Shown: one piece after another, positions 1 to 64,000 of the stretch
How the letters are laid out: every line of letters starts with the position of its first letter
How positions within the stretch are numbered: position 1 is the first letter of the stretch
From: Candidatus Brocadia sp.
Lineage (GTDB): Bacteria; Planctomycetota; Brocadiia; Brocadiales; Brocadiaceae
Length of the DNA stretch: 64,000 bases
Reading direction: 5' to 3'
NCBI GenBank assembly: GCA_021646415.1
Contig: SOEU01000008.1
Span: 62,001-126,000, forward strand
Made by a program: the position numbers and the translations under genes
The notes under the pieces: generated by a model
Told to the model about the DNA's origin: nothing
Databases searched by the model: none
The model's input: the letters and a program-made list of their open reading frames with translations, nothing else

Positions 1-69
1 AATGACTGGAAAGATTGTCCTATTGAGGTAATTTCATTAAAGGAAATAATGCTAAAGGCAAAAAAGTGA
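1..69 (+). CDS. C-terminal end of an unidentified protein (partial)
   Basis: An open frame enters from the left edge and reads 22 residues, ending in LKEIMLKAKK before a TGA. It is too short to assign to a family. It precedes a DUF4926 gene on the same strand with a 188-bp gap, so it may be the end of the upstream gene in a small two-gene unit. That this frame is coding is inference from position only. Confidence 0.3.
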   Translation, partial: NDWKDCPIEVISLKEIMLKAKK

Positions 70-257
70 CATTTGCCCAACAACTGCATGCACAAGGGCG
101 CCCTTAAACTCGTGCCTGTGATGCAGGACGTATGCCGTAAAATTATTTCACTTAAGAAAACTAATGAATTTGCCTAATGTGAATTAGTCATTGGATAATA
201 GAAAAACAGTCTACAACACCAAGATTGATTACTGCACACCCAAAATAGGAGGAAACC

Positions 258-488
258 ATGATAAAAGAACATGATCGAATTGTTTTGTTGAAAGACTTAC
301 CGGAAGATGGTTTACAGGCTGGCGACGTCGGTACGGTTGTTCATATTCATCGTCAAGGTGAAGCATTTGAAGTCGAATTTATGACACTTGACGGTGGAAC
401 AGTTGCTGTTATAACTTTGCTTTCATCTCAAATACGAGCAGTTAATAAAAGGGACATCACGCATGTTAGAGAACTTACCGTCTCTTGA
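258..488 (+). CDS. DUF4926 domain protein
   Basis: A 76-residue protein matching the DUF4926 pattern: an N-terminal stretch ending in GDVGTVVHIH, a central FEVEF strand and a C-terminal block near QIRAV. The family has no established biochemical role. Its members are small SH3-like beta proteins that often sit beside other small uncharacterised proteins, toxin-antitoxin-like in arrangement. A good ribosome binding site (AGGAGG) lies about 5 bases before the ATG. It is followed immediately by a strong hairpin terminator, so it ends its transcript. Function is not inferred. Confidence 0.75.
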   Translation: MIKEHDRIVLLKDLPEDGLQAGDVGTVVHIHRQGEAFEVEFMTLDGGTVAVITLLSSQIRAVNKRDITHVRELTVS

Positions 489-520
489 TTAAAAAAGGAT
501 TTTTCTTTCATTTTAAAAGG

Positions 521-556
521 AAAAAGGCTTAATCCATTTTTTGGATTAAGCCTTTT
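521..556. terminator. Bidirectional intrinsic terminator
   Basis: A perfect 15-bp stem (AAAAAGGCTTAATCC and its complement) encloses a 6-base AT loop, with T-runs on the 3' side in both orientations. It lies between the converging DUF4926 gene and the octaheme cytochrome gene and can serve both. Confidence 0.85.
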
Positions 557-590
557 TGTTTATTTTCCAGAAACTTGTTCTTTTGAAAAC

Positions 591-2270
591 TTATTCAACC
601 AGGCAGTTTTCTCCCTCATGCATACATGCTGATTTGTCTACGTCACCCGGCTTTCGCTTCCACCCCAGGAGCAAATCCGTATACTCACCATGCTTCCAGA
701 AGTCGTATGCCTTATGCTGTATACCTACCTGATCCTCCAGCGCTTTAAGTCTCCTCAGTCTGCTGGCCTCGGCCTTAATCTGAACAAGCCAACGATCCTG
801 TAAGAAGGCGCCTTTCCCGTAAGTTGCACCGTACATAGCCCCGTGAGCCATGGCCTTATATACGGCATTGGTTATATAGACCAGCATTTCAAAGGCAGTA
901 CGTTCTACATCAGAAACGTTGTACATCCTGCCCTCACCACCGAGCAGACTGAAGGTATAGTGCCCAGCATAGTCTGGAGCCAGGTCACTTGGCATGGGAT
1001 CTAGCATGCCATCGTTATAAAGATCGACCACGATCTTCATGGCCTCACGCCACTTGGTAAAGCTGACCTTTACTGCTTCATCCATAGCCTCTAACTGGTC
1101 TGTCGCCCACCTAGGGGAGTGACAACCCTTGCAGGTATTAATCCAATTCTGTCTGGCCTCCTTAAATTTCGGCGCCCCTCGATCCACGAGTGCTGTACCC
1201 ATGTGGCTGTTTATTGTGGAGGCTTTCTGTGCGTTATGTTCGCCGTCTTTCATGTGACAATATGCACAGGTGGGGGTTTTATAATTTGCTGGTTTCATGG
1301 GTTTTGTCCAATCCCAGGTATGCTGCTCTGATTCATAAATCATCCCATGATATGATTCTTTGTACATTTCATATTCATAGTGATCAAGACCGGTATGGCA
1401 GATACCGCAGTTGTTGGGTTTTCTTGCCTCAGCCATAGAAAAGTCATGTCTTGTGTGGCACCCATCACATCTGTTCTCGGCTATACCATGACATGTGGCA
1501 CATGCCGTCACCTCCGCCGCCGGCTTTGCTACCTGCCACGGAGTTTCTATTACGCTTACATGGAATGCGTAAGTGTGGGACCCAATCTTGCCAGCACGGT
1601 GACCATTCTTCTGGTCCGGATGACACTCACCGCAATGCTTCCAGGAAGGCATGTGCAGTTGCTGGTGATTATTCCCATGACATTTGTCACACCCCACAAC
1701 ACCCTTTTCTGTAGATGCGTGTTTGCTCTTTTTCCATTGTGCAACGATACCCGGTGTTTGTACCGTATGGCACATAATACACTCTTCTTGCTTAAACTCT
1801 CCTGATACATTCATATTTGGTGTATAGTAATGATCGGGGTCATACCATCTGATAAGAGGTAAAAACCCAAACAGTTTTCCAAATTTCCCCTCACCAGGCA
1901 ACACCTCTTCCGGCCCTGTATACGTTGCCGTTAATCCACCGTGGTATAAGTCACCTGAATTGTCAGCGCCAATCTTTTCTCCTGTAACCGCAGAAATGAT
2001 TTGTTGAATGGTCCTTTTATCTTTTGGATGGGACGCCATTTCTTCTTTCTTTATAGGGAAAGGAGATTTCTCCTCTTTTTGCATCGGGGTAGCAGTCTCA
2101 GCCTTCAACTCTTCTTGCTTAGCAGCCGCCTCCTTTTCTTCTCCCTGTTTGATGGCAACGACTTCTGCTTTTTTCACAGCCGCCTGTTCGCAACCAAGCT
2201 GGATACAGCCAAACAGGGTGAGTATACTCATAGAGATAATAAATTTTATCCCCTTGCTCATATCCTTCAC
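591..2270 (-). CDS. Octaheme c-type cytochrome, hydroxylamine oxidoreductase (HAO)-like
   Basis: A 559-residue exported multiheme protein. Eight CXXCH heme-binding motifs start near residues 164, 194, 213, 257, 268, 288, 336 and 380, followed by a ~180-residue helical C-terminus without a membrane anchor, the layout of the HAO/octaheme family. Anammox bacteria carry about ten such paralogs, which oxidise hydroxylamine or hydrazine or reduce nitrite. Which reaction this one performs depends on the active-site tyrosine cross-link, which I cannot judge by eye. The N-terminus has a hydrophobic segment with cysteines at 22 and 27 (FGC, LGC), so it may be a lipoprotein. A Lys/Glu-rich linker (about residues 30-85) before the heme domain is unusual. 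It is last in a minus-strand group with DUF2249, cupin, DUF1858 and radical SAM genes. Confidence 0.9.
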   Translation of the reverse strand: MKDMSKGIKFIISMSILTLFGCIQLGCEQAAVKKAEVVAIKQGEEKEAAAKQEELKAETATPMQKEEKSPFPIKKEEMASHPKDKRTIQQIISAVTGEKIGADNSGDLYHGGLTATYTGPEEVLPGEGKFGKLFGFLPLIRWYDPDHYYTPNMNVSGEFKQEECIMCHTVQTPGIVAQWKKSKHASTEKGVVGCDKCHGNNHQQLHMPSWKHCGECHPDQKNGHRAGKIGSHTYAFHVSVIETPWQVAKPAAEVTACATCHGIAENRCDGCHTRHDFSMAEARKPNNCGICHTGLDHYEYEMYKESYHGMIYESEQHTWDWTKPMKPANYKTPTCAYCHMKDGEHNAQKASTINSHMGTALVDRGAPKFKEARQNWINTCKGCHSPRWATDQLEAMDEAVKVSFTKWREAMKIVVDLYNDGMLDPMPSDLAPDYAGHYTFSLLGGEGRMYNVSDVERTAFEMLVYITNAVYKAMAHGAMYGATYGKGAFLQDRWLVQIKAEASRLRRLKALEDQVGIQHKAYDFWKHGEYTDLLLGWKRKPGDVDKSACMHEGENCLVE

Positions 2271-2346
2271 TCCTTCTTATCCAACAATGTTCTGTTAAAA
2301 TACATTATTATGCCAAAAACTTATTTCAATAGTCATACAGTTCTTG

Positions 2347-2583
2347 TTATTTTTTTGCTATTTCTACCTTCCAAACTTCCGGCCCCTGTTCAACATATTT
2401 CCAGTCCAATTGCCCACTCCGTTCTGCTTCTAATTGATATTTCAAAGGTTTAGGGTCATGGTCGTTTATTAAGACCATAATCTCTCCCTTTTTCAGACTA
2501 TCAAAGGTATTAAATATCTTTGGGTGTCTCTCCCGGGGCACAATATTTCTCACATCTAATATGACAGGCTGTGTTTCACTCAT
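2347..2583 (-). CDS. DUF2249 domain protein
   Basis: A 78-residue protein with the DUF2249 signature: LDVRNIVPRERHPKIF at the start, INDHDPKPLKYQ in the middle and VWKVEI at the end. The fold is TusA-like. In other bacteria the domain occurs alone or fused to hemerythrin and cupin domains near nitric-oxide and nitrogen-oxide genes. The ATG at 2583 is preferred over one two codons upstream because AAGGA lies 6 bases before it. Immediate neighbours are the octaheme cytochrome (downstream) and a cupin (upstream), consistent with a nitrogen-redox role, which remains inference. Confidence 0.85.
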   Translation of the reverse strand: MSETQPVILDVRNIVPRERHPKIFNTFDSLKKGEIMVLINDHDPKPLKYQLEAERSGQLDWKYVEQGPEVWKVEIAKK

Positions 2584-2615
2584 GATCATTCCTTGTTAAA
2601 ATATTTCATTATTCG

Positions 2616-2918
2616 TTACCCAACACTAATGGCTAAAACAACCATTCTTTCCACACACTTCATTCCTCTTGACGCTCCCTCCGGGGCGACAATGATCATT
2701 TCTTTTTTCATATCAATCTTCTGATCGTTCAGTGTAAATATTCCCTTACCTTCTTTTACATAAAAGATACCTACACTATGCCCCTCATGCGGTGGTATTT
2801 CTTGACCAGGTTCCATGCAAATCAGCGGTATTTTCACCTTTGGTGAAGCATAAAGAATGTTTGGAACAAAATGATCTTTATTAAACTGTATCTTTTTTTC
2901 TATATCGATTGGTTCCAA
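2616..2918 (-). CDS. Small cupin-domain protein
   Basis: A 100-residue single-domain cupin. Motif 1 is degenerate (PPHEGHSVGIFYVKEG, with two histidines) and motif 2 lies near APEGASRGMKC. Cupins of this size bind a metal or small ligand, and the partner is unknown. The start is a TTG with GGAGG about 12 bases upstream. It sits between the DUF1858 and DUF2249 genes with short gaps, suggesting one transcript with the octaheme cytochrome. Confidence 0.75.
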   Translation of the reverse strand: MEPIDIEKKIQFNKDHFVPNILYASPKVKIPLICMEPGQEIPPHEGHSVGIFYVKEGKGIFTLNDQKIDMKKEMIIVAPEGASRGMKCVERMVVLAISVG

Positions 2919-3043
2919 ATGTTTTTATTGCCTCCTCAATTGTTCTTAAATAATTAATCTTGTTTTTTAATTACTATTACAAAATTTCCTCACTTCACAC
3001 GAACAATGTTCAGTTATTCTTCGACATTCTATTCTAGACCTTT

Positions 3044-3274
3044 TTACGAAGTCTTGCTCGCCTCTTGATTTGCCACTTCATTCAACTCATTAACAAATTT
3101 ATCAACGTCGGTATTATGCATCATGCATGCAAGATTTATATCCTCCGTACCAAAGGAAGGACAATCGAAACATCCTTTTCCGAAATACTTTGTAAAAACC
3201 GCCTTTGTTGCAGGATATTTCTTCGTCACCTCTCCTGTGCTCATTTTCTTCGTGATGAGAATCTCACTGCCCAT
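3044..3274 (-). CDS. DUF1858 redox-disulfide domain protein
   Basis: A 76-residue protein of the DUF1858 type: an ITKKMSTGEVTKKYP start, then a CFDC pair followed by PSFGTEDI, then a helical tail. Such domains are found fused to or beside hybrid-cluster and nitrogen-redox proteins and are thought to form a redox-active disulfide. Here it lies downstream of a radical SAM gene and upstream of a cupin gene, all on the minus strand. A redox function shared with the octaheme cytochrome is inference from this neighbourhood. Confidence 0.8.
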   Translation of the reverse strand: MGSEILITKKMSTGEVTKKYPATKAVFTKYFGKGCFDCPSFGTEDINLACMMHNTDVDKFVNELNEVANQEASKTS

Positions 3275-3364
3275 AATTTCCCTCCCATAAAGATAAAAGA
3301 ACGCTGAAATAAAAAATATTATTTAATGACATTATTTAAGTAAAGTTGTTCAGGAAACGAATCA

Positions 3365-4606
3365 CTAGCTTACCCCTGCAAGGTTCGTCTCCAGATCAAC
3401 CAATTCAACCGGCGCAATATCCTCTATTTTTACGGGCAGCCGCACATTTTTGGGAAGTGGATCAATATATTTTTTCCTGTATGCCTTGCTCTGCATACGG
3501 CAAGTGGGGTATCTCTTGCTAAAATCCGGATGCGTTACCATCTTTTTCCATATGTCCTGGATGGACATTTCACGCACATTCCCAAAGTTGATCGGGTTAA
3601 AATCACAAGGGTTGATATCACCGTATGCAGTCATATAGAATTGTGATTGGGCCCCATAGCAACCCACGCCCCTCGGAGAATTAATAATGGACATACAGTT
3701 TATTCCCATCGGATGGTCCATCTCGTGATACTTCTTTGTGAGGGCAATCAATTGTTTTCGGTCTTCTGCAGTTAGGATTTTTGACGTATCTTTTAAGAAT
3801 CGGCCCGAAGGTATGCAATCAAAGATTGTGACCTCTGAAAATCCCTGTTCTTGCGCAATCCTTAAGAGCTTTTCAACCTTTCCGGTTTTGATACTCTCGC
3901 TGGTTGCATATGTGGAAATTCCGGTCAAGATACCAGCCTTTCGACAACGCTCGGCACCTTCAAACGCCTTTTGATAACAACCTGGCACTGCCCTGAACTC
4001 GTTATGTAATTCAGGCTCACTGCTATCTATAGAGATGTTTAAGGAAAATAAACCTGCCTTAGCAAGCTTTTGAACGTTTTCTTCTGTCAGGAGCAATCCA
4101 TTGGTAAATATCATCGGGATGGCCTTGGTTTTATCCACATAGCTAATAAGATCATAAAGTTCTTCCCGTAGCAGTGGTTCGCCACCGACATAGATAATAA
4201 GACTGGCGCCAAGGTCCAATGCCCCATCCACTACAGTTTTTATTTCCTTTACGGTGAGCTCTTTTTTGGTAGGATCTATAAATGGATCTGCACTACAATG
4301 GATACACTGACACTGGCATTTATGAGTTATCGCCAGATTCGCAGTAACTGGGAATGCCATCTTATACAACATCATCCTCAACTTTCTCTCGAGAAACCGC
4401 ATACCTGCTTGGCTAGGAAACGGCGGATTATAAAGGTTGTACACCTGCATACCGTCCACCCGGGCAATTACCTTCAAGGAATTAATCTTTTCAAAAAACT
4501 GGTCCACATAGGGTTGCAGCATCTTGCCGAGCACCCCTCCCGCCTTCCCAACAACCTTCCCTTGAGCAATTTCGGCATCGATATGTAAAAAATCAAATGA
4601 TGTCAT
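3365..4606 (-). CDS. Radical SAM protein with C-terminal auxiliary-cluster region
   Basis: A 413-residue protein. The radical SAM cluster motif C-x3-C-x2-C is at residues 97-104 (ITHKCQCQCIHC). It is followed by a glycine-rich SAM-binding motif (YVGGEPLLRE) and a C-terminal half with cysteines in GCYGAQ, INPCDF and TCRM, resembling a reduced SPASM or twitch auxiliary-cluster domain. The substrate is unknown. Enzymes of this shape modify peptides or tetrapyrroles. It starts 3 bases after the Gfo/Idh gene stop, so translation is probably coupled. It precedes the DUF1858, cupin, DUF2249 and octaheme genes, so a maturation role for one of them is possible (inference). Confidence 0.85.
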   Translation of the reverse strand: MTSFDFLHIDAEIAQGKVVGKAGGVLGKMLQPYVDQFFEKINSLKVIARVDGMQVYNLYNPPFPSQAGMRFLERKLRMMLYKMAFPVTANLAITHKCQCQCIHCSADPFIDPTKKELTVKEIKTVVDGALDLGASLIIYVGGEPLLREELYDLISYVDKTKAIPMIFTNGLLLTEENVQKLAKAGLFSLNISIDSSEPELHNEFRAVPGCYQKAFEGAERCRKAGILTGISTYATSESIKTGKVEKLLRIAQEQGFSEVTIFDCIPSGRFLKDTSKILTAEDRKQLIALTKKYHEMDHPMGINCMSIINSPRGVGCYGAQSQFYMTAYGDINPCDFNPINFGNVREMSIQDIWKKMVTHPDFSKRYPTCRMQSKAYRKKYIDPLPKNVRLPVKIEDIAPVELVDLETNLAGVS

Positions 4607-4609
4607 ATT

Positions 4610-5638
4610 TTATCCTCCATACTCCCCATTGTAAGCGACTTTTAGATTTTTCTCTATCTCGCACAAAATATCATTTGCAACCTCAATAGCTTTTAAGCCT
4701 TCCTCGCCGGAAACAACAGGCTCTTTCCGCTCCACAATGCAATTCACAAAAGATTCAAGCTCCTTTCTGAGTGGCTCATAATCGTCCATTTTTATATGTT
4801 CTATTTTTAACAGGTCACCAAATACATAACTTTTCAAATCTGCAATAGTCGAAACATCCATTTCAGGGATGTTCAACGCCTTCAATGTTAATTGTGGCGA
4901 TTTCTTATATATTAATGCATCTTTTTTCTGATAATCAATAGAAATATATGAATCCTGAGAAAACAACCTCATTTTACGCATGGATGTAAGAGATACCCTG
5001 CTTGCGGTTACATTTGCCACACATCCGTTCTGAAATTGAATGCGGACGTTAGCAATATCCTCTTTATCCGAAATAACATTTACTCCCACGGCATCAAATT
5101 TCTTTACCTTCGAACCGGTTATGTGCAGGATAATATCTAGATCATGTATCATCAAATCCAGCACCACACCAATATCAGCGGAACGAAAGGTAAACGGGCT
5201 TAACCGATGACACTCTATAAACCTTGGATTAATTGAAAGTTTTTTAATTGCAGCGATAGCAGGATTAAATCGTTCAATATATCCTACTTGAAGTACCAAT
5301 CCATTCGCCTTGCTAATATTTATCAATTCTCTTGCCTCCGATACCGTTCCCGTCATAGGTTTTTCGATCATGACATGAATTCCTTGTTTCAGGAATTCTT
5401 TTGCTATGACGTAATGCGACTTTGTGGGTACCGCAATGCTTACAGCTGCGACTTTATCAATTATTTCCTTGTGATTTGAGAAACATTGCGTGTTGTACTG
5501 CCGGGCAATTTTTTCTGCCTGTTTACGCTGTATATCAACTACTCCAACCAACTCCACCCCAGGCAACTCTGTATAGACCCTTGCATGCTCCTTCCCAAGA
5601 TGACCAACACCGACTACCGCGACCTTTAATCTGGACAT
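4610..5638 (-). CDS. Gfo/Idh/MocA-family NAD(P)-dependent oxidoreductase
   Basis: A 342-residue protein with an N-terminal Rossmann motif (VVGVGHLGKEHA), the family EKP signature (MIEKPMTG) and a C-terminal alpha/beta domain. In many Gram-negative genomes a Gfo/Idh protein sits directly after lpxA, as here (stop of lpxA 3 bases upstream). One such homolog, GnnA, oxidises UDP-GlcNAc to make diamino-sugar lipid A. Without the paired aminotransferase (GnnB), which is not in this window, the substrate is uncertain. It is probably co-transcribed with lpxC-lpxA and with the radical SAM gene downstream. Confidence 0.85.
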   Translation of the reverse strand: MSRLKVAVVGVGHLGKEHARVYTELPGVELVGVVDIQRKQAEKIARQYNTQCFSNHKEIIDKVAAVSIAVPTKSHYVIAKEFLKQGIHVMIEKPMTGTVSEARELINISKANGLVLQVGYIERFNPAIAAIKKLSINPRFIECHRLSPFTFRSADIGVVLDLMIHDLDIILHITGSKVKKFDAVGVNVISDKEDIANVRIQFQNGCVANVTASRVSLTSMRKMRLFSQDSYISIDYQKKDALIYKKSPQLTLKALNIPEMDVSTIADLKSYVFGDLLKIEHIKMDDYEPLRKELESFVNCIVERKEPVVSGEEGLKAIEVANDILCEIEKNLKVAYNGEYGG

Positions 5639-5640
5639 AT

Positions 5641-6459
5641 TTACGTTGCCGCTACCATCGAATATCGAAAAGACTCCCGATACCTTCCAAACTTGCCCTT
5701 GTCAATATTTCTCAAAAAAGCAATAAGATACTGAACCTCAGGGGAAATATCTTTTTTCTTTTCTAATTCTTCCAAGGCCTTGCTTTTATTCAATTCTCGG
5801 GAGCGAAATAACGTTCGAAATGCCTCTTTGATTTCGTTAATCTGCTCTTTTGAGAAACCCTCTCTCTCCAATCCAATGACATTTACCTGACGTAGCTTTG
5901 CCGGATGACCTTCAATCATGACATACGGAGGAACATCTTGAACAATCCTGGTATGACCTCCCACGTATGCATATCTCCCAATAGTCACAAAAGGTTGGAT
6001 ACCAACAAGTCCCATAAGCTTGGCACCTCTCTCTACCACAACATGGCCGCCCAGTAACACCCCATTCGCCAAAAGGACATTATCCTCTAGAATGCAATCA
6101 TGGGCAATGTGTGCACATGCCATGAAAAAATTGTTATCACCTATTACGGTTCTTTCTCCGCCACCCGCTGTACCTATATTAATGGTCACCCCTTCCCGCA
6201 CCACGTTGTGATCCCCCAGCACAAGAGAAGTACGCTCGCCGCGATATTTAAGGTCCTGCGGTTCTGCACCCAAAACGGCATTGGGATAGATAACATTATT
6301 TCTTCCAAGTGTTGTATTTCCAATCACGGTAACATGGTTTTTTATAACAGTCCCATCCCCGACTGTAACGTCCGCACCTATTATAGAAAAAGGCCCGATT
6401 TCAACATCTTTGCCCAAAACAGCGTTGGGGTGCACGATTGCCGACTTATGAATTTTCAT
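5641..6459 (-). CDS. lpxA: Acyl-ACP--UDP-N-acetylglucosamine O-acyltransferase
   Basis: First enzyme of lipid A synthesis, transferring an acyl chain to UDP-GlcNAc in the cytoplasm. The protein starts MKIHKSAIVHP and runs through left-handed beta-helix hexapeptide repeats (for example IGPFSIIG, VGDGTVI), with the catalytic-region histidines in AHIAHDC, then a C-terminal helical domain. Its length of 272 residues fits the family. An in-frame extension to 6513 exists, but MKIHKSAIVHP is the conserved family start and has a GGGGAA-type site upstream. The gene lies between lpxC and the Gfo/Idh gene. Confidence 0.95.
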   Translation of the reverse strand: MKIHKSAIVHPNAVLGKDVEIGPFSIIGADVTVGDGTVIKNHVTVIGNTTLGRNNVIYPNAVLGAEPQDLKYRGERTSLVLGDHNVVREGVTINIGTAGGGERTVIGDNNFFMACAHIAHDCILEDNVLLANGVLLGGHVVVERGAKLMGLVGIQPFVTIGRYAYVGGHTRIVQDVPPYVMIEGHPAKLRQVNVIGLEREGFSKEQINEIKEAFRTLFRSRELNKSKALEELEKKKDISPEVQYLIAFLRNIDKGKFGRYRESFRYSMVAAT

Positions 6460-6525
6460 CTCGCATTCCCCTTGTATGTTTCCTATTTTTTCCGCAATGC
6501 TATCATCATACACCGTTCAGCTGAA

Positions 6526-7380
6526 TCATGCTACTCCTGCAATCTTCTCTGCTAGCTGAACGTTCAGCGAATGACCAGACCTGTTCGCAACAATACGCCC
6601 TTGAATGAATACATTGGCCAAATAAAGGTCTCCTATGAGGTCTAAAATTTTGTGCCTTACAAATTCATTGGGAAATCTCAATTCGGCTGGTTTCATAGAA
6701 ATCGGCTTAGTTAACTTTCCGTCTTCATGCAAAATAATACTATTGTCATCTGTAACCCCTTTTCCCAAACCAAGCTTCTCGAACTCTTCAACATAGGTAC
6801 TCAATCCAAATGTCCTTGCTGGAGCGATTTCTTTGCAGAAATTTTCTTCCGTAAACTCGATATCATACGTTTGTTGCTCTATAAAAGAGCCGTTAAAATC
6901 CAACGTGTATGAAAATATCAATCCCTTTTCGTAAGGCATTGCCATAACACTTGCGTTTCCACTACTCACGACAATCGGAGATTTTACGGCAAAAACTCTC
7001 TTTTTACCACCCAGTTCAACAATACCTGCCTTTTTAAGAATTTCCACAAACAGTTTGGCGCTCCCGTCCCCTGCTGGAATTTCCCGTCCGTTGATTTCGA
7101 TTTCAATATTATCGATCCCTAATCCCGCCAAGGCTGCCATTAAATGTTCTACACTTTCAACCTCCGCTTCTTTATTTTTCAGAAATATGCGTTTATAATT
7201 ATCTGATAAGGCATGAACATGTGCTGGCACCCGCGGCCGTCCAGGCAAATCTACGCGAACAAAACAGATACCCGAGTTTAACGGTGCTGGTTTTAAACGG
7301 AGTTTTGTCGTTCCCCCCCGAAACATCCCCACACCTGTGCACTCGACCTCTTGCTGGATTGTCTTTTGTGCACTATCCAC
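6526..7380 (-). CDS. lpxC: UDP-3-O-acyl-N-acetylglucosamine deacetylase
   Basis: Zinc-dependent deacetylase committing the pathway to lipid A. The protein has 284 residues in two LpxC domains. The zinc ligands are visible as the His of VEHLMAAL (with the catalytic Glu before it) and the His and Asp of HKILDLIGD. The conserved catalytic His is in RSGHSLN. Unlike some bacteria, no FabZ domain is fused. It uses a GTG start. It is 3 bases downstream of ompH and upstream of lpxA, so it belongs to the envelope operon. Lipid A genes here indicate an outer membrane of Gram-negative type. Confidence 0.95.
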   Translation of the reverse strand: MDSAQKTIQQEVECTGVGMFRGGTTKLRLKPAPLNSGICFVRVDLPGRPRVPAHVHALSDNYKRIFLKNKEAEVESVEHLMAALAGLGIDNIEIEINGREIPAGDGSAKLFVEILKKAGIVELGGKKRVFAVKSPIVVSSGNASVMAMPYEKGLIFSYTLDFNGSFIEQQTYDIEFTEENFCKEIAPARTFGLSTYVEEFEKLGLGKGVTDDNSIILHEDGKLTKPISMKPAELRFPNEFVRHKILDLIGDLYLANVFIQGRIVANRSGHSLNVQLAEKIAGVA

Positions 7381-7383
7381 GAA

Positions 7384-8037
7384 CTACTTTCCCTTGCTCG
7401 CTGCTGAATATTTCTTATTCAAATTATCAATTACCTGACTGGTAATATCGACTTCATTGGAATGGTACAAGACTGTTTTTATTCCGACTTTAAACTGCAA
7501 TTCACTAATTCCTCCGCTCTGGAGTTCCGGTTCTTCTTTTTTGATAATGAGATCATATTGTCCACGCTTGCCTATATCTTCTACTTCCTTACAAACTTCC
7601 GTATAAAGGCTTTCAAAATAATCTTTGTATTTTTTCATGAGACTCTTTTCTGCAAACTTTGCGTACGATTCCAATTCCATATTCTTTTTTTCAAAGGCCT
7701 CTTCGTCTCTTTTTCTAACCTCACTTCCTAAATCCAACAATTGTATCTTCTCACTCAAACTCACCAGCTCTTTCTTTTTATCATTGACAATCTTCTGGTA
7801 TTGCTTTTCCTGCTCTTTGAGCTGGGTATCATACAATTTCCTTTTTTCATACTTCTCAAATACTGTATTCAGATCAACGACTCCCACTTTTAAACCTTTT
7901 GAAGGAGAACTGACTGAGCCAGGTTCTTTTGCTTGTATGCTATTCAACGAAAAAAGGTACAAACACACAACACTTGCCACAGCAAAAAGAATCTTTATCT
8001 TTTTGCCATTCTTCTTTACTGGTTTTTCTGATTCCAT
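7384..8037 (-). CDS. OmpH/Skp-family periplasmic chaperone
   Basis: A 217-residue protein with an N-terminal membrane segment/signal (about residues 13-36) and a VGVVDLNTVFEKYEKRK block typical of the OmpH/Skp start. A long Lys/Glu-rich coiled-coil region (about residues 65-160) and the C-terminal beta/helix part follow. The Skp trimer keeps unfolded outer-membrane proteins soluble in the periplasm. It directly follows bamA (2-base gap) and precedes lpxC, the common bamA-skp-lpx order, although lpxD and fabZ are absent here. Confidence 0.9.
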   Translation of the reverse strand: MESEKPVKKNGKKIKILFAVASVVCLYLFSLNSIQAKEPGSVSSPSKGLKVGVVDLNTVFEKYEKRKLYDTQLKEQEKQYQKIVNDKKKELVSLSEKIQLLDLGSEVRKRDEEAFEKKNMELESYAKFAEKSLMKKYKDYFESLYTEVCKEVEDIGKRGQYDLIIKKEEPELQSGGISELQFKVGIKTVLYHSNEVDITSQVIDNLNKKYSAASKGK

Positions 8038-8039
8038 AA

Positions 8040-10418
8040 TTAAAAGCTACTGCCTCCTCCGAAATTAAATGAAAACGACTGGGTTTCATCCCCATCCTCT
8101 TTTATAACAGGAATAGCGTAATCAAGTGAAATGGTAGAACGACCAAGAAAAGGAATACTCAATCTTAGTCCAAGACCTGTAGATAACCTGAAGTGATCAA
8201 AACTGATATCACTGATTGCCTCATCGGCCTTTCCACTATCAACAAAAACTGCCGCTCGAATAATATCTCTATATATAGGTACAAGATATTCGGCATTCAA
8301 CAAAAGCAATATATCCCCACCAATCTGATCGCCGGTTTTTCTATCGATTGGAGAAACACCCCTATACTCAAACCCTCTGATAGAACCATAACCGCCAGCA
8401 AAAAATCTCTCAAATATAGGAACTTCTGACCCGGATGTTGATTCTACAACTCCAAAAGAGCCACCATAGGCAATAACGTGTTTTCCCCATTTGGGAATTT
8501 CAAAGAGCGTATTGTATTTTGTTGTCTGAAATTTATATTTAACGATATCCACGTCCAGCCCGGCAACTTCAACTGAAGATTCACCTTCATATCCTCTCGC
8601 AGGCATAAATATATTATCAATTCTGATTATATTTGCAGATAACGTAACGCCAGCTTTCAAATGGCTCCCTTCAACATCCAATACGTCTTGCGGAGAATCT
8701 TCCTTATCATCCCTTCTATCAATATCTATAATATCAAATTCCGGACTCAATCTCACAAAAAAATCTCTCTGTATTTCTCTTCCTGCGGAAACCCTCGATC
8801 CTATAATCTGCTGCTGATATTCACGATACCATCTGAGATAGTCAAACAAACTTATTCCTGCGCTATAAGGAGAGTCGAATACGGAAGGATTAGTCAAAGA
8901 TGCCATAATTTCTGTCCTGAAAAACCCAGGACTAAACCGCAAAGTCAATATCTCACCAGCACCCCGGAAGGCGTTACCCTGTAAAAAATCGTTCAGGCTT
9001 TTCGGCAAATCAGTAACATCAAAATTCCTGTCTGTATATGAAACATCACCGAATGCCCCAACATTTGCTCCGTAACCTCCACCAAACCGCAACATTCCCG
9101 TCCTTCCTTCTTTCACCTCAACCAGAATATTTTGTTTATTTGGCTCAGAACCTTGTTCAAAATTAATCCCGGCCGGCATACCTGATTCCATATCAAAATA
9201 TCCTGTATTGGCCAAACGTCTCTGGCTATCACGGATCTTCTCTGTATCTAACTTTTCACCGGGATAAAAGGTCAACTGTCGCCGAATAACATTATCTCTC
9301 GTCTTATCATTTCCAGTTATTTTGATCTTTTCAATATAATGCCTATCTTTTTCATCTATCGCGAAAGAAACGTTTACCTTTGCACCTTCAGAACTAAAGG
9401 TATGTTTCTCCTTCACAACGGTTGTAATGTACCCTTGTTCCCCATATATTAAGCGGAGCTGATAAGTGTCTTTTTCAACAGCGTCCAAATAGAACGGGCC
9501 GCCGTCTTTCAATTTCAACTTTTCTTTTAATTCATCTTCCGTAAACAGGGCGGCGCCATTTATCTGCAAGCTTTCCACGTAGTACCTTTCACCTTCTTTT
9601 ATATGAATCGTAAGGTACATCTTACTATTATCATCACCGTATGTTATTTCCCAACCGACATCTACATCCAACCATCCATTGTTCATATAGAATTCTTTTA
9701 TTTTGTCAATATCGGACCGGAACTTCCTTTGGTCAAACCGGCCAGGAAAGATAAAAGTTGGAAAATGCTTTTGCCTGGTTTCCATCTGTTTCAGGAGTTT
9801 TCTTCGCGTAAAACCAGTATTTCCCCTAAATGCTATCTTCGCTATGCGTATCTTAGGCCCCTCTTCAATATTGAAAATCACCACCATTTTCCCATCAACG
9901 AGTTTACTTTCGGCATGTACCTGCACTCGATAGAAACATTTCTTAAGGTAAAGTTCTTTTATTTTGTCTTCATCAAATTTCAGAAGATACGGCTTTAAAT
10001 AATCTCCCTGCTTTATCTCAATTTGCTTCTTCAGTTTCTTTGTCTTAATCCGCGTATTGCCCTGAAACTGTATTTCGTCAATAACAGCCCGTTCAGTTAC
10101 AAGAAATATCAGCTTTAACCCTGCCGGTATCTCCTCAAGCACCACTTCAATGTTGTCAAAGAACCCTAGCGACCAAATCGCATCTACATCCTGACTTACC
10201 AGCTGTGGGTCATAAGGATCACCCTCTTTTACCCGGATACTACTTTTTATTGCGGCAGTGCTGATCCGTTGATTTCCTTTGATTTCAATCTTTTTAATAA
10301 TTCGAGTCGTCTTTTCTTGCGGTGCCGCACAAAGAACTCCCGCATACCCAAAACACAAGATTAGAACAAGCACTACGATTAAACTCGCAGCCTGCAATAA
10401 AACCTTGTGAAACTTCAT
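8040..10418 (-). CDS. bamA: Outer membrane protein assembly factor BamA
   Basis: A 792-residue Omp85 protein. A signal peptide (to about residue 32) is followed by POTRA-type repeats beginning with IIKKIEIKGNQRIS (to roughly residue 430). The C-terminal beta-barrel carries the RGFEYRGVSP lid-lock-type motif and ends in an aromatic residue (GGGSSF). It inserts beta-barrel proteins into the outer membrane. The start ATG overlaps the stop of dnaB by 4 bases (ATGA), so replication and envelope genes are coupled in one transcript. Confidence 0.95.
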   Translation of the reverse strand: MKFHKVLLQAASLIVVLVLILCFGYAGVLCAAPQEKTTRIIKKIEIKGNQRISTAAIKSSIRVKEGDPYDPQLVSQDVDAIWSLGFFDNIEVVLEEIPAGLKLIFLVTERAVIDEIQFQGNTRIKTKKLKKQIEIKQGDYLKPYLLKFDEDKIKELYLKKCFYRVQVHAESKLVDGKMVVIFNIEEGPKIRIAKIAFRGNTGFTRRKLLKQMETRQKHFPTFIFPGRFDQRKFRSDIDKIKEFYMNNGWLDVDVGWEITYGDDNSKMYLTIHIKEGERYYVESLQINGAALFTEDELKEKLKLKDGGPFYLDAVEKDTYQLRLIYGEQGYITTVVKEKHTFSSEGAKVNVSFAIDEKDRHYIEKIKITGNDKTRDNVIRRQLTFYPGEKLDTEKIRDSQRRLANTGYFDMESGMPAGINFEQGSEPNKQNILVEVKEGRTGMLRFGGGYGANVGAFGDVSYTDRNFDVTDLPKSLNDFLQGNAFRGAGEILTLRFSPGFFRTEIMASLTNPSVFDSPYSAGISLFDYLRWYREYQQQIIGSRVSAGREIQRDFFVRLSPEFDIIDIDRRDDKEDSPQDVLDVEGSHLKAGVTLSANIIRIDNIFMPARGYEGESSVEVAGLDVDIVKYKFQTTKYNTLFEIPKWGKHVIAYGGSFGVVESTSGSEVPIFERFFAGGYGSIRGFEYRGVSPIDRKTGDQIGGDILLLLNAEYLVPIYRDIIRAAVFVDSGKADEAISDISFDHFRLSTGLGLRLSIPFLGRSTISLDYAIPVIKEDGDETQSFSFNFGGGSSF

Positions 10419-11752
10419 TTGTTACCCACTGAGGCTAAATTCTCAAAACGCATGAACTGTGAAAGAAATGCCAATTTTATCACGCCTATGGGTCCATTAC
10501 GCTGTTTGGCAATAATGAGTTCTGCCGTGCCGTCCTTTTTCTCAGGATCGTAATAATCCTCCCTGTGCAAAAGGATAACAACATCTGCATCTTGCTCAAT
10601 TGACCCCGACTCGCGCAAGTCAGACATCCTAGGCCTATGGCCCTCTCGCGATTCTACAGATCTGTTTAACTGAGATACGACAATTACCGGAATTGACAAT
10701 TCCCTGGCAAGCGATTTTAAACCACGGGATATTATGGAAATTTCTTGTTGCCGATTTTCTGCGCGAGAGGATTCCATCAACTGTAAATAGTCTACTGCAA
10801 CTAATTGAACATTATACTGAGCTTTCAATCTCCTTGCCTTTGCACGTAATTCCAATACGGTAAGACCCGGCGTATCGTCGATAAAAATTGGCGATTCGGA
10901 AAGCGATCCCAATCCATACGAAAGATTACTCCATTGCTTGTCCTCTAAAAAACCCTTTCTCAACTTGTGAGCATCTATCCGTGCATGGGAACAAAGCATA
11001 TTTTGTGCTACCTGCTGCGCTGACATTTCCAGGGAAAACAGTACTGCAGGTTTCTTGTCCACTACCCCCACGTGTTCGATTATATTCAGAGCAAGACTTG
11101 TCTTGCCCATACTTGGTCTTGCTGCAACAATAATGAGTTCCGATGCCTGCAGGCCGCACGTAAGGTCATCCAGATCATAGAAACCGGTCGATAATCCTGT
11201 TAATCTGTTTTGTCTGTCATGGAGATTTTCAATGCGGCTAAATGTTTCTTTAAGGATTTCGTTTAGTTTTGTGGATGCGGTATTAAACTTCTTCTGGGTG
11301 ATATCAAAGATAGCCCTTTCTGAGTTATCAAGCAGGTGTCCGGTATCGCAAGCCTCATCAAAGGCCTGTTTTTGGATAGTTGCTGCAACTTCGATGAGAT
11401 TCCTTTTAATGGCTTTTTCACGTACGATATTCGCATAAAATTCCACATTTCCTATTGTGGGGACGGTCTCCTCCAGCTCCATTAAATATTCTACACCACC
11501 GACCTTCTCCAGCAATGAACGTTTTTTCAGTTCTTCCCTGAGAACGACGAGATCAACCGTTTGCCCCTTATCATAAGCCTCCACTATTGTCTGATATAAT
11601 TCCTGGTGGGCTGTTTTATAAAAGCTATTCTTATTCAATATTGGTATAACCAGGCTAATGACCTCATTATCCAGCAGCATCGCACCCAGAACACTCATCT
11701 CGGCCTCGATGCTCTGAGGTAACGTGCGTTCAAGTATCGACTCAACAACCAT
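10415..11752 (-). CDS. dnaB: Replicative DNA helicase DnaB
   Basis: Hexameric RecA-fold helicase that unwinds DNA at the replication fork. Features are an N-terminal domain (PQSIEAEMSVLGAMLLD), Walker A (AARPSMGKTS), Walker B (LVAVDYLQLM) and a C-terminal motif EQDADVVILLHRED. No intein or linker insertion is visible. The ATG at 11752 is chosen over an upstream TTG because GGAAG lies 7 bases ahead. It follows rplI closely and overlaps bamA. Confidence 0.95.
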   Translation of the reverse strand: MVVESILERTLPQSIEAEMSVLGAMLLDNEVISLVIPILNKNSFYKTAHQELYQTIVEAYDKGQTVDLVVLREELKKRSLLEKVGGVEYLMELEETVPTIGNVEFYANIVREKAIKRNLIEVAATIQKQAFDEACDTGHLLDNSERAIFDITQKKFNTASTKLNEILKETFSRIENLHDRQNRLTGLSTGFYDLDDLTCGLQASELIIVAARPSMGKTSLALNIIEHVGVVDKKPAVLFSLEMSAQQVAQNMLCSHARIDAHKLRKGFLEDKQWSNLSYGLGSLSESPIFIDDTPGLTVLELRAKARRLKAQYNVQLVAVDYLQLMESSRAENRQQEISIISRGLKSLARELSIPVIVVSQLNRSVESREGHRPRMSDLRESGSIEQDADVVILLHREDYYDPEKKDGTAELIIAKQRNGPIGVIKLAFLSQFMRFENLASVGNK

Positions 11753-11773
11753 TGTCACTTCCTTCAAAGGAAA

Positions 11774-12241
11774 CTATGCCTGTTCTGGCTGACCTACATC
11801 CTCTTTTACCACTGTCACTTTACACTTCGTCTGCAACTCCAGATTCAGAGCAATAGTGACATCGAACACTCCACAGTCTTTTATTGGGCTATCCAGTCTT
11901 ATCATTTCCTCGCCCACCGGGTATCCTTCTTTTGCTAACGCATCCGCAATCTGAGCAGCCGTAACGGAGCCAAAAAGTCTTCCTTCTTCATTTGCCTTTG
12001 CTGAAATCGTACAAGAGGCAGCAGAAATTTCCTCCAATACCCCCTGCAGCCGCACTCTTTCTTCCTTTAGCTGCAATGCCATCTTTATTTTTTCTTTTTC
12101 TATCTGCTTGAGATTGGCAGGAGAAACCGTAGTCGCCAACCCTTTTGGCAACAAATAATTCCTTGCATAACCTTCCTTCACCTTTACCACATCACCAATC
12201 ATGCCAAGCTTATCTACATTTTTTTTCAATAACAATTCCAT
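11774..12241 (-). CDS. rplI: 50S ribosomal protein L9
   Basis: A 155-residue L9 with the N-terminal RNA-binding domain (MELLLKKNVDKLGMIGDVV, then GYARNYLLPKGLA), a central helix and a C-terminal domain. The SSB-S18-L9-DnaB order is a conserved bacterial cluster. The start follows rpsR by 12 bases with a purine-rich GGAGGAGA site. Confidence 0.97.
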   Translation of the reverse strand: MELLLKKNVDKLGMIGDVVKVKEGYARNYLLPKGLATTVSPANLKQIEKEKIKMALQLKEERVRLQGVLEEISAASCTISAKANEEGRLFGSVTAAQIADALAKEGYPVGEEMIRLDSPIKDCGVFDVTIALNLELQTKCKVTVVKEDVGQPEQA

Positions 12242-12253
12242 TATCGTCTCCTC

Positions 12254-12475
12254 CTAAGTCACATATGGAAGCAATGCCATAAATCTCGCCCTTTTAATAG
12301 AAGTCTTCACAGAATGCTGATGATGAGCACAATTCCCGGAACGCTTTCTCGAAAAAAGTTTTCCCTGCGTTGTTGTAAGTTTTTGTAAATTTTGCGTGTC
12401 TTTATAATCTACCTCTTCGATTCCCATCCTGCAAAATCGGCATTTGCTTGTTTTATTAAATCTTTTTTTACTCAT
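12254..12475 (-). CDS. rpsR: 30S ribosomal protein S18
   Basis: A 73-residue S18. It retains a possible zinc-binding set (CRFC near residue 12 and CAHHQH later), the C+ form of the protein, plus the conserved SRKRSGNCAHHQ and LLPYV blocks. It lies between ssb and rplI in the conserved cluster. Confidence 0.96.
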   Translation of the reverse strand: MSKKRFNKTSKCRFCRMGIEEVDYKDTQNLQKLTTTQGKLFSRKRSGNCAHHQHSVKTSIKRARFMALLPYVT

Positions 12476-12512
12476 AGTTCTCTATCCTATCTGAAAATTT
12501 TACAAAACAATT

Positions 12513-12953
12513 CTAAAACGGTATTTCTTCACTATTAATATCAAGATTAATATCTTCAGGCATTCCCTCCGGTGATTTGCCTTCTTTCGATGAGGCACTT
12601 ACACCTATATCAGGACGTTTGGCCATGCCTCCGATAAATTGGAAATTATCCGCAACGACACGAAGCGTACTCCGCTTTTGCCCGTCTTTAGTTTCCCATT
12701 GATTAAACTGCAAACGACCCTCAATGAAAATCGGATTTCCCTTACTGAAATACTCACCAACAACCTCCGCTCTGCGCCCGAAGATATTGATTTCGACATA
12801 ACATACTTCTTCCTTTTGTTCTCCAGTTTTGGCAGTCCACGCCCTGCTGATCGCAATTCCAAAACTTGCAACCGCCAATCCCGCAGGGGTATATCTCAGT
12901 TCCGGGTCCCGAGTGAGATTTCCCATGAGAAATACTTTATTAAGGCTTGCCAT
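12513..12953 (-). CDS. ssb: Single-stranded DNA-binding protein
   Basis: A 146-residue SSB. The OB fold spans about residues 1-105 (MASLNKVFLMGNLTRDPELR start, IEGRLQFNQWETKDG near the middle). A short disordered linker follows, then the acidic C-terminal tip ending EEIPF that recruits partner proteins. It lies between rpsF and rpsR, as in most bacteria. Confidence 0.96.
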   Translation of the reverse strand: MASLNKVFLMGNLTRDPELRYTPAGLAVASFGIAISRAWTAKTGEQKEEVCYVEINIFGRRAEVVGEYFSKGNPIFIEGRLQFNQWETKDGQKRSTLRVVADNFQFIGGMAKRPDIGVSASSKEGKSPEGMPEDINLDINSEEIPF

Positions 12954-13061
12954 ACTTTGCTCCTTTTGAATAAACTTTTTATCAACCTCTTTATAAGATG
13001 CATTTATAAACCGCCATTCAGACGCTATGAACCCATAAGCATGGCCTGCGTCTTTGAAATT

Positions 13062-13481
13062 CTATCCTTCACCAGTAACACCTACAGACACATCAGGCTT
13101 TTCCAACATACCAACATCTGTGCTTTCAGGTATTTTGCTGGTATCCTTTTCTGCTGCCACTGCTTCGGTTACACCTATCTGAGACAACTCTTCAATCTTG
13201 TCATCTTTTACAATAAGAGAACGGACAATATAATCAGAAAGCTGAAAATCTCTTTTGATCATTGCTACGGCTGTATTTTTTGCATTAAAATGGATCAGCA
13301 GGTATGTACCACGCTTATGCCCCTTGATCTTGTATGCCAACTTTTTTTCACCCCATTTTTCAGTTTTCAGGATCTCCGCACCATTCTTTTGCAGGATATC
13401 ATGGATATGTTTGACCACATTATCCCACTCCATACTGGCATGTGCATTATCGATTAAAAACAATCCTTCATACATCCTCAA
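13062..13481 (-). CDS. rpsF: 30S ribosomal protein S6
   Basis: A 139-residue S6. The core spans about residues 1-95 (MRMYEGLFLIDN, then WGEKKLAYKIKGHKRGTYLL). It has a longer C-terminal tail than the E. coli protein, rich in Glu, Thr and Val and of no clear function. It is the first of the S6-SSB-S18-L9 cluster, and a 108-bp gap separates it from ssb. Confidence 0.95.
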   Translation of the reverse strand: MRMYEGLFLIDNAHASMEWDNVVKHIHDILQKNGAEILKTEKWGEKKLAYKIKGHKRGTYLLIHFNAKNTAVAMIKRDFQLSDYIVRSLIVKDDKIEELSQIGVTEAVAAEKDTSKIPESTDVGMLEKPDVSVGVTGEG

Positions 13482-13564
13482 ATTCTTATCCTCCTACTTT
13501 TAATATTTTTATGAAAACTCAAAATTCCTTTATGCCTTTGCATATAAAACAACGAAAGGTACAT

Positions 13565-14119
13565 TTAATTAAATTTATTCATGCATGCTTCGATCCCTTC
13601 AAAAATCCAGGTTCTCAGGGCCAGACAAGCCTTCTCGATAATTTTCGCTGCTACGGCTTCCTCTTCCCCTGAAAACTTGGAAAGTACATAGTTGCCTGGA
13701 TCTCCTACCGGCGGGCGTCCTATCCCAACCTTTAATCGGGAAAAACCTGCGGACCCCAAACTGGCAGCAATGGATTCCAAACCTCGGTGCCCCCCGCTAC
13801 CACCGTTGCGCCTGATACGTATTTTTCCCAAAGGCAAATCTAAATCATCACATACAATCATGAGGTTTTGTAACGCACATTTATACATATCCACAGCCTC
13901 CCTTACAGCAACCCCGCTCAGGTTCATAAATGTCTGCGGCTTTAAAAGTATAATTTCTTCCTGTTCCACACTCTTCTTACAAAAGAAAGACTGAAATTTT
14001 TTCTGATTACACACCATTTCAAGCTGCTGTGCAAGTCGGTCAATTATCATAAAACCACAATTGTGTCTCGTCTTTAAATACTTTTCTCCCGGATTACCCA
14101 GTCCAACAATAATCTTCAT
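13565..14119 (-). CDS. pth: Peptidyl-tRNA hydrolase
   Basis: Recycles tRNA by cleaving peptidyl-tRNA. The 184-residue protein has the GLGNPGEKYLKTRHNCGF start with the catalytic His, plus KPQTFMNLSG, DDLDLPLGKIRIR and GGHRGLESI, all family signatures. It follows the L25/CTC gene by 14 bases, the usual ctc-pth order. Confidence 0.97.
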   Translation of the reverse strand: MKIIVGLGNPGEKYLKTRHNCGFMIIDRLAQQLEMVCNQKKFQSFFCKKSVEQEEIILLKPQTFMNLSGVAVREAVDMYKCALQNLMIVCDDLDLPLGKIRIRRNGGSGGHRGLESIAASLGSAGFSRLKVGIGRPPVGDPGNYVLSKFSGEEEAVAAKIIEKACLALRTWIFEGIEACMNKFN

Positions 14120-14133
14120 TCATACACACCACG

Positions 14134-14778
14134 CTAAACCTTTTTCTCCGGCTCTGCTTCTTCCCCCTCTTTCGGTTTCCTGGTAATAACCTCAGGCTCT
14201 GCCAGCAGTTCCTCTTCAGGTACGGCTTTTTTCTCCACAACCTGATGAACAGACACGACAACTGCCTCACTATCCGACGTATACTGTACACCCTCTATTT
14301 CGGGTAATTCTTTAACATGGATTGCCTTGCCCAGGCCTAATTCTGATATATTTACTTTTATCTTTTCAGGTATTGCAATTGGAAGACATTCTACTTCAAT
14401 GTCTTTCCCGACATGGGTCAATACACCACCTTCTTTTACTCCAACCGATTCCCCAACCAACTCAATTGGTACTCGCAGCCTTACCCTTTCATCCAGATCA
14501 ATACGCGAAAAATCCACATGAAGTACACGGTCTGTAAGATTATCATATTGTACCTCTTTTATAAGTGCAGATTCCTTCTTATTGTCAACTGTTAAACGGA
14601 TCATCCTTGTTCCGGTATGCAATATACGCGCAAATTCATCTTCCTTCAGACAAAGCATCACGTTATCTTGTTTATGGCCATATAACATAGCTGGAATTTG
14701 TCCAGCCATTCTTAGTTTTTTAACTCCTTTACTTCCCTGCGTTGTCCTTTTTTCCGCTTTTAAATCGAAAATCGCCAT
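14134..14778 (-). CDS. rplY: 50S ribosomal protein L25/general stress protein Ctc
   Basis: A 214-residue long-form L25 (TL5/CTC type). The N-terminal 5S rRNA-binding domain includes KGVKKLRMAGQIPAMLYG and LHVDFSRIDLDE. A C-terminal beta domain and an acidic tail (about the last 30 residues, Glu/Pro/Lys-rich) follow. It is situated between prs and pth as in many Gram-positive and planctomycete genomes. Confidence 0.95.
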   Translation of the reverse strand: MAIFDLKAEKRTTQGSKGVKKLRMAGQIPAMLYGHKQDNVMLCLKEDEFARILHTGTRMIRLTVDNKKESALIKEVQYDNLTDRVLHVDFSRIDLDERVRLRVPIELVGESVGVKEGGVLTHVGKDIEVECLPIAIPEKIKVNISELGLGKAIHVKELPEIEGVQYTSDSEAVVVSVHQVVEKKAVPEEELLAEPEVITRKPKEGEEAEPEKKV

Positions 14779-14801
14779 CTATCATACTCCAAAAATATAA
14801 A

Positions 14802-15773
14802 TTAATAAACAAAGAGGGAACTCACCGATTCGTGGCGGTGAATTCTCATAATCGCGTCCCCTAAAAGCCCAGAAATAGACAATACTTTTATTTTCCTGTC
14901 TAATCCTTTAGCTTTTTCGTTAAGGGGTATCGTATCTGTTACTACAATTTCCTTAATCGGTGCAACTGATAATTTATCCACTGCGGTACCACAAAACACC
15001 GGGTGGGTGGCACCCACATAAATATCTTTGGCACCTTTTTCTTTCAGGACGTTTGCAGCCTGAGCAATCGACCCCCCCGTGGCTATCAAATCATCGATCA
15101 TTACAACATTTTTATTAGCTACATCACCTATTACAAATCCAACCTCGGTCTCTTCCGGCCCCACCCTTCGCTTATCTACAATCGCCATCTTGATTTCTAA
15201 TTTCTTCGAATAATTTCTGGCCAGTTTTATACCTCCGACATCGGGCGTCACCACCACCAAATCCTCTGATTTTAACCTTTCAAAATATTTTGAAAGTACA
15301 GGAAAAGCCAGTAAGTGGTCAACCGGAATATCAAAGAATCCTTGAATTTGAGCCGCATGTAAATCCACGGTAAGCACACGGTCGGCACCCGCTTCGGTAA
15401 TAAGATTTGCTACCAATTTTGCCGTTATAGGTACGCGGCCCTCATCTTTTCTGTCTTTTCTTGCATAGCCATAATATGGCAGCACAGCTGTAATACGTGC
15501 AGCCGATGCTCTCTTAAGGCAATCTATAAATACGAGCAGTTCCGTCAAATTCTCATTAACAGGCGGACATGTCGGTTGTACCAAAAACACATCGGCCCCG
15601 CGAACGTCTTCATTTACTTTCAGGTCAATTTCTCCATCAGGAAAACGGCCAACATAAGCATTTCCAAGTGGAATCGACAGGTGGTCACAAATTTTCCTTG
15701 CCAGAGCAGGATTTGCATTTCCTGAAAAAATCTTTAAATGGTTTATTTGCTCCAGTCTTCTTTTTTTATCCAT
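14802..15773 (-). CDS. prs: Ribose-phosphate pyrophosphokinase
   Basis: Makes PRPP from ribose 5-phosphate and ATP for nucleotide, histidine, tryptophan and NAD synthesis. The 323-residue protein shows LKIFSGNANPALA, the DLHAAQIQGFFDIPVDHL motif, the VVVTPDVGG flag region and the PRPP loop VMIDDLIATGGS. Upstream is a decayed glmU relic, consistent with an ancestral glmU-prs-ctc-pth order. Confidence 0.97.
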   Translation of the reverse strand: MDKKRRLEQINHLKIFSGNANPALARKICDHLSIPLGNAYVGRFPDGEIDLKVNEDVRGADVFLVQPTCPPVNENLTELLVFIDCLKRASAARITAVLPYYGYARKDRKDEGRVPITAKLVANLITEAGADRVLTVDLHAAQIQGFFDIPVDHLLAFPVLSKYFERLKSEDLVVVTPDVGGIKLARNYSKKLEIKMAIVDKRRVGPEETEVGFVIGDVANKNVVMIDDLIATGGSIAQAANVLKEKGAKDIYVGATHPVFCGTAVDKLSVAPIKEIVVTDTIPLNEKAKGLDRKIKVLSISGLLGDAIMRIHRHESVSSLFVY

Positions 15774-15782
15774 TTTATCTTT

Positions 15783-16330
15783 CTATCTCTCACAGAAAAA
15801 ACCACTACCTTTTCCCAGCATATTTCGGACATCTGTATCATCTTCTATCCTTACACCGGACTTTAAATATGCAAAAGGCCAAATACGACACAGCCGACCA
15901 GCGGCCACATTTTTGCAAATACAACCCGCCTTTTTTATTATGGGACGAAATAGCATCTCTAGGCATTCCAAAAGAGATGGTACTCTGAATACACGCCCAC
16001 ATTGATTTCTCTAATATTTAATTCGCCTGCACCCTCCTCACTCTCTTCGATAATTCCATTAATATATTCACGGACATCACTACCCACTCAACTATTTCCT
16101 TATCCTTACATCCTATTCAAACAGGCGGTTAAGAATTACTACATCTGTATTAGCTCAGCATGCGCAGCAACCAACCTTTTCACTGCCTGTGGCTTAACAA
16201 GAGGAGATTCCCCTTTTAATGCCACGACAACACCGTTTATATCCGAAAGAAAATGCCTTACAACCATGAGCATGCACCATTCCTAATTGCTCTTACTGCT
16301 CTACAATTTAACCGGCAACCCCTTCAAGAA
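15783..16330 (-). pseudogene. glmU: Decayed glmU relic (UDP-GlcNAc pyrophosphorylase/acetyltransferase)
   Basis: No long frame survives, but fragments of a GlmU-like protein appear in order on the minus strand in different frames. They are EQLGMVHAHG (like the EQLGTAHAV block) near 16290, then SDINGVVVALKGESPLVKP and AVKRLVAAHAE (like GDxPLLTPxTLKRLLxxH) near 16170-16245. Next comes GELNIREINVGVYS (like GEL-IREINTGIYxF) near 15990-16030, and near the 3' end CRIWPFAYLKSGVRIEDD (like the CRIGPFAYLRPGTVIED acetyltransferase repeat). Several stops and frameshifts separate them, and the middle and C-terminal acetyltransferase parts are missing. The position before prs is where glmU sits in many bacteria. 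A working glmU must exist elsewhere. The family assignment is by eye. Confidence 0.7.
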
Positions 16331-16418
16331 ACCCGCTGTGGTTTTTCCCATCTTTATCCTCTTTAAAAAAGAAGACACAAAATCACCGAGCGTTATTTTT
16401 TTCCTATATAAAATACAA
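16331..16418. other. Short spacer between tRNA-Gln and the glmU relic
   Basis: No further GlmU-like fragment or other feature was recognised in these 88 bases. Confidence 0.4.
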
Positions 16419-16492
16419 TGGCTACCCGGGGAGGACTCGAACCTCCAATGAGAGAACCAAAATCTCTAGTGTTACCATTACACCACCGGGTA
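16419..16492 (-). tRNA. tRNA-Gln (anticodon TTG), CCA encoded
   Basis: All arms fold. A 7-bp acceptor (TACCCGG with CCGGGTA), a 4-bp D stem (GTGT/ACAC), a 5-bp anticodon stem (AGAGA/TCTCT) with loop TTTTGGT giving anticodon TTG, a 4-base variable loop, and a T arm GGAGG-TTCGAGT-CCTCC. Discriminator G73 and the weak U1-A72 pair are tRNA-Gln identity features. The CCA end is encoded. It lies 48 bases downstream of ilvD on the same strand. Confidence 0.96.
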
Positions 16493-16540
16493 GCATCCAC
16501 TTCAGGAGATTTATATATAGAAAACTCCTGTACGACCTTT

Positions 16541-18199
16541 TTATTCTACCACCAATACCGCCCCTTTGTCAGCAGAAGTTACACATTTTGCATATCTCGC
16601 CAACAAACCCCGCATTACCTTCGGCTTGGGCGGTACCCATTTTGCCTTGCGCTTTACGAGCACTTCTTCCGGAACATTTAAATCCAATCTTCGTTTGGGA
16701 ATGTCTATAATTATTTCGTCTCCATCCTCTACCAACGCGAGAGGGCCACCAACCATAGCCTCCGGGGATACATGCCCGATACACGGCCCCTGCGTACCAC
16801 CTGAAAAGCGCCCATCTGTAATCAACGCCACAGACTCCCCCAAACCCATACCAACAAGCGCAGCGGTAGGAGACAACATCTCTCTCATTCCGGGCCCCCC
16901 ACGTGGCCCTTCATAACGTATCACCACAACCATACCACTACTGATCTGCGAACCCATAATAGCCGCCATTGCAGTTTCTTCACTATCGAATACCTTCGCC
17001 GCACCCCTGAATTTCATCATCTTCTCGGATACTGCGGTCTGCTTAACCACAGCGCCATCAGGCGATAAACTTCCATACAAAACAGCAATTCCACCTTCCT
17101 TATGGTAAGCCCCTTCTTTTGTTCTGATAACATCTTCATCATAAACTTCCGCTGCCCTTGCAATTTCTTTTATACTTAAACCACTAATCGTTGCACAGTC
17201 GTTCAAGCCGTCACACAAACGTTTCATGACCGCAGGGATACCCCCTGCATAATATAGGTCCTCTAATAAATATTCACCCCCTGGCTGTAAGCTTGTTATG
17301 TGAGGAGTCCTCGCGCTGATGGAATCACACAACTTTAAATCAACTTCTACCCCTGCCTCTTTTGCAATTGCCGGTATATGTAAACAGGAATTGGTAGAAC
17401 CACCAAGTGCCATATCAACCATTATGGCATTCTCAAACGCTTCCCGAGTCATAATCTTCCTGGCAGTAATACCTTTCCTGACCAACTCAACCGCCTGCTG
17501 CCCGCTTTTATAAGCAATTCGTTCCTTTTCCGAAGAAATTGCCAGAGATGCGGCACATCTTGGTAACGACATCCCTAATGCCTCTGACACACAGGCCATA
17601 GTATTTGCGGTATAGAGCCCCTGACATGAACCCGGCCCAGGACAAGCATCCATCTCCAGACAAGACAATTCTTCGTCATCAATCTCCCCTTTGCGCCTTC
17701 TTCCAACTGCCTCAAAGGTGTCTTTCACCAACGACAACTTCTGCTTACCATAGCGCCCAGAGACCATAGGACCCGCAGTCACGACAATTCCAGGGATATC
17801 CAGCCTGGCAACCCCCATCAACATGCCCGGTGTAATCTTGTCACAATTTGTCAGCATTACCAATCCGTCTAAACAGTGAGCACTCACCACACACTCAATG
17901 ATATCAGCGATAAGATCTCTTGAAGCAAGGGAATAATGCATGCCGGCATGACCCATCGCAATCCCATCACAAATGCCTGGAACACCAAAAATAAAGCTAA
18001 CGCCTCCACCCGCATGAATCCCCTTTTCGATTGCCCTCTCAAGCGACCTCATGTGCACATGGCCTGGGATAAGATCTGTAAAGCTGCTCGCAATTCCAAT
18101 GAACGGCTTACCTAAATCTTCCCTGCTTAAACCCGTTGCATACAAAAGAGCTCGTGCCGGAACGCGTTCAATTCCCTTTGTAATTTTATCACTTCGCAA
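16541..18199 (-). CDS. ilvD: Dihydroxy-acid dehydratase
   Basis: Iron-sulfur enzyme of branched-chain amino acid synthesis, converting dihydroxy-acids to 2-keto acids. The 552-residue protein has the cluster cysteines in [12 protein letters not shown] and [11 protein letters not shown], and C-terminal [14 protein letters not shown]. The start is TTG ([14 protein letters not shown] fits the family start), with GAAAGG about 11 bases upstream. A near-consensus promoter lies 60-90 bases upstream. Other ilv genes are not adjacent. Confidence 0.96.
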
Positions 18200-18261
18200 A
18201 GACGTATTTACCTTTCTTATCAGATGTAACCTATTACCAATATGTAATATTAAGCCTTTTC

Positions 18262-18289
18262 ATTATATCGAAAAGCTTTGTATTGTCAA
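18262..18289 (-). promoter_or_regulatory. Sigma70-type promoter for ilvD
   Basis: On the minus strand TTGACA is followed after 16 bases by TATAAT, both perfect hexamers. The downstream edge is about 62 bases before the ilvD start. Confidence 0.75.
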
Positions 18290-18726
18290 ATCAAAACTCT
18301 CACACCCCTGGTTGGATTTTGCCTGACTTCCTCTCGATATTAGGACGAAAATACCGATCCCATCCCTTTTGTTAAAAGCGAATTGCAGACAATGAAGTAC
18401 CAGAATACTATAAAGGATAACAGGGAGAACGCTTTAAGAGGTCAATTTTAATACACAAATCAACACACTATTCAAACCGTTGTCACCACACAAAGGCCTG
18501 CCATGCACTTCTGTATCCGGAAAAGACATATCTGAAAAAATCAGGAGATTTTTTCTCATATGAGAAAACTTGTTGTTATAAAAATTTAGTGACTGAAAAG
18601 ACAATTTGTGATATTATATTTTTTTATGAAATTATCGAACTATTTTCTTTTTACCTTCGATTTTTACTTGTTCGACCCATGAAAATTTTCATTCTATAAA
18701 CTTTTGAAAAAATACTAAGGAGTTTT
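18290..18726. other. Intergenic region between divergent ilvD and DedA-family genes
   Basis: I see no coding frame of note, tRNA or strong repeat. The right part is AT-rich and should hold the promoter of the DedA-family gene. ACTAAGGAG just before 18727 is its ribosome binding site. Confidence 0.5.
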
Positions 18727-19356
18727 ATGAATCATACCGAGCAAATAGGATTATCTCAGGTCAAAAAGGCCGGGCTGCACAGAAGGCTTTACGACTGGAC
18801 TATGCACTGGGCTCATACCCCTTATGGAACTATTGCCCTTTTTGCATTAGCTTTTTGCGAATCCTCCTTTTTCCCGATCCCTCCTGACGTGCTCTTGATG
18901 GCACTTGCATTCTCGGTTCCCAAAAAATCTTTCAAATACGCTGCAATCTGTTCGCTAGGCTCAGTTTTAGGTGGCTGTTTTGGTTATTTTATTGGATACC
19001 AATTCTTTGAATATGTAGGATTGCCGATCCTTAATTTTTATGGCATTATGGACAAATTCAACTTTGTCAAAGAGAAATATAACGCCAACGCTTTCGCTGC
19101 TGTATCTGTCGCCGGATTTACCCCAATTCCTTACAAACTCTTTACCATTGCGGCAGGGGTATGCAAGATCAATCCATGGACATTCATCGTAGCCTCAACA
19201 GTCAGCCGATCGGGAAGGTTTTTCATTGTGGCTGGCCTTGTTTATCTTTTTGGACCAAAAATCAAGGAATTCATTGATAAGTACTTTAATATCATCTCTA
19301 TTGTATTTGTAGTATTACTGATTGCGGGCTTTTTCGTCGTCAAATTATTCAAATAA
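18727..19356 (+). CDS. DedA/VTT-domain membrane protein, YqaA-like
   Basis: A 209-residue integral membrane protein of the SNARE-associated/VTT (DedA) superfamily. It has the ESSFFPIPPDVLLMAL motif, then GGCFGYFIGY, a GFTPIPYKLFTIAAGV block and a final hydrophobic helix. DedA relatives flip phospholipids or undecaprenyl phosphate, and this subfamily is less studied. It is followed after 12 bases by the exported MEMO-AMMECR1 fusion, so the two may be co-transcribed. Confidence 0.85.
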   Translation: MNHTEQIGLSQVKKAGLHRRLYDWTMHWAHTPYGTIALFALAFCESSFFPIPPDVLLMALAFSVPKKSFKYAAICSLGSVLGGCFGYFIGYQFFEYVGLPILNFYGIMDKFNFVKEKYNANAFAAVSVAGFTPIPYKLFTIAAGVCKINPWTFIVASTVSRSGRFFIVAGLVYLFGPKIKEFIDKYFNIISIVFVVLLIAGFFVVKLFK

Positions 19357-19368
19357 GGGAATATACCA

Positions 19369-20952
19369 ATGAAAACAGCACCCCCATTCGTCATTCTCTT
19401 AATGATCATATTATCCACTGCAGTATTGTTTGCCCAAACGGAACCTGGGCAGGTTTGGGAAGCACAAGCGGCAGGACGCTTTTATCCCGGTAATGAAACT
19501 GCTTTGAAGGATCAAATAAATACCTTTTTTAAAAACGCCCACAAACAAACATCAAAAGGAAAACCCATTGCCCTTATTTCACCGCATGCGGGATACCAAT
19601 ACTCTGGCCAAGTAGCAGCTTACGGATATCATGCAATTAAAGATTTTGGGTTTACAAGGGTTATTATCCTTTCGCCCAGTCATTTTAAAAGCGGCAAGCG
19701 ATTTCGAGGCGCCTCTATTCTTAATGTAAACAACTTTAAAACACCTCTAGGGCTCATTCCTGTTGATCAGGAGGCATGTAAACAACTCATAGATACTTCC
19801 GACACATCATCAAATGAGGCGCACAAAACAACACTCTTCGGTTCTTATGAAGGCGCTTATCAGGGAGAGCATTCACTGGAAACCCAATTACCTTTCTTAC
19901 AAATGTCTCTAAAAACCTTTAAATTGGTTCCTATCATGGTAGGTATATTAATACACGATGATTTCGAACGTGTTGCAAAAGCAATACGGCCTCTGATAGA
20001 TGATAAAACTATCGTAGTGGTAAGTTCTGATTTTACCCATTATGGTGAAGGGTACGGTTACGTTCCTTTCAGAAAAAACATCGAAAAAAATATTAAAGCC
20101 CTTGACTATGGCACATTTGACAAAATCCTGAATAAAGACTTTGAAGGACTTAAGTCCTACCGAAAGGAGACTGGAATAAATGCTTGTGGAATAATGCCGA
20201 TCGAATTGCTTTTGAAATTATTACCTGATAATGCATCGGGAGAAATTCTAAACTACGATACCTCCGGGCGCCAATCAGGGGACTTTTCCTTTTCTGTAAG
20301 TTATGCCTCCATTCTATTCACAAAACCTTCAGAGGCCAAATCAGGGCTGCATATTCCAAAGAGAGACCAGACTAATAACCAACAATTCTTTTTAACCAGC
20401 GATGAAAAGGCATTCTTACTATCTCTGGCCCGAAATACTCTGGAGATCTACACAAAAACTGGCGCTTCTCCAAAACTAGATCAGGTAAACGACAAATTAA
20501 CCCTGAGATTAAAAGAAAAATACGGAGTTTTTGTAACATTAAAAAAATCTGGCGAATTGCGTGGTTGTATTGGACACATAATACCCAGAACTTCCCTCTT
20601 TCAGGGCGTTATTGAAAACACAATCAACTCCTCTTCAAACGACAGGAGATTTCCCCCTGTAGACGCTAAGGAGGTCTCTGATATCACCATAGAAATTTCG
20701 GTTTTAAGCCACCTGAAAAAGATACATAGACCTGCAGAATTTACAGCAGGCAAAGATGGAATTATCATTCGCAAAGGACATGCTAGCGCCGTATTCCTTC
20801 CGCAAGTTGCAGTGGAACAAGGATGGGATAGGGCAGAAACATTGTGCCGCCTTTGTGAAAAAGCAGGGTTATCACGCGATGCATGGAAAGATGAAGGCAT
20901 GGAATTTTATGTTTTTACCGCAGACGTATTTCATGAAGCAGAAAAAACCTGA
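19369..20952 (+). CDS. Exported MEMO1-AMMECR1 fusion protein (AmmeMemoRadiSam proteins B and A)
   Basis: A 527-residue protein with an N-terminal signal peptide (hydrophobic about residues 6-22, ending FAQ). The MEMO-like domain spans about 30-320, with the metal-site motif ISPHAGYQYSGQ, VVSSDFTHYG and ACGIMP. The AMMECR1 domain spans about 340-525, with LRGCIGHI and a GVFVTL strand. In many bacteria and archaea these two occur with a radical SAM enzyme (AmmeMemoRadiSam system) whose product is unknown. No such enzyme is adjacent here. A predicted export signal is odd for the family, which is usually cytosolic. A second, unfused AMMECR1 gene follows. Confidence 0.85.
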   Translation: MKTAPPFVILLMIILSTAVLFAQTEPGQVWEAQAAGRFYPGNETALKDQINTFFKNAHKQTSKGKPIALISPHAGYQYSGQVAAYGYHAIKDFGFTRVIILSPSHFKSGKRFRGASILNVNNFKTPLGLIPVDQEACKQLIDTSDTSSNEAHKTTLFGSYEGAYQGEHSLETQLPFLQMSLKTFKLVPIMVGILIHDDFERVAKAIRPLIDDKTIVVVSSDFTHYGEGYGYVPFRKNIEKNIKALDYGTFDKILNKDFEGLKSYRKETGINACGIMPIELLLKLLPDNASGEILNYDTSGRQSGDFSFSVSYASILFTKPSEAKSGLHIPKRDQTNNQQFFLTSDEKAFLLSLARNTLEIYTKTGASPKLDQVNDKLTLRLKEKYGVFVTLKKSGELRGCIGHIIPRTSLFQGVIENTINSSSNDRRFPPVDAKEVSDITIEISVLSHLKKIHRPAEFTAGKDGIIIRKGHASAVFLPQVAVEQGWDRAETLCRLCEKAGLSRDAWKDEGMEFYVFTADVFHEAEKT

Positions 20953-21019
20953 AACATGCTTCTTTTAAAACTTATTTTTTGTTTTCCATCAAGTTTTAAT
21001 ACTGAAAATACTTATTTCT

Positions 21020-21571
21020 TTGGACGAACAAGCCAAAAAAATCCTTTTAGACATCGCCAGAAAGAGCATCGAGGCTGCTGTAAAACAGAAACCCAAACCA
21101 GACTTTTCTTGTGATCATGCAGACCTCCAGGGAAGACAGGGGGTTTTTGTCACCTTGAAAACTCACGGGCAACTCCGCGGCTGTATAGGTCGTTTCGTAT
21201 CTGATATGCCTCTTTATCAATCAGTTTCTGAAATAGCAATTTCTTCGGCAACGGAAGATCCCCGATTTGAATTCAACCGGATCAAACCTGCAGAGTTAGA
21301 CCATCTGGAGATTGAGATCTCTGTGTTATCCCCGCTAAAGCCAATTGACAACCCACTCGATTTTGACCTTGGGAAACAGGGTATATTTATCAAAAAAGGC
21401 TTACACGTTGGATGTTTCTTGCCTCAGGTAGCGGCAGAAACTGGCTGGAGTAAAGAAGAATTTTTGTCCCATTGTTGCGCGAGCAAAGCAGGTTTACCCG
21501 CCACTGCATGGAAACAGAAAGATGTGGAGATTTATACCTTCACCACAGAGACAATCGAAGAAAAAAAATAA
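21020..21571 (+). CDS. AMMECR1-domain protein
   Basis: A 183-residue protein that is essentially one AMMECR1 domain: a helical start (KKILLDIARKSIEAA), GVFVTLKTHGQLRGCIG, and the C-terminal PQVAAETGWSKEEFL block. It lacks a signal peptide, unlike the fused copy 67 bases upstream, so the pair may work in different compartments. The start is TTG without a clear Shine-Dalgarno site, chosen because the family begins at this point. Molecular function is unknown. Confidence 0.85.
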   Translation: MDEQAKKILLDIARKSIEAAVKQKPKPDFSCDHADLQGRQGVFVTLKTHGQLRGCIGRFVSDMPLYQSVSEIAISSATEDPRFEFNRIKPAELDHLEIEISVLSPLKPIDNPLDFDLGKQGIFIKKGLHVGCFLPQVAAETGWSKEEFLSHCCASKAGLPATAWKQKDVEIYTFTTETIEEKK

Positions 21572-21658
21572 TCTTTTGCTTTTTCTGTTATTAAAATATG
21601 CGACGGGTATAATAAAAATTACCGGATTGCAAAAATCACTAATCCATCGCAAGATCAG

Positions 21659-21817
21659 TCACCTCTTTTTCTCGACGATACGCCCCACATAGAAAATCAT
21701 TCCACCAATGAATAAAAGAAGAATTTCCAGTTTCATAGAGTCCTTCGCAATACCAAAGTAAAGGGCATCGAGTACAACTATAATACCAATGATTTGTAAG
21801 ATTTTAGCGATGCTCAT
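21659..21817 (-). CDS. Small two-segment membrane protein (52 residues)
   Basis: A short minus-strand frame starting MSIAKILQII contains two hydrophobic stretches (about residues 5-23 and 30-46) and ends GRIVEKKR, a positively charged tail. AGAGAG lies about 9 bases before the ATG. It lies 147 bases downstream of trpE on the same strand. The family is not recognised. Hydrophobicity, start and ribosome site support a real gene, but no homolog was checked. Confidence 0.55.
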   Translation of the reverse strand: MSIAKILQIIGIIVVLDALYFGIAKDSMKLEILLLFIGGMIFYVGRIVEKKR

Positions 21818-21963
21818 TCAAATATCTCTCTAATGTTCCTTTCGCACTTCGTGAAAGTACGCGCAATATGATACCTATGATCCAAAATCAGTAAGAGCCG
21901 ATATGACCTTTGAAGCAACACTGATGGTTGTTTTTTCGTGCCAGATCTCTTGAATACTGCCCT

Positions 21964-23454
21964 TCACATTATCTTTTCAGCAATTTCTATCGCCTTTAAC
22001 AATCCTTTAGCTTTATTTAAAGTTTCTTCATATTCCCGTTCTGGTATAGAATCTGCCACAATTCCAGCGCCTGCCTGAATATAGGCATCGGTACCCTTCA
22101 ATAAAATCGTTCGTATTGTTATGCAAGTATTTATGTTGCCAAAAAAATCGAAATATCCCACCGCGCCCCCGTACGGCCCGCGCTTTGTCGGCTCAATTTC
22201 ATCAATAATCTGCATAGCCCTTATTTTGGGCGCCCCAGAAAGAGTACCAGCCGGCAAACATGCCTTCAATGAATCAAACGCACTTTTTCCTGCCTCCAAT
22301 TCACCGCATACACTGGAAGTAATGTGCATCACATGTGAATATTTTTCAATCACCATCTTTTCATCAATATGCACACTGCCATAACGCGACACCCTTCCCA
22401 CATCATTCCTTCCCAGATCCAAAAGCATAATGTGCTCTGCTCGCTCTTTGGGGTCGGCAATCAATTCCTGGGCAAAATACGTATCCTCCATATCATCTTT
22501 TCCCCTTCTCCTTGTTCCAGCAATAGGCCTTACGACAATTTTCTTCCCATCGACCTTCACCATAACTTCAGGAGATGACCCAATAAGCTTCAGGTTATTC
22601 ATTTTCAGATAAAACATGTAGGGAGAAGGATTGATCACTCGCAAAACGCGATAAATGTTAAATGGGTCAGCATTCGTCTGTGTCTTAAATCGCTGAGAGA
22701 TAACCACCTGAAATACATCCCCAGCACGAATATATTCCTTACACCGCTCTACCGCCCTGAGAAAATCAGTTTTTTCAAAGTTTGAAGAAAACGAGATACT
22801 AATTTCCTTCTCTGTCGTGATGTCATCGCTTAAAGACATCACGGGTGTTCGTACTTTTTCAATAATGCGGTCAATTTTATTAATTGCTTCAGCATACATG
22901 TTTTCCAGAAGCTCCCCGTCAATTTTTGCAGTACAAACGACCTTCATGGTTTTTGTCAAATGATCGAATATGATAACTGAATCATAAAACATAACCTGAA
23001 TGTCTGGAATCAATAAATCGTTCTTTGGTGTATTAGGTAATGACTCATAATACCGTATCGTGTCGTATCCAACATATCCTACCCCGCAGCAGAAAAAATT
23101 AGGCAAACCGTCCACCTGCACGGGGATAAATGACTTCATCTCCTTATTCAGAACCTCCAGGGGGTCTTGTGCGTGGAATACTTCTTTCCCCTTGTCTCCC
23201 TGTTTTATCTCAATCCGAGACCCAAAACAGGTAAATTCTAAAAACGGATTTGTACCAAGGAAAGAATATCTGGAAATCTTTTCTCCACCCGCCGCGCTTT
23301 CGAGCAAAAAGGCATATCCTGTATCTGAAATCTTTTGGAATGCAGAGACCGGTGTAAGGGTATCTGCAAACAATTGTCTGTAAACGGGTATAATATTGCC
23401 TTTTGCAGACAATTGTTTGAACTCTTCAAAGGTCGGATAATAACGATTTACCAT
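21964..23454 (-). CDS. trpE: Anthranilate synthase component I
   Basis: Converts chorismate and ammonia/glutamine to anthranilate, the first step of tryptophan synthesis. The ~496-residue protein begins MVNRYYPTFEEFK and has catalytic motifs VRPIAGTRRRGKD, LLDLGRNDVGRV and LPAGTLSGAPKIRAM. A frame upstream to 23502 would read through a perfect terminator hairpin, so the start is placed at 23454 (or 23460). No trpG, trpD or other trp gene is adjacent. Confidence 0.93.
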   Translation of the reverse strand: MVNRYYPTFEEFKQLSAKGNIIPVYRQLFADTLTPVSAFQKISDTGYAFLLESAAGGEKISRYSFLGTNPFLEFTCFGSRIEIKQGDKGKEVFHAQDPLEVLNKEMKSFIPVQVDGLPNFFCCGVGYVGYDTIRYYESLPNTPKNDLLIPDIQVMFYDSVIIFDHLTKTMKVVCTAKIDGELLENMYAEAINKIDRIIEKVRTPVMSLSDDITTEKEISISFSSNFEKTDFLRAVERCKEYIRAGDVFQVVISQRFKTQTNADPFNIYRVLRVINPSPYMFYLKMNNLKLIGSSPEVMVKVDGKKIVVRPIAGTRRRGKDDMEDTYFAQELIADPKERAEHIMLLDLGRNDVGRVSRYGSVHIDEKMVIEKYSHVMHITSSVCGELEAGKSAFDSLKACLPAGTLSGAPKIRAMQIIDEIEPTKRGPYGGAVGYFDFFGNINTCITIRTILLKGTDAYIQAGAGIVADSIPEREYEETLNKAKGLLKAIEIAEKIM

Positions 23455-23467
23455 TTCCATAATTTTT

Positions 23468-23502
23468 TCAAAAAAAATGGGTGTTGCTAAAGCAACACCC
23501 AT
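23468..23502 (-). terminator. Intrinsic terminator between porin gene and trpE
   Basis: A perfect stem (ATGGGTGTTGCT with its complement) with a 2-base loop is followed on the minus strand by a run of eight T. It ends the porin transcript about 75 bases after its stop. It also lies just ahead of trpE, so trpE either depends on read-through or has a promoter in this short gap. Confidence 0.85.
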
Positions 23503-23576
23503 TATGCATCATATTAAAAAGACTACAACGCCAAACAACTATTGCCGACAGAAAACAAACGACAATCTTTCACACT

Positions 23577-25226
23577 TTAAAATGTGACTGTAGTCTGCAA
23601 GTATCCCCAGCTCGTATCAATGTCATCTATGTTATCTTCAATCCAGTCCTCAGCCTTGAAGAAGGAATAACCAGCAAGGATACCTATGTTTTTATACAAT
23701 TGATAGCTTACAGTCAGATCAATTTCTTGAGCTAGATCATTCTCATCATCATCATAGCCTGCGCCAGGCCGAGGGATGGCCAAGGCTCCGCTAGCAAGAT
23801 ACCAACCGTCTTCCTCTTGAGCAAGCAAATAGTAGTGGTAGTCCACCTGCACGGTCAACTTATTCGTTGGCACAACCTTTACATTCGCCCTGAAGTCATG
23901 CATGTTCTGCCAGGAAAGTAAATCGATGAACCCATAGTTACCCTGCCAGTGGTTTGTAGGATAAAGGTTATCAAAGGTTTCATGGTCGTTATCATCTTGA
24001 TCATCATCACCGGATGCGTAATCATATTCAATACCAAAACGTGGCGTCCATGCCAACTCTTTAAACGTATACCCAGCCCTACCAGCAAATGCCCAAGCCT
24101 TTTGATTCTGATCACCATAATCACCAAACTGACCATGTGACTCAAGTGTATAATCTATAGCATCGAGGTTGGGAACCTTTCCGTCAATTCTTACACCGAC
24201 ATCATGGATTTCGATAGGACCGTCGCCCGGTGCCGCATAACCACTTCCTGTGGCGACATTCGCTAAAGTATCCTGGTCGTTTTTATGAATATACATCAAT
24301 TCCAACAACGCCCCTGGAACCAGCTTTTTAAATGCCAACTGGGCTGCATATGCAGTTTCATCTGAGCTATCGTCGCCATCTGTGGCAAAAAGCCCATCCT
24401 CATCTACCTTTACAGCAAACGTTTCAGCATGAATGGCATCGGTATCCCACATTATCCTGCCACCATCGAATACACGGCCTACGTTTGACCATACAAAGTT
24501 ACCGATAACCCTGTGATCACCCCAGATGATTTCTTGACGGCCAACCCTCACAGTTAAAGGAAGATCAAAAAGCTGTTTTATATCAAAATACCCTTGGTGA
24601 AGATCAAAAATGCTATTTTCTACGCCTGGATTTGCAAACCCAACAGTGGTTCCTTCAGCACCAAACACCCTTGCATCTTGAAGCTGAATAAATACCCTCA
24701 AGTGCTCATTCACATCGGCATCCGCCCAGAGCCTTGTCTGATTCAGCACGTAGTCATCATCGGTTGATTTCCCACGACCAACGATGCCCGTTGCACCACC
24801 TAAGGTTGCATTACTCGTTGGGACTTGATAAAAGCCATTGGCATACTCTGCCCTTGTTCTAATTTGCCCACCCAATTTTACCTTCTTAGCAAATTCAGAA
24901 TATACATTACCTGCGATGTCTTCTGCCTTTACTGCTTGCTCAGCCTGTGCGGCAGTCTTCATCTCTTCTTTTAGCGTGCTAACCTCGTTTTTTAACGCCT
25001 CAACATCATTTTTCGTGTCAGAAGATGCTGCGGCAACTGTTTTATCCTGCTTGACAGTCTCTATCTGTTCCGACAAAGCAGAAACAGAAGCCCTTAGCGC
25101 ATTCAATTCCTTCTCCATTTCCTCTAACGACTTAACATCTGCCCCAAACGACTGGGCGCCAGTCACAACGCAGAAGACGGCAGTAACAAACCCACCGACA
25201 CAGGTCTTCCACAATTTATATCTCAT
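23577..25226 (-). CDS. Outer-membrane porin, alginate-export-like beta-barrel
   Basis: A ~549-residue protein with a signal peptide ending about QSFGA and a coiled-coil region (about residues 35-100, SLEEMEKELNALRASV) as in peptidoglycan-anchored planctomycete or cyanobacterial porins. The beta-barrel domain (LGGQIRTRAEYANGF to LQTTVTF, terminal Phe) resembles the alginate-export family. Loops are rich in Asp (DDQDDNDHE, DDDDEND), suggesting cation affinity. The ATG at 25226 follows GGGAGG by about 8 bases. The long upstream region and terminal hairpin suggest a strongly expressed single gene. The substrate is unknown. Confidence 0.8.
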   Translation of the reverse strand: MRYKLWKTCVGGFVTAVFCVVTGAQSFGADVKSLEEMEKELNALRASVSALSEQIETVKQDKTVAAASSDTKNDVEALKNEVSTLKEEMKTAAQAEQAVKAEDIAGNVYSEFAKKVKLGGQIRTRAEYANGFYQVPTSNATLGGATGIVGRGKSTDDDYVLNQTRLWADADVNEHLRVFIQLQDARVFGAEGTTVGFANPGVENSIFDLHQGYFDIKQLFDLPLTVRVGRQEIIWGDHRVIGNFVWSNVGRVFDGGRIMWDTDAIHAETFAVKVDEDGLFATDGDDSSDETAYAAQLAFKKLVPGALLELMYIHKNDQDTLANVATGSGYAAPGDGPIEIHDVGVRIDGKVPNLDAIDYTLESHGQFGDYGDQNQKAWAFAGRAGYTFKELAWTPRFGIEYDYASGDDDQDDNDHETFDNLYPTNHWQGNYGFIDLLSWQNMHDFRANVKVVPTNKLTVQVDYHYYLLAQEEDGWYLASGALAIPRPGAGYDDDENDLAQEIDLTVSYQLYKNIGILAGYSFFKAEDWIEDNIDDIDTSWGYLQTTVTF

Positions 25227-25235
25227 TTTATACAC

Positions 25236-25852
25236 CTCCCTTTATTAATGTCTATTGGACCCCAACGTACAAATACAAATAACCAGAAAACCTAAATCAC
25301 TGCTAAACGTCAACTAAGGTATTTGGCCTCCTTTCTCCTCCTCCTGGCATTTTACCCAAAATACTTCAATTGCATAAACATTCGAGCGACATATCTTAAT
25401 AATAAAACCAAACGATGTCAAGCAAATATATTTTATTCTTATTAATATTTCCCAAAAGCCGCTTTGTTTCTATTTATTACTGAATAGATATCCGCAAAAT
25501 CACCACTCTACACCCACAAGCATATCCATTAGTAGTAGAACACAACAAATATTATTCCAAAAATACAGGATGTTGCAAATCCGACATTAGTATTTGCAAT
25601 AGATACTACTTACAATAAAATATTGACGCAACATGGTAAAAACTTAACACCGCACCGCAATTACGTCATATTGCAAAAATGAAACTTATTTTACAATTTG
25701 CACTGCCTTCACAAATCCACATGGATTTATACACTAAAATATATCACAAACAAAACATCTGACAACTCCCTGATATTCATTGCGGCTTGATTTATAAATA
25801 CTGAAAAACATTCCGCAGCAACGTCCAAGACCATTCTTTTTTTACTTTTTTA
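25236..25852. other. AT-rich intergenic region between divergent porin and SPFH genes
   Basis: About 600 bases with no convincing coding frame. It is very AT-rich in the right half and should hold the porin promoter and any regulatory sites. No tRNA or riboswitch pattern was recognised. Confidence 0.5.
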
Positions 25853-25881
25853 TTGACGTTACAAAGACTTCTTTTTATAAT
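25853..25881 (+). promoter_or_regulatory. Sigma70-type promoter for the SPFH gene pair
   Basis: TTGACG and TATAAT are separated by 17 bases, close to consensus, 75 bases before the first SPFH gene. An AGAAGGG ribosome site precedes that start. Confidence 0.75.
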
Positions 25882-25955
25882 GCCGAGCTAATTTTTACAA
25901 ACAAAAGGCATTAAAATACTTCGGCAATAAACACCTTAAGCAGAGAAGGGTAATT

Positions 25956-27140
25956 ATGGATAAGCATTTTCAACCAAAAACCAAGCATTACCACATATAC
26001 AGAAAAGCAATCATAGTAGTGATTATCATAATGATAATAATTGGTGGTATATATGGTGGCAGGGAATTAAGCTGGAAAGAGATCGCCGCTGACGAAGTAG
26101 CTGTAATTGTAAACAATCTTACCGGTGGCATTAAATTAATAAACAGGGCCGGCGCCGTCCTTTATTACCCTTTCATTCAGGATATATATGTGTTAGATAA
26201 ACGCGAGCAGGTTTTAAAAATGACCTCAGCCGAAATTGACGAAAAACATCCGCAGGGTAACCCAATAACAGTCAAATCAATTGACGGTGGCGATGTAGTG
26301 TTAGATTTGCAAATACAGTACATGTTAAATCCCGATTACGCCGTACATGTTGTTCAGAACACCGGCATAGGGGATGTCTTCAAACAAAAATGGCTGTACG
26401 ATTATGCACGAACTATTTGTTATTACTGCTATGGGGAATTGACATTAGACGAGTTTCCGATCTCTTCCAAGCGTGATGTCAAGGCTCAAAAGGCGCGAGA
26501 CGAGATCAACAAGATGCTGGAACCCCACGGTTTTTTTGTTACATCCATAAACTTAAGCGACTATCGTTATTACAGGGAATATGCAGAAAAGATCCAGGAG
26601 CGAAGATTGGCCGACAAAGAGGTTGAGGAACAAAAAACCAGGGCTTCCGCTGCAAGAGAAAACCAGAGAAGGGTTGTTGTTGAGGAAACGAAAAAGTTGG
26701 AAGTAGAAGTAGCAAGATTTCGGGGTGAATGTGATAAGCGCATCATGGATGCAAGAGGTAGTGCTGAGGCCAAAAAACAGGATGCTGATGCGTATCTTAT
26801 CCGAGCAAGATTTGAAGCTGATGCTGCGTATGAAAGGCTTGCAAAAGAGGCAGAAGCTATTCTTGCTACACTAAAGACAGAGGCAGAAGGCGTTCGATTA
26901 TTACGTAACGCACTGGAAGGAGAAGGGGGACGGAATTTGGTCAGGCTGGAATATGCCAGACGTCTAAAACAGGCAATTATCAGAAGCACCCCAATTATCA
27001 GGCAAGGCGTTGAAACACCGCAAAGCATACAAAGATTTAAGTATATTGAGGATGCACCCAAGATCGATTACATGTTCCCAGAACCTCCAGATGCAGCTTT
27101 GGTTAGTCCACTAAAGCCAGGGCCGGATAAGTCCCCATAA
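25956..27140 (+). CDS. SPFH/band-7 domain membrane protein (first of pair)
   Basis: A 394-residue protein with one N-terminal membrane segment (about residues 19-36). A band-7/SPFH domain (about 45-220) and a long charged coiled coil rich in Ala/Glu/Arg (about 205-330) follow. This is the stomatin/prohibitin/HflK-HflC architecture. Such proteins form large cage-like rings on membranes and control proteases or membrane organisation. It pairs with a second SPFH gene 46 bases downstream, reminiscent of hflK-hflC, but no FtsH is adjacent. Confidence 0.85.
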   Translation: MDKHFQPKTKHYHIYRKAIIVVIIIMIIIGGIYGGRELSWKEIAADEVAVIVNNLTGGIKLINRAGAVLYYPFIQDIYVLDKREQVLKMTSAEIDEKHPQGNPITVKSIDGGDVVLDLQIQYMLNPDYAVHVVQNTGIGDVFKQKWLYDYARTICYYCYGELTLDEFPISSKRDVKAQKARDEINKMLEPHGFFVTSINLSDYRYYREYAEKIQERRLADKEVEEQKTRASAARENQRRVVVEETKKLEVEVARFRGECDKRIMDARGSAEAKKQDADAYLIRARFEADAAYERLAKEAEAILATLKTEAEGVRLLRNALEGEGGRNLVRLEYARRLKQAIIRSTPIIRQGVETPQSIQRFKYIEDAPKIDYMFPEPPDAALVSPLKPGPDKSP

Positions 27141-27186
27141 TTAACTTTACCATTTTCAATTAACGTCGATCAATAAAGAGGTGAAA

Positions 27187-28356
27187 ATGCACATAGGCAA
27201 GATTACCGCAAAATATATTATTCCTATTGGAATCGTCACATTTATTGCCGCGTTTATCATTGGTGTCAAATTCTTTGTTATCAAAGTAGGTGTTGATCAA
27301 GTAGGTGTAAGAACAATCATCTGGGGTGTAAAGCGAGGTATCGTACAGAAGGATTACGGGCCTGGATGGCACAGGGCAGTTACAGCTATCGATCAATGGG
27401 ATCTTTATGACAGCACGGTACAGACCCTCGAACTTGCCAAAGAACCTTCACGTTTGGGACATGACGAGCGGAAGGAAGCTGCTATCAGAACTGCAGATGA
27501 TTATGATGTCTCAGCTGACATCATCGTTAAATATCAGATCAAAAGGGGAGAGGCGTGGCAGCTGCGTCAAGATATTGGTGTTGGAGAACGGTACAAAATC
27601 ATCGTGGAAAATGAAACGCGCGATATCGCCAGAAGTGTGCTCGGTAAGATGGTGGAACGAGATTTATACAATCCGGAAGAAAAGCGGAAAAGGGCAGCAG
27701 AATTTAAAATACAACTTACGGAAAGGTTAGTTCCTCGTCATGTAGATATAATTGACGTGCTCATTTTAGAATTGAGATTTGACCCACAACTGGAAAGAAA
27801 GATTAAAAATATTAAATTGGCTGAACTTGATAATGTTCTAAACAAATCAAAGGCGCTTGCCGCAGAACAAAGAGGTATTACCCAAACGATCGATGCAGAT
27901 ACAGAGGCTATTGCGCAGAAAATTGGCGGCGACAAAGAGAGAGCAATCACCGTACTCGATGCTGAAACCACAAAAAAGACAATAGAACTTCTCGCCGAGG
28001 CTGATAAATATTTAATCCAGAGGAAGGCAGAAGGCGACCTTTACAAGGAGCAAAGGATAGCAGACGGAAATCTTTTAATTAAACAATCACAAGCAGAGGG
28101 AGAACGGTTGCGAAGAGAGGCAATTTCAGGCATGGGAGGAGACATTATTGTAGCCCTTGAAGCAGCTCGCAACGTCAACCTCGCAGATGTAAATATTTCA
28201 AGCCTTGATATAAATCTTCTCGATGTCGATGATATGGCCACACGATTGGGTGTTTCAGATACCAAGGGTAAGCTTCGTGTTGATACAAAGACGTTTCAAG
28301 AAATTCAGGAAATGTTAAACCAGCCAAGAGGTACAGACACCGCAAGAATTAAATAA
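27187..28356 (+). CDS. SPFH/band-7 domain membrane protein (second of pair)
   Basis: A ~389-residue protein with an N-terminal membrane segment (about residues 9-28), an SPFH domain starting near VGVDQVGVRTIIWG and a long helical region rich in Ala, Glu and Lys (about 215-320). The C-terminal tail is smoother and lacks the Pro-rich end of its partner. The ATG at 27187 is preferred because AAAGAGG precedes it. The two SPFH proteins probably form a hetero-oligomer like HflK/HflC (inference). Confidence 0.85.
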   Translation: MHIGKITAKYIIPIGIVTFIAAFIIGVKFFVIKVGVDQVGVRTIIWGVKRGIVQKDYGPGWHRAVTAIDQWDLYDSTVQTLELAKEPSRLGHDERKEAAIRTADDYDVSADIIVKYQIKRGEAWQLRQDIGVGERYKIIVENETRDIARSVLGKMVERDLYNPEEKRKRAAEFKIQLTERLVPRHVDIIDVLILELRFDPQLERKIKNIKLAELDNVLNKSKALAAEQRGITQTIDADTEAIAQKIGGDKERAITVLDAETTKKTIELLAEADKYLIQRKAEGDLYKEQRIADGNLLIKQSQAEGERLRREAISGMGGDIIVALEAARNVNLADVNISSLDINLLDVDDMATRLGVSDTKGKLRVDTKTFQEIQEMLNQPRGTDTARIK

Positions 28357-28386
28357 GTCTATTGTCCCTTTTTTTCTCGCGGCATA

Positions 28387-28410
28387 AAAATGGTGTATTT
28401 GCACCATTTT
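28387..28410. terminator. Hairpin after the SPFH gene pair
   Basis: A 9-bp perfect stem (AAAATGGTG and CACCATTTT) lies 31 bases after the second SPFH stop. The 3' arm ends in T4 and the 5' flank is A-rich, so it may act as a weak bidirectional terminator. Confidence 0.55.
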
Positions 28411-28581
28411 CCCCCTCGTAAAATCGTTCAAAAGTATATTCATCTCTGCTATAGCACTGTGTGATAAATACTTAAGATTTAGACCGACAAAGGAATAAGG
28501 TTTGCTAGGTTTATAAAAACTGAATTAATTCATATTTATTAAACTTTTTTTTCAACAATATTTTTTTGAGAAGACTATATT

Positions 28582-29172
28582 ATGCGACATATACAAAAAA
28601 TGTTACGGAACTGTTGCTTCATCATTGTATTACATCTGTTATGTATCGTAAGTATAACAACAAATGACTCTCTTGCATCAGATGAGTCAACTGGTAAAAT
28701 ACAAACACAGAAAACCGTTAAGTATTCAACTTTTTTTGACAAAAAAACACATTGGTGTGATGCGATGGTAATTACTTGTACAGATTTCCGGTTCACAACT
28801 GCGACACAAGAATTTATAAATAATCGATTAGGACTAAAGGGTAATTATGACTACATATCTATCCCCGGTTCTATACGTAATTTGCTTGATTCAAAGACAA
28901 GAGACCTTGTTTTAAACACCTTTGGTGTTTCGGTCCATTTACATCACGTAAAGCGTGTAGTTATTCTTGGGCATCAAGACTGCAGCACTGGCTATGGAGG
29001 GTCAAAAAACTTCTCAGAACCACTCGTTGAGTATAAAGCCATTTGCAAGGATTTAAAAAAGGCACGGAGACTCATGAAGTTAAGATTTCCTCACCTAAAA
29101 GTATTTCTATATTATGCCACGGTACTGTATAAGGACCACCAGCGCATATATAATTTTAAGCAAATTTTGTGA
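28582..29172 (+). CDS. Exported beta-carbonic-anhydrase-like protein (copy 1)
   Basis: A 196-residue protein with an N-terminal signal segment (about residues 8-27) and a beta-carbonic-anhydrase-type core. The zinc-site patterns C-x-D-x-R (ITCTDFRF) and H-x2-C (GHQDC) are both present, with an ISIPGSIRNL strand between them. Beta-carbonic anhydrases interconvert CO2 and bicarbonate. Several conserved positions after the second motif differ from classical enzymes (GYGGSKNF), so it may bind zinc without being a true anhydrase. A paralog follows in tandem after 79 bases. Confidence 0.75.
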   Translation: MRHIQKMLRNCCFIIVLHLLCIVSITTNDSLASDESTGKIQTQKTVKYSTFFDKKTHWCDAMVITCTDFRFTTATQEFINNRLGLKGNYDYISIPGSIRNLLDSKTRDLVLNTFGVSVHLHHVKRVVILGHQDCSTGYGGSKNFSEPLVEYKAICKDLKKARRLMKLRFPHLKVFLYYATVLYKDHQRIYNFKQIL

Positions 29173-29251
29173 GCATTAAATTTTAATGATGCACCCGCAG
29201 AATTGAGAAAGAGGGAAAATACGAAAAAATTTAAAATAAAGGAACCTGAAA

Positions 29252-29896
29252 ATGCTCACAGATAGCCCCATGTATGTACGGAATATGCGTAAACAAAAAC
29301 ATACCAGCTTAAATATAAATCTTTTCATTGTGAAAAAAAATTGGATGGCAATGTGTCTTGCTTTTGTCTCATTTTTTGCAATCCCTCTTGGGTGTGCATA
29401 TAACAAAACGCCTTCACCTGACCTTTTGGTGGATAGTCAACAGATAGCTATTACTGTACAACCTGAGGCAGCAAGACCTGATTGTGATACCTTAGCAATT
29501 ACCTGCATTGACTATCGTTTTGCCGTTGCAAACCAGGAATTTATAAATGAAACTTTAGGACTGAAAGACAATTACGATCATATTTCCATACCGGGGAGTA
29601 TTTATAATCTTGTAAACCCGGAAACACGGGCGCTCTTTTTTAGCAAGTTTGCCCTCTCAGTAAGGCTTCATCTCATAAATCGAGTTGTCATTATTAACCA
29701 CAGAGATTGCGGGGGATATGGAGGTTCGGCATCTTTCGGGTCGGAAATTGCGGAGTATGAAACACAAACGGGAGATTTAAGAAAAGCAAGGGCACTGTTA
29801 ATAGAAAAATACCCCACTCTTCAGGTGGATTTGTTTTTAGAATCCTTAGTGCAGGAAGGAGGGGAAATGAAGGTTCATTTTGAAAAGATACCATAA
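29252..29896 (+). CDS. Exported beta-carbonic-anhydrase-like lipoprotein (copy 2)
   Basis: A 214-residue paralog of the preceding gene. It has a long charged N-terminus, then a hydrophobic segment ending in the lipobox-like IPLGC, suggesting a lipoprotein. The zinc-site motifs are ITCIDYRF (C-x-D-x-R) and NHRDCGGYGG (H-x2-C). The cores of both copies align closely from the first motif through DNYDHISIPGSI. An exported location is unusual. In anammox cells this could supply or consume bicarbonate in a compartment outside the cytoplasm (inference). AAAGGA precedes the start. Confidence 0.75.
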   Translation: MLTDSPMYVRNMRKQKHTSLNINLFIVKKNWMAMCLAFVSFFAIPLGCAYNKTPSPDLLVDSQQIAITVQPEAARPDCDTLAITCIDYRFAVANQEFINETLGLKDNYDHISIPGSIYNLVNPETRALFFSKFALSVRLHLINRVVIINHRDCGGYGGSASFGSEIAEYETQTGDLRKARALLIEKYPTLQVDLFLESLVQEGGEMKVHFEKIP

Positions 29897-29929
29897 TCGA
29901 AACAAGGCCTTCTCTTTCATGCAACAGTT

Positions 29930-30733
29930 TTATTCTTCAGCTGTTTTTGCACAACGAAATCCGATTTGAGGGCTTTGCGCATACCATGGCACCCGATAAC
30001 GGGCGGCACATCGTGCATAATGCCCGAAGTAAAGGAAGCCGCCGCCGCGGACAACCCTTTGCAAGCCAGAATCTGAGCCAGAAGGATTTTTTGACGGAGA
30101 TACAGCATAATAATTTTGGTCATAATAGTCGGCACACCATTCCCAAACATTTCCCGCCATGTCGTAACACCCATAGGGACTTTTACCTTTCTCATATTTC
30201 CCCACCGGTGTTGTCCCCCTAAGTCCGGCCTCACGGTAATCTGATTCCCACACAGTGCACTTCTCTTTATCAAATTTATTTCCCCACGGCCATAAACGCT
30301 TGTCGGTACCTCGTGCCGCTTTTTCCCATTCAGCTTCTGTTGGCAACCTTTTCCCTGCCCATTTTGCGTATGCAGCGGCATCCTCCCAGGTTACCCCTAC
30401 AACAGGATAATTTGGCCGATTGAACCTGGCATCATTCCAGCAACTTGGCCTATGGTACCCTGTCTCTTCAACGAATTTTTTATACTGCTCATTAGTCACT
30501 TCGTATTTATCCATGTAAAAGGCATCCAGATAGACCGCATGTTCAGGTCCGTCATAAATATTATACGCCAGCAGAAAACTCCAGTTATAGCGTGTATTAT
30601 CACCCATGGTGAATTCACCGGATGGTACATAGACCATGCCTGGATACTTCTCTTCAGAAGCTGTTAGTTCATCAACAACAAGAATACCCAAAAATAATAT
30701 AAACAAAATCATGAAACCTTTTTTCGTAATCAA
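29930..30733 (-). CDS. SUMF1/FGE-like domain protein, exported
   Basis: A 267-residue protein with an N-terminal signal/anchor (about residues 6-25). The formylglycine-generating-enzyme (SUMF1) fold follows: PSGEFTMGD, YEVTNEQYKKFV, LPTEAEWEKAARG, NVWEWCADYY and GFRCAKT. The catalytic cysteine pair of true FGE is not evident. The position before the barrel end reads FLYFGHYARCAARYR, so enzymatic sulfatase activation is doubtful and a structural or binding role is likelier. It uses a TTG start whose ribosome site (GGGGAG) lies inside the end of the coiled-coil gene upstream, so the two are translationally coupled. Confidence 0.85.
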   Translation of the reverse strand: MITKKGFMILFILFLGILVVDELTASEEKYPGMVYVPSGEFTMGDNTRYNWSFLLAYNIYDGPEHAVYLDAFYMDKYEVTNEQYKKFVEETGYHRPSCWNDARFNRPNYPVVGVTWEDAAAYAKWAGKRLPTEAEWEKAARGTDKRLWPWGNKFDKEKCTVWESDYREAGLRGTTPVGKYEKGKSPYGCYDMAGNVWEWCADYYDQNYYAVSPSKNPSGSDSGLQRVVRGGGFLYFGHYARCAARYRVPWYAQSPQIGFRCAKTAEE

Positions 30734-30736
30734 CTT

Positions 30737-31813
30737 TTAGTATCTCCCCTTTGTGACAATTTCATACCTGGCAATCTCCAGAGGTGAATATCCGGAGACA
30801 ATTTCATTGAAAGTCTTAACCTCACCCTTCCAAAAAGTCTTGATTGAAAAATCCTGCGTAAACAACAGTGAATCAGAGGTGTTAAAAACCCGAATTGCAA
30901 ATGTTGCGATACTTCGGTCTTTATCTGACAAATTTTTTATCTCACCTTTAATCTGTGAAGATGACCCAAAGGGAAGGAGTCTCACATTTCGCATATAAAA
31001 CCCGTCTCCTATCTCTTGAAAACCCTCTTCTTCCGGCGTAGGAATGTGTTCTTTTACTACTTCCACTGTTTCCGTACCCTCAGCAATCGTTACGGTTTCG
31101 GTTCCAGCAGGCACTTGTGCTGGCGTAGTTGGTAGTACTTCGGCAGTTACTGTCCCCGCAACGCCAACCCCGGCTTTTTCCACTTTTTTTATCCGCGTTT
31201 CCAAATCTGAAATAGTCTTCAATTGTCCTTCAAAGGTTTTTACCGAGGAATCCAAAGAAGCCACCCGTGTTTTGAAACTTTCTTCAACGGTTGCAATCCT
31301 CTTCTCTTGGTCACCTAATTTTTCGGTCACTAATTTACTCAAATCATCAATAGCCTTTTTAATGGGTTCCAAAGGTCTTTGCGCCTCCTGATATCTTTTC
31401 TCGAGTACAGCAGTTTTTACTTCCTGATCCTCAACCCGCTTTGAAAGATCAGACAATAACTTTTTTAAGACATCCAGGGTCTTGCCAAAAGAATCCAGCA
31501 ACCCTTTGACATCTGCCACAGACGAAGTCTTCTCTATCGCCTCTAATCTTGAAACGATAGAATTCAATTTTTCTTCATTCCCTTTTATTATCTTATCGAA
31601 CTCTTTCGAATGGGTCTCACTCACACTTTTTTGAAGTGCAGTAATTTGCGACCCCAGGTTATCGAGGTTCTTCATCCAGCCCGAAAGTGACTTTTGAAAA
31701 TCATCAAACTCCTTCATGACTTCCTGCGCTCCTCCTTGCCCATTAGCATTCTTTGCACCAAAAAGGGAGAAGACCAGAACTATGCTTACTGTGACGAAAA
31801 GTATACCTTTCAT
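30737..31813 (-). CDS. Exported coiled-coil protein with C-terminal beta domain
   Basis: A 358-residue protein with a signal peptide (to about residue 25). A long coiled coil from about 30 to 215 (LDSFGKTLDVLKKLLSDLS), a Thr/Val/Pro-rich linker (about 215-255), and a C-terminal ~90-residue beta region (GFYMRNVRLLPFG through ATFAIRVFNTSDSLLF) follow. The last resembles the FxLYD-type domain. The family as a whole is not recognised. It is coupled to the SUMF1-like gene, suggesting a joint periplasmic or surface structure (inference). Confidence 0.7.
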   Translation of the reverse strand: MKGILFVTVSIVLVFSLFGAKNANGQGGAQEVMKEFDDFQKSLSGWMKNLDNLGSQITALQKSVSETHSKEFDKIIKGNEEKLNSIVSRLEAIEKTSSVADVKGLLDSFGKTLDVLKKLLSDLSKRVEDQEVKTAVLEKRYQEAQRPLEPIKKAIDDLSKLVTEKLGDQEKRIATVEESFKTRVASLDSSVKTFEGQLKTISDLETRIKKVEKAGVGVAGTVTAEVLPTTPAQVPAGTETVTIAEGTETVEVVKEHIPTPEEEGFQEIGDGFYMRNVRLLPFGSSSQIKGEIKNLSDKDRSIATFAIRVFNTSDSLLFTQDFSIKTFWKGEVKTFNEIVSGYSPLEIARYEIVTKGRY

Positions 31814-31926
31814 GAATAGTACTCCATCTTAAAAACGTGTGGTTCTAAATAGATGGTAAGTAGTCTATCAAAAAATCTTATCCACCGCAAATATTTATCT
31901 GCTCCTCGGCAATACAGAGTTTGGAA

Positions 31927-31955
31927 TTGATTTTAAAGGATAAAATTGTTATAAT
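31927..31955 (+). promoter_or_regulatory. Sigma70-type promoter for serA
   Basis: TTGATT and TATAAT are separated by 17 bases, 52 bases before the serA start. AAAGGA lies about 6 bases before its ATG. Confidence 0.7.
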
Positions 31956-32006
31956 ACATTTTTTTACAATAACTGTTAAAAGATAATAATCTCGAGAAAG
32001 GATACT

Positions 32007-33587
32007 ATGCAGGTTTTAATTGCAGATGAACTTCCGGACATATGCATTGAAATACTTGAAAAAGCAGGAATTGATGCCCTGAATAAACCCGGTATAAAAG
32101 CGGATGAATTAAAGACTATAATGACAAGCTGCGATGGAATTATATTGCGCAGTGGGACAAAAATTACCGCACCTTTACTGGAAAAAGTAGATAAACTAAA
32201 GGCCATTTGCCGGGCTGGCGTTGGGGTTGACAACGTAGATGTAGCGGCAGCCACCAAAAAAGGCATTGTGGTCATGAATACGCCAGAAGGAAATATAACT
32301 TCAACTGCCGAACATACCGTAGCATTGCTCTTTTCCCTTTCACGTTTTGTTCCCCAGGCCTGCGCATCAGTCAAGGCTGGTAAATGGGAAAGGAAGAAGT
32401 TTACCGGCATTCAAATTGCCGGAAAGACTCTTGGTATCATCGGACTCGGCCGGGTAGGAAGACAGGTTGCAAAACGCGCTGTTGCCTTAGAGATGAAGGT
32501 CGTTGGTTATGACCCTTTCATCTCTCCCGAAATGACATCACAATACAGCATACACATTGCAAAAAATCTCAAAGAATTACTCTCTCAAGCCGATTATATT
32601 ACGATTCATGTCCCTTTTAACAGCGAGACAAAGAATCTTATCACACAAAAGGAATTTTCGATAATGAAACCGGGAGTTCGTATTATCAATTGCGCGCGGG
32701 GCGGAATTCTCTCCGAAGAAGATCTCTACAATGCCATAAAGAGTGGCCACGTTGCAGGAGCCGCCCTCGATGTGTTTGATGTAGAACCACCCACAGGTAA
32801 TAAGCTCCTGGAACTAGACCAAGTTGTCGCAACGCCTCACTTGGGGGCATCTACGGAAGAGGCCCAATTTGCGGTTGCTGTAGAAGCAGCTGAACAAATG
32901 GCTGACGCGCTTACGGGAAAGGGGTTTCGAAATGCAGTAAACCTCCCCCCGTATAACATCGAAGAATTTAACATCCTGAAACCCTATATAACATTGGCGG
33001 AAAAGATGGGTTCTCTCCTCATCCAACTCGCCGCCGGAGGTATTCAGTCGGTAGATATTGTTTATACAGGAGAAATTACCAAGAGAAATATTTGCCTTGT
33101 TACGGACAGCCTCATGGTTGGACTGCTCAAGCCCGCCCTCGAAGACGGTGTCAACCTCGTCAGTGCACCACATCTTATCGCAGAACGAGGTATCAAGATC
33201 AATATTACCACCAGCAGTGGTGTGAGCGATTTCACGAGTCTCGTTAGCGCAAAAATAAAAAGCGCTAACGGTGAAACCACCATATCTGGGACGGTTTACG
33301 GTAAAAATGAACCACGGCTTGTGAATGTCAACGGATACGGCATCGAGGCAGTACTCAACGAACACATGCTTATTCTCTTTGGTAAGGATAAACCCGGTTT
33401 AATTGGAAATATTGGTCGGGTTCTTGGTGACAAAAAGATAAATATTGCCCATATGGCATTTGGCAGGAAGGAGACTGGTGGCAATGCCATTACGATCATA
33501 AACGTAGATGCCGCTGTACCGCAAGATTGCATCCGGGAGATGGAACGGCTTGACCACATAGAAGCAGCTTATTTAATACATCTTTAA
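32007..33587 (+). CDS. serA: D-3-phosphoglycerate dehydrogenase
   Basis: First enzyme of serine synthesis, oxidising 3-phosphoglycerate with NAD. The 526-residue long form has the NAD-binding motif GLGRVGRQVAKRA and the catalytic Arg in INCARGGI. The catalytic His is in VATPHLGASTEEAQ. An intervening domain (about 315-450) is followed by a C-terminal ACT domain (HMLILFGKDKPGLIGN) that binds serine for feedback inhibition. It appears monocistronic, as its neighbour downstream is convergent. Confidence 0.96.
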   Translation: MQVLIADELPDICIEILEKAGIDALNKPGIKADELKTIMTSCDGIILRSGTKITAPLLEKVDKLKAICRAGVGVDNVDVAAATKKGIVVMNTPEGNITSTAEHTVALLFSLSRFVPQACASVKAGKWERKKFTGIQIAGKTLGIIGLGRVGRQVAKRAVALEMKVVGYDPFISPEMTSQYSIHIAKNLKELLSQADYITIHVPFNSETKNLITQKEFSIMKPGVRIINCARGGILSEEDLYNAIKSGHVAGAALDVFDVEPPTGNKLLELDQVVATPHLGASTEEAQFAVAVEAAEQMADALTGKGFRNAVNLPPYNIEEFNILKPYITLAEKMGSLLIQLAAGGIQSVDIVYTGEITKRNICLVTDSLMVGLLKPALEDGVNLVSAPHLIAERGIKINITTSSGVSDFTSLVSAKIKSANGETTISGTVYGKNEPRLVNVNGYGIEAVLNEHMLILFGKDKPGLIGNIGRVLGDKKINIAHMAFGRKETGGNAITIINVDAAVPQDCIREMERLDHIEAAYLIHL

Positions 33588-33682
33588 AATTAGAGAACGT
33601 CGAGGTACACAAACCAAAACGGGAAGGCCAGACAATTTGCAGAGAAGACAAGAGCAGATGTAAGCACTGAAGACAAAAGGAC

Positions 33683-34447
33683 TTACCCCATAAGGCGCAA
33701 GGCGTTTATCTCTGGTAACCCTGCCATATAAATCTTATTTACGGCATCATGAATATTGTATTTAGTGCGTTTAATTTGTGCAACCTTTTTTTCATCATCA
33801 TAAATAGCATAAGACGCCCTGATGTCCCAATCTCGCGGCTGACCTACACTCCCCACATTGATAAGCACCTTTTCGGCGTTATTTAAATCAAAAACACACC
33901 CTCTATCCACACGGATGCTTCCGCTCTCCCCAAAAATGGCTAACGGCACATGGCTGTGACCATAAAAACAAATCTGTGTTTTTAAGATATCTAAATTAAG
34001 TTGTGCATCAGCCCCTGTCGTAATATAATCAAAGAATTCGGGATGATTCAAAGAGGCATGCACGAGGGTAATATCGTTTAGCTCTACAACCAAAGGTAAA
34101 TTTTTTAAGAATTCTATACACTCGGCCGAGAGGTGCTTTGCCGTCCACAAAATTGCAGCCCTTGCATCGGCATGGAAATAACCTGCTGGAAATTTTCCCA
34201 CCGCTGCATAGTCATGGTTTCCCGCCACAACGATACAGTTTAATTCACGTATTAAGTCTATACACTTTATCGGTTCGGCAGCATAACCAACGATATCTCC
34301 TGTACATAATACCTTGTCAACACGCTCCTTTTGCAATTCATCAACAACTGCCGTTAATGCCTCATAGTTACTATGTACGTCTCCGATTACTCCATATATC
34401 AACAACAAGTCCTTTCCAATATTAGAGATGCGTAAACTCAACGACAT
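33683..34447 (-). CDS. Metallophosphoesterase, YfcE/calcineurin-like
   Basis: A ~254-residue phosphoesterase with all metal-binding motifs: GVIGDVHSNYEAL, GDIVGYAAEP, GNHDYAAV, the His of TLVHASLNHPE and YGHSHVPLA. Relatives hydrolyse phosphodiesters or act on nucleotides, and the substrate here is unknown. The ATG at 34447 overlaps the end of the ABC permease by 10 bases. The in-frame extension upstream to 34540 would read far into that gene and is not used. Confidence 0.85.
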   Translation of the reverse strand: MSLSLRISNIGKDLLLIYGVIGDVHSNYEALTAVVDELQKERVDKVLCTGDIVGYAAEPIKCIDLIRELNCIVVAGNHDYAAVGKFPAGYFHADARAAILWTAKHLSAECIEFLKNLPLVVELNDITLVHASLNHPEFFDYITTGADAQLNLDILKTQICFYGHSHVPLAIFGESGSIRVDRGCVFDLNNAEKVLINVGSVGQPRDWDIRASYAIYDDEKKVAQIKRTKYNIHDAVNKIYMAGLPEINALRLMG

Positions 34448-35241
34448 TCTTTGCGGTCGAAAAGCAAGAATGCTAATATGATAACAAACATAATATACAG
34501 CGCAGCATATATCAACAACAATACCATGTGATATAAACACAACGACTCTAACTTGTTTTCCACTCCAATAGCACTGAATTCCTCAAGATTTGGAAAAAAG
34601 ATACCCAAAAACGTGAGGTACCATCGGGTTCCGCCCCCATTTTGCTGAAGCACATCCTGAAAAAAACTTATTACATTCCCAATGGCATAGATAACCATGC
34701 AACAACTCAGGTTGGATATCATAGGCAAGTATACAGAGCCGGCAGTTGCTATGGCACACATTATGGCAACTTGTAAAAATGCAAATATCAGTTGAAAAAC
34801 CGTTGAATACCCAACCCGTTCAAATGCCGTTAATAAACCCGTATGATAATCGAAAGACTCCCTCATGCACAACGAAACAGTCAGGAAGAGACCCATCGTC
34901 AGGAATACCGACGAGACAGCTACCAGTATCCCTAAAAATTTGCCAAAGAGGACAGACCCCTTATCTACGGGTTTAGACAATAAAGTCATAATAGTGCCTT
35001 TTTCCATTTCTTTGGATATTGTATTTGCGGCACTCAGCGATGCAAGACACAGGCAGCAAATCGTAATTGTTGATATCCCCATCTCCTTTATCATCCGCGT
35101 TTCCTCACCAAAAGCAAACAAAGTAAAGGAAAAGGATAAGAATATGAGCAAAATTCCTCCGCATCCAATTAAATAAAATATTGTCTCCCGGCTAACTTCT
35201 CTTGCGGTATTCGCGGCAATAGTAAATACGCACCTGCGCAT
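34438..35241 (-). CDS. ABC-2 type transporter permease
   Basis: A 267-residue membrane protein with about six hydrophobic segments and the ABC-2 permease signature (SAANTISKEMEKGTIMTLLSKP followed by GKFLGI). Its start and stop are shared tightly with the metallophosphoesterase downstream. No ATP-binding subunit is adjacent, so the partner must be encoded elsewhere. Proteins of this kind often export polysaccharide, lipid or copper-related substrates, but nothing here selects one. Confidence 0.8.
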   Translation of the reverse strand: MRRCVFTIAANTAREVSRETIFYLIGCGGILLIFLSFSFTLFAFGEETRMIKEMGISTITICCLCLASLSAANTISKEMEKGTIMTLLSKPVDKGSVLFGKFLGILVAVSSVFLTMGLFLTVSLCMRESFDYHTGLLTAFERVGYSTVFQLIFAFLQVAIMCAIATAGSVYLPMISNLSCCMVIYAIGNVISFFQDVLQQNGGGTRWYLTFLGIFFPNLEEFSAIGVENKLESLCLYHMVLLLIYAALYIMFVIILAFLLFDRKECR

Positions 35242-35286
35242 AAAAACCCTTGCAAATTCAAAAAAATCTCATACACTAATTTAAGG

Positions 35287-35302
35287 TGTTTCACGTGAAA
35301 CA
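35287..35302. promoter_or_regulatory. parS centromere site upstream of parB
   Basis: A perfect 16-base palindrome TGTTTCACGTGAAACA, identical to the bacterial parS consensus, 86 bases before parB. ParB-CTP clamps load here to organise the chromosome origin region. Confidence 0.93.
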
Positions 35303-35387
35303 TCTTTTCCCTTAAAAGTGTGTTAAATACTAGCATTCCTTATCAGGAAATGCAATTGAAAACCCACCAGAAAAAGGAGCCAGGACC

Positions 35388-36251
35388 ATGTCGAAAAAGG
35401 AAAAACTCAGCCGCAGCTTACAATCACTCCTTGGCGGAGTTATTGGAATAGAGGCCGATGTAGGACAAGATGTAATTGTGCGGCTTAACCCCGAAGATGT
35501 TCAGCCCAACGACCTCCAGCCTCGAGACCTCTTTAACGAAGAAGAGATGCGGGGGCTTGTGGAATCCATCAGAAAATACGGTATTTTACAACCCATCATC
35601 GTAAGACCACTCTCGCACGGATACATGCTCATTGCAGGAGAGCGACGCTGGCGGGCGGCAAAACAACTTGGATTAAAAGAGATACCTGCCATCGTTCGAC
35701 ACGCCAACGGAGAAAATATCCTGGAAATCGCCTTGATAGAAAATATTCAAAGGGAAGACCTCAATCCTATTGAAAAGGCCAAAGGATTCGAAGAACTGAT
35801 CACAAAGTTCGGACTCACCCAGGAACAGGTTGCGAAGGCCATGGGAAAAGACCGCACATCTGTAACCAATTATCTCCGGTTATTGGACTTGCCGCAGGAA
35901 ATCCAAGATAATGTTTCACGTGGAACATTATCCATGGGACATGCGCGGGCATTATTGGCCATTCAAGACAAGGAAACACAGACGAGGCTTTGCGAACGCA
36001 TTATACAAGATGGGTTATCCGTAAGAGACATAGAGGAGATTGTTTCGATAGAAAAGAAACAAGTCAAACCTGGAAAAACAATCACAAAAAAGACATCTCC
36101 CCATATCGAAGACCTGGAAGACCGATTCCGCAGGTTTTTTGGGGCAAAGGTTACTATCAGGGAAAGCAACGGCAAGGGGAAGATTCTGATTGCATTTCAT
36201 TCAAGCGAGGAATTCAGCAGGATTGCAAATACCTTGGGAATTCAGATTTAA
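35388..36251 (+). CDS. parB: Chromosome-partitioning protein ParB
   Basis: A 287-residue ParB/Spo0J protein with the N-terminal CTP-binding motif (GERRWRAAKQLGLKEIPAIV, with ENIQREDLNPIEKA) and a helix-turn-helix that reads parS (TQEQVAKAMGKDRTSVTNYLR). The C-terminal dimerisation region ends NTLGIQI. parA is not adjacent, which is unusual since parAB normally form a pair. A parS site lies upstream and another lies inside the gene. AAGGAG precedes the start. The locus is likely near the replication origin (inference). Confidence 0.95.
   Translation: MSKKEKLSRSLQSLLGGVIGIEADVGQDVIVRLNPEDVQPNDLQPRDLFNEEEMRGLVESIRKYGILQPIIVRPLSHGYMLIAGERRWRAAKQLGLKEIPAIVRHANGENILEIALIENIQREDLNPIEKAKGFEELITKFGLTQEQVAKAMGKDRTSVTNYLRLLDLPQEIQDNVSRGTLSMGHARALLAIQDKETQTRLCERIIQDGLSVRDIEEIVSIEKKQVKPGKTITKKTSPHIEDLEDRFRRFFGAKVTIRESNGKGKILIAFHSSEEFSRIANTLGIQI
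35912..35927. promoter_or_regulatory. parS site inside parB
   Basis: TGTTTCACGTGGAACA, whose complement TGTTCCACGTGAAACA is a classic parS form. It is embedded in the coding sequence at residues NVSRGT, so the codons are constrained by both functions. Confidence 0.9.
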
Positions 36252-36292
36252 TTATCAGAAACAAAAAAAATGAAGAGTCCCCACAACCACGT

Positions 36293-38636
<2,344 letters not shown>

Positions 38637-38797
38637 ACGATACATTCAACCACGTGTTTATTCAATCCCATATTTTCATAACAGGACACGGAGTTCACGG
38701 AAAATCGGAAAAATTACGAACTATTTTATAAAATCGTTAATTTTATTGAACAAATCTTTCGGATTCAAACATTTTTTGAAATAATTCATGTAAACTA

Positions 38798-39703
38798 TTA
38801 TGTAAATATTTCCAGGGAAATATCCATGGCCTTCGCCGAGTGGGTAAGAGCACCAATAGAAATTCTGTCTACGCCCGTTTGTGCCACAAGATGGACATTT
38901 TCCAGGGTAATATTTCCGGACGCCTCGGTAAGTGGTTGGCGTTTTCCTTCGCCATATTTCCACCCTTTAACCACTTTTACAGCATCGTTCAATAGCTGGA
39001 TGCTCATATTATCAAACAGTATGATATCAACCCCTGCTGCAAGAGCATCCTTTACTTCTTCCAGCGTCCTTGTTTCTACCTCGATTAAAATATCCTTCTT
39101 TATTCGTTGTTTTAAAAAAGACACAGCTTTTTCAATAATGCTATCATGGGAAGATATGCTAAACAATACTTTGTTTTTTATAATATCCAGGTGATTGTCT
39201 TTTATCAGCACCTGGTCATAAAGACCCATCCGATGATTGGTCCCACCACCTACTCCCACTGCGTATTTTTCCAAATATCGCCAACCTGGGATAGTCTTCC
39301 TTGTGTCCATAATGGAGGTTTTTAAAGTTTTGATACGCTCGACAAACTGTGATGTTAGCGTTGCGATCCCCGAAAGCCTTTGAAGGAAATTTAAGGCAAT
39401 CCGTTCGCCGGAGAGGATGGCCTTTGCTCTGCCATTTACTACAGCAATGGTCTCACCTTTATGAACGAAGACTCCTTCCTTAACCCAATGTTTAAAAAAA
39501 ACGTTCTTATCGAGTTTTGAAAAAAAGTATTCAACAACCGGCAATCCGGCAATCACCCCGGCCTCTTTTGCAATAAATGATCCTTCAATCATCAAATTAT
39601 CTGGAACGAGGTTTTCAGTTGTAATGTCCCCGGTAAAGATGTCCTCCTGAATAGCTAATTGAATAAGGACATCTATCTTTTCAGATTCAAAATTGATTTT
39701 CAT
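38798..39703 (-). CDS. nadC: Nicotinate-nucleotide pyrophosphorylase
   Basis: Converts quinolinate and PRPP to nicotinate mononucleotide in NAD synthesis. The 301-residue protein has the family patterns EDIFTGDITTENL, RKTIPGWRYLEKYAV, HRMGLYDQVLIKDNH and a C-terminal DRISIGALTHSAKA. The ATG at 39703 (MKINFESEKID) is the conserved start. A frame continues to 39811 but its first 36 residues do not resemble the family. It stands alone, divergent from the riboswitch locus. Confidence 0.94.
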   Translation of the reverse strand: MKINFESEKIDVLIQLAIQEDIFTGDITTENLVPDNLMIEGSFIAKEAGVIAGLPVVEYFFSKLDKNVFFKHWVKEGVFVHKGETIAVVNGRAKAILSGERIALNFLQRLSGIATLTSQFVERIKTLKTSIMDTRKTIPGWRYLEKYAVGVGGGTNHRMGLYDQVLIKDNHLDIIKNKVLFSISSHDSIIEKAVSFLKQRIKKDILIEVETRTLEEVKDALAAGVDIILFDNMSIQLLNDAVKVVKGWKYGEGKRQPLTEASGNITLENVHLVAQTGVDRISIGALTHSAKAMDISLEIFT

Positions 39704-39825
39704 GTCCACAGCAACTACCCATCTTTCATCTTTTGTTTTTTGCCTGCCAACACCTCGATAACCCCATTTAATTTTCATTATATTAGTGTTTCGAAGAGAA
39801 CTCAATATCAATCCTTATTTTTTTC

Positions 39826-39853
39826 TTGACATTTAACGATACAGTGCTATTTT
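39826..39853 (+). promoter_or_regulatory. Sigma70-type promoter for the peptide locus
   Basis: TTGACA, a 16-base spacer and TATTTT. The expected transcript start (about 39860) lies some 50 bases before the riboswitch aptamer. Confidence 0.6.
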
Positions 39854-39908
39854 AAATACCAACCGATAATACGAGTTTTTCATAAAGTAAAGGAACAGAC
39901 AAAACATA

Positions 39909-40000
39909 CGATAAAGGCAAACTCCGAGCAATTGGGGGGACGCAAAGTAAAGGGTCTTTCAACGCACAGGGAAGTGAGTTTCGTAAGATAGCCTACTGCA
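39909..40000 (+). ncRNA. GEMM-I (cyclic-di-GMP-type) riboswitch aptamer 1
   Basis: The conserved GEMM-I landmarks occur in order: AAAGGCAAAC, a hairpin closing with GGGG, GACGCAAAG, the GGGTCTT arm, its partner AAGA and a closing TAGCC. The class senses cyclic-di-GMP. A natural variant (GEMM-Ib) senses 3',3'-cGAMP, and I cannot separate the two by eye. The riboswitch precedes a terminator, then four cysteine-rich peptide genes and a radical SAM gene. That places the whole locus under second-messenger control (inference). Confidence 0.85.
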
Positions 40001-40013
40001 TAAGAAAAAAGAC

Positions 40014-40066
40014 AGCCTTACTGCCGAAGATGTTTAGCAAAAATCTTTGCAGTAAGGCTTTTTTTA
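40014..40066 (+). terminator. Riboswitch 1 expression-platform terminator
   Basis: AGCCTTACTGC pairs with GCAGTAAGGCT, with an inner GAAGAT/ATCTT pairing, followed by T7 (ending in TTTTATTTTTT). The upstream aptamer closing strand contains a near copy (AGCCTACTGC), which could compete for the 3' arm. This suggests transcriptional control. Confidence 0.85.
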
Positions 40067-40183
40067 TTTTTTACGGCAAAATATTTCTGAACTTTAATCA
40101 AATATTTATGATCTTGCTTCACCTTAAAAAATTTACTGGATTAAGATGAGCGCAAACAATAATCAACAATTATGGAGGTGGCT
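40067..40183 (+). other. Leader between terminator and first peptide gene
   Basis: An AT-rich ~115-bp leader ending in GGAGG 5 bases before the ATG at 40184. No other element was recognised. Confidence 0.45.
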
Positions 40184-40390
40184 ATGGTAAAACGAAAGAA
40201 TAACCGTTTAAAACTCATATCCCTAACGTTAAAAGACTCTCTTGCCAAATATCGCGTTACATTGTCAGATACATCCCTTGGTGTTGTCGCTCGTGATTTG
40301 ACCAAATCTCTCGGCGATTGTAGTCGCGGTTGCGCGTTTGATTGCAAAGATGGTTGTATAGACGGGTGCAAGGATAGCAGAAAAGGATAG
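40184..40390 (+). CDS. Cysteine-repeat precursor peptide 1
   Basis: A 68-residue peptide. A basic start (MVKRKNNRLK) is followed by the leader motif ISLTLKDSL, then LGDC and a core with five cysteines at exact four-residue spacing (CSRG, CAFD, CKDG, CIDG, C). An upstream in-frame ATG at 40172 is rejected because GGAGG fits the ATG at 40184. The leader-core layout and the neighbouring radical SAM protein indicate a ribosomally made, post-translationally modified peptide. The modification is unknown. Its C-terminus is DSRKG. A metal-binding cysteine helix is the alternative. Confidence 0.75.
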   Translation: MVKRKNNRLKLISLTLKDSLAKYRVTLSDTSLGVVARDLTKSLGDCSRGCAFDCKDGCIDGCKDSRKG

Positions 40391-40401
40391 TGAAACAACT
40401 A

Positions 40402-40455
40402 AATGAACCAAAACAAGATTTATTGAAAATGCAGTTTGTCGTTTAATATTTATGG
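40402..40455 (+). repeat. Spacer repeat between peptides 1 and 2
   Basis: This stretch (ATGAACCAAAACAAGATTTA onward) is clearly related to bases 41072-41126 between peptides 3 and 4 (ATGAACCGAAATGAGATTTA onward, then GCAGT and TATTTA-GGT). Its presence suggests duplication of a two-peptide unit. Confidence 0.75.
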
Positions 40456-40472
40456 TTAGAAGGGAGGGAGCT

Positions 40473-40694
40473 ATGCCTGTGAAAAAAAAAGTTGAACCCC
40501 GTGTAAGGACTATCTCTTTGTTATTAAAAGACTCATTGGGAAGGGCAGGGATTGATCTGCCAAACAATGTAGCCATTTCAACTGCAGGCGAAATACTTCA
40601 GGGGATCGATTTAGGTGACTGCCGGGAAGGCTGTAAAGAAGGCTGTAAAGACGGCTGCAAAGACGGCTGCCAAAGTAATCAGAAAACGAGCTGA
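40473..40694 (+). CDS. Cysteine-repeat precursor peptide 2
   Basis: A 73-residue peptide. Leader motifs are ISLLLKDSL then GIDLP-NNV-STAGEI, almost shared with peptide 4. The core is GDCREGCKEGCKDGCKDGC, with five cysteines at four-residue intervals separated by charged, glycine-containing triplets. The ATG at 40473 has GGGAGGGAG just upstream; an in-frame ATG at 40452 lacks a site. The repeated acidic residue two positions after each cysteine is a candidate crosslink partner (inference). Confidence 0.78.
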   Translation: MPVKKKVEPRVRTISLLLKDSLGRAGIDLPNNVAISTAGEILQGIDLGDCREGCKEGCKDGCKDGCQSNQKTS

Positions 40695-40844
40695 TACCTT
40701 CTAGTGCTGCGAAGCCGCAACCAAAAAAGATACAATAAGCAGTAAGCAGTTGACAGTGAGCTAAAAATGATAAATTCCTTTACACTCTGTATGATTTCAT
40801 GATGGAAAACATTTTATAAACATACACTTAAAAGGAGGAGGATC
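40695..40844 (+). other. Spacer with possible internal promoter before peptide 3
   Basis: This 150-bp gap is unlike the other two spacers. It contains TTGACA near 40750 with an AT-rich region at promoter distance (TAAATT), then AAGGAGGAGG, the strongest ribosome site in the locus. It may start a separate transcript for peptides 3 and 4 outside riboswitch control. Confidence 0.35.
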
Positions 40845-41063
40845 ATGGCAAAAGGGGCCGATCCGAGAATACAGCCTCTCAGGCTTTCCCTGAAGGAGTC
40901 GCTCACCAAACAGGGCATTAAGCTGGATGCAGGTAAGATTAACGCAGTAATAACTGACGTGCTGGATGTTAATTCACTGTGGGACTGCGGAGGCGGCGGA
41001 TGTAAAAAATCATGCAATACCGGCTGTTCTGACGGGTGTAAGGACGTCTCAAAAACAGCGTGA
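40845..41063 (+). CDS. Cysteine-repeat precursor peptide 3
   Basis: A 72-residue peptide with leader motif ADPRIQPLRLSLKESL and a core WDCGGGGCKKSCNTGCSDGC. It is the most divergent of the four: the first two cysteines are separated by four glycines rather than three residues, and the leader lacks the STAGEI motif. The other spacings are again four. AAGGAGGAGG precedes its ATG. Whether the GGGG segment changes processing is unknown. Confidence 0.77.
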   Translation: MAKGADPRIQPLRLSLKESLTKQGIKLDAGKINAVITDVLDVNSLWDCGGGGCKKSCNTGCSDGCKDVSKTA

Positions 41064-41071
41064 GATAACAT

Positions 41072-41126
41072 TAATGAACCGAAATGAGATTTATGAAAAG
41101 CAGTCTTTTTTGATATTTACGGTAAG
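41072..41126 (+). repeat. Spacer repeat between peptides 3 and 4
   Basis: Related to the spacer at 40402-40455: the ATGAACC start, AGATTTAT, GCAGT and TATTTACGGT blocks align with few differences. This supports ancestry by duplication of a peptide-spacer-peptide unit. Confidence 0.75.
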
Positions 41127-41136
41127 GAAATGAATT

Positions 41137-41361
41137 ATGTCTCCTGGAAAAAAGGCCGATCCCCGTTTAAAGATCATTTCTTTGATCTTAAAAGACTCAT
41201 TGGAAAGGACAGGGATTGATCTGCCGTATAGTGTAGTTGTTTCGACTGCCGGTGAAATAATTCAGGTGGATGGCCTATTTGGATGGGGCTGTGGGAGTAG
41301 TTGCAAAGAATGGTGCAAAAAAGCGTGCAAGGAAGGCTGCAAGAATAGTCAGAAAGAGTAA
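41137..41361 (+). CDS. Cysteine-repeat precursor peptide 4
   Basis: A 74-residue peptide. The leader ADPRLKIISLILKDSLERTG and GIDLP-V-STAGEI match peptide 2 closely. The core begins GWGCGSSCKEWCKKACKEGC, again five cysteines each four residues apart, but with aromatic and alanine residues replacing some acidic positions. It lies 66 bases before the radical SAM start. It is the likely partner of peptide 2 by duplication. Confidence 0.77.
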   Translation: MSPGKKADPRLKIISLILKDSLERTGIDLPYSVVVSTAGEIIQVDGLFGWGCGSSCKEWCKKACKEGCKNSQKE

Positions 41362-41427
41362 TAAACAAGGTTGTTTGATCTTCTGATGATAATCGTTTTA
41401 AGAAATTTTCATGTAGGGATGAAAGAT

Positions 41428-42870
41428 ATGCTAACGAACCCCGGAGCGAAACCTCGGATAAATACCCCCTGGCGTATTAGAAATGACAAAACGAGTGTCA
41501 TTGTCTACAAATGTGTTACTGATACGCTGACCCATAAGGTCCTGACACCGGTGGAAGCTACTCTGCTCCCCTTTCTTGATGGGACATTTACCCTGAGTGA
41601 TATCGAAGAGGCGTGGAGCGACGCACTCGCCATCGCAGACAAAAAAGAGGGTCCCCATTCGAACCTTTTCCAAAGTACGTTAACGCATCTTATTTCGCAT
41701 GCAGGCATAGTCACTTTTGATGGTGAACCAAGCCCATCCTTCCGTGAAACTAATCAGCATTTATTCCCTGACTTTTCCTCATATCAATATCCGTTGCAGC
41801 GGCTTGCACGGCCCATCTCAGTGAATATTGCCATTACAAACCGATGCGGGTGCGATTGCATGTACTGTTACGCAGAAAGACGTACCTGTGACGAGGCTGA
41901 TTTTGAACGGTTAAAGGATATCTTCTGCGATCTCTCAGATAATGAAATTTTTATGGTCGACATCACCGGAGGTGATATTTTTACCAGAAAAGACGTGCTC
42001 AGGATACTTACTGAAATGGTAAAACGGGAGTTTGTGTTCTTTCTCTCAACGAAGAGTTTTCTCTCTGAGGAAACGGCATCCAGGTTGAAAGAATTGGGGA
42101 TTGGCATTCCGGATCCGCCACCGCACCTCAGACGTGATATTCAGGTGAGCATAGACAGCCCTGATACAGCAGTAGCGGAAATGCTGACCCGCAGTTCCCG
42201 GTATGTGGAAAATGCCACTGAGACCATAAAAAATCTCATCGCTGCCGGATTAACACCGAGGGTCAAATGCGTCCTCACCAGTTATAACTTTGATGCCCCT
42301 GATGGGCTTGTGCGCCTTTTCTCCAATCTGGGTGTAACCAACTTCCAGTTCGTGCAATATGGTCGAAGCCATTATCGACACGACGATGCGCTCTTTCTGA
42401 CACATGAACAAAAGCTTTACATTAAAGAGGCTATTGAGAGGATACGTGAGAAACACCCTTCAGTATCTATTACAGCACAGGATGATACCAGTGTCCAAAG
42501 CCAGACGAGAAAGAATAGAGAGGATTGGGATCGACGCTCTATCTGCTCTGGCGGTAGGGTGAGTATGCTTATTCAGCCAAACGGGGATGTTACCCTCTGC
42601 GATCAGATCCCTCACGCTGAAAATCATATCGTAGGAAACGTGTTTGAGAAGGGTGTTGCCGGTGTATGGAATTCACCTAAGCTTTATAATTTCCTTTATC
42701 CCTCCAGGGAACAGTTTAATGGAACGGTGTGCTACACCTGTTCTGAATTTGATCTCTGCCACAAATGGCAGGGATATTGTTACCGCGATTCCCTTTTTTA
42801 TTTTGGAACCCTTTTGGATGCACCGCCTGATTGTCCTCGCCAGACGAAGACAGCCCCCCGCCAGATATAA
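41428..42870 (+). CDS. Radical SAM/SPASM peptide maturase with PqqD-like N-terminus
   Basis: A 480-residue protein. An N-terminal ~95-residue region (INTPWRIRNDKTSVIVYK through LISHAGIVTFDG) looks like a PqqD-type peptide-recognition domain. The radical SAM motif C-x3-C-x2-C is at about residues 140-147 (RCGCDCMYC). The C-terminal SPASM-like part starts at the SICSGG segment and includes VTLCDQ, VCYTC, DLCHKW and GYCYRD, enough cysteines for auxiliary iron-sulfur clusters. Enzymes with this layout form thioether or carbon-carbon bonds in peptides. The ATG at 41428 has AGGG 9 bases upstream, while a TTG at 41371 is less likely. The four cysteine-rich peptides upstream are the natural substrates. 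No protease or exporter is adjacent. Confidence 0.85.
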   Translation: MLTNPGAKPRINTPWRIRNDKTSVIVYKCVTDTLTHKVLTPVEATLLPFLDGTFTLSDIEEAWSDALAIADKKEGPHSNLFQSTLTHLISHAGIVTFDGEPSPSFRETNQHLFPDFSSYQYPLQRLARPISVNIAITNRCGCDCMYCYAERRTCDEADFERLKDIFCDLSDNEIFMVDITGGDIFTRKDVLRILTEMVKREFVFFLSTKSFLSEETASRLKELGIGIPDPPPHLRRDIQVSIDSPDTAVAEMLTRSSRYVENATETIKNLIAAGLTPRVKCVLTSYNFDAPDGLVRLFSNLGVTNFQFVQYGRSHYRHDDALFLTHEQKLYIKEAIERIREKHPSVSITAQDDTSVQSQTRKNREDWDRRSICSGGRVSMLIQPNGDVTLCDQIPHAENHIVGNVFEKGVAGVWNSPKLYNFLYPSREQFNGTVCYTCSEFDLCHKWQGYCYRDSLFYFGTLLDAPPDCPRQTKTAPRQI

Positions 42871-43365
42871 TAATATTGCAGTAAAGTTAAAGGTTGATGA
42901 AACTAAGGAGATAGAGGGTATAGAAACCAGAGTTATGGAAGAAAGAGAAACCCTTGACGGTGAATTAGTAGAGGTCTCAAAGAATTACGTTGCAATATGT
43001 AATCGGAATAACAGCGTATTCTATTTTGGAGAAGACGTGAATATATATGAAAATGGAGAGATAGTGAGTCACGATGGTTCCTGGCAATCAGGCGTTGATG
43101 GGGCAAGAGCTGGTATTATAATGCCGGGGACTATTCTATTGGGTTCAAGGTATTTTCATGAAATAGCGCCGGAAGTTGCAACGGACAGAACAGAAATCGT
43201 GAGTATAAATAAGGTTGTTGAGACTCCATGAGGGAAGTTTGAAAATTGTCTGAAAACGATGGAGACTCACTCTTAGAGCCAGGACTCAAAGAATTCAAGT
43301 TTTATTTCCCGGGAATTGGGCTCATACAAGATGGTGTGCTAAAACTTACCGAGGTAAATGAGTAG
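42868..43365 (+). pseudogene. Frameshifted remnant of a small exported-type conserved protein
   Basis: The first frame (YNNIAVKLKVDETKE through VYFGED-like FYFGEDVNIYENG, then IIMPGTILLGSRYFHEIAP) stops after ETP at 43228. The same protein continues in a second frame (GKFENCLKTMET) and then a third (LLEPGLKEFKFYFPGIG, ending LTEVNE at 43365). So two frameshifts broke the gene, and its N-terminus is missing. The block pattern matches a widespread family of uncharacterised secreted proteins. It begins at the end of the maturase gene and probably is not functional. Confidence 0.75.
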
Positions 43366-43490
43366 TGACAAAATCGAGAAAAACCTTGTGAAAAACCTTC
43401 CGGCAGAAAATGGCTTATCAAGGTAGCCCCCTTTGGATGAAGGTTTATGTGGGTCACTTAATAAAGGCAATCCTTTCAAAAGGGAAATTT

Positions 43491-44873
43491 ATGAAATCTG
43501 TTTTCTGCCTTATTGAATATATCAGCCTTTTTTTATTACTGACTCTTTTGCTTTTTACGGGCTGCAGGAGAGACGACCATTCGATTTCTGGTGCTTTACC
43601 TGCCGTTGACGTCAGTGTATCACCACCCGTCAACGCCGCCGATCCTTGCACTATCGCACTCACACCGCATACAGGCACAGACCGGATAGATCAGCAAATC
43701 ATCCACCTGCAACAAAAGGCACGCTGTGCCGAGGAACCGTGGCGTACGGCGTACCTGGAACGGCTCGGTTGGGCATTTGTTACCAAAGCGCGCATCAGTT
43801 TTGATCCGGGCTTTTACAAATTGGCCGAGCAATGCGCCCTGTGCGTCGAATCGAAGGAGCCGCACAGCGCCGAGGCTATGCTGTTACGCGGACACGTGCT
43901 CCACAATCTGCACCAATTTAAAGAGGGAGAAGCCCTGGCACGTGAACTGGTTGCCCAGCGTGGACTGTCATTTGATCACGGATTGCTGGGTGATCTGTTG
44001 ATGGAGCAAGGCAAGCTCGACGAGGCGATCGATGCCTATCAAAAAATGATGGATCAAAAGCCCGGCCCGCAGGCATACAGCCGCACCGCTCACGTCCGCT
44101 GGCTGAAAGGTGATCTGCAGGGAGCAATCGCAGTAATGGAAATGGCCACAGGAGCAAGCAGCTCGCGCGACCATGAATCGGCAGCATGGGCATACGTGCG
44201 TCTCGCCTTATACGAAATGCAGGCAGGTAATATTTCAAAGGCATCAGACATTATTGAGACAGCGCTTGCCTTACAACCCGATTATCCCCCGGCGCTTCTG
44301 GCGCGCGGACGTATGTTGCTGGCAAAAGGGAAAAACACGGAAGCCATAGTTCCACTAACACGCGCCACTCAGTTAAACCCCCTTCCTGAGCACCAGTGGG
44401 GTCTTATTGAAGCCCTGCGTACGGCCGGCCACAGGGATAAAGCGGGCCAAGTCGAGAAACAGCTTATGCAACGCGGTGCTTCTGATGATCCGAGGACCTT
44501 CGCCCTGTATCTTGCCACGATTGGCCATGACACCAAAATGGCACTGTTGCTGTCGGAAGAGGAACTAAAAGTGCGCGCAGACATCTTCACGCTGGACACA
44601 CTCGCCTGGGCACTCAGGGCTGTGGGGAGGATTCAGGAGGCGCGCTCGTTCAGTGAGCGGGCACTGGCTGAGGGAACACAGGACGCACGCCTGTTCTATC
44701 ACGCAGGTGTCATTGCAGCGGCAGCGGGACAACATAAAGAGGCTGAGGTTTGGTTCGAAAAAACCACAGCTATTCAACACATGCTCTTGCCTTCGGAACG
44801 AGAGCACCTCTTTAAAGAAACTGCGGCATTACAGGCGCAGAAATCGATTCTGACATCGGGCCAATCGAATTAA
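43491..44873 (+). CDS. Tetratricopeptide-repeat lipoprotein
   Basis: A 460-residue protein with a signal sequence and a lipobox-like LFTGC at about residue 24, then several TPR-like helix pairs (EAMLLRGHVLHNLHQFKEGE, LALQPDYPPALLARGRM). These repeats normally mediate protein-protein binding. AAAAGGG lies upstream of the ATG at 43491. Codon use is more GC-rich than the flanking genes. It precedes the DUF4331 and HupE-like genes, a grouping seen in other bacteria. Function is unknown. Confidence 0.8.
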   Translation: MKSVFCLIEYISLFLLLTLLLFTGCRRDDHSISGALPAVDVSVSPPVNAADPCTIALTPHTGTDRIDQQIIHLQQKARCAEEPWRTAYLERLGWAFVTKARISFDPGFYKLAEQCALCVESKEPHSAEAMLLRGHVLHNLHQFKEGEALARELVAQRGLSFDHGLLGDLLMEQGKLDEAIDAYQKMMDQKPGPQAYSRTAHVRWLKGDLQGAIAVMEMATGASSSRDHESAAWAYVRLALYEMQAGNISKASDIIETALALQPDYPPALLARGRMLLAKGKNTEAIVPLTRATQLNPLPEHQWGLIEALRTAGHRDKAGQVEKQLMQRGASDDPRTFALYLATIGHDTKMALLLSEEELKVRADIFTLDTLAWALRAVGRIQEARSFSERALAEGTQDARLFYHAGVIAAAAGQHKEAEVWFEKTTAIQHMLLPSEREHLFKETAALQAQKSILTSGQSN

Positions 44874-44909
44874 CCAGGAATACCTATATTCAAAGAAAGG
44901 AGGCTGTTT

Positions 44910-46553
44910 ATGAAAACAATCAGTAAGATGTTGAGCGTTTATGGAGTAATTGCTTTGCTTGTACTGGCAAGCGGTTCCCTATTTGCATCCAGCCATATGG
45001 ATGCGCCGCTGATTACCCTTGACCCGGCTGCTAACACCACCGATGTTTACGCATTCGTCGACGAAGACAACAGCAACAAAAACCTCGTTGTAGCACTTGG
45101 CGTGTACCCGTTCGAGGAGCCGGGTATCGGCCCAAACAAGTATAACTTTGACGATAACGTGCTCTACGAGATCCACGTTGCGTTAGGTGATGACGTTGCC
45201 GCTGGACGCAAGACGTTAAGCTACCAGTTCTTGTTTGAAACTAAGTTTAAGAATCAGAACACCATCCTCCAGTCATATCTGGGTGTCATTAACGATGTGG
45301 ATGACGCAAATCAAAACCTGACCCAAACCTATACGGTCACTAAAGTCGATCACCGCACGAAAAAGAAAACCGAAACTGTCCTTGGCTCCGGTATCGTTCC
45401 CCCGAACAATCAGGGAATTGCCACACCCTTTTATAACCAGGACGACGACGGTGAGAATCCCGCTAAGGGTGGTGTAGCCACGGAAGCAGAACTCGATAAG
45501 TACACAAAGCAGGCCATTGCCACGCTGAGCAACGGCTACGTTGCATTCGCCGGACAACGGGATGATGGTTTTTACGGCGATATCCAATCTATCTTTGACC
45601 TGCTGGAACTGCCAGACTGGGTCAAATGGGCAATTTTATCCTATTCAGTGGGATTTATTCCCCATTTTATAGGCTAAAAAGCGACAAAACGAGTACAAAA
45701 ATGGTAATTTATAGTAGTTCTTACCCACTTTTGAAGCAAAAAAGTTCATTTGACCCAGTCTGTGCGCGATCCCGGCAAAGATTCCCAGGGCGGGTTCAAC
45801 CTCCACCTTATGGCCCTGGAGATTCCCGTGAGTGAACTTGGCGGTGACCAGCAGATCGTTGGAGTTTATGCCACCACCAGCCGCCGTAAAACTACAGTGC
45901 TGAGCACGAGGCCCGAGAAAAAAGATGATAAGATCACGGGGCCGTTTGTTCAGGTTGGACGGCAAGGCAATCCTCTGTTCAACGAAGGTCTGGTCGCTAT
46001 TGCGGACAAGGACTTGTACAGCCGAACGAGTCCCACAAGAGATAGTGTCATCTTCCGCAAATACGCGGAGAGCCCAGAGCTGGCAAAGCTGATCAACCTG
46101 CTCGTTATCCCTGGAACAGGCCTCGTGCCAGCTGTTGAAACCGGTCGTACCGATATTGCTGGCATTTACATTCCCGATTTGATCAAAGTTGACCTCTCGA
46201 CCAGTGGTGTTCGGCTTGCGGGTGGAGGACCAGACGACCCCAACAATCCTGATGATTCTGGCTTCTCACGGTTGAGCATCTTTGGTAATGATGTGTTACA
46301 GAGCGATATTCAGGATCCGTTTGACAACGGTGGATTTATCGCCGGTGGTTGGCCAAACGGCAGGCGTTTCGGTGACGACGTAGTGGATATTGCAATCTCG
46401 GCCCTCATCAGCGACCTGCGCACACTTCCCCTGTTCGTACAGGTGGCGGGTGACGGAGTGAATCAAAATGACATTGTATTTAACAAGGTCTTCCCATACG
46501 AGTCCACACCACAAAACGGCCGCATCCACGGTCATCATGGTGTAGCACCTTAA
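44910..46553 (+). pseudogene. DUF4331 gene split by a small inserted element
   Basis: The first part (to ~45611) encodes a signal peptide (cleaved near LFASS), SHMDAPLITLD and a DUF4331 body ending FDLLEL. The second part (from ~45765) resumes with RDPGKDSQGGFNLHLMALE and ends GHHGVAP. In family members these join as FDLL-RDPG. The insert at 45613-45762 adds a stop after HFIG (45677), so no full-length protein is made unless the two parts reassemble. DUF4331 proteins are secreted and uncharacterised. A strong AAAGGAGG site precedes the start. Confidence 0.8.
45613..45762 (+). mobile_element. MITE-like element, about 150 bp, with 16-bp terminal inverted repeats
   Basis: CAGACTGGGTCAAATG at 45613-45628 is the exact reverse complement of bases 45747-45762. 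The interior is AT-rich and codes for nothing, unlike the GC-rich flanks. No obvious target-site duplication was found, perhaps 2 bp at most. The element interrupts the DUF4331 gene. Absence of a transposase makes it a non-autonomous element. The matching transposase family is unknown. Confidence 0.75.
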
Positions 46554-46608
46554 ATCAGGCTGCCTTTGGCAACGACTTTTTAGATACACGACAAATGCCA
46601 ATTAAAAA

Positions 46609-46651
46609 CAACCCCCTCTCCCTCTTAATAAAGGGAGAAAAAGGGGGTTGT
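46609..46651 (+). repeat. Imperfect inverted repeat after the DUF4331 gene
   Basis: CAACCCCCTCTCCCT pairs imperfectly with AGGGAGAAAAAGGGGGTTG, with a short AT loop. It may be a transcription terminator or a repetitive-extragenic-type hairpin. It lacks a clear T-tract. Confidence 0.5.
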
Positions 46652-46714
46652 CTGGGATGGATAAGGGATGGGTGATTAGTCTTTTTTCCCTAACCGCCTC
46701 TATCAAGGGGCAGT

Positions 46715-46742
46715 GTAGTGGCAATTCATGAATTGCCACTAC
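46715..46742. repeat. Perfect 28-bp palindrome
   Basis: Bases from GTAGTGGCAATTCA to its mirrored half form an uninterrupted palindrome with no loop, 31 bases before the HupE-like gene. It may be an operator or a small dispersed repeat. A loopless palindrome is a poor terminator. Confidence 0.6.
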
Positions 46743-46773
46743 GGATCTTTTAAAATTCCTTGTACTTTAAAGT

Positions 46774-47865
46774 ATGCATCACCTGCGTCTTAGAACATAT
46801 ACCCTGGTTTTTGGTTTGCTCTTCGGACTCGCGGATACCGTTCATGCCCACGATCCGGGACTGAGTACAGCAGACTTGAGAATAACCGAAAGCCAGATCG
46901 CTGTGCACTTCACGTTCGCCCGACGTGATATCGAATCTCTCATACCCATCGATGCCGATCGTAACGGCTCAGTCACCGCCGCAGAATTTGATGCTGCACG
47001 CCCCCATCTCCAAATCCTGGCGAGCGGCATGACCAAGATCAATGTTGATAACCAGCGTGTCGCCGCACAGGTCACCACGATTGAACTCGATCAAAGCGAT
47101 GCGCTGCATTTTCATTTAAATTCTTCTTGGAAGGCATGCTCACGACTCAGCGTGAGCATGCCCATCATTTCAGAGCTTGCCCGTAGTCACAGGCAGTACG
47201 TTTCGGTTCGGAATGAGGAGAAAAATCTCGTAACCGAACGTATCCTCACTGCAGATAATCCGGCCTTTGAAGTTGCCATCACAAATACTGTTACGACTGC
47301 TAAAAATTCGTTATCATTCCGCCAGTTTCTCATCCTCGGCATTGAGCACATTATGAAAGGATACGACCACCTGCTATTCCTTTTTGGGCTGTTGGTCATA
47401 GGCGGTAACTTTTGGAGCGTGGGACGGATCATCACATCGTTTACTGTAGCTCACTCCATCACGCTTGCATTGGCAACGTTCAGTGTAGTGCAACTTCCGC
47501 CGGGCATTGTAGAACCGCTCATTGCAGCGTCAATCACGTACATTGGTATGGAAAATCTTTTTTGCCGGAATCTGCATCGTCGCTGGCTGTTAACGTTCGG
47601 ATTCGGCCTGGTGCACGGTTTAGGTTTTGCGTCGGTGCTGCGCGAATTAAGCATCGGTGCAAAGGGCGACGGAATGGTTATACCGCTTCTGGCGTTCAAC
47701 CTCGGAGTTGAAATAGGTCAAATAGCGATTGCGTTGCTGGTGCTGCCATTGATTTGGAAATCGCAACAACTTCCGAATTTCTTCCCACGCCTTGCGACCG
47801 CTTGCTCTGTATTCGTATTACTTGCCGGGACGTATTGGCTATTCGAGCGCACTTTGTTTAATTAG
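46774..47865 (+). CDS. HupE/UreJ-family membrane protein with EF-hand-like segment
   Basis: A 363-residue protein. A signal sequence ends near VHAHDPG, followed by a periplasmic domain (about residues 25-170) containing an EF-hand-like loop (DADRNGSVTAAEFD). The HupE/UreJ-type membrane domain comes next (about residues 180-363, about six helices, with GIEHIMKGYDHLLFLFGLL and FGFGLVHGLGFASVL, His-rich). HupE proteins transport nickel or metal ions in some bacteria. The role of this long version is unknown. It follows a TPR protein and a DUF4331 gene, which recur together elsewhere. Codon use is GC-rich. Confidence 0.8.
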   Translation: MHHLRLRTYTLVFGLLFGLADTVHAHDPGLSTADLRITESQIAVHFTFARRDIESLIPIDADRNGSVTAAEFDAARPHLQILASGMTKINVDNQRVAAQVTTIELDQSDALHFHLNSSWKACSRLSVSMPIISELARSHRQYVSVRNEEKNLVTERILTADNPAFEVAITNTVTTAKNSLSFRQFLILGIEHIMKGYDHLLFLFGLLVIGGNFWSVGRIITSFTVAHSITLALATFSVVQLPPGIVEPLIAASITYIGMENLFCRNLHRRWLLTFGFGLVHGLGFASVLRELSIGAKGDGMVIPLLAFNLGVEIGQIAIALLVLPLIWKSQQLPNFFPRLATACSVFVLLAGTYWLFERTLFN

Positions 47866-48201
47866 GTCCTCGGCACCTTCCCCCCCTGTTTCTCCCGTTT
47901 ACGGGGGGATTATGGGGGAAGTTTGAAATTCCTAGCATCAAGATACCAGACCCAGAAGAATCTGCCTCACAATAAAAACCACGAAATAGCCTAACTCATA
48001 TGTCCACAATGGGATGTCAATCAAGCTACCTTTATCCAAAATTCAACGAATTCCTCTTACATAATTTTAAAAAGAAATCTTGTGTTAAAAACCGGAGAAA
48101 CTTAAGGTCATTAGTTGACTTTTTATCATTAAATTGATATATATGTAGTATCCAAAGACAATCCTATATCCCTTAAACCCTCTTTACAAGAGTTTGAATT
48201 T
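47866..48201. other. Intergenic region between HupE-like gene and SNF2 helicase gene
   Basis: This region has a C-rich/G-rich hairpin near 47880-47930, likely the terminator of the HupE-like gene. AT-rich DNA follows, probably holding the helicase promoter. No coding frame is evident. Confidence 0.5.
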
Positions 48202-50943
48202 ATGAATACACCATTTATAGATTCAATTACATCAGAGTATATTAAATCCATTACCAATAATGGCGTCTTTAACCGTGGACTTTCGTATTACAAAAGTGGC
48301 CGTGTACATAATCTAAGCTATGATAATGATGGAGAATTAACGGCGGAAGTCGCGGGTAGTGAATCGGTTCCCTACAGTGTCTTCATACTTTCGAATGAGG
48401 AAGAAATATATGAAATGGATTGTGAGTGTTTGTATGCCTCGGATGGCGAGATATGCAAGCACATTGTTGCTACTCTATTAGAGTGGATTGAGCATAGAGA
48501 TAAAGCAAAACGCCATAGACCGCTACCCTCTCGACAAAAAGCACTTTTTGACCCGGACGATATTTTTAGGAAGATTTTGCCATTTTCTTCTTACGAGCCG
48601 AGTCCTGTGGATATTTTAGGTGAAATCTTTTCTGGCTTTGGTCATTTCAACATTAAAGTGGATTTGCTCGATGGCGGGCCACGACTCGAACTCAAGCTGG
48701 TTTCTCCTCATGGCGGCGGCGAAACGGTGTTCCACCTCTCAGCAGAAAAAAGTCCCCATGTTTTTGAAAAATTAACGAGATTTTCCGGCAATACTGTGGA
48801 ATTATCCGAACGGGCAAAACGAACAAAGCTCTATAAGAGCCCGCTCGTCCCCTATCTTCATGCCGATATAAACAACGATGGGCATATTGAGTTGTCCCCT
48901 ATCCTGAAATTCAAGAGTTCCGGCAAAAAAGAGGAGCAGGCCTTTCTGTGGGAACAATTAGCCGAGCACCGGATCAGCGAAGGATGGGTATGGTTAAACA
49001 ATTCCTACAGGCCTATCAATCCCATTTCCTTCAACCTGAAACCCTATTTTCATAAACAAAAGCCGCTTGTTTATAAAGAAAAGGATGCGATTGATTTCCT
49101 TAAACACGATCTCAACCTATTACTCAATGACTCATCCTTTAAACCTTCAGAACGATTGAAGGGCGCGGAGGTTCATGACAAGCCAGATGTTTCCCATGTG
49201 CAGGTGGAGGCTTGCGATAATGACTGGCTATGGCTGGATCCTACCTATACCGTAGGAAGACACACCGTCACCCTTTCTGAGATTTTGTCATGCATTGATA
49301 AAGAACGCTGCATGAGAAAAGATACGGATTATCTAGAAATTCCTAAGGAAATCATGGAACTCTGGCAGCGTGGCAACGGTGTCATTGAAAATGGGCGGAT
49401 CAAGATGCCCAAATTGGGATACCTGCGCACGCGGGCTGAATGCAGCAAGAAAGCAAAGATAACTGCATGTCATGAGACGCAGAAATTTTTGGCGAGTTTT
49501 GATCGCATCACACCACCACAGCCGGCGCCAGCCGTCACTTCATACAGGGGGAAATTGCGTACCTATCAGCAATCCGGGTATGACTGGCTCTGGTTCCTGC
49601 ATACGAACAACTTCAACGGCATCCTGGCCGACGAGATGGGGCTGGGCAAGACACATCAGGCGATGGTGGTAATCCTCTCTGCGTTACAAACTGAACCGAA
49701 CATGCCTAATCTGGTCATCTGTCCCACATCTGTGCTGGATCACTGGAAATCAAAATTTCAGACCTATGCACCCGAATTAAAGATAGCCCTGTTTTATGGA
49801 AAAGAAAGAAATATCCTCTTTTCAGACGACCTCCCATCAGTTGTATTAACAACTTATAGCATCCTTTCCCGCGATATGGAAGGTCTTAGCAAGATTCAAT
49901 GGAATTACGTAGTACTGGACGAGGCACAAAAGATCAAGAACCACAACACCCAGATGTGCAAGGCCACAAAATTCCTCAAGGCACGGCATCGCCTTGCGCT
50001 GACAGGCACCCCTATTGAAAACCGATTAACAGAATTGTGGTCGATCTTTGACTTCCTCATGCCAGGCTATCTGGGGAGCATAGATGATTTTAGGAAACGA
50101 TACGAGAACCCCATCACGAAATATCAGGACAATGAAAAACGCGAGGTATTAAAGAAGATCATCCACCCCTTTAAATTAAGACGGCTCAAGAAGGATGTCT
50201 TGACCGAACTGCCACCAAAGACGGAAGAAAAGCGGTATTGCACACTAGCGCCAGCCCAGGTCGTTATGTATAAAGACATCATTAGTGAACGGGGAAGCAA
50301 GCTTATTGCGAAGCTCAAGGATGAAAGTCAGCCAGTAGAATACATCCACATCTTTGCATTACTCACCAAATTGAAACGACTCTGTGACCATCCCAAACTG
50401 GTACTGAATGGAAATTCTCCCAAAGGGGCTACCTCGGGCAAATTCGAACTCTTCAAGGAGATCATGGAAGAGACGCTGGAGTCTGGAGAAAAGGTTGTCG
50501 TGTTCTCTCAATATCTGGAGATGCTGGATATCATTGGTGACTGGCTGAACAGCATCGACGTCAGATACGAAACCTTGCGAGGTAGCACTTTGAACCGTGG
50601 TAAGGTTGTAGAGAGATTCCAGAACGACCCCAACCGCAACGTCTTTTTGGGGAGCTTGATGGCAGGCGGTTTAGGAATCGACCTGACCTCCGCCTCTGTG
50701 GTTATCCACTACGACCGGTGGTGGAACGCCGCACGGGAAGACCAGGCCACCGACCGCGTCCACCGCATCGGCCAAACCCGTGGCGTCCAGGTCTTCAAGC
50801 TCATCACCAAAGGCAGCCTGGAAGAAAAGATCGACGCCATGATCACCACCAAGGCCATCCTCATGAATTCTGTGGTCGAGTCGGACGATGCCATGTTTAA
50901 GTCATTTTCGAGGAAGGAATTGATTGAGTTGTTGACGTTTTGA
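48202..50943 (+). CDS. SNF2-family ATPase/helicase with SWIM zinc finger
   Basis: A 913-residue protein. The N-terminal SWIM motif is CECLYASDGEICKHI (residues 74-87). A middle region of unknown fold precedes a SNF2 ATPase (about 450-913) with Walker A DEMGLGKTH near residue 480, Walker B DEAQ near 572, the LTGTPIENR motif, and C-terminal helicase motifs ending in RVHRIGQTRGVQVFKLI. It is the leftmost gene of the defence island. SWIM-SNF2 ATPases are frequent in antiphage loci and translocate on DNA. Its last ~222 bp are repeated twice downstream. A role as anchor for the island is inference. Confidence 0.9.
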   Translation: MNTPFIDSITSEYIKSITNNGVFNRGLSYYKSGRVHNLSYDNDGELTAEVAGSESVPYSVFILSNEEEIYEMDCECLYASDGEICKHIVATLLEWIEHRDKAKRHRPLPSRQKALFDPDDIFRKILPFSSYEPSPVDILGEIFSGFGHFNIKVDLLDGGPRLELKLVSPHGGGETVFHLSAEKSPHVFEKLTRFSGNTVELSERAKRTKLYKSPLVPYLHADINNDGHIELSPILKFKSSGKKEEQAFLWEQLAEHRISEGWVWLNNSYRPINPISFNLKPYFHKQKPLVYKEKDAIDFLKHDLNLLLNDSSFKPSERLKGAEVHDKPDVSHVQVEACDNDWLWLDPTYTVGRHTVTLSEILSCIDKERCMRKDTDYLEIPKEIMELWQRGNGVIENGRIKMPKLGYLRTRAECSKKAKITACHETQKFLASFDRITPPQPAPAVTSYRGKLRTYQQSGYDWLWFLHTNNFNGILADEMGLGKTHQAMVVILSALQTEPNMPNLVICPTSVLDHWKSKFQTYAPELKIALFYGKERNILFSDDLPSVVLTTYSILSRDMEGLSKIQWNYVVLDEAQKIKNHNTQMCKATKFLKARHRLALTGTPIENRLTELWSIFDFLMPGYLGSIDDFRKRYENPITKYQDNEKREVLKKIIHPFKLRRLKKDVLTELPPKTEEKRYCTLAPAQVVMYKDIISERGSKLIAKLKDESQPVEYIHIFALLTKLKRLCDHPKLVLNGNSPKGATSGKFELFKEIMEETLESGEKVVVFSQYLEMLDIIGDWLNSIDVRYETLRGSTLNRGKVVERFQNDPNRNVFLGSLMAGGLGIDLTSASVVIHYDRWWNAAREDQATDRVHRIGQTRGVQVFKLITKGSLEEKIDAMITTKAILMNSVVESDDAMFKSFSRKELIELLTF
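50721..50943 (+). repeat. SNF2 3'-end repeat, copy 1 (inside the intact gene)
   Basis: This is the reference copy. It starts at GTGGAACGCC (helicase motif VI region, residues RWWNAAREDQATDRV) and runs to the gene's stop. The same left edge is seen in the other two copies. Confidence 0.85.
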
Positions 50944-51101
50944 GATTGAAAGGTTATTATGCTCGGGCAAAATATGCTAATATGCTGAATTTTAAGCATT
51001 TTTATATTACCTACAGTATTATTTATTATTTTTGTATAAACAATAATTATCTGTAAATCATCACAATTGATGTACACACAGTTTACAGTAAAACGAGATA
51101 A

Positions 51102-51692
51102 GTGTCCGTAGACCAGTTACCTAAATTTATTAAAGATCACTACGAAGTTCACGAGTGGCGCCATGCTTTAGCCATACTCCGACACGATTTCACGTCCGAG
51201 TATGACGACATCTGTGATGTTTTGACACGGTTTCAATTAAGAAAAAGTTGGATTACGGTTGGAGGGGGACGCAAGTCGAAAGTAGCCGACTGGATTGATT
51301 GTGAACTGTTTCAGAAAGGATGGAAACCAAAGAATTTTGATACGAAAATTACTGTTGATGAAAAGGTAATGGAGTCCCCGACACATGAAGTCGATTGTTT
51401 TAAGAACCGGGTTGCACTTGAAATAGAGTGGAACAACAAAGATCCATTCTTCGATCGCGATCTGAACAATTTTCGTTTGCTATTTGACCTTCGTGCAATT
51501 TCCGTTGGAGTAATAATAACTCGTTGTGACGAGTTGCAGGATATTTTTGATAGCCTCGGTCGTGGGGCATCATATGGCGCCTCGACCACACATATGTCTA
51601 AGCTTCTTCCAAGGATTCAAGGCGGAGGCGGTGCTGGATGTCCTCTTCTTGTCTTTGGCATTAGGAGAAATCTTTATGCAGAAGATTGTTAA
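51102..51692 (+). CDS. BglII/BstYI-family type II restriction endonuclease
   Basis: A 196-residue protein whose C-terminal half has the family run SYGASTTHMSKLLPR followed by GGGAGCPLLVFGI. The core carries ALEIEWNNKD, a probable metal-binding site. BglII and BstYI cut AGATCT and RGATCY; this enzyme's site is unknown. It has a GTG start. Its end overlaps the methyltransferase gene by 17 bases, giving a compact restriction-modification unit placed between two copies of the SNF2 3' end. Confidence 0.85.
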   Translation: MSVDQLPKFIKDHYEVHEWRHALAILRHDFTSEYDDICDVLTRFQLRKSWITVGGGRKSKVADWIDCELFQKGWKPKNFDTKITVDEKVMESPTHEVDCFKNRVALEIEWNNKDPFFDRDLNNFRLLFDLRAISVGVIITRCDELQDIFDSLGRGASYGASTTHMSKLLPRIQGGGGAGCPLLVFGIRRNLYAEDC

Positions 51693-52401
51693 CATTACTC
51701 AGCCCACAGCTGCACAGGATTTCATGTCTAAGGTCTGTGGTCTTTATTCAACCATTCTTGCCGATCCTCCATGGCGTTTCGAGAACCGTACCGGGAAGAT
51801 GGCACCGGAGCATCAGAGACTCCTTCGCTATCCAACAATGACCCTTGAGGAAATCTGTGAGATTCCGGTATCTCAAGTAGCTGCAGCTAACTCGCATCTT
51901 TATCTTTGGGTCCCAAATGCCTTGCTCGCCGAAGGCCTCGAAGTGATAAAACGTTGGGGTTTTACTTATAAAACCAATATTGTCTGGTATAAGATCAGAA
52001 AGGATGGGGGCCCTGACGGTCGGGGGGTTGGATTCTATTTCCGAAATGTTACGGAACTCGTCTTGTTCGGTGTTCGTGGACACATAAGAACACTTCAACC
52101 GGGGCGGACTCAGGTGAACATCGTCTCGTCACGGAAGAGGGAGCATTCACGAAAACCAAATCAGATTTACGACGTTATCGAAAACTGCTCGCCCGGTCCT
52201 TACCTGGAGTTGTTCGCCAGATTCAGACGGGAAGGATGGGATCAGTGGGGCAACGAAGATGTGGAGGAAAACAGCTTAAATGGTGTTGCCCAAAGAAAAG
52301 GCCATGTTGCCACCCAAATGAGATTGTTTGAACGGCCAGTTCAATATGGGGCTAACAAGTCATTGAACAAATCCTCCACTAAGAAACGTAAATTGGTTTA
52401 A
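51676..52401 (+). CDS. MT-A70-family DNA adenine methyltransferase
   Basis: A 241-residue protein with the MT-A70 motif YSTILADPPWRFENR (catalytic DPPW) and a SAM-binding C-terminus near SPGPYLELFARF. It most likely methylates adenine in the site of the adjacent BglII-like nuclease and protects host DNA. The ATG at 51676 (MQKIVNITQP) has TAGGAGA upstream; a longer frame to 51526 lies inside the nuclease gene. Known BglII methyltransferases are a different class, so this pairing is unusual (inference). Confidence 0.85.
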   Translation: MQKIVNITQPTAAQDFMSKVCGLYSTILADPPWRFENRTGKMAPEHQRLLRYPTMTLEEICEIPVSQVAAANSHLYLWVPNALLAEGLEVIKRWGFTYKTNIVWYKIRKDGGPDGRGVGFYFRNVTELVLFGVRGHIRTLQPGRTQVNIVSSRKREHSRKPNQIYDVIENCSPGPYLELFARFRREGWDQWGNEDVEENSLNGVAQRKGHVATQMRLFERPVQYGANKSLNKSSTKKRKLV

Positions 52402-52473
52402 GTGAAAAGACCTACACTGAATGTGCCTAAAAAATGATACGATATCGCATATCACAAAAAATTGTTAACATTT

Positions 52474-52694
52474 TTCAACGCCACGTGGAGAATAAGGCAA
52501 TCGACCGCGTCCACCGCATTGGCCAGACCCGAGGAGTGCAGGTCTTCAAGCTCATCACCAAAGGCACATTAGAAGAAAAGATCGATGCCATGATCACCAC
52601 CAAAGCCACCCTCATGAATTCCGTAGTCGAGTCGGACGATGCCGTGTTTAAGTCATTTTCGAGGAAGGAACTGATTGAGTTGTTGACGTTTTGA
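52474..52694 (+). repeat. SNF2 3'-end repeat, copy 2
   Basis: Homologous to bases 50721-50943. The first ~25 bases are degenerate (CAACGCCACGTGGAG), then it is close to the helicase end through ...LIELLTF-TGA. It differs from copy 1 at several third positions and shares GAGGAGTGCAG and CCACCCTCATGAATTCC with copy 3. No start codon in a long frame, so it is a fragment. Confidence 0.8.
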
Positions 52695-52930
52695 AATGCA
52701 TTTGATTAACCGCAGAGAACACGGAATCTATAGAGATTTGTTTCGTAGAGCATAACGGTTCACCTTCACCGAACCTCCCTCATCGAGGGGGGATGAAACA
52801 TAGGAACAAGGTTATTTCCATGCCAGGCGAGGAACTTGCACCAACAAGTGTTTCCCCGCCCCTGGTGGGAGGGGTTAGGGGAGGGGGTGATACACTGTTA
52901 CAGTAGCGCGAATCCAACGGTTAATATCTC
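52695..52930. other. Intergenic sequence with G-rich repeats
   Basis: Contains C/G-rich REP-like stretches (near 52770-52795 and 52850-52890, GGGAGGGGTTAGGGGAGGGG) typical of dispersed intergenic repeats, and a phrase CCGCAGAGAACACGGAAT. No coding frame recognised. Confidence 0.45.
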
Positions 52931-53048
52931 AAGCATGTTCTTAAGCCCGTAATAATTTTCTAATTTATCTTGAGAAAATTCTCAAAGTAGCTTACATTTA
53001 CCCGTAAATAGACATATAAAACAATAAAGATTGGACAAGAAAATAAAC
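52931..53048 (+). repeat. Dispersed ~118-bp repeat, copy A, upstream of toxin-antitoxin
   Basis: Closely matches bases 59670-59785. Both contain an AAGCATG start, a TTATCTTGAGAAAATT palindrome-like segment and an exact CTTACATTTACCCGTAAATA core. Here it lies directly upstream of the antitoxin gene, so it may carry its promoter and operator. Confidence 0.75.
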
Positions 53049-53083
53049 TGTTTCTAATAATAAATATCGAAAGGGAGTCGTTA

Positions 53084-53272
53084 ATGGCAGGAATAAAACA
53101 GCAAGTTATTCAGATGATTCAGTCCTTGCCTGATAATATCACCATTGATGATATTATGGCAGAACTTTATTTCAAACTACAGGTGGATGCAGGTTTGAAG
53201 GAATTGGATGAGGGGAAAGGGATATCCCACGAGGAAGTTGAAAAAAGGATGTCCAAATGGCTTACAAAATAA
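53084..53272 (+). CDS. Antitoxin of a ParE/RelE-type toxin-antitoxin pair
   Basis: A 62-residue acidic protein with helical start (IKQQVIQMIQSLP) and a tail (DEGKGISHEEVEKRMSKWL). The tail is typical of antitoxins paired with ParE-like toxins. GAAAGGGAG precedes the start. Its last 16 bases overlap the toxin gene, and the two belong together. The antitoxin presumably binds the toxin and autoregulates the operator (inference). Confidence 0.75.
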   Translation: MAGIKQQVIQMIQSLPDNITIDDIMAELYFKLQVDAGLKELDEGKGISHEEVEKRMSKWLTK

Positions 53273-53541
53273 GGTGGTCACCACGGGCTGCTTCTAATTT
53301 CGAAGACATCTGCAACTATATTGGGAAAGATTCCAAATACTATGCCTCTCTATTTGCAAAGAAAGTAAACGCCCTCATTAAAGCCATCCCTCAATTTCCT
53401 AAAGCCGGACGAATCGTTCCCGAATACGGAAATGAAAATATACGGGAAAAAATCTACGAAAATTATAGAATTGTCTATCGTATTAAAGAAGATTTCATTG
53501 AAATTGTTGCCATCTGTCATGGTGCAAAATCATTAGATTAA
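53257..53541 (+). CDS. ParE/RelE-family toxin
   Basis: A 94-residue protein with the ParE pattern: YKIRWSPRAASNFEDICNYI, FPKAGRIVPEY, ENYRIVYRI and EIVAICHGAK. ParE toxins inhibit DNA gyrase; RelE cuts mRNA at the ribosome, and which applies here is not determined. It overlaps the antitoxin gene. It is flanked on both sides by truncated SNF2 ends. Confidence 0.85.
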   Translation: MAYKIRWSPRAASNFEDICNYIGKDSKYYASLFAKKVNALIKAIPQFPKAGRIVPEYGNENIREKIYENYRIVYRIKEDFIEIVAICHGAKSLD

Positions 53542-53558
53542 TAGTCAATACTTCTTAG

Positions 53559-53783
53559 CGATGGAATTCCGCACGGGAAGACCAGGCTACCGACCGTGTC
53601 CACAGCATTGGCCAGACCAGAGGAGTGCAGGTATTCAAGCTGATCACCAAAAGGTACACTGGAGGAAAAGATCGATGCCATGATCACCACCAAGGCCACC
53701 CTCATGAATTCCGTAGTCGAGTCGGACGATGCCATGTTCAAGGCATTTTCGAGGAAGGAGTTGATAGAGTTGTTGACATTTTG
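53559..53783 (+). repeat. SNF2 3'-end repeat, copy 3 (frameshifted)
   Basis: Begins ATGGAATTCCGCACGGGAAG, matching GTGGAACGCCGCACGGGAAG of copy 1, and ends in the same LLTF-TGA tail. A one-base insertion (CACCAAAAGG for CACCAAAGG) breaks the frame. Features shared with copy 2 but not copy 1 (GAGGAGTGCAG) show the downstream copies derive from another SNF2 gene rather than recent duplication of the intact one. Confidence 0.8.
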
Positions 53784-53826
53784 AGATTCTGCAATACCTG
53801 CAAGGTAAATAAGAAAATACACTATA

Positions 53827-55083
53827 ATGGATAGAATAAATAATTTCCTGTTCTTTAGAAGTGATCTTGAGGACACACTCAGGTATCGCTTTGGACAAAT
53901 ATCTACCAAAGTAGATTTGATCCCCAAGGACCAACTACTCGCAACGCCTGAAGACGTTCTTGTTGATCACATTTATTCATCAATCAAGATCGAGCCTATT
54001 GTTTTGCATGAAGATTCAAAGGAGATGGAACATCACGAGACTAAAATAGATGTAAGTGGACATCGAGACCGAAATCCATTCGGAGATCGAGGTCCGATTT
54101 ATGTTTCTGGTGTAAAGGTTGTTATAAGCATCCCTTACACAGGAGATACTTCTCTTTGGAATCTCCGACCCAATCGCAGCCAGTCGGTATTTCCCAGAGG
54201 TGACATTCGGCAATCCAACAGAGATGGAATTGGTTATCTTGATATTATAATTGAACTGCCGGTAGATGAACAACGCGAAAAATTCAGGCGACGTTTAGAC
54301 GACGAACTTAAAAGCATCAGGTTTTACCTTGACTCCCAAAAATCACAGGTAGAACTATATAACTCGACAGCTCCCGAAGACATACTTAGAGCTATGCAAG
54401 CCAGAAAAAAGCGTCTAAAGACACAAGATGGTATCGCAGATTTATTAGGCATACCCTTAAAGAGACGCGAAGATGCACCGCCAATAGAACCTATCCAGAT
54501 AAAGAGAAAACTAATTAAACCGCTTCCACCTCCTCCAAAGTCTGGGTTCAAGCCAGAACCTGGTATTACCGACCAAGATTTCGAGCATATTCTTGCTGTA
54601 ATACGGCACGAGGGAAGGAGCTTCGAAGCTACGCCAAAAACATACGCTGTTCACAATGAGGAAGAACTTAGAGATATTCTAATAGCACATCTGAACGGAC
54701 ACTACGAAGGTGGAGCCACAGGCGAGACTTTTAGAAGAAGTAGGAAAACGGATATTCGGATTGAAGATCAAGAAAGAGCTGCCTTTGTCGCTGAATGTAA
54801 AGTCTGGAGAGGGCACAAAGAACTTTTGAAAGCGGTTGATCAGTTGCTTAACTATCTTACATGGAGAGACTGCAAAGCGGCCATTATCGTCTTCAACAAG
54901 CACAACGCAAAATTTACCGAATTGCTGACAAAGGTGCCTGATACTATGCGTTCTCATCCAAAATTCAAGAAAGAACTTGGGCAGCATAAAGAAGGGGAAT
55001 GGAGGTTTATCTTGACCTCACTCGAAGATGAACTAAGGCAAGTCTTTGTTAATGTATTTGTGTTCAATCTATTCGTTGCCTAA
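53827..55083 (+). CDS. Candidate PD-(D/E)XK nuclease with Pro-rich linker
   Basis: A 418-residue protein of no recognised family. The N-terminal half is mixed alpha/beta. A proline-rich spacer (about residues 220-240, KPLPPPPKSG) separates it from the C-terminal part with a nuclease-like set: an Asp in SRKTDIRI near residue 308 and ECK in FVAECKVWRG near residue 322, then GHKELLKAVDQLLNYL. That spacing fits PD-(D/E)XK enzymes. It follows SNF2 copy 3 and precedes a restriction-modification system, suggesting a defence role. The assignment rests on the motif only. Confidence 0.6.
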   Translation: MDRINNFLFFRSDLEDTLRYRFGQISTKVDLIPKDQLLATPEDVLVDHIYSSIKIEPIVLHEDSKEMEHHETKIDVSGHRDRNPFGDRGPIYVSGVKVVISIPYTGDTSLWNLRPNRSQSVFPRGDIRQSNRDGIGYLDIIIELPVDEQREKFRRRLDDELKSIRFYLDSQKSQVELYNSTAPEDILRAMQARKKRLKTQDGIADLLGIPLKRREDAPPIEPIQIKRKLIKPLPPPPKSGFKPEPGITDQDFEHILAVIRHEGRSFEATPKTYAVHNEEELRDILIAHLNGHYEGGATGETFRRSRKTDIRIEDQERAAFVAECKVWRGHKELLKAVDQLLNYLTWRDCKAAIIVFNKHNAKFTELLTKVPDTMRSHPKFKKELGQHKEGEWRFILTSLEDELRQVFVNVFVFNLFVA

Positions 55084-55231
55084 CAGGGAACTCCAAGGTG
55101 TGTAGTTGGGTTGGGTTTTGCTATACCTAACATAAGTTATTTTTTGTTTTGATTACAAAATTATTTCTGTATATTGAATAGTCTGGTGTATTACGTAGTA
55201 CTGCATACAATCCTAAAGAAGGTGTAACCTA

Positions 55232-56662
55232 ATGTTAACTCTGTCCAAGAAAGTTACAGTCGTACCACAAAAAATAGCTTTAAGCGAGATTGAACATCTT
55301 GATCAGGAGTTATATCATCACTTCAAGGACAAATTTCACCTCGATATTTCTTTATCCCGTTCGATCGTCAGTTTTCAGGATAATAAAACCAGAAAAGTTT
55401 ATCGATGGTATAAATTCAAAGAAGCTTTTTCTGCTTCCTTAGTTGAATATCTGCTTGAAAAATACAACATTGTTAACGGCATAATCCTTGACCCATTTGC
55501 AGGCAGTGGAACAGCCTTGTTTGCTGCTATTGCACAAGGAATAAATGCCGATGGGATTGAATTGTTGCCGATTGGTCAACAAATAATCAACACGAAAAAA
55601 ATCCTCACGTTAGAATTCTCGAAAGATGATTTTAACACCCTCAAGCGGTGGTCGCTTGAACAACCCTGGAAAAAATCTGAGTTACGAATACCACTTAACG
55701 AGTTACGTATTACGAAAGATGCATATCCAGAACAAACAAAAGGTGCTATCGAGAAATACTTAGGCGCATGTGAGCAAGAAAATGAACGCGTTCGGGCAGT
55801 TTTGCAGTTTGCTTTATTGTGCATTTTGGAATCGGTGAGTTATACTCGCAAAGACGGTCAATATCTACGCTGGGATTACCGGTCTGGAAGGCGACAAGGT
55901 AAAAAACCCTTTAACAAAGGAACTATTCTTAGTTTTGAGAAGGCTATTTGTTGCAAAATAGAAGAGATCATTTTCGACTTGCAAACCAGGGGAAAGCAAA
56001 AACCACTTTTTACCTCAAAGCATTCAAAAGGTGCAATTAATCTATACGATGGCTCGTGTCTTGATATATTGCCAACTATTACCGCGGATACGTACGATGC
56101 CATTATTACTTCCCCGCCATATTGTAATCGGTATGATTACACACGCACTTATGCTTTAGAACTTGCCTTGCAAGGGATAAGCGAACAAGAACTATTACAT
56201 CTCCGCCAACAAATGCTAAGTTGCACGGTCGAAAATCGCGCCAAAGACTTATTAAAGATGAATCCACAATGGAGAAAGGCTATTACTGCCGCTGATCTCC
56301 AAGAACTGTTACAGTCCATCTTGAAATACTTAGACGATCAAAAAGCGCAAGGTATGCTCAATAACAATGGTATTCCCAGAATGGTTCGGGGTTATTTTTA
56401 TGAGATGGCTTGTGTAATCGCCGAATGCTCAAGAGTAATGAAACCAAATGCTATGCTATTCATGGTGAATGATAACGTCAGATTTGCGGGAGCAAGTATT
56501 TCAGTGGACATGATACTCTCCCATATTGCAGAGAAGTTAGGATTTTATGTAGAAAACATTCTCGTTTTACCTAATGGTAAAGGAAATAGTAGTCAACAGA
56601 TGGGTAAGCATGGACGCGAATTGCTTAGAAAGTGTGTTTATGTTTGGAGAAAAGGTGGGTGA
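55232..56662 (+). CDS. DNA methyltransferase (N4-cytosine/N6-adenine type)
   Basis: A 476-residue SAM-dependent methyltransferase with motif [14 protein letters not shown] near residue 87 and catalytic motif [13 protein letters not shown] near residue 292. The SPPY form is typical of N4-cytosine enzymes. AAGGTG precedes the start. Its stop overlaps the start of an AvaI/BsoBI-like nuclease by 4 bases (GTGA), forming a coupled restriction-modification unit. Confidence 0.88.
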
Positions 56663-57627
56663 AGAGACCGAATCTTCAGCACTTAAAATCAAGCAAAGAC
56701 CTTGAGACCACATATGAAGCGGTTCGGGCTGGTTTCGTTGCACAGGCATTGGAAAAGAATAGGCAGGCTACTCCGTATGTTGAAGAAGCAAGGGCATTGA
56801 AAGTTGCTGCTTCAACCGCTAAAACACCAAGCGATTTGCTTACCATTCCAGACATCCAATCAGCCCTGTTGACTGCCGCTGGTGTATCCGAGAAGGCAAA
56901 CAACCATTTATTGCAAAGAGATAAGGAAGATGCGATAAAAGGGCTTATCGATAATTTTCTTGAACCGGCAGGGAAAAAGTTTGTAGAAGAATTGGTTTTC
57001 AGATTTTTGTTGATACGCGGAGATTCCCTGGGTGGTTCGATGCGGAATATTGGAGGAGTTTTAGCCCAACGCAAGTTAACGCGAGCTATTATTTCTGCAC
57101 TCAAGGTTGCTGGTAAATCTTATGAGTGGCTTCACTCTGAAACAAATGTATGGGTGCCGATACCAGAGAGTGATGCAGAAATAGAGATATTTGTAAAAGG
57201 TATAAGTTGGAAAGGCGATAGTCAGAGTCGCACAGCACTTTTTAATTTGTTCGTACCAATCGTCGGCAACAATGTGGATTTGTGTTTATTTAATCGTGAT
57301 CCAAAAGATTTTTCCAATAAGAAAATTGCCAGAGATATACTTATTTCGCCTCCTTCGTATATTGCCCTTGGAGAACTAAAAGGTGGAATAGATCCAGCAG
57401 GTGCTGATGAACACTGGAAAACTGCCAGAACACATCTTAATCGCATTCAAGACTCGTTTAAGAAGATAGGACATAAACCACATCTTTTCTTTATTGGGGC
57501 GGCTATTGAAGCAAAAATGGCAGTTGAAATATGGAATCTGCTCAAGAAAGGTATACTTTCAAATGCAGCGAACTTAACTGATGATAACCAAATCGCATCA
57601 GTTTCACGTTGGTTATGTAATCTATAA
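56659..57627 (+). CDS. AvaI/BsoBI-family type II restriction endonuclease
   Basis: A 322-residue nuclease with a helical N-terminus ([19 protein letters not shown]), [16 protein letters not shown] in the middle, and the active-site block [19 protein letters not shown] with an upstream metal-binding Asp (NNVDLCLF). AvaI and BsoBI cut CYCGRG, and this enzyme may cut the same or a related site. The GTG at 56659 gives a translational overlap with the methyltransferase; a GTG at 56632 is in frame but less likely. Confidence 0.85.
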
Positions 57628-57648
57628 TCATGTAAAGAGGTATCAGGT

Positions 57649-57840
57649 ATGATTGATCCAGAAAAAATTATTTATTCTATTAACATTGAAGACGTTCAAA
57701 ATGTCGCAGAACAGGAATTGGAAAGAAAACTAACGGAAAAAGAATTAAAATTAGTCGAAGGCAAAGTTGGTGATTATATCAATTGGTATGAAGCTATCCT
57801 CCATGCAATTGATGATGCAAAAATTAAACCTCATGGATGA
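57649..57840 (+). CDS. Small conserved protein, paralog of the one at 59963 (copy 1)
   Basis: A 63-residue acidic protein with a helical run SINIEDVQNVAEQELERKLT, then VEGKVGDYINWYEAILHAID. The same pattern is repeated at 59963. AAAGAGG lies upstream. The family is not recognised by me. It follows the AvaI-like nuclease by 21 bases, so it may belong to that unit. Confidence 0.65.
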   Translation: MIDPEKIIYSINIEDVQNVAEQELERKLTEKELKLVEGKVGDYINWYEAILHAIDDAKIKPHG

Positions 57841-57927
57841 GTTTTGTAGTGCAGATGGCAGCAAGATATTGTGGGATAAAATTGTTAAGTTAAATTCTGG
57901 CGTAGAAACCACGAAATAACGTAACAC

Positions 57928-58199
57928 TTTAGTTTTTTGAAAACTATCAAGGCAAAGCCTTGTGCTGATTTCGCCCCGGAGGGGCAAATTGCTCATAGGC
58001 AGGCAATTTATTGCCTGTGTTAAGAGAAAGATAAAAATAAGCCCTGTAGGGGCGAATGAAGATTATGGATACAAAATCGTCTCAATCGTCCCTGCGGGAC
58101 TGTATTTCTAGATAAAAATACAGGCAATAAATTGCCTGCCTATTGCCTCACATCCTTATAGGGACTTAAAAAGCACAACTCATCTTTCAAAAAACTAAA
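57928..58199. mobile_element. Nested inverted-repeat element, about 272 bp
   Basis: Outer arms of 15 bp (57928-57942 and 58185-58199, TTTAGTTTTTTGAAA) match perfectly as inverted repeats. Inside them, 24-bp arms (57995-58018 and 58120-58143, starting ATAGGCAGGC) also match perfectly and are themselves near-palindromic. Between the inner arms are GTAGGGG and CCTGCGGG phrases. No coding frame. Resembles a non-autonomous transposable or REP-like element. Confidence 0.7.
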
Positions 58200-58233
58200 C
58201 CGTTTCGAAATAACTATCTTTGAAATTTATTGA

Positions 58234-58263
58234 TTGACATAAAATTTTAAAGATGCTTATAAT
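58234..58263 (+). promoter_or_regulatory. Sigma70-type promoter for the second riboswitch
   Basis: TTGACA, 18-base spacer, TATAAT. Both hexamers are perfect. The expected start is about 58270, just before the aptamer. Confidence 0.8.
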
Positions 58264-58299
58264 ATTGATAATCAGTGATTCAGAAAAAAATAAATATTT

Positions 58300-58385
58300 C
58301 GATAAAGGTAAACCCTGAGTAATCAGGGGGCGCAAAGCAAAGGGTCTTTTAACGCAGCGTTAAGAAAAGATTGCCTTACTGCCGA
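58300..58385 (+). ncRNA. GEMM-I (cyclic-di-GMP-type) riboswitch aptamer 2
   Basis: AAAGGTAAAC, a perfect CCCTGA/TCAGGG hairpin, GCGCAAAG, GGGTCTTTT pairing with AAAAGA through an AACGC/GCGTT stem, then TTGCCTTACTGCC. These match the GEMM-I layout and the aptamer at 39909. The closing strand overlaps the 5' arm of the following terminator, an arrangement where ligand binding should prevent termination (an on-switch). This inference depends on the exact pairing. Confidence 0.88.
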
Positions 58386-58424
58386 ATGTGTTTTCCATGA
58401 ACATTTTTGCAGTAAGGCTTTTTT
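58373..58424 (+). terminator. Riboswitch 2 expression-platform terminator
   Basis: GCCTTACTGC pairs with GCAGTAAGGC, followed by T6. The stem is identical to that of riboswitch 1's terminator (40014-40066) although the loops differ. Confidence 0.88.
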
Positions 58425-58454
58425 GTTTTAATACCATAGAAAGGGAGCCAATAT

Positions 58455-59234
58455 ATGAGAAATATAATTAAAATTCCCCTCATAGTAATTCCTTCAATAA
58501 TTCTTATCGTTTTTATTTTTTTCTCACTCTTTATCAACACCATTGTTAAGAAAAGTGTTGTATCCTTTGGACCAAAGATTACCCAAACTCCCGTAAGTCT
58601 TCAAAAAGTTAAGATGTCACTTCTTTCCGGACATAGCGAAATACACGGACTTGTCATAGGCAATCCAGAAGGCTTTCATACTGATTCCGCATTAAAATTT
58701 GATACCGTTGTAATAGATATCAGCCCCCTTTCCATTTTCTCCGATAAAGTAATCATTCGGGATATTCTTGTCGATGGCCCTGAGATAACGTATGAAACAT
58801 CTGTTGAAGGAAGCAACGTTGGCAAGATTAAAAAAAATGTTGAATCATATTCCTCGTCATCCCGTTCACAAACAAAAGAGCCTGGTGAAACGAAACAAGT
58901 GCAAATAGACACATTTTTACTTCAAAATGGAAAAATTCGGCTGGGCGCTACATTATTACAAGGGAAAACGTTGGACATTCCGCTTATGAAAGTGCAATTG
59001 AACGATATTGGAAAAGAGTCCGGCAGCGCAAGCTTTCCCGATGTCATTGAGAAGTTGGCTGATGCAATATACAAGGCGATTCTCGAAGCAGTCAAGGAAT
59101 CAGGCAAAACCATTGAAAAGGGAGTTGACGCCGTGACTGAGTCAGCCAAAGAGATAAAAGAGATAGATGAAAAAGCAAAAGAGGGCTTGTCGGAAGCAAT
59201 TGAGGGAATGAAAAAACTGTTTGACAAAAAGTGA
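58455..59234 (+). CDS. AsmA-like membrane-anchored protein under riboswitch 2
   Basis: A 259-residue protein with one N-terminal membrane segment (about residues 7-28) and an AsmA/DUF748-like beta region (VSLQKVKMSLLSGHSEIHGLV, FDTVVIDISPLSIFS). The C-terminal charged helical region (about residues 190-259) is rich in Lys and Glu. AsmA-type proteins bridge or tether membranes in envelope biogenesis. Its control by a cyclic-di-GMP-type switch points to a surface or biofilm function (inference). AAAGGGAG lies 8 bases before the start. Confidence 0.7.
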   Translation: MRNIIKIPLIVIPSIILIVFIFFSLFINTIVKKSVVSFGPKITQTPVSLQKVKMSLLSGHSEIHGLVIGNPEGFHTDSALKFDTVVIDISPLSIFSDKVIIRDILVDGPEITYETSVEGSNVGKIKKNVESYSSSSRSQTKEPGETKQVQIDTFLLQNGKIRLGATLLQGKTLDIPLMKVQLNDIGKESGSASFPDVIEKLADAIYKAILEAVKESGKTIEKGVDAVTESAKEIKEIDEKAKEGLSEAIEGMKKLFDKK

Positions 59235-59669
59235 CACTCGCCAGAAAAAACACTTCTTGAAGCCAGCATCGTCACCTGGTGAGAACCTTCGTTCGTTATC
59301 AATTAAGAATATCCTGCACTACCCACGTGTAAATAAAGACCTCTTTGACCGTTTAAGGAGGACTATGAGGGATTCGTTACATGGTTCAACAAGAAGAATA
59401 AATGGGCCGTAAAGAAAGGCACAACAATAAAGTCCAGAAGGCCGCAGCCGTTACAAAAATCCCGTATGGCAAATCCTCTTACAGCCTTGCGTTTATCTTG
59501 AACACAGCGTCAAAATGCCCCCCTTCGTTCAGACTTCAAATTTATCTTGAGAATATTTTGCGAATCGCTTAAATATACAAGGAATCACAAAGTTCCGATT
59601 ATAGAGCGAAGAGGATACGGAATCTACGTAAGTTGGTTGAATTGAGAGAACCCAAAGATTACTATTATC
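59235..59669. other. Degenerate sequence after the AsmA-like gene
   Basis: Short open stretches (for example PFKEDYEGFVTWFNKKNKWA in one frame, LHYPRVNKDLFDRL in another) suggest a decayed gene of unknown family between about 59250 and 59470. No intact gene seen. The rest is non-coding. Confidence 0.4.
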
Positions 59670-59785
59670 AAGCATGCTCTTAATCCCTAATAATTTTTAA
59701 ATTTATCTTGAGAAAATTTTCTGTATAGCTTACATTTACCCGTAAATAGACATACAAAGCGATACAGATTGAACAAGAAAATAAC
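59670..59785 (+). repeat. Dispersed ~116-bp repeat, copy B
   Basis: Matches bases 52931-53048 with scattered differences, most strongly at CTTACATTTACCCGTAAATA. Here no toxin-antitoxin gene follows, so it may mark a lost module. Confidence 0.75.
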
Positions 59786-59962
59786 CATACTTTGGTAAAT
59801 AATCAGAGAAGGTAAATCGATAACAATTCCCCGGTGCGTTGGCAGTTGATTAAGAGTTATTTTAGCCACAGCTTTTACCGCTATGTAAAGAGGAAATAGG
59901 GCATGAATAATTTTGAATTGTTGGGTTTCGCTTCACTCAACCCAACCTACTGAATTAAAATA

Positions 59963-60151
59963 ATGTTTATGCATAAAAAAAAATTTATCCACTCAGTTAA
60001 CATTGAAGATATTCAACATGTTGCAGAACAGCAATTGGGCAGAAAACTAACGAAAGAAGAGCTAAGATTGGTTCAAGACAAACTCGGCGATTATGTAGGC
60101 TGGTACGAAGCGATTCTTCATGCAATTGATGAATTAAAACTTAATCATTGA
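59963..60151 (+). CDS. Small conserved protein, paralog of the one at 57649 (copy 2)
   Basis: A 62-residue protein with SVNIEDIQHVAEQQLGRKLT and VQDKLGDYVGWYEAILHAID, closely matching the copy at 57649. Its upstream sequence lacks a clear ribosome site; an ATG two codons later (MHKKKFIHS) is also possible. The REP-like hairpin TTGGGTT...AACCCAA lies about 30 bases upstream. Confidence 0.6.
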   Translation: MFMHKKKFIHSVNIEDIQHVAEQQLGRKLTKEELRLVQDKLGDYVGWYEAILHAIDELKLNH

Positions 60152-60382
60152 AATTGTTATGAAAGAAATTAGCCTGAAAAATAGGTGACAATCCGGCTCA
60201 CCGCAAAGACACCGAGACTTCTTCGTGCGTCTTCGGCGTGAGCTCAGACGAACGTTCGGTCGGATGATTGCGGGGGTTGCTGGAGAATAAGCAGAAACAT
60301 CCTGCGAATTTTTCTTTTTTCATTTATTTTTCTCTGCGTTCTCCGTGCCCTCTGGGTGAACTATTACAAAAATGGAATCAAT
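60152..60382. other. Repeat-bearing intergenic region before bacteriohemerythrin
   Basis: Contains dispersed-repeat phrases (CTCTGCGTTCTCCGTG near 60332) of a kind common in intergenic DNA. No coding frame recognised. Confidence 0.4.
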
Positions 60383-60790
60383 ATGGAAAAGATACTATGG
60401 GGTGAAAACTTTAGTGTCGGCGTCCGGGTCCTGGATAAACAACACCAGCAAATCGTCATGATGGTAAATACCTTAATTGAGATGAACGACACAAAGGTTG
60501 ATTCAGAAATTATTTCGGACACGTTGACTAAAATGACCCAATACGCCAGCGATCATTTTAGGACAGAAGAGCAATACATGCTCGATTATGATTATCCGGA
60601 GTATTCGTCACAAAAAAAACAACACCAGGAATTTAAGAAAAAGACCGTTGATTTCTGCGTGGAAACTATGGTTCATAAAGTAACTGTCCCGGAGGAAATA
60701 TTCACGTATTTAAAATCGTGGTGGACAAATCACATCCTGAAAGAAGACATGAAGTACAAAGAATTCTTTAATGCAAGAGGGCTGAGGTAA
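60383..60790 (+). CDS. Bacteriohemerythrin
   Basis: A 135-residue single-domain hemerythrin. The non-heme di-iron ligands are visible in order: LDKQHQQIV, HFRTEEQYM, KKQHQEFKK and TNHILKEDMKY. Such proteins bind O2 (or NO) reversibly, for storage, sensing or scavenging, which suits an anaerobe exposed to low oxygen. The ATG at 60383 (MEKILWGENF) is the family start. Confidence 0.93.
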   Translation: MEKILWGENFSVGVRVLDKQHQQIVMMVNTLIEMNDTKVDSEIISDTLTKMTQYASDHFRTEEQYMLDYDYPEYSSQKKQHQEFKKKTVDFCVETMVHKVTVPEEIFTYLKSWWTNHILKEDMKYKEFFNARGLR

Positions 60791-60810
60791 TCAAAAACCA
60801 GACAACCCAC

Positions 60811-61854
60811 ATGTTTTCTCAGAAAGATAAAATACCATTGCAATTGCACATGATGCATCTGGCAGCCGGCCACTTTCGGGCCCAAGCCATTTATGTTGCT
60901 GCAAAGCTTGGTATTGCAGACCTGCTCAAGGATGGGCCAAAAACCATTAATGAACTAAGCAATGCCACAAAAGCTCATGCATATTCACTTTATCGGCTCC
61001 TGCGGGCCCTTGCCAGCATAGATATTTTTCAAGAAGAGGAGGAAGGTCGCTTTGGTCTTACTCCACTCGCAACCACACTCCAGAGCGATAGCACGACTTC
61101 CGTACTACCGGGCGTGCTCCTGGCAGGTTCAGAGTTTCATTGGGAAGCCTGGAGCAATTTGTTCCATTCAGTAATGACAGGAGAAAGCGCATTTGAACAC
61201 ATAAACGGCATACGTTTCTTTGATTATCTTGCAAAAAATCCGGATGCCGGAGTAACCTTTGATGCATGGATGACGCGGTCATCGGAAATGCAAATTCCCG
61301 CAATCGTCAATAGCTATGATTTCTCTGGGTATCAAACAATTGTTGATATTGGCGGTGGGCATGGCAGCCTCCTTGCTGCAATTTTGAAGGCGAATCCTCA
61401 CCTGAAAGGCATTTTGTTCGACATGCCTGAAGTATTAAGATCAGCAAAGAAGATCAGAAATACCGGAATCGAAGCACGATGTGAAATGGTCAGCGGTGAT
61501 ATGTTCAGGTCTATACCACCGGGTGGCGATCTTTATATACTGAAAACTGTTATACACGACTGGAGTGATGAATTATCAATAAAGATCCTTAGAAATTGTC
61601 ATGCTGCGATGACAGACCAGACACGGTTACTGGTAATTGAGTCTATCGTCCCCACGGGTAATCAACCTCACTTCAGCAAATTCATGGACCTGAATATGTT
61701 GGTACTGAACCACGGCGGACGGGAACGCACTGAAGCTGAATATCGGTCACTATTCCATTCAGCCGGTTTCAGACTTACGAATAGTATCAAAACACCTTCA
61801 CCGTTGAACTTAATTGAAGGTATACGGATAGCGGAAGGTTTTTCTTCAAGTTAG
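60811..61854 (+). CDS. O-methyltransferase-like SAM-dependent methyltransferase (copy 1)
   Basis: A 347-residue protein with an N-terminal winged-helix dimerisation domain (HFRAQAIYVAAKLGIADLL, AHAYSLYRLLRALA). A SAM-binding fold with DIGGGHGSLLAAIL and LIKTVIHDW-like KTVIHDWSDEL follows. It resembles plant/bacterial O-methyltransferase family 2 (CrtF/hydroxyneurosporene-type). The substrate is unknown. It is convergent with a related gene 34 bases downstream. Confidence 0.88.
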   Translation: MFSQKDKIPLQLHMMHLAAGHFRAQAIYVAAKLGIADLLKDGPKTINELSNATKAHAYSLYRLLRALASIDIFQEEEEGRFGLTPLATTLQSDSTTSVLPGVLLAGSEFHWEAWSNLFHSVMTGESAFEHINGIRFFDYLAKNPDAGVTFDAWMTRSSEMQIPAIVNSYDFSGYQTIVDIGGGHGSLLAAILKANPHLKGILFDMPEVLRSAKKIRNTGIEARCEMVSGDMFRSIPPGGDLYILKTVIHDWSDELSIKILRNCHAAMTDQTRLLVIESIVPTGNQPHFSKFMDLNMLVLNHGGRERTEAEYRSLFHSAGFRLTNSIKTPSPLNLIEGIRIAEGFSSS

Positions 61855-61888
61855 GTTTTAGGAAAACCGACAGATTGAGGATGCCTGT

Positions 61889-62950
61889 TCACATCTTCCT
61901 TCCTTCCACGATGCTTGTCCCGAAGTTGTCGTTGAGCGGTGTGATGGATGCTATCCGAAAACCAGCCGCGTGGTAAATCGCCTCCCATTGTTTTTGAGTT
62001 CGTTCCTTGCCCACATGAAAGACCATCATATTGATGTCAAGAAATTTTGCAAATGTACCGCTAGTGTCTCCCATTGGCGGAAGTACTGCATCTACGCAAA
62101 TCACACGGCCATCACCAACCATTGCAGAATGACAATTTCTGAGGAGTTTGATACAGAACGTATCGTCCCAATCATGGATGATGTGTTTTAAGATATAAAC
62201 CTCTGCACCGGGCACCCCATCAAACATATTTCCGCCGACAAACTCGATCCTGGAGACAATATCCTTATTCTCCCCTGCGAGATGCTTCTGAGCGATAGGA
62301 ATGAGGTCTGGCATTTCAAGAACGATACCATACAGATTCCGGTACTTTCTGAGAAGCTCGATCGTAAGATGGCCAAAACTACCCCCGATGTCTGCAACTT
62401 TCCTGATACCTGTCAGGTTGCAGTACTTAAGCACGCCGCGTATGGAATTATGGCTGTTTGATTTCATTGCTTCGCCGAAGTCTTCCATTTCCTTCTGGTT
62501 GGCTTTACAATACTCCCAGTAATCCATACCAAGTTGTGCACTTGCTTGTGTAAGCCCTGTCCTCAATGCATCAGGCAAGCCCGACCAGACCTTCCACCAC
62601 GAACCACCAAAAATTTCGGTGAATTTCTTGGCAGATACGGAGGAACTTGAAGTAAGAACATCCGAGAGTGCGGTTGTCCCAAAAAACCCCCCAGAGTCCT
62701 CAGTAAAAATTCCTACGCTGGCGCATGCGCGCAGTGCTCGTTCAAGGGCATCCGGTTTTGCATCGACACCATAATTTTGAATTAATTTCAGGGCAGTTTG
62801 TGGACCGTGTTTTTTGAGGAGGTCGGGGATATCGAGACGGGTTACTGACGAAATTGTCTGCGATATCCAAGCACCCACAACCATCTGCATAACAATTGCT
62901 TGGGGCGGAAGCGCACTTCCTTCACCCTCTTTATCCTGTGTTGCAGCCAT
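61889..62950 (-). CDS. O-methyltransferase-like SAM-dependent methyltransferase (copy 2)
   Basis: A ~353-residue relative of the previous gene on the other strand. The dimerisation domain (AWISQTISSVTRLDIPDLL) is followed by a SAM domain (ADIGGSFGHLTIELL, then ILKHIIHDWDDTF). The ATG at 62950 has GGGAGA about 8 bases upstream; one five codons earlier is also possible. The two enzymes are homologous but clearly diverged. A shared pathway is possible, such as carotenoid-like or quinone-like modification (inference). Confidence 0.88.
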   Translation of the reverse strand: MAATQDKEGEGSALPPQAIVMQMVVGAWISQTISSVTRLDIPDLLKKHGPQTALKLIQNYGVDAKPDALERALRACASVGIFTEDSGGFFGTTALSDVLTSSSSVSAKKFTEIFGGSWWKVWSGLPDALRTGLTQASAQLGMDYWEYCKANQKEMEDFGEAMKSNSHNSIRGVLKYCNLTGIRKVADIGGSFGHLTIELLRKYRNLYGIVLEMPDLIPIAQKHLAGENKDIVSRIEFVGGNMFDGVPGAEVYILKHIIHDWDDTFCIKLLRNCHSAMVGDGRVICVDAVLPPMGDTSGTFAKFLDINMMVFHVGKERTQKQWEAIYHAAGFRIASITPLNDNFGTSIVEGRKM

Positions 62951-63250
62951 AATTTTTTCTCCCATTTGATAATTCGTTTACCATGTTTGGACTACTATAC
63001 GCCAACAACTCCACATAATCTCACTTTAGAAAGGCAGGCCAAAGGGAATTTTACTTACTTTTGCCGCTCACTGTAGAGAAGTTTTATATTTATAAATAAT
63101 CTAACATTAGAAAAATACCTGCTTTAAATGTCAATAATAAATATTTGAAAACGGGTAATCTGTAATTTGGATGCTTAACATATTTTTATTGTAATATTAG
63201 AGCCGGATTGTTAAAAAAGACGGACAGTAAAGAAAAGGAGTTCGTCGTCC
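62951..63250. other. Intergenic region before the RsmC-like gene
   Basis: AT-rich sequence with no frame of note. It should hold the divergent promoters for the two flanking genes; AAAAGGAG about 11 bases before 63251 is the ribosome site. Confidence 0.5.
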
Positions 63251-64000
63251 ATGAAATATGGCTGGTGGCCTCATTCTGGCTTAACTGTCTTGAGAAAGGA
63301 AAAAGACGTGTTCATTACTATTACAGACCGGGAAGACAAAACGACAGGAAAAGAAGAGTTGTTCCTGGACAATCAATTCAGGGTTGTCTCCCGTTCTGGT
63401 CTGAATGTTACAGAAATACAAATTATTGGAGTTCTTAAAGAACTTTCCAGTCCGAAAAGAATTCTTTTTCTTGAAAACAGGACCGGTGTGTGTGGAATTG
63501 TTGCAAGTGCCTTGTATCCTGAAGCAGAGACAACAATCCATTGCCTGGATTTATATTATGCCAATAAAATAAAGAGGAACCTGTCAAAAAACGGAGTTTC
63601 CTCTGTAACGGTTTGTTGTAAGCCATATGTGGCGCAGAGAGAGTGTTTTGACGTGATTTTTCTCCAATTATCTAAGGGGAGTGCCACTAAGGAATTGGTA
63701 CTGGATTTCATTCAGCAAATCCATCAGGCATTACAACCGGGAGGGAAAGGATTTTTTTCTCTTGAAGGGAATGACCCTTGGATGCAAAATCAGATTAAAA
63801 GGATCTTTGGCGGATTTGCTTTTTCTTCCCGGAGTAAAACAGGCTACTGTATCGTTGCGAAAAAGAAGGAAAAACTCAAACGAGTAAGGAATTTTCAGGC
63901 AGAGTTTACCATGACGATTTTTGGGAAAAAGCCCATCAAACTCCTCACCATTCCTGGCGTCTTTTCGCACAGGGAAGTCGACCAGGGTACATTGGCCCTT
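63251..64000 (+). CDS. RsmC-like rRNA guanine methyltransferase (partial, cut by window end)
   Basis: An open frame starting MKYGWWPHSGLTVL runs to the window edge without a stop (250 codons). It has a first SAM-like domain (RILFLENRTGVCGIVASAL, LQPGGKGFFSLEG) and, at the edge, IKLLTIPGVFSHREVDQG. The latter is typical of the second domain of RsmC/RlmG methyltransferases that modify rRNA. The product extends beyond the window. Confidence 0.7.
   Translation, partial: MKYGWWPHSGLTVLRKEKDVFITITDREDKTTGKEELFLDNQFRVVSRSGLNVTEIQIIGVLKELSSPKRILFLENRTGVCGIVASALYPEAETTIHCLDLYYANKIKRNLSKNGVSSVTVCCKPYVAQRECFDVIFLQLSKGSATKELVLDFIQQIHQALQPGGKGFFSLEGNDPWMQNQIKRIFGGFAFSSRSKTGYCIVAKKKEKLKRVRNFQAEFTMTIFGKKPIKLLTIPGVFSHREVDQGTLAL

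Follow-up and report, generated by a model that had tools for sequence, protein, structure and literature searches.

The window, a stretch of 64,000 nucleotides from contig SOEU01000008.1 of Candidatus Brocadia sp., carries a cassette in which a c-di-GMP-I riboswitch is followed by four tandem precursor genes and a gene for a radical SAM/SPASM maturase, all in forward orientation (Table 1). This architecture had been proposed from the letters of the DNA (below, the sequence-only reading) and is borne out by riboswitch, ORF, and domain calls; the positions given there are correct, the best starts being 40184 for peptide 1 and 41428 (or 41419) for the maturase. Protease, transporter, and immunity genes are absent from the cassette, and its product would therefore be matured by trans-acting proteins or act intracellularly.

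Table 1. Features of the cassette and its flanks (window positions).
Feature	Position	Strand	Basis
nadC, conserved left flank	38798..39811	-	comparison with sister genomes
promoter-like site TTGACA-16-TATTTT, extended -10 TG	39826..39853	+	consensus scan, 10/12 matches; upstream of riboswitch
c-di-GMP-I (GEMM-I) riboswitch aptamer	39906..40028	+	Rfam RF01051, 55.7 bits
intrinsic terminator	40014..40074	+	fold -23.3 kcal/mol
precursor peptide 1, 68 aa, core ...GDCSRGCAFDCKDGCIDGCKDSRKG	40184..40390	+	ORF with GGAGG ribosome site
precursor peptide 2, 73 aa, core ...GDCREGCKEGCKDGCKDGCQSNQKTS	40473..40694	+	ORF
precursor peptide 3, 72 aa, core ...WDCGGGGCKKSCNTGCSDGCKDVSKTA	40845..41063	+	ORF; first spacing 5
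precursor peptide 4, 74 aa, core ...GWGCGSSCKEWCKKACKEGCKNSQKE	41137..41361	+	ORF
radical SAM/SPASM maturase, 480 aa	41428..42870	+	Pfam PF04055, PF13186
decayed remnant of native riboswitch cargo gene	42900..43347	+	tblastn; right edge of cassette

Among 62 Brocadiales genomes the cassette is found in three, each time as four peptide genes and one maturase gene. Orphan peptides lacking a radical SAM neighbor, which if widespread would have refuted the sequence-only reading, were found in none of the 62. The copy in a second anammox genus (genome G028) likewise combines this riboswitch with four peptide genes and the maturase gene, but lies between different flanks. Its maturase gene is split by a frameshift; a near-identical copy on contig 35 of genome G020 is intact, so the break may be a sequencing error. 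The G020 contig was itself rejected as an independent occurrence, since 11163 of ~11500 31-mers are identical to G028; almost identical over 11 kb, it is probably mis-binned. This leaves two independent occurrences known.

Five cysteines at four-residue spacing are present in all four peptides, as previously described, with a single gap of five (spacings 4,4,4,4; 4,4,4,4; 5,4,4,4; and 4,4,4,4 for peptides 1 to 4); the strict C(xxxC)x4 pattern is found in 0 of 8252 ORFs from codon-shuffled windows. The shared leader motif is real as well: nine residues (K3, R8, L14, L16, K17, S19, L20, L27, and L43) are invariant in an alignment of eight sequences. Between the first and last Cys, by contrast, nothing is invariant except the cysteines themselves (20 of 20 kept, or five of five in each peptide compared to G028). 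There is no fixed acceptor residue across the four cores, the peptide 2 core has no aromatic residue after its first Cys, and in cores 3 and 4 Asp/Glu does not follow every Cys. A Shine-Dalgarno-like stretch precedes each gene, with a weaker one ahead of the fourth. All four genes are under purifying selection, with dN/dS relative to G028 of 0.30, 0.305, 0.10, and 0.32, respectively.

The protein encoded downstream of the peptides exceeds the cut-offs for both Pfam domains expected of a radical SAM/SPASM protein (Radical_SAM, 41.1 bits with a cut-off of 29.5; SPASM, 41.0 bits with a cut-off of 21.5). Its CX3CX2C motif (C140/C144/C147) and its SPASM cysteines (C373, C391, C435, C438, C444, C451, and C469) are invariant across relatives, and its dN/dS compared to G028 is 0.16. 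A structure search with a poor model (mean pLDDT 56.7) gave RiPP maturases as top matches: SuiB first, with PqqE, TigE, and SkfB. The N-terminus (approximately residues 10–100) is plausibly a PqqD-like RRE, as the sequence-only reading had it. The low-confidence model does show the b-b-b-a-a-a order, but there is no Pfam PqqD match, and neither Pfam nor PDB sequence searches for this domain returned anything significant; hhalign against the genome's own PqqD gives P = 0.0017 and a probability of 15%, in the expected register.

The GEMM-I riboswitch reported ahead of the peptides scores above the RF01051 gathering score of 35. At the second occurrence the RF01051 score is 66.0 bits, and the top model there is the related RF03167. 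Inspected against the genome's other aptamers, the window aptamer retains a G, an A, and a C where the ligand is contacted by the Vc2 numbering (AAAGGC, GACGCAAAG, CTGCCGAA). The 5' arm of the terminator is the aptamer's own 3' strand (GCCTTACTGCC), and the 3' arm consists of GCAGTAAGGC and a T run. Because the terminator uses this strand, the riboswitch is predicted from its anatomy to be a c-di-GMP-ON switch. The same arrangement is found in the G028 copy (-28.1 kcal/mol), and in 35 of 44 other riboswitches of the genome. Second-messenger control, which had been put forward as apparently new for such a locus, is not peculiar to it: the genome has 43 c-di-GMP-I riboswitches above cut-off, so that such control looks like a habit of the lineage. 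Rubredoxin and ferredoxin genes are also preceded by riboswitches of this class. With twelve GGDEF domains, the second messenger can be made. Sister genomes also conserve the promoter-like stretch next to nadC. The idea that promoter and riboswitch form a repeat unit present at every riboswitch was rejected, the promoter being found at just one other in the genome.

The GEMM-I ON-switch of Geobacter pilM has a terminator that uses the aptamer 3' strand and excludes the ligand-competent aptamer (PMC9262584). The window riboswitch has this same mutually exclusive layout. It differs in leading a RiPP cassette, and in keeping, on inspection, the c-di-GMP-type G rather than the cGAMP-type variant.

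Neither the peptides nor the maturase passes the cut-off of any named family, and the chemistry of the maturase is therefore suggested by analogy only. In the TIGR04117 (Syntroph_Cxxx)/TIGR04115 pair, too, a radical SAM/SPASM protein adjoins short precursors that end in Cys-X-X-X repeats. Profile searches, as the sequence-only reading proposed, do not place the peptides in this family: they give 19.7 bits, 14.5 bits, and no match against a curated TIGR04117 cut-off of 50, and the likeness is not significant genome-wide (best 15.7 bits, E 0.04; 7 of 14 control genomes also give matches below the cut-off). Assignment of the maturase to TIGR04115 (curated cut-off 350) was likewise rejected, this family being outside its best 25 NCBIfam families, the weakest of which scores ~28 bits, as was assignment to the PapB ranthipeptide maturases (NF047865; 30.1 bits, curated cut-off 340). 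PapA/PapB (freyrasin) and the SCIFF ranthipeptides share with the cassette several Cys per core, a local four-residue geometry, a SPASM maturase, and a leader directed to an RRE, which is putative in the window. PapB joins Cys to Asp/Glu in CX3D motifs, with other spacings tolerated (PMC9413430), whereas the window peptides have Cys rather than Asp at the fourth position and lack acidic residues after some Cys. Clostridial ranthipeptides have been reported to function in quorum sensing (PMC8326336).

The nearest maturase relatives, at 43–48% identity over the full protein, N-terminal domain included, are from a Peptococcaceae MAG (UBA6129) and Methanoperedens-type archaea; none was found on viral contigs, and peptide 4 had no match on plasmids. 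Each of these relatives likewise adjoins a small precursor whose leader is helical and which bears two Cys near its C-terminus, but the Cys-containing core is CxxCxNGxHW rather than CXXX. The archaeal clusters additionally carry a flavin oxidase and a peptide prenyltransferase of LynF/TruF type, and no Rfam riboswitch was found at the loci of this group. The leaders resemble those of the archaeal and Peptococcaceae precursors weakly (hhalign P 0.0057, probability 6%), and the profile comparison is no more than suggestive of a common origin with the archaeal leaders.

Between the window and G028, dS is 0.21–0.43 for the cassette and 2.33–2.55 for nadC and CTP synthase. From synteny and dS, the cassette has moved horizontally between anammox genera, most of the riboswitch included; vertical inheritance with losses is disfavored by cassette values so far below those of the two core genes. 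In the window it sits in a riboswitch-led slot beside nadC that is filled by other genes in sister genomes, seven of nine examined having a c-di-GMP-I riboswitch at the same nadC-side position with other cargo. The left junction appears to be in or just before the riboswitch. At the right edge, the cargo remnant matches an intact 263-aa gene of genome G015 (L121; 49% identity, E 1e-43); it lacks its 5' end, carries a stop and a frameshift inside, and matches in two frames. An ORF at 42644-43231 was rejected as a cassette member, being the remnant of this other cargo gene and missing beside the second copy.

Cassette arrangement, co-occurrence, and selection all fit a RiPP biosynthetic cassette, the modification itself being predicted; core Cys conservation and the precursor-like genes beside maturase relatives further back the RiPP reading made at the outset. 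The interpretation we favor, with fair though far from complete confidence, is that the locus is a horizontally acquired RiPP cassette, led by a c-di-GMP-ON riboswitch, whose maturase oxidizes the Cys cores. It is probably a new form of an already known type of modified-peptide system, in which a radical enzyme probably cross-links the peptides; no publication describing a radical-SAM RiPP of anammox bacteria or its control by c-di-GMP emerged from literature searches. At high c-di-GMP, the aptamer would hold its 3' strand, the terminator would be blocked, and transcription would enter the precursor genes and the maturase. The precursor leader, of ~45–50 residues with an (I/L)SLxLKDSL-type helix, would be bound by the PqqD-like maturase N-terminus. 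The SAM cluster and SPASM clusters would oxidize the C-terminal core, with its five Cys at one per four residues, at these cysteines. Thioether cross-links to nearby residues are the most likely result, because Cys are the sole invariant core residues and an aromatic acceptor is lacking in core 2; a mass loss of up to ~2 Da per link would be expected.

The maturase could instead make some other Cys-directed change, or modify a neighboring residue (epimerization, decarboxylation, or backbone or side-chain oxidation at Gly, Lys, or Asp), with the Cys mainly holding metal. The variable acceptor positions of the four cores would suit such a chemistry, as would the distance of the maturase from all named thioether-forming families, PapB among them; its best named relatives are MftC (93 bits), which is not known as a thioether enzyme, and GeoRSP (88 bits), both far under cut-off. 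We nevertheless consider this unlikely, given that the cysteines are what is conserved in the repeat region and that precursors beside maturase relatives elsewhere also end in Cys-containing cores. It is more improbable still that the peptides are unmodified metal-binding Cys helices, metallothionein-like or redox-active, and that the radical SAM protein acts on another substrate: Cys at i, i+4 would line one helix face, and the riboswitch-led rubredoxin and ferredoxin genes are in keeping with this, but the strict co-occurrence with the maturase, the conserved leader-like N-terminal half, and the recurrence of the precursor-plus-maturase arrangement in distant organisms with a non-CXXX core all argue against it. 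A decaying import without current function, as the scarcity of the cassette, the broken cargo gene downstream, and the split G028 maturase might suggest, is least probable of all, with dN/dS well below one in every cassette gene, all cassette genes open in the window, an undamaged riboswitch and terminator in either genome, and the G020 maturase unbroken.

If the favored interpretation is correct, anammox bacteria, a Peptococcaceae MAG, and methane-oxidizing-type archaea share a further group of maturases that has no curated name and acts on precursors whose Cys-containing cores differ widely. Standard assays could address each of the predictions, namely the ON logic, the dependence on the leader, and the change in mass. 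More tentatively, and with the odds somewhat against it, the many near-identical c-di-GMP-ON riboswitches of Brocadia may serve as recombination seams, at or inside which foreign or accessory genes, in this case an entire RiPP cassette, are joined. The newcomers would come under c-di-GMP control at once, with the promoter and the neighboring core gene left in place; the lineage would thus build an exchangeable set of c-di-GMP-controlled accessory genes, including several peptide-modification systems. The slot beside nadC offers a chance to test whether riboswitches aid gene exchange in this way, by providing ready-made control. The cassette would also provide a concrete link, in granule-forming anammox bacteria, between peptide modification and c-di-GMP, the messenger usually associated with life on surfaces and in aggregates.

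The sequence-only reading described a riboswitch-led array of four small cysteine-repeat genes followed by a radical SAM/SPASM gene, and this is borne out by the riboswitch score (Table) and a recount of the cysteine spacings: 4,4,4,4 in peptides 1, 2 and 4, and 5,4,4,4 in peptide 3. The strict pattern is found in 0 of 8252 ORFs from codon-shuffled windows. The host genome (G000), soundly read as that of an anammox bacterium, is 99.96% complete, at 3.81 Mb in 42 contigs. Elsewhere in the window are a second c-di-GMP-I riboswitch (58297-58386), with an AsmA/DUF748-type protein downstream (58455-59234), and a DUF4331 gene (44910-46553) in which several in-frame stops separate two halves matching consecutive parts of the Pfam model.

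Table. Features of the cassette and its left flank (window positions)
Feature	Position	Strand	Remarks
nadC	38798-39811	-	left flank, strand opposite to cassette
Promoter-like site	39826-39853	+	
c-di-GMP-I riboswitch	39906-40028	+	55.7 bits
Terminator	between riboswitch and first peptide gene	+	
Precursor peptide gene 1	40184-40390	+	
Precursor peptide gene 2	40473-40694	+	
Precursor peptide gene 3	40845-41063	+	
Precursor peptide gene 4	41137-41361	+	
Radical SAM/SPASM gene	41428-42870	+	

Sixty-two genomes of the order were searched twice, by maturase and separately by peptides. Both searches returned the same three cassette-bearing genomes, with four peptides per maturase; the possibility that such peptides are widespread without a radical SAM neighbor was thereby examined, and no lone peptides were found in the 62. 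G044, from another Brocadiales family, has distant radical SAM homologs only (27-28% identity): a tandem pair of radical SAM/SPASM genes preceded by a 68-aa ORF (L012). No further cassettes were found in a 392-genome sample of the phylum. Of the two other copies, that in G020 is nearly identical across 11 kb to that in G028, a member of another anammox genus; G020, assigned to the same genus as the window, has 6% contamination and is probably mis-binned, which leaves only two independent occurrences.

These two share all 20 core cysteines, and both peptides and maturase are under purifying selection (dN/dS 0.30, 0.305, 0.10, and 0.32 for peptides 1-4; 0.16 for the maturase); the maturase is frameshift-split in G028 and intact in the G020 copy. 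When the four window peptides are aligned with their orthologs (eight sequences), the leader half has K3, R8, L14, L16, K17, S19, L20, L27, and L43 invariant; in the core half the five cysteines and a lysine that follows them are invariant.

Sequence shared by the two loci is limited to 39899-42822. Their neighbors differ: the window has nadC, G028 a HemW-like gene and a group II intron. Two core genes, CTP synthase and nadC, show synonymous divergence of 2.55 and 2.33 between the two genomes; within the cassette the value is 0.43 for the maturase and ranges from 0.21 to 0.41 among the peptides. The common ancestry of the cassette is thus much younger than that of the genomes, a contrast which indicates that it has moved by horizontal transfer.

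The site beside nadC is a riboswitch slot whose cargo differs between genomes. A c-di-GMP-I riboswitch is at the same position in seven of nine sister genomes examined, leading other genes (nadC loci L118, L119, L120, L121, L123, L124, and L126). Among these are genes for caspase-like and papain-like (Pfam Peptidase_C70) proteases, for an Ig-like protein, and for a secreted protein of 263 aa that has no Pfam domain. Right of the maturase, the window retains a degraded piece of the last of these genes (49% identity, E 1e-43), with a stop inside it and a shift of frame. In sister genome G019 the site is empty, nadC being followed directly by the SNF2 helicase gene found at 48202 in the window. 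Left of ~39890, the window agrees with sister genome G017 at its native nadC locus (0.65-0.95 per 40 columns, vs. 0.30-0.70 for G028); from ~39911 it is closer to the G028 cassette, a difference that is clear at the variable 39951-39971 hairpin (0.90 and 0.62 for G028, vs. 0.62 and 0.42 for G017). The simplest reading is a left junction in or just before the riboswitch; we infer its exact point, since every copy is similar in the conserved aptamer parts, and post-transfer neutral drift alone predicts ~67% identity upstream.

The riboswitch is present in both independent copies. Its aptamer retains AAAGGC, GACGCAAAG, and CTGCCGAA, which by the numbering of the Vc2 aptamer are contacts of the c-di-GMP type and not of the cGAMP-type variant. 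G000 encodes twelve GGDEF domains. The left arm of the strong terminator, GCCTTACTGCC, is the aptamer's last strand, and its right arm, GCAGTAAGGC, is followed by a T run (fold energy -23.3 kcal/mol in the window, -28.1 in G028). Terminator and aptamer are therefore mutually exclusive, and ligand binding should permit read-through, so that c-di-GMP would switch the cassette on. The exclusion logic is the same as in the pilM ON-switch, where formation of the terminator ties up the ligand-pairing base (PMC9262584). The same overlap is seen at 35 of the 44 other riboswitches of G000.

Second-messenger control of such a locus was initially thought new; this holds as far as the searched literature shows, but it is less surprising than it looks, because c-di-GMP-I riboswitches are common in the genus (21-56 matches per genome; fewer in related genera) and they also lead at least one further radical-SAM peptide-type locus in G000. 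G000 has 43 over the Rfam cut-off, and in most of them the terminator overlaps the 3' strand of the aptamer; none of 14 control genomes has any above that cut-off. Another riboswitch-led radical SAM locus, besides the cassette (L061, contig C24:1-5700), reads riboswitch, 92-aa PqqD, riboswitch, Ig-like protein, a SPASM enzyme near PapB/QhpD (289 bits, cut-off 340), and finally a protein with a twin-arginine-type leader and CDPGTNNPDVCDPPNSEDKC repeats that runs off the contig end. At L084:359-2205 (contig C12), the genes behind a riboswitch encode a 235-aa protein and a radical SAM protein whose nearest family is that of the YydG peptide epimerase (80 bits, cut-off 300). At L069:341-3070 (contig C18), one is immediately 5' of the gene for a 910-aa molybdopterin oxidoreductase that resembles the alpha subunits of nitrate reductase/nitrite oxidoreductase; c-di-GMP may thus control core nitrogen metabolism in G000.

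In the maturase, the radical SAM motif is C140-X3-C144-X2-C147, and the SPASM cysteines C373, C391, C435, C438, C444, C451, and C469 are conserved. No Pfam or NCBIfam model assigns it; the top NCBIfam scores, mycofactocin MftC (92.6, cut-off 265) and GeoRSP (88.1, cut-off 400), are below cut-off. Among solved structures, its fold is matched best by RiPP maturases: SuiB (including the SuiB-SuiA complex), PqqE, TigE, and SkfB. This search is only indicative, because the AlphaFold model is poor (mean pLDDT 56.7). In the same model, the N-terminal 100 residues are ordered b-b-b-a-a-a; they carry the motif LTPxEAxxxxxxDGxxTxxxI, in register with G000's own PqqD (P 0.0017, probability just 15%). This domain would bind the precursor leader.

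One scan of 84,980 species genomes found relatives of the maturase at 48% identity in a Peptococcaceae MAG and at 43-44% in archaea, both Methanoperedens-type and other Methanosarcinales. Each locus examined has a small gene just upstream, encoding a short helical leader and a C-terminal cysteine pair, CxxCxNGxHW, in contrast to the CXXX cores of the window. More distant relatives (~30%) follow a precursor ending CDSCTVCPCMICW on rhizobial plasmids and accompany two Cys-rich precursors on a Paenibacillus plasmid. Together they look like one enzyme group whose precursors have widely differing cores and may have related leaders; leader profile comparison is at most suggestive. In the Mesorhizobium and Rhizobium plasmid loci (L022, L023), a second radical SAM enzyme near TIGR04463 lies downstream. 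At archaeal loci L016, L017, L018, L019, and L021, the maturase neighbors are a flavin amine oxidase and a LynF/TruF/PatF peptide prenyltransferase homolog (E 1e-23 against the solved SmiF structure). The precursor there ends in GWHW, and the whole is a candidate prenylated RiPP pathway in Methanoperedens-type archaea.

The maturase would modify the precursors at cysteines. The exact bond is the least certain point; thioethers are favored, by analogy, because no residue but cysteine is invariant in the repeat region and thioethers are what SPASM maturases form on Cys-rich precursors. PapB, for example, links Cys to Asp/Glu within CX3D motifs and accepts other spacings too (PMC9413430). Other Cys-directed chemistry is possible, the cassette cores having no fixed acceptor and the maturase no family match. 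Cyclophanes or other aromatic cross-links are disfavored as a general chemistry, because the peptide 2 core has no aromatic residue after its first cysteine.

CXXX-repeat radical SAM targets are an already known kind, and the cassette proteins do not qualify as members of the named CXXX-repeat families; so far as the searched literature shows, maturase group and leader are new, as is c-di-GMP riboswitch control of such a cassette. Clostridial ranthipeptides have a reported role in quorum sensing (PMC8326336). Speculatively, a peptide product switched on by c-di-GMP would suit life in aggregates.
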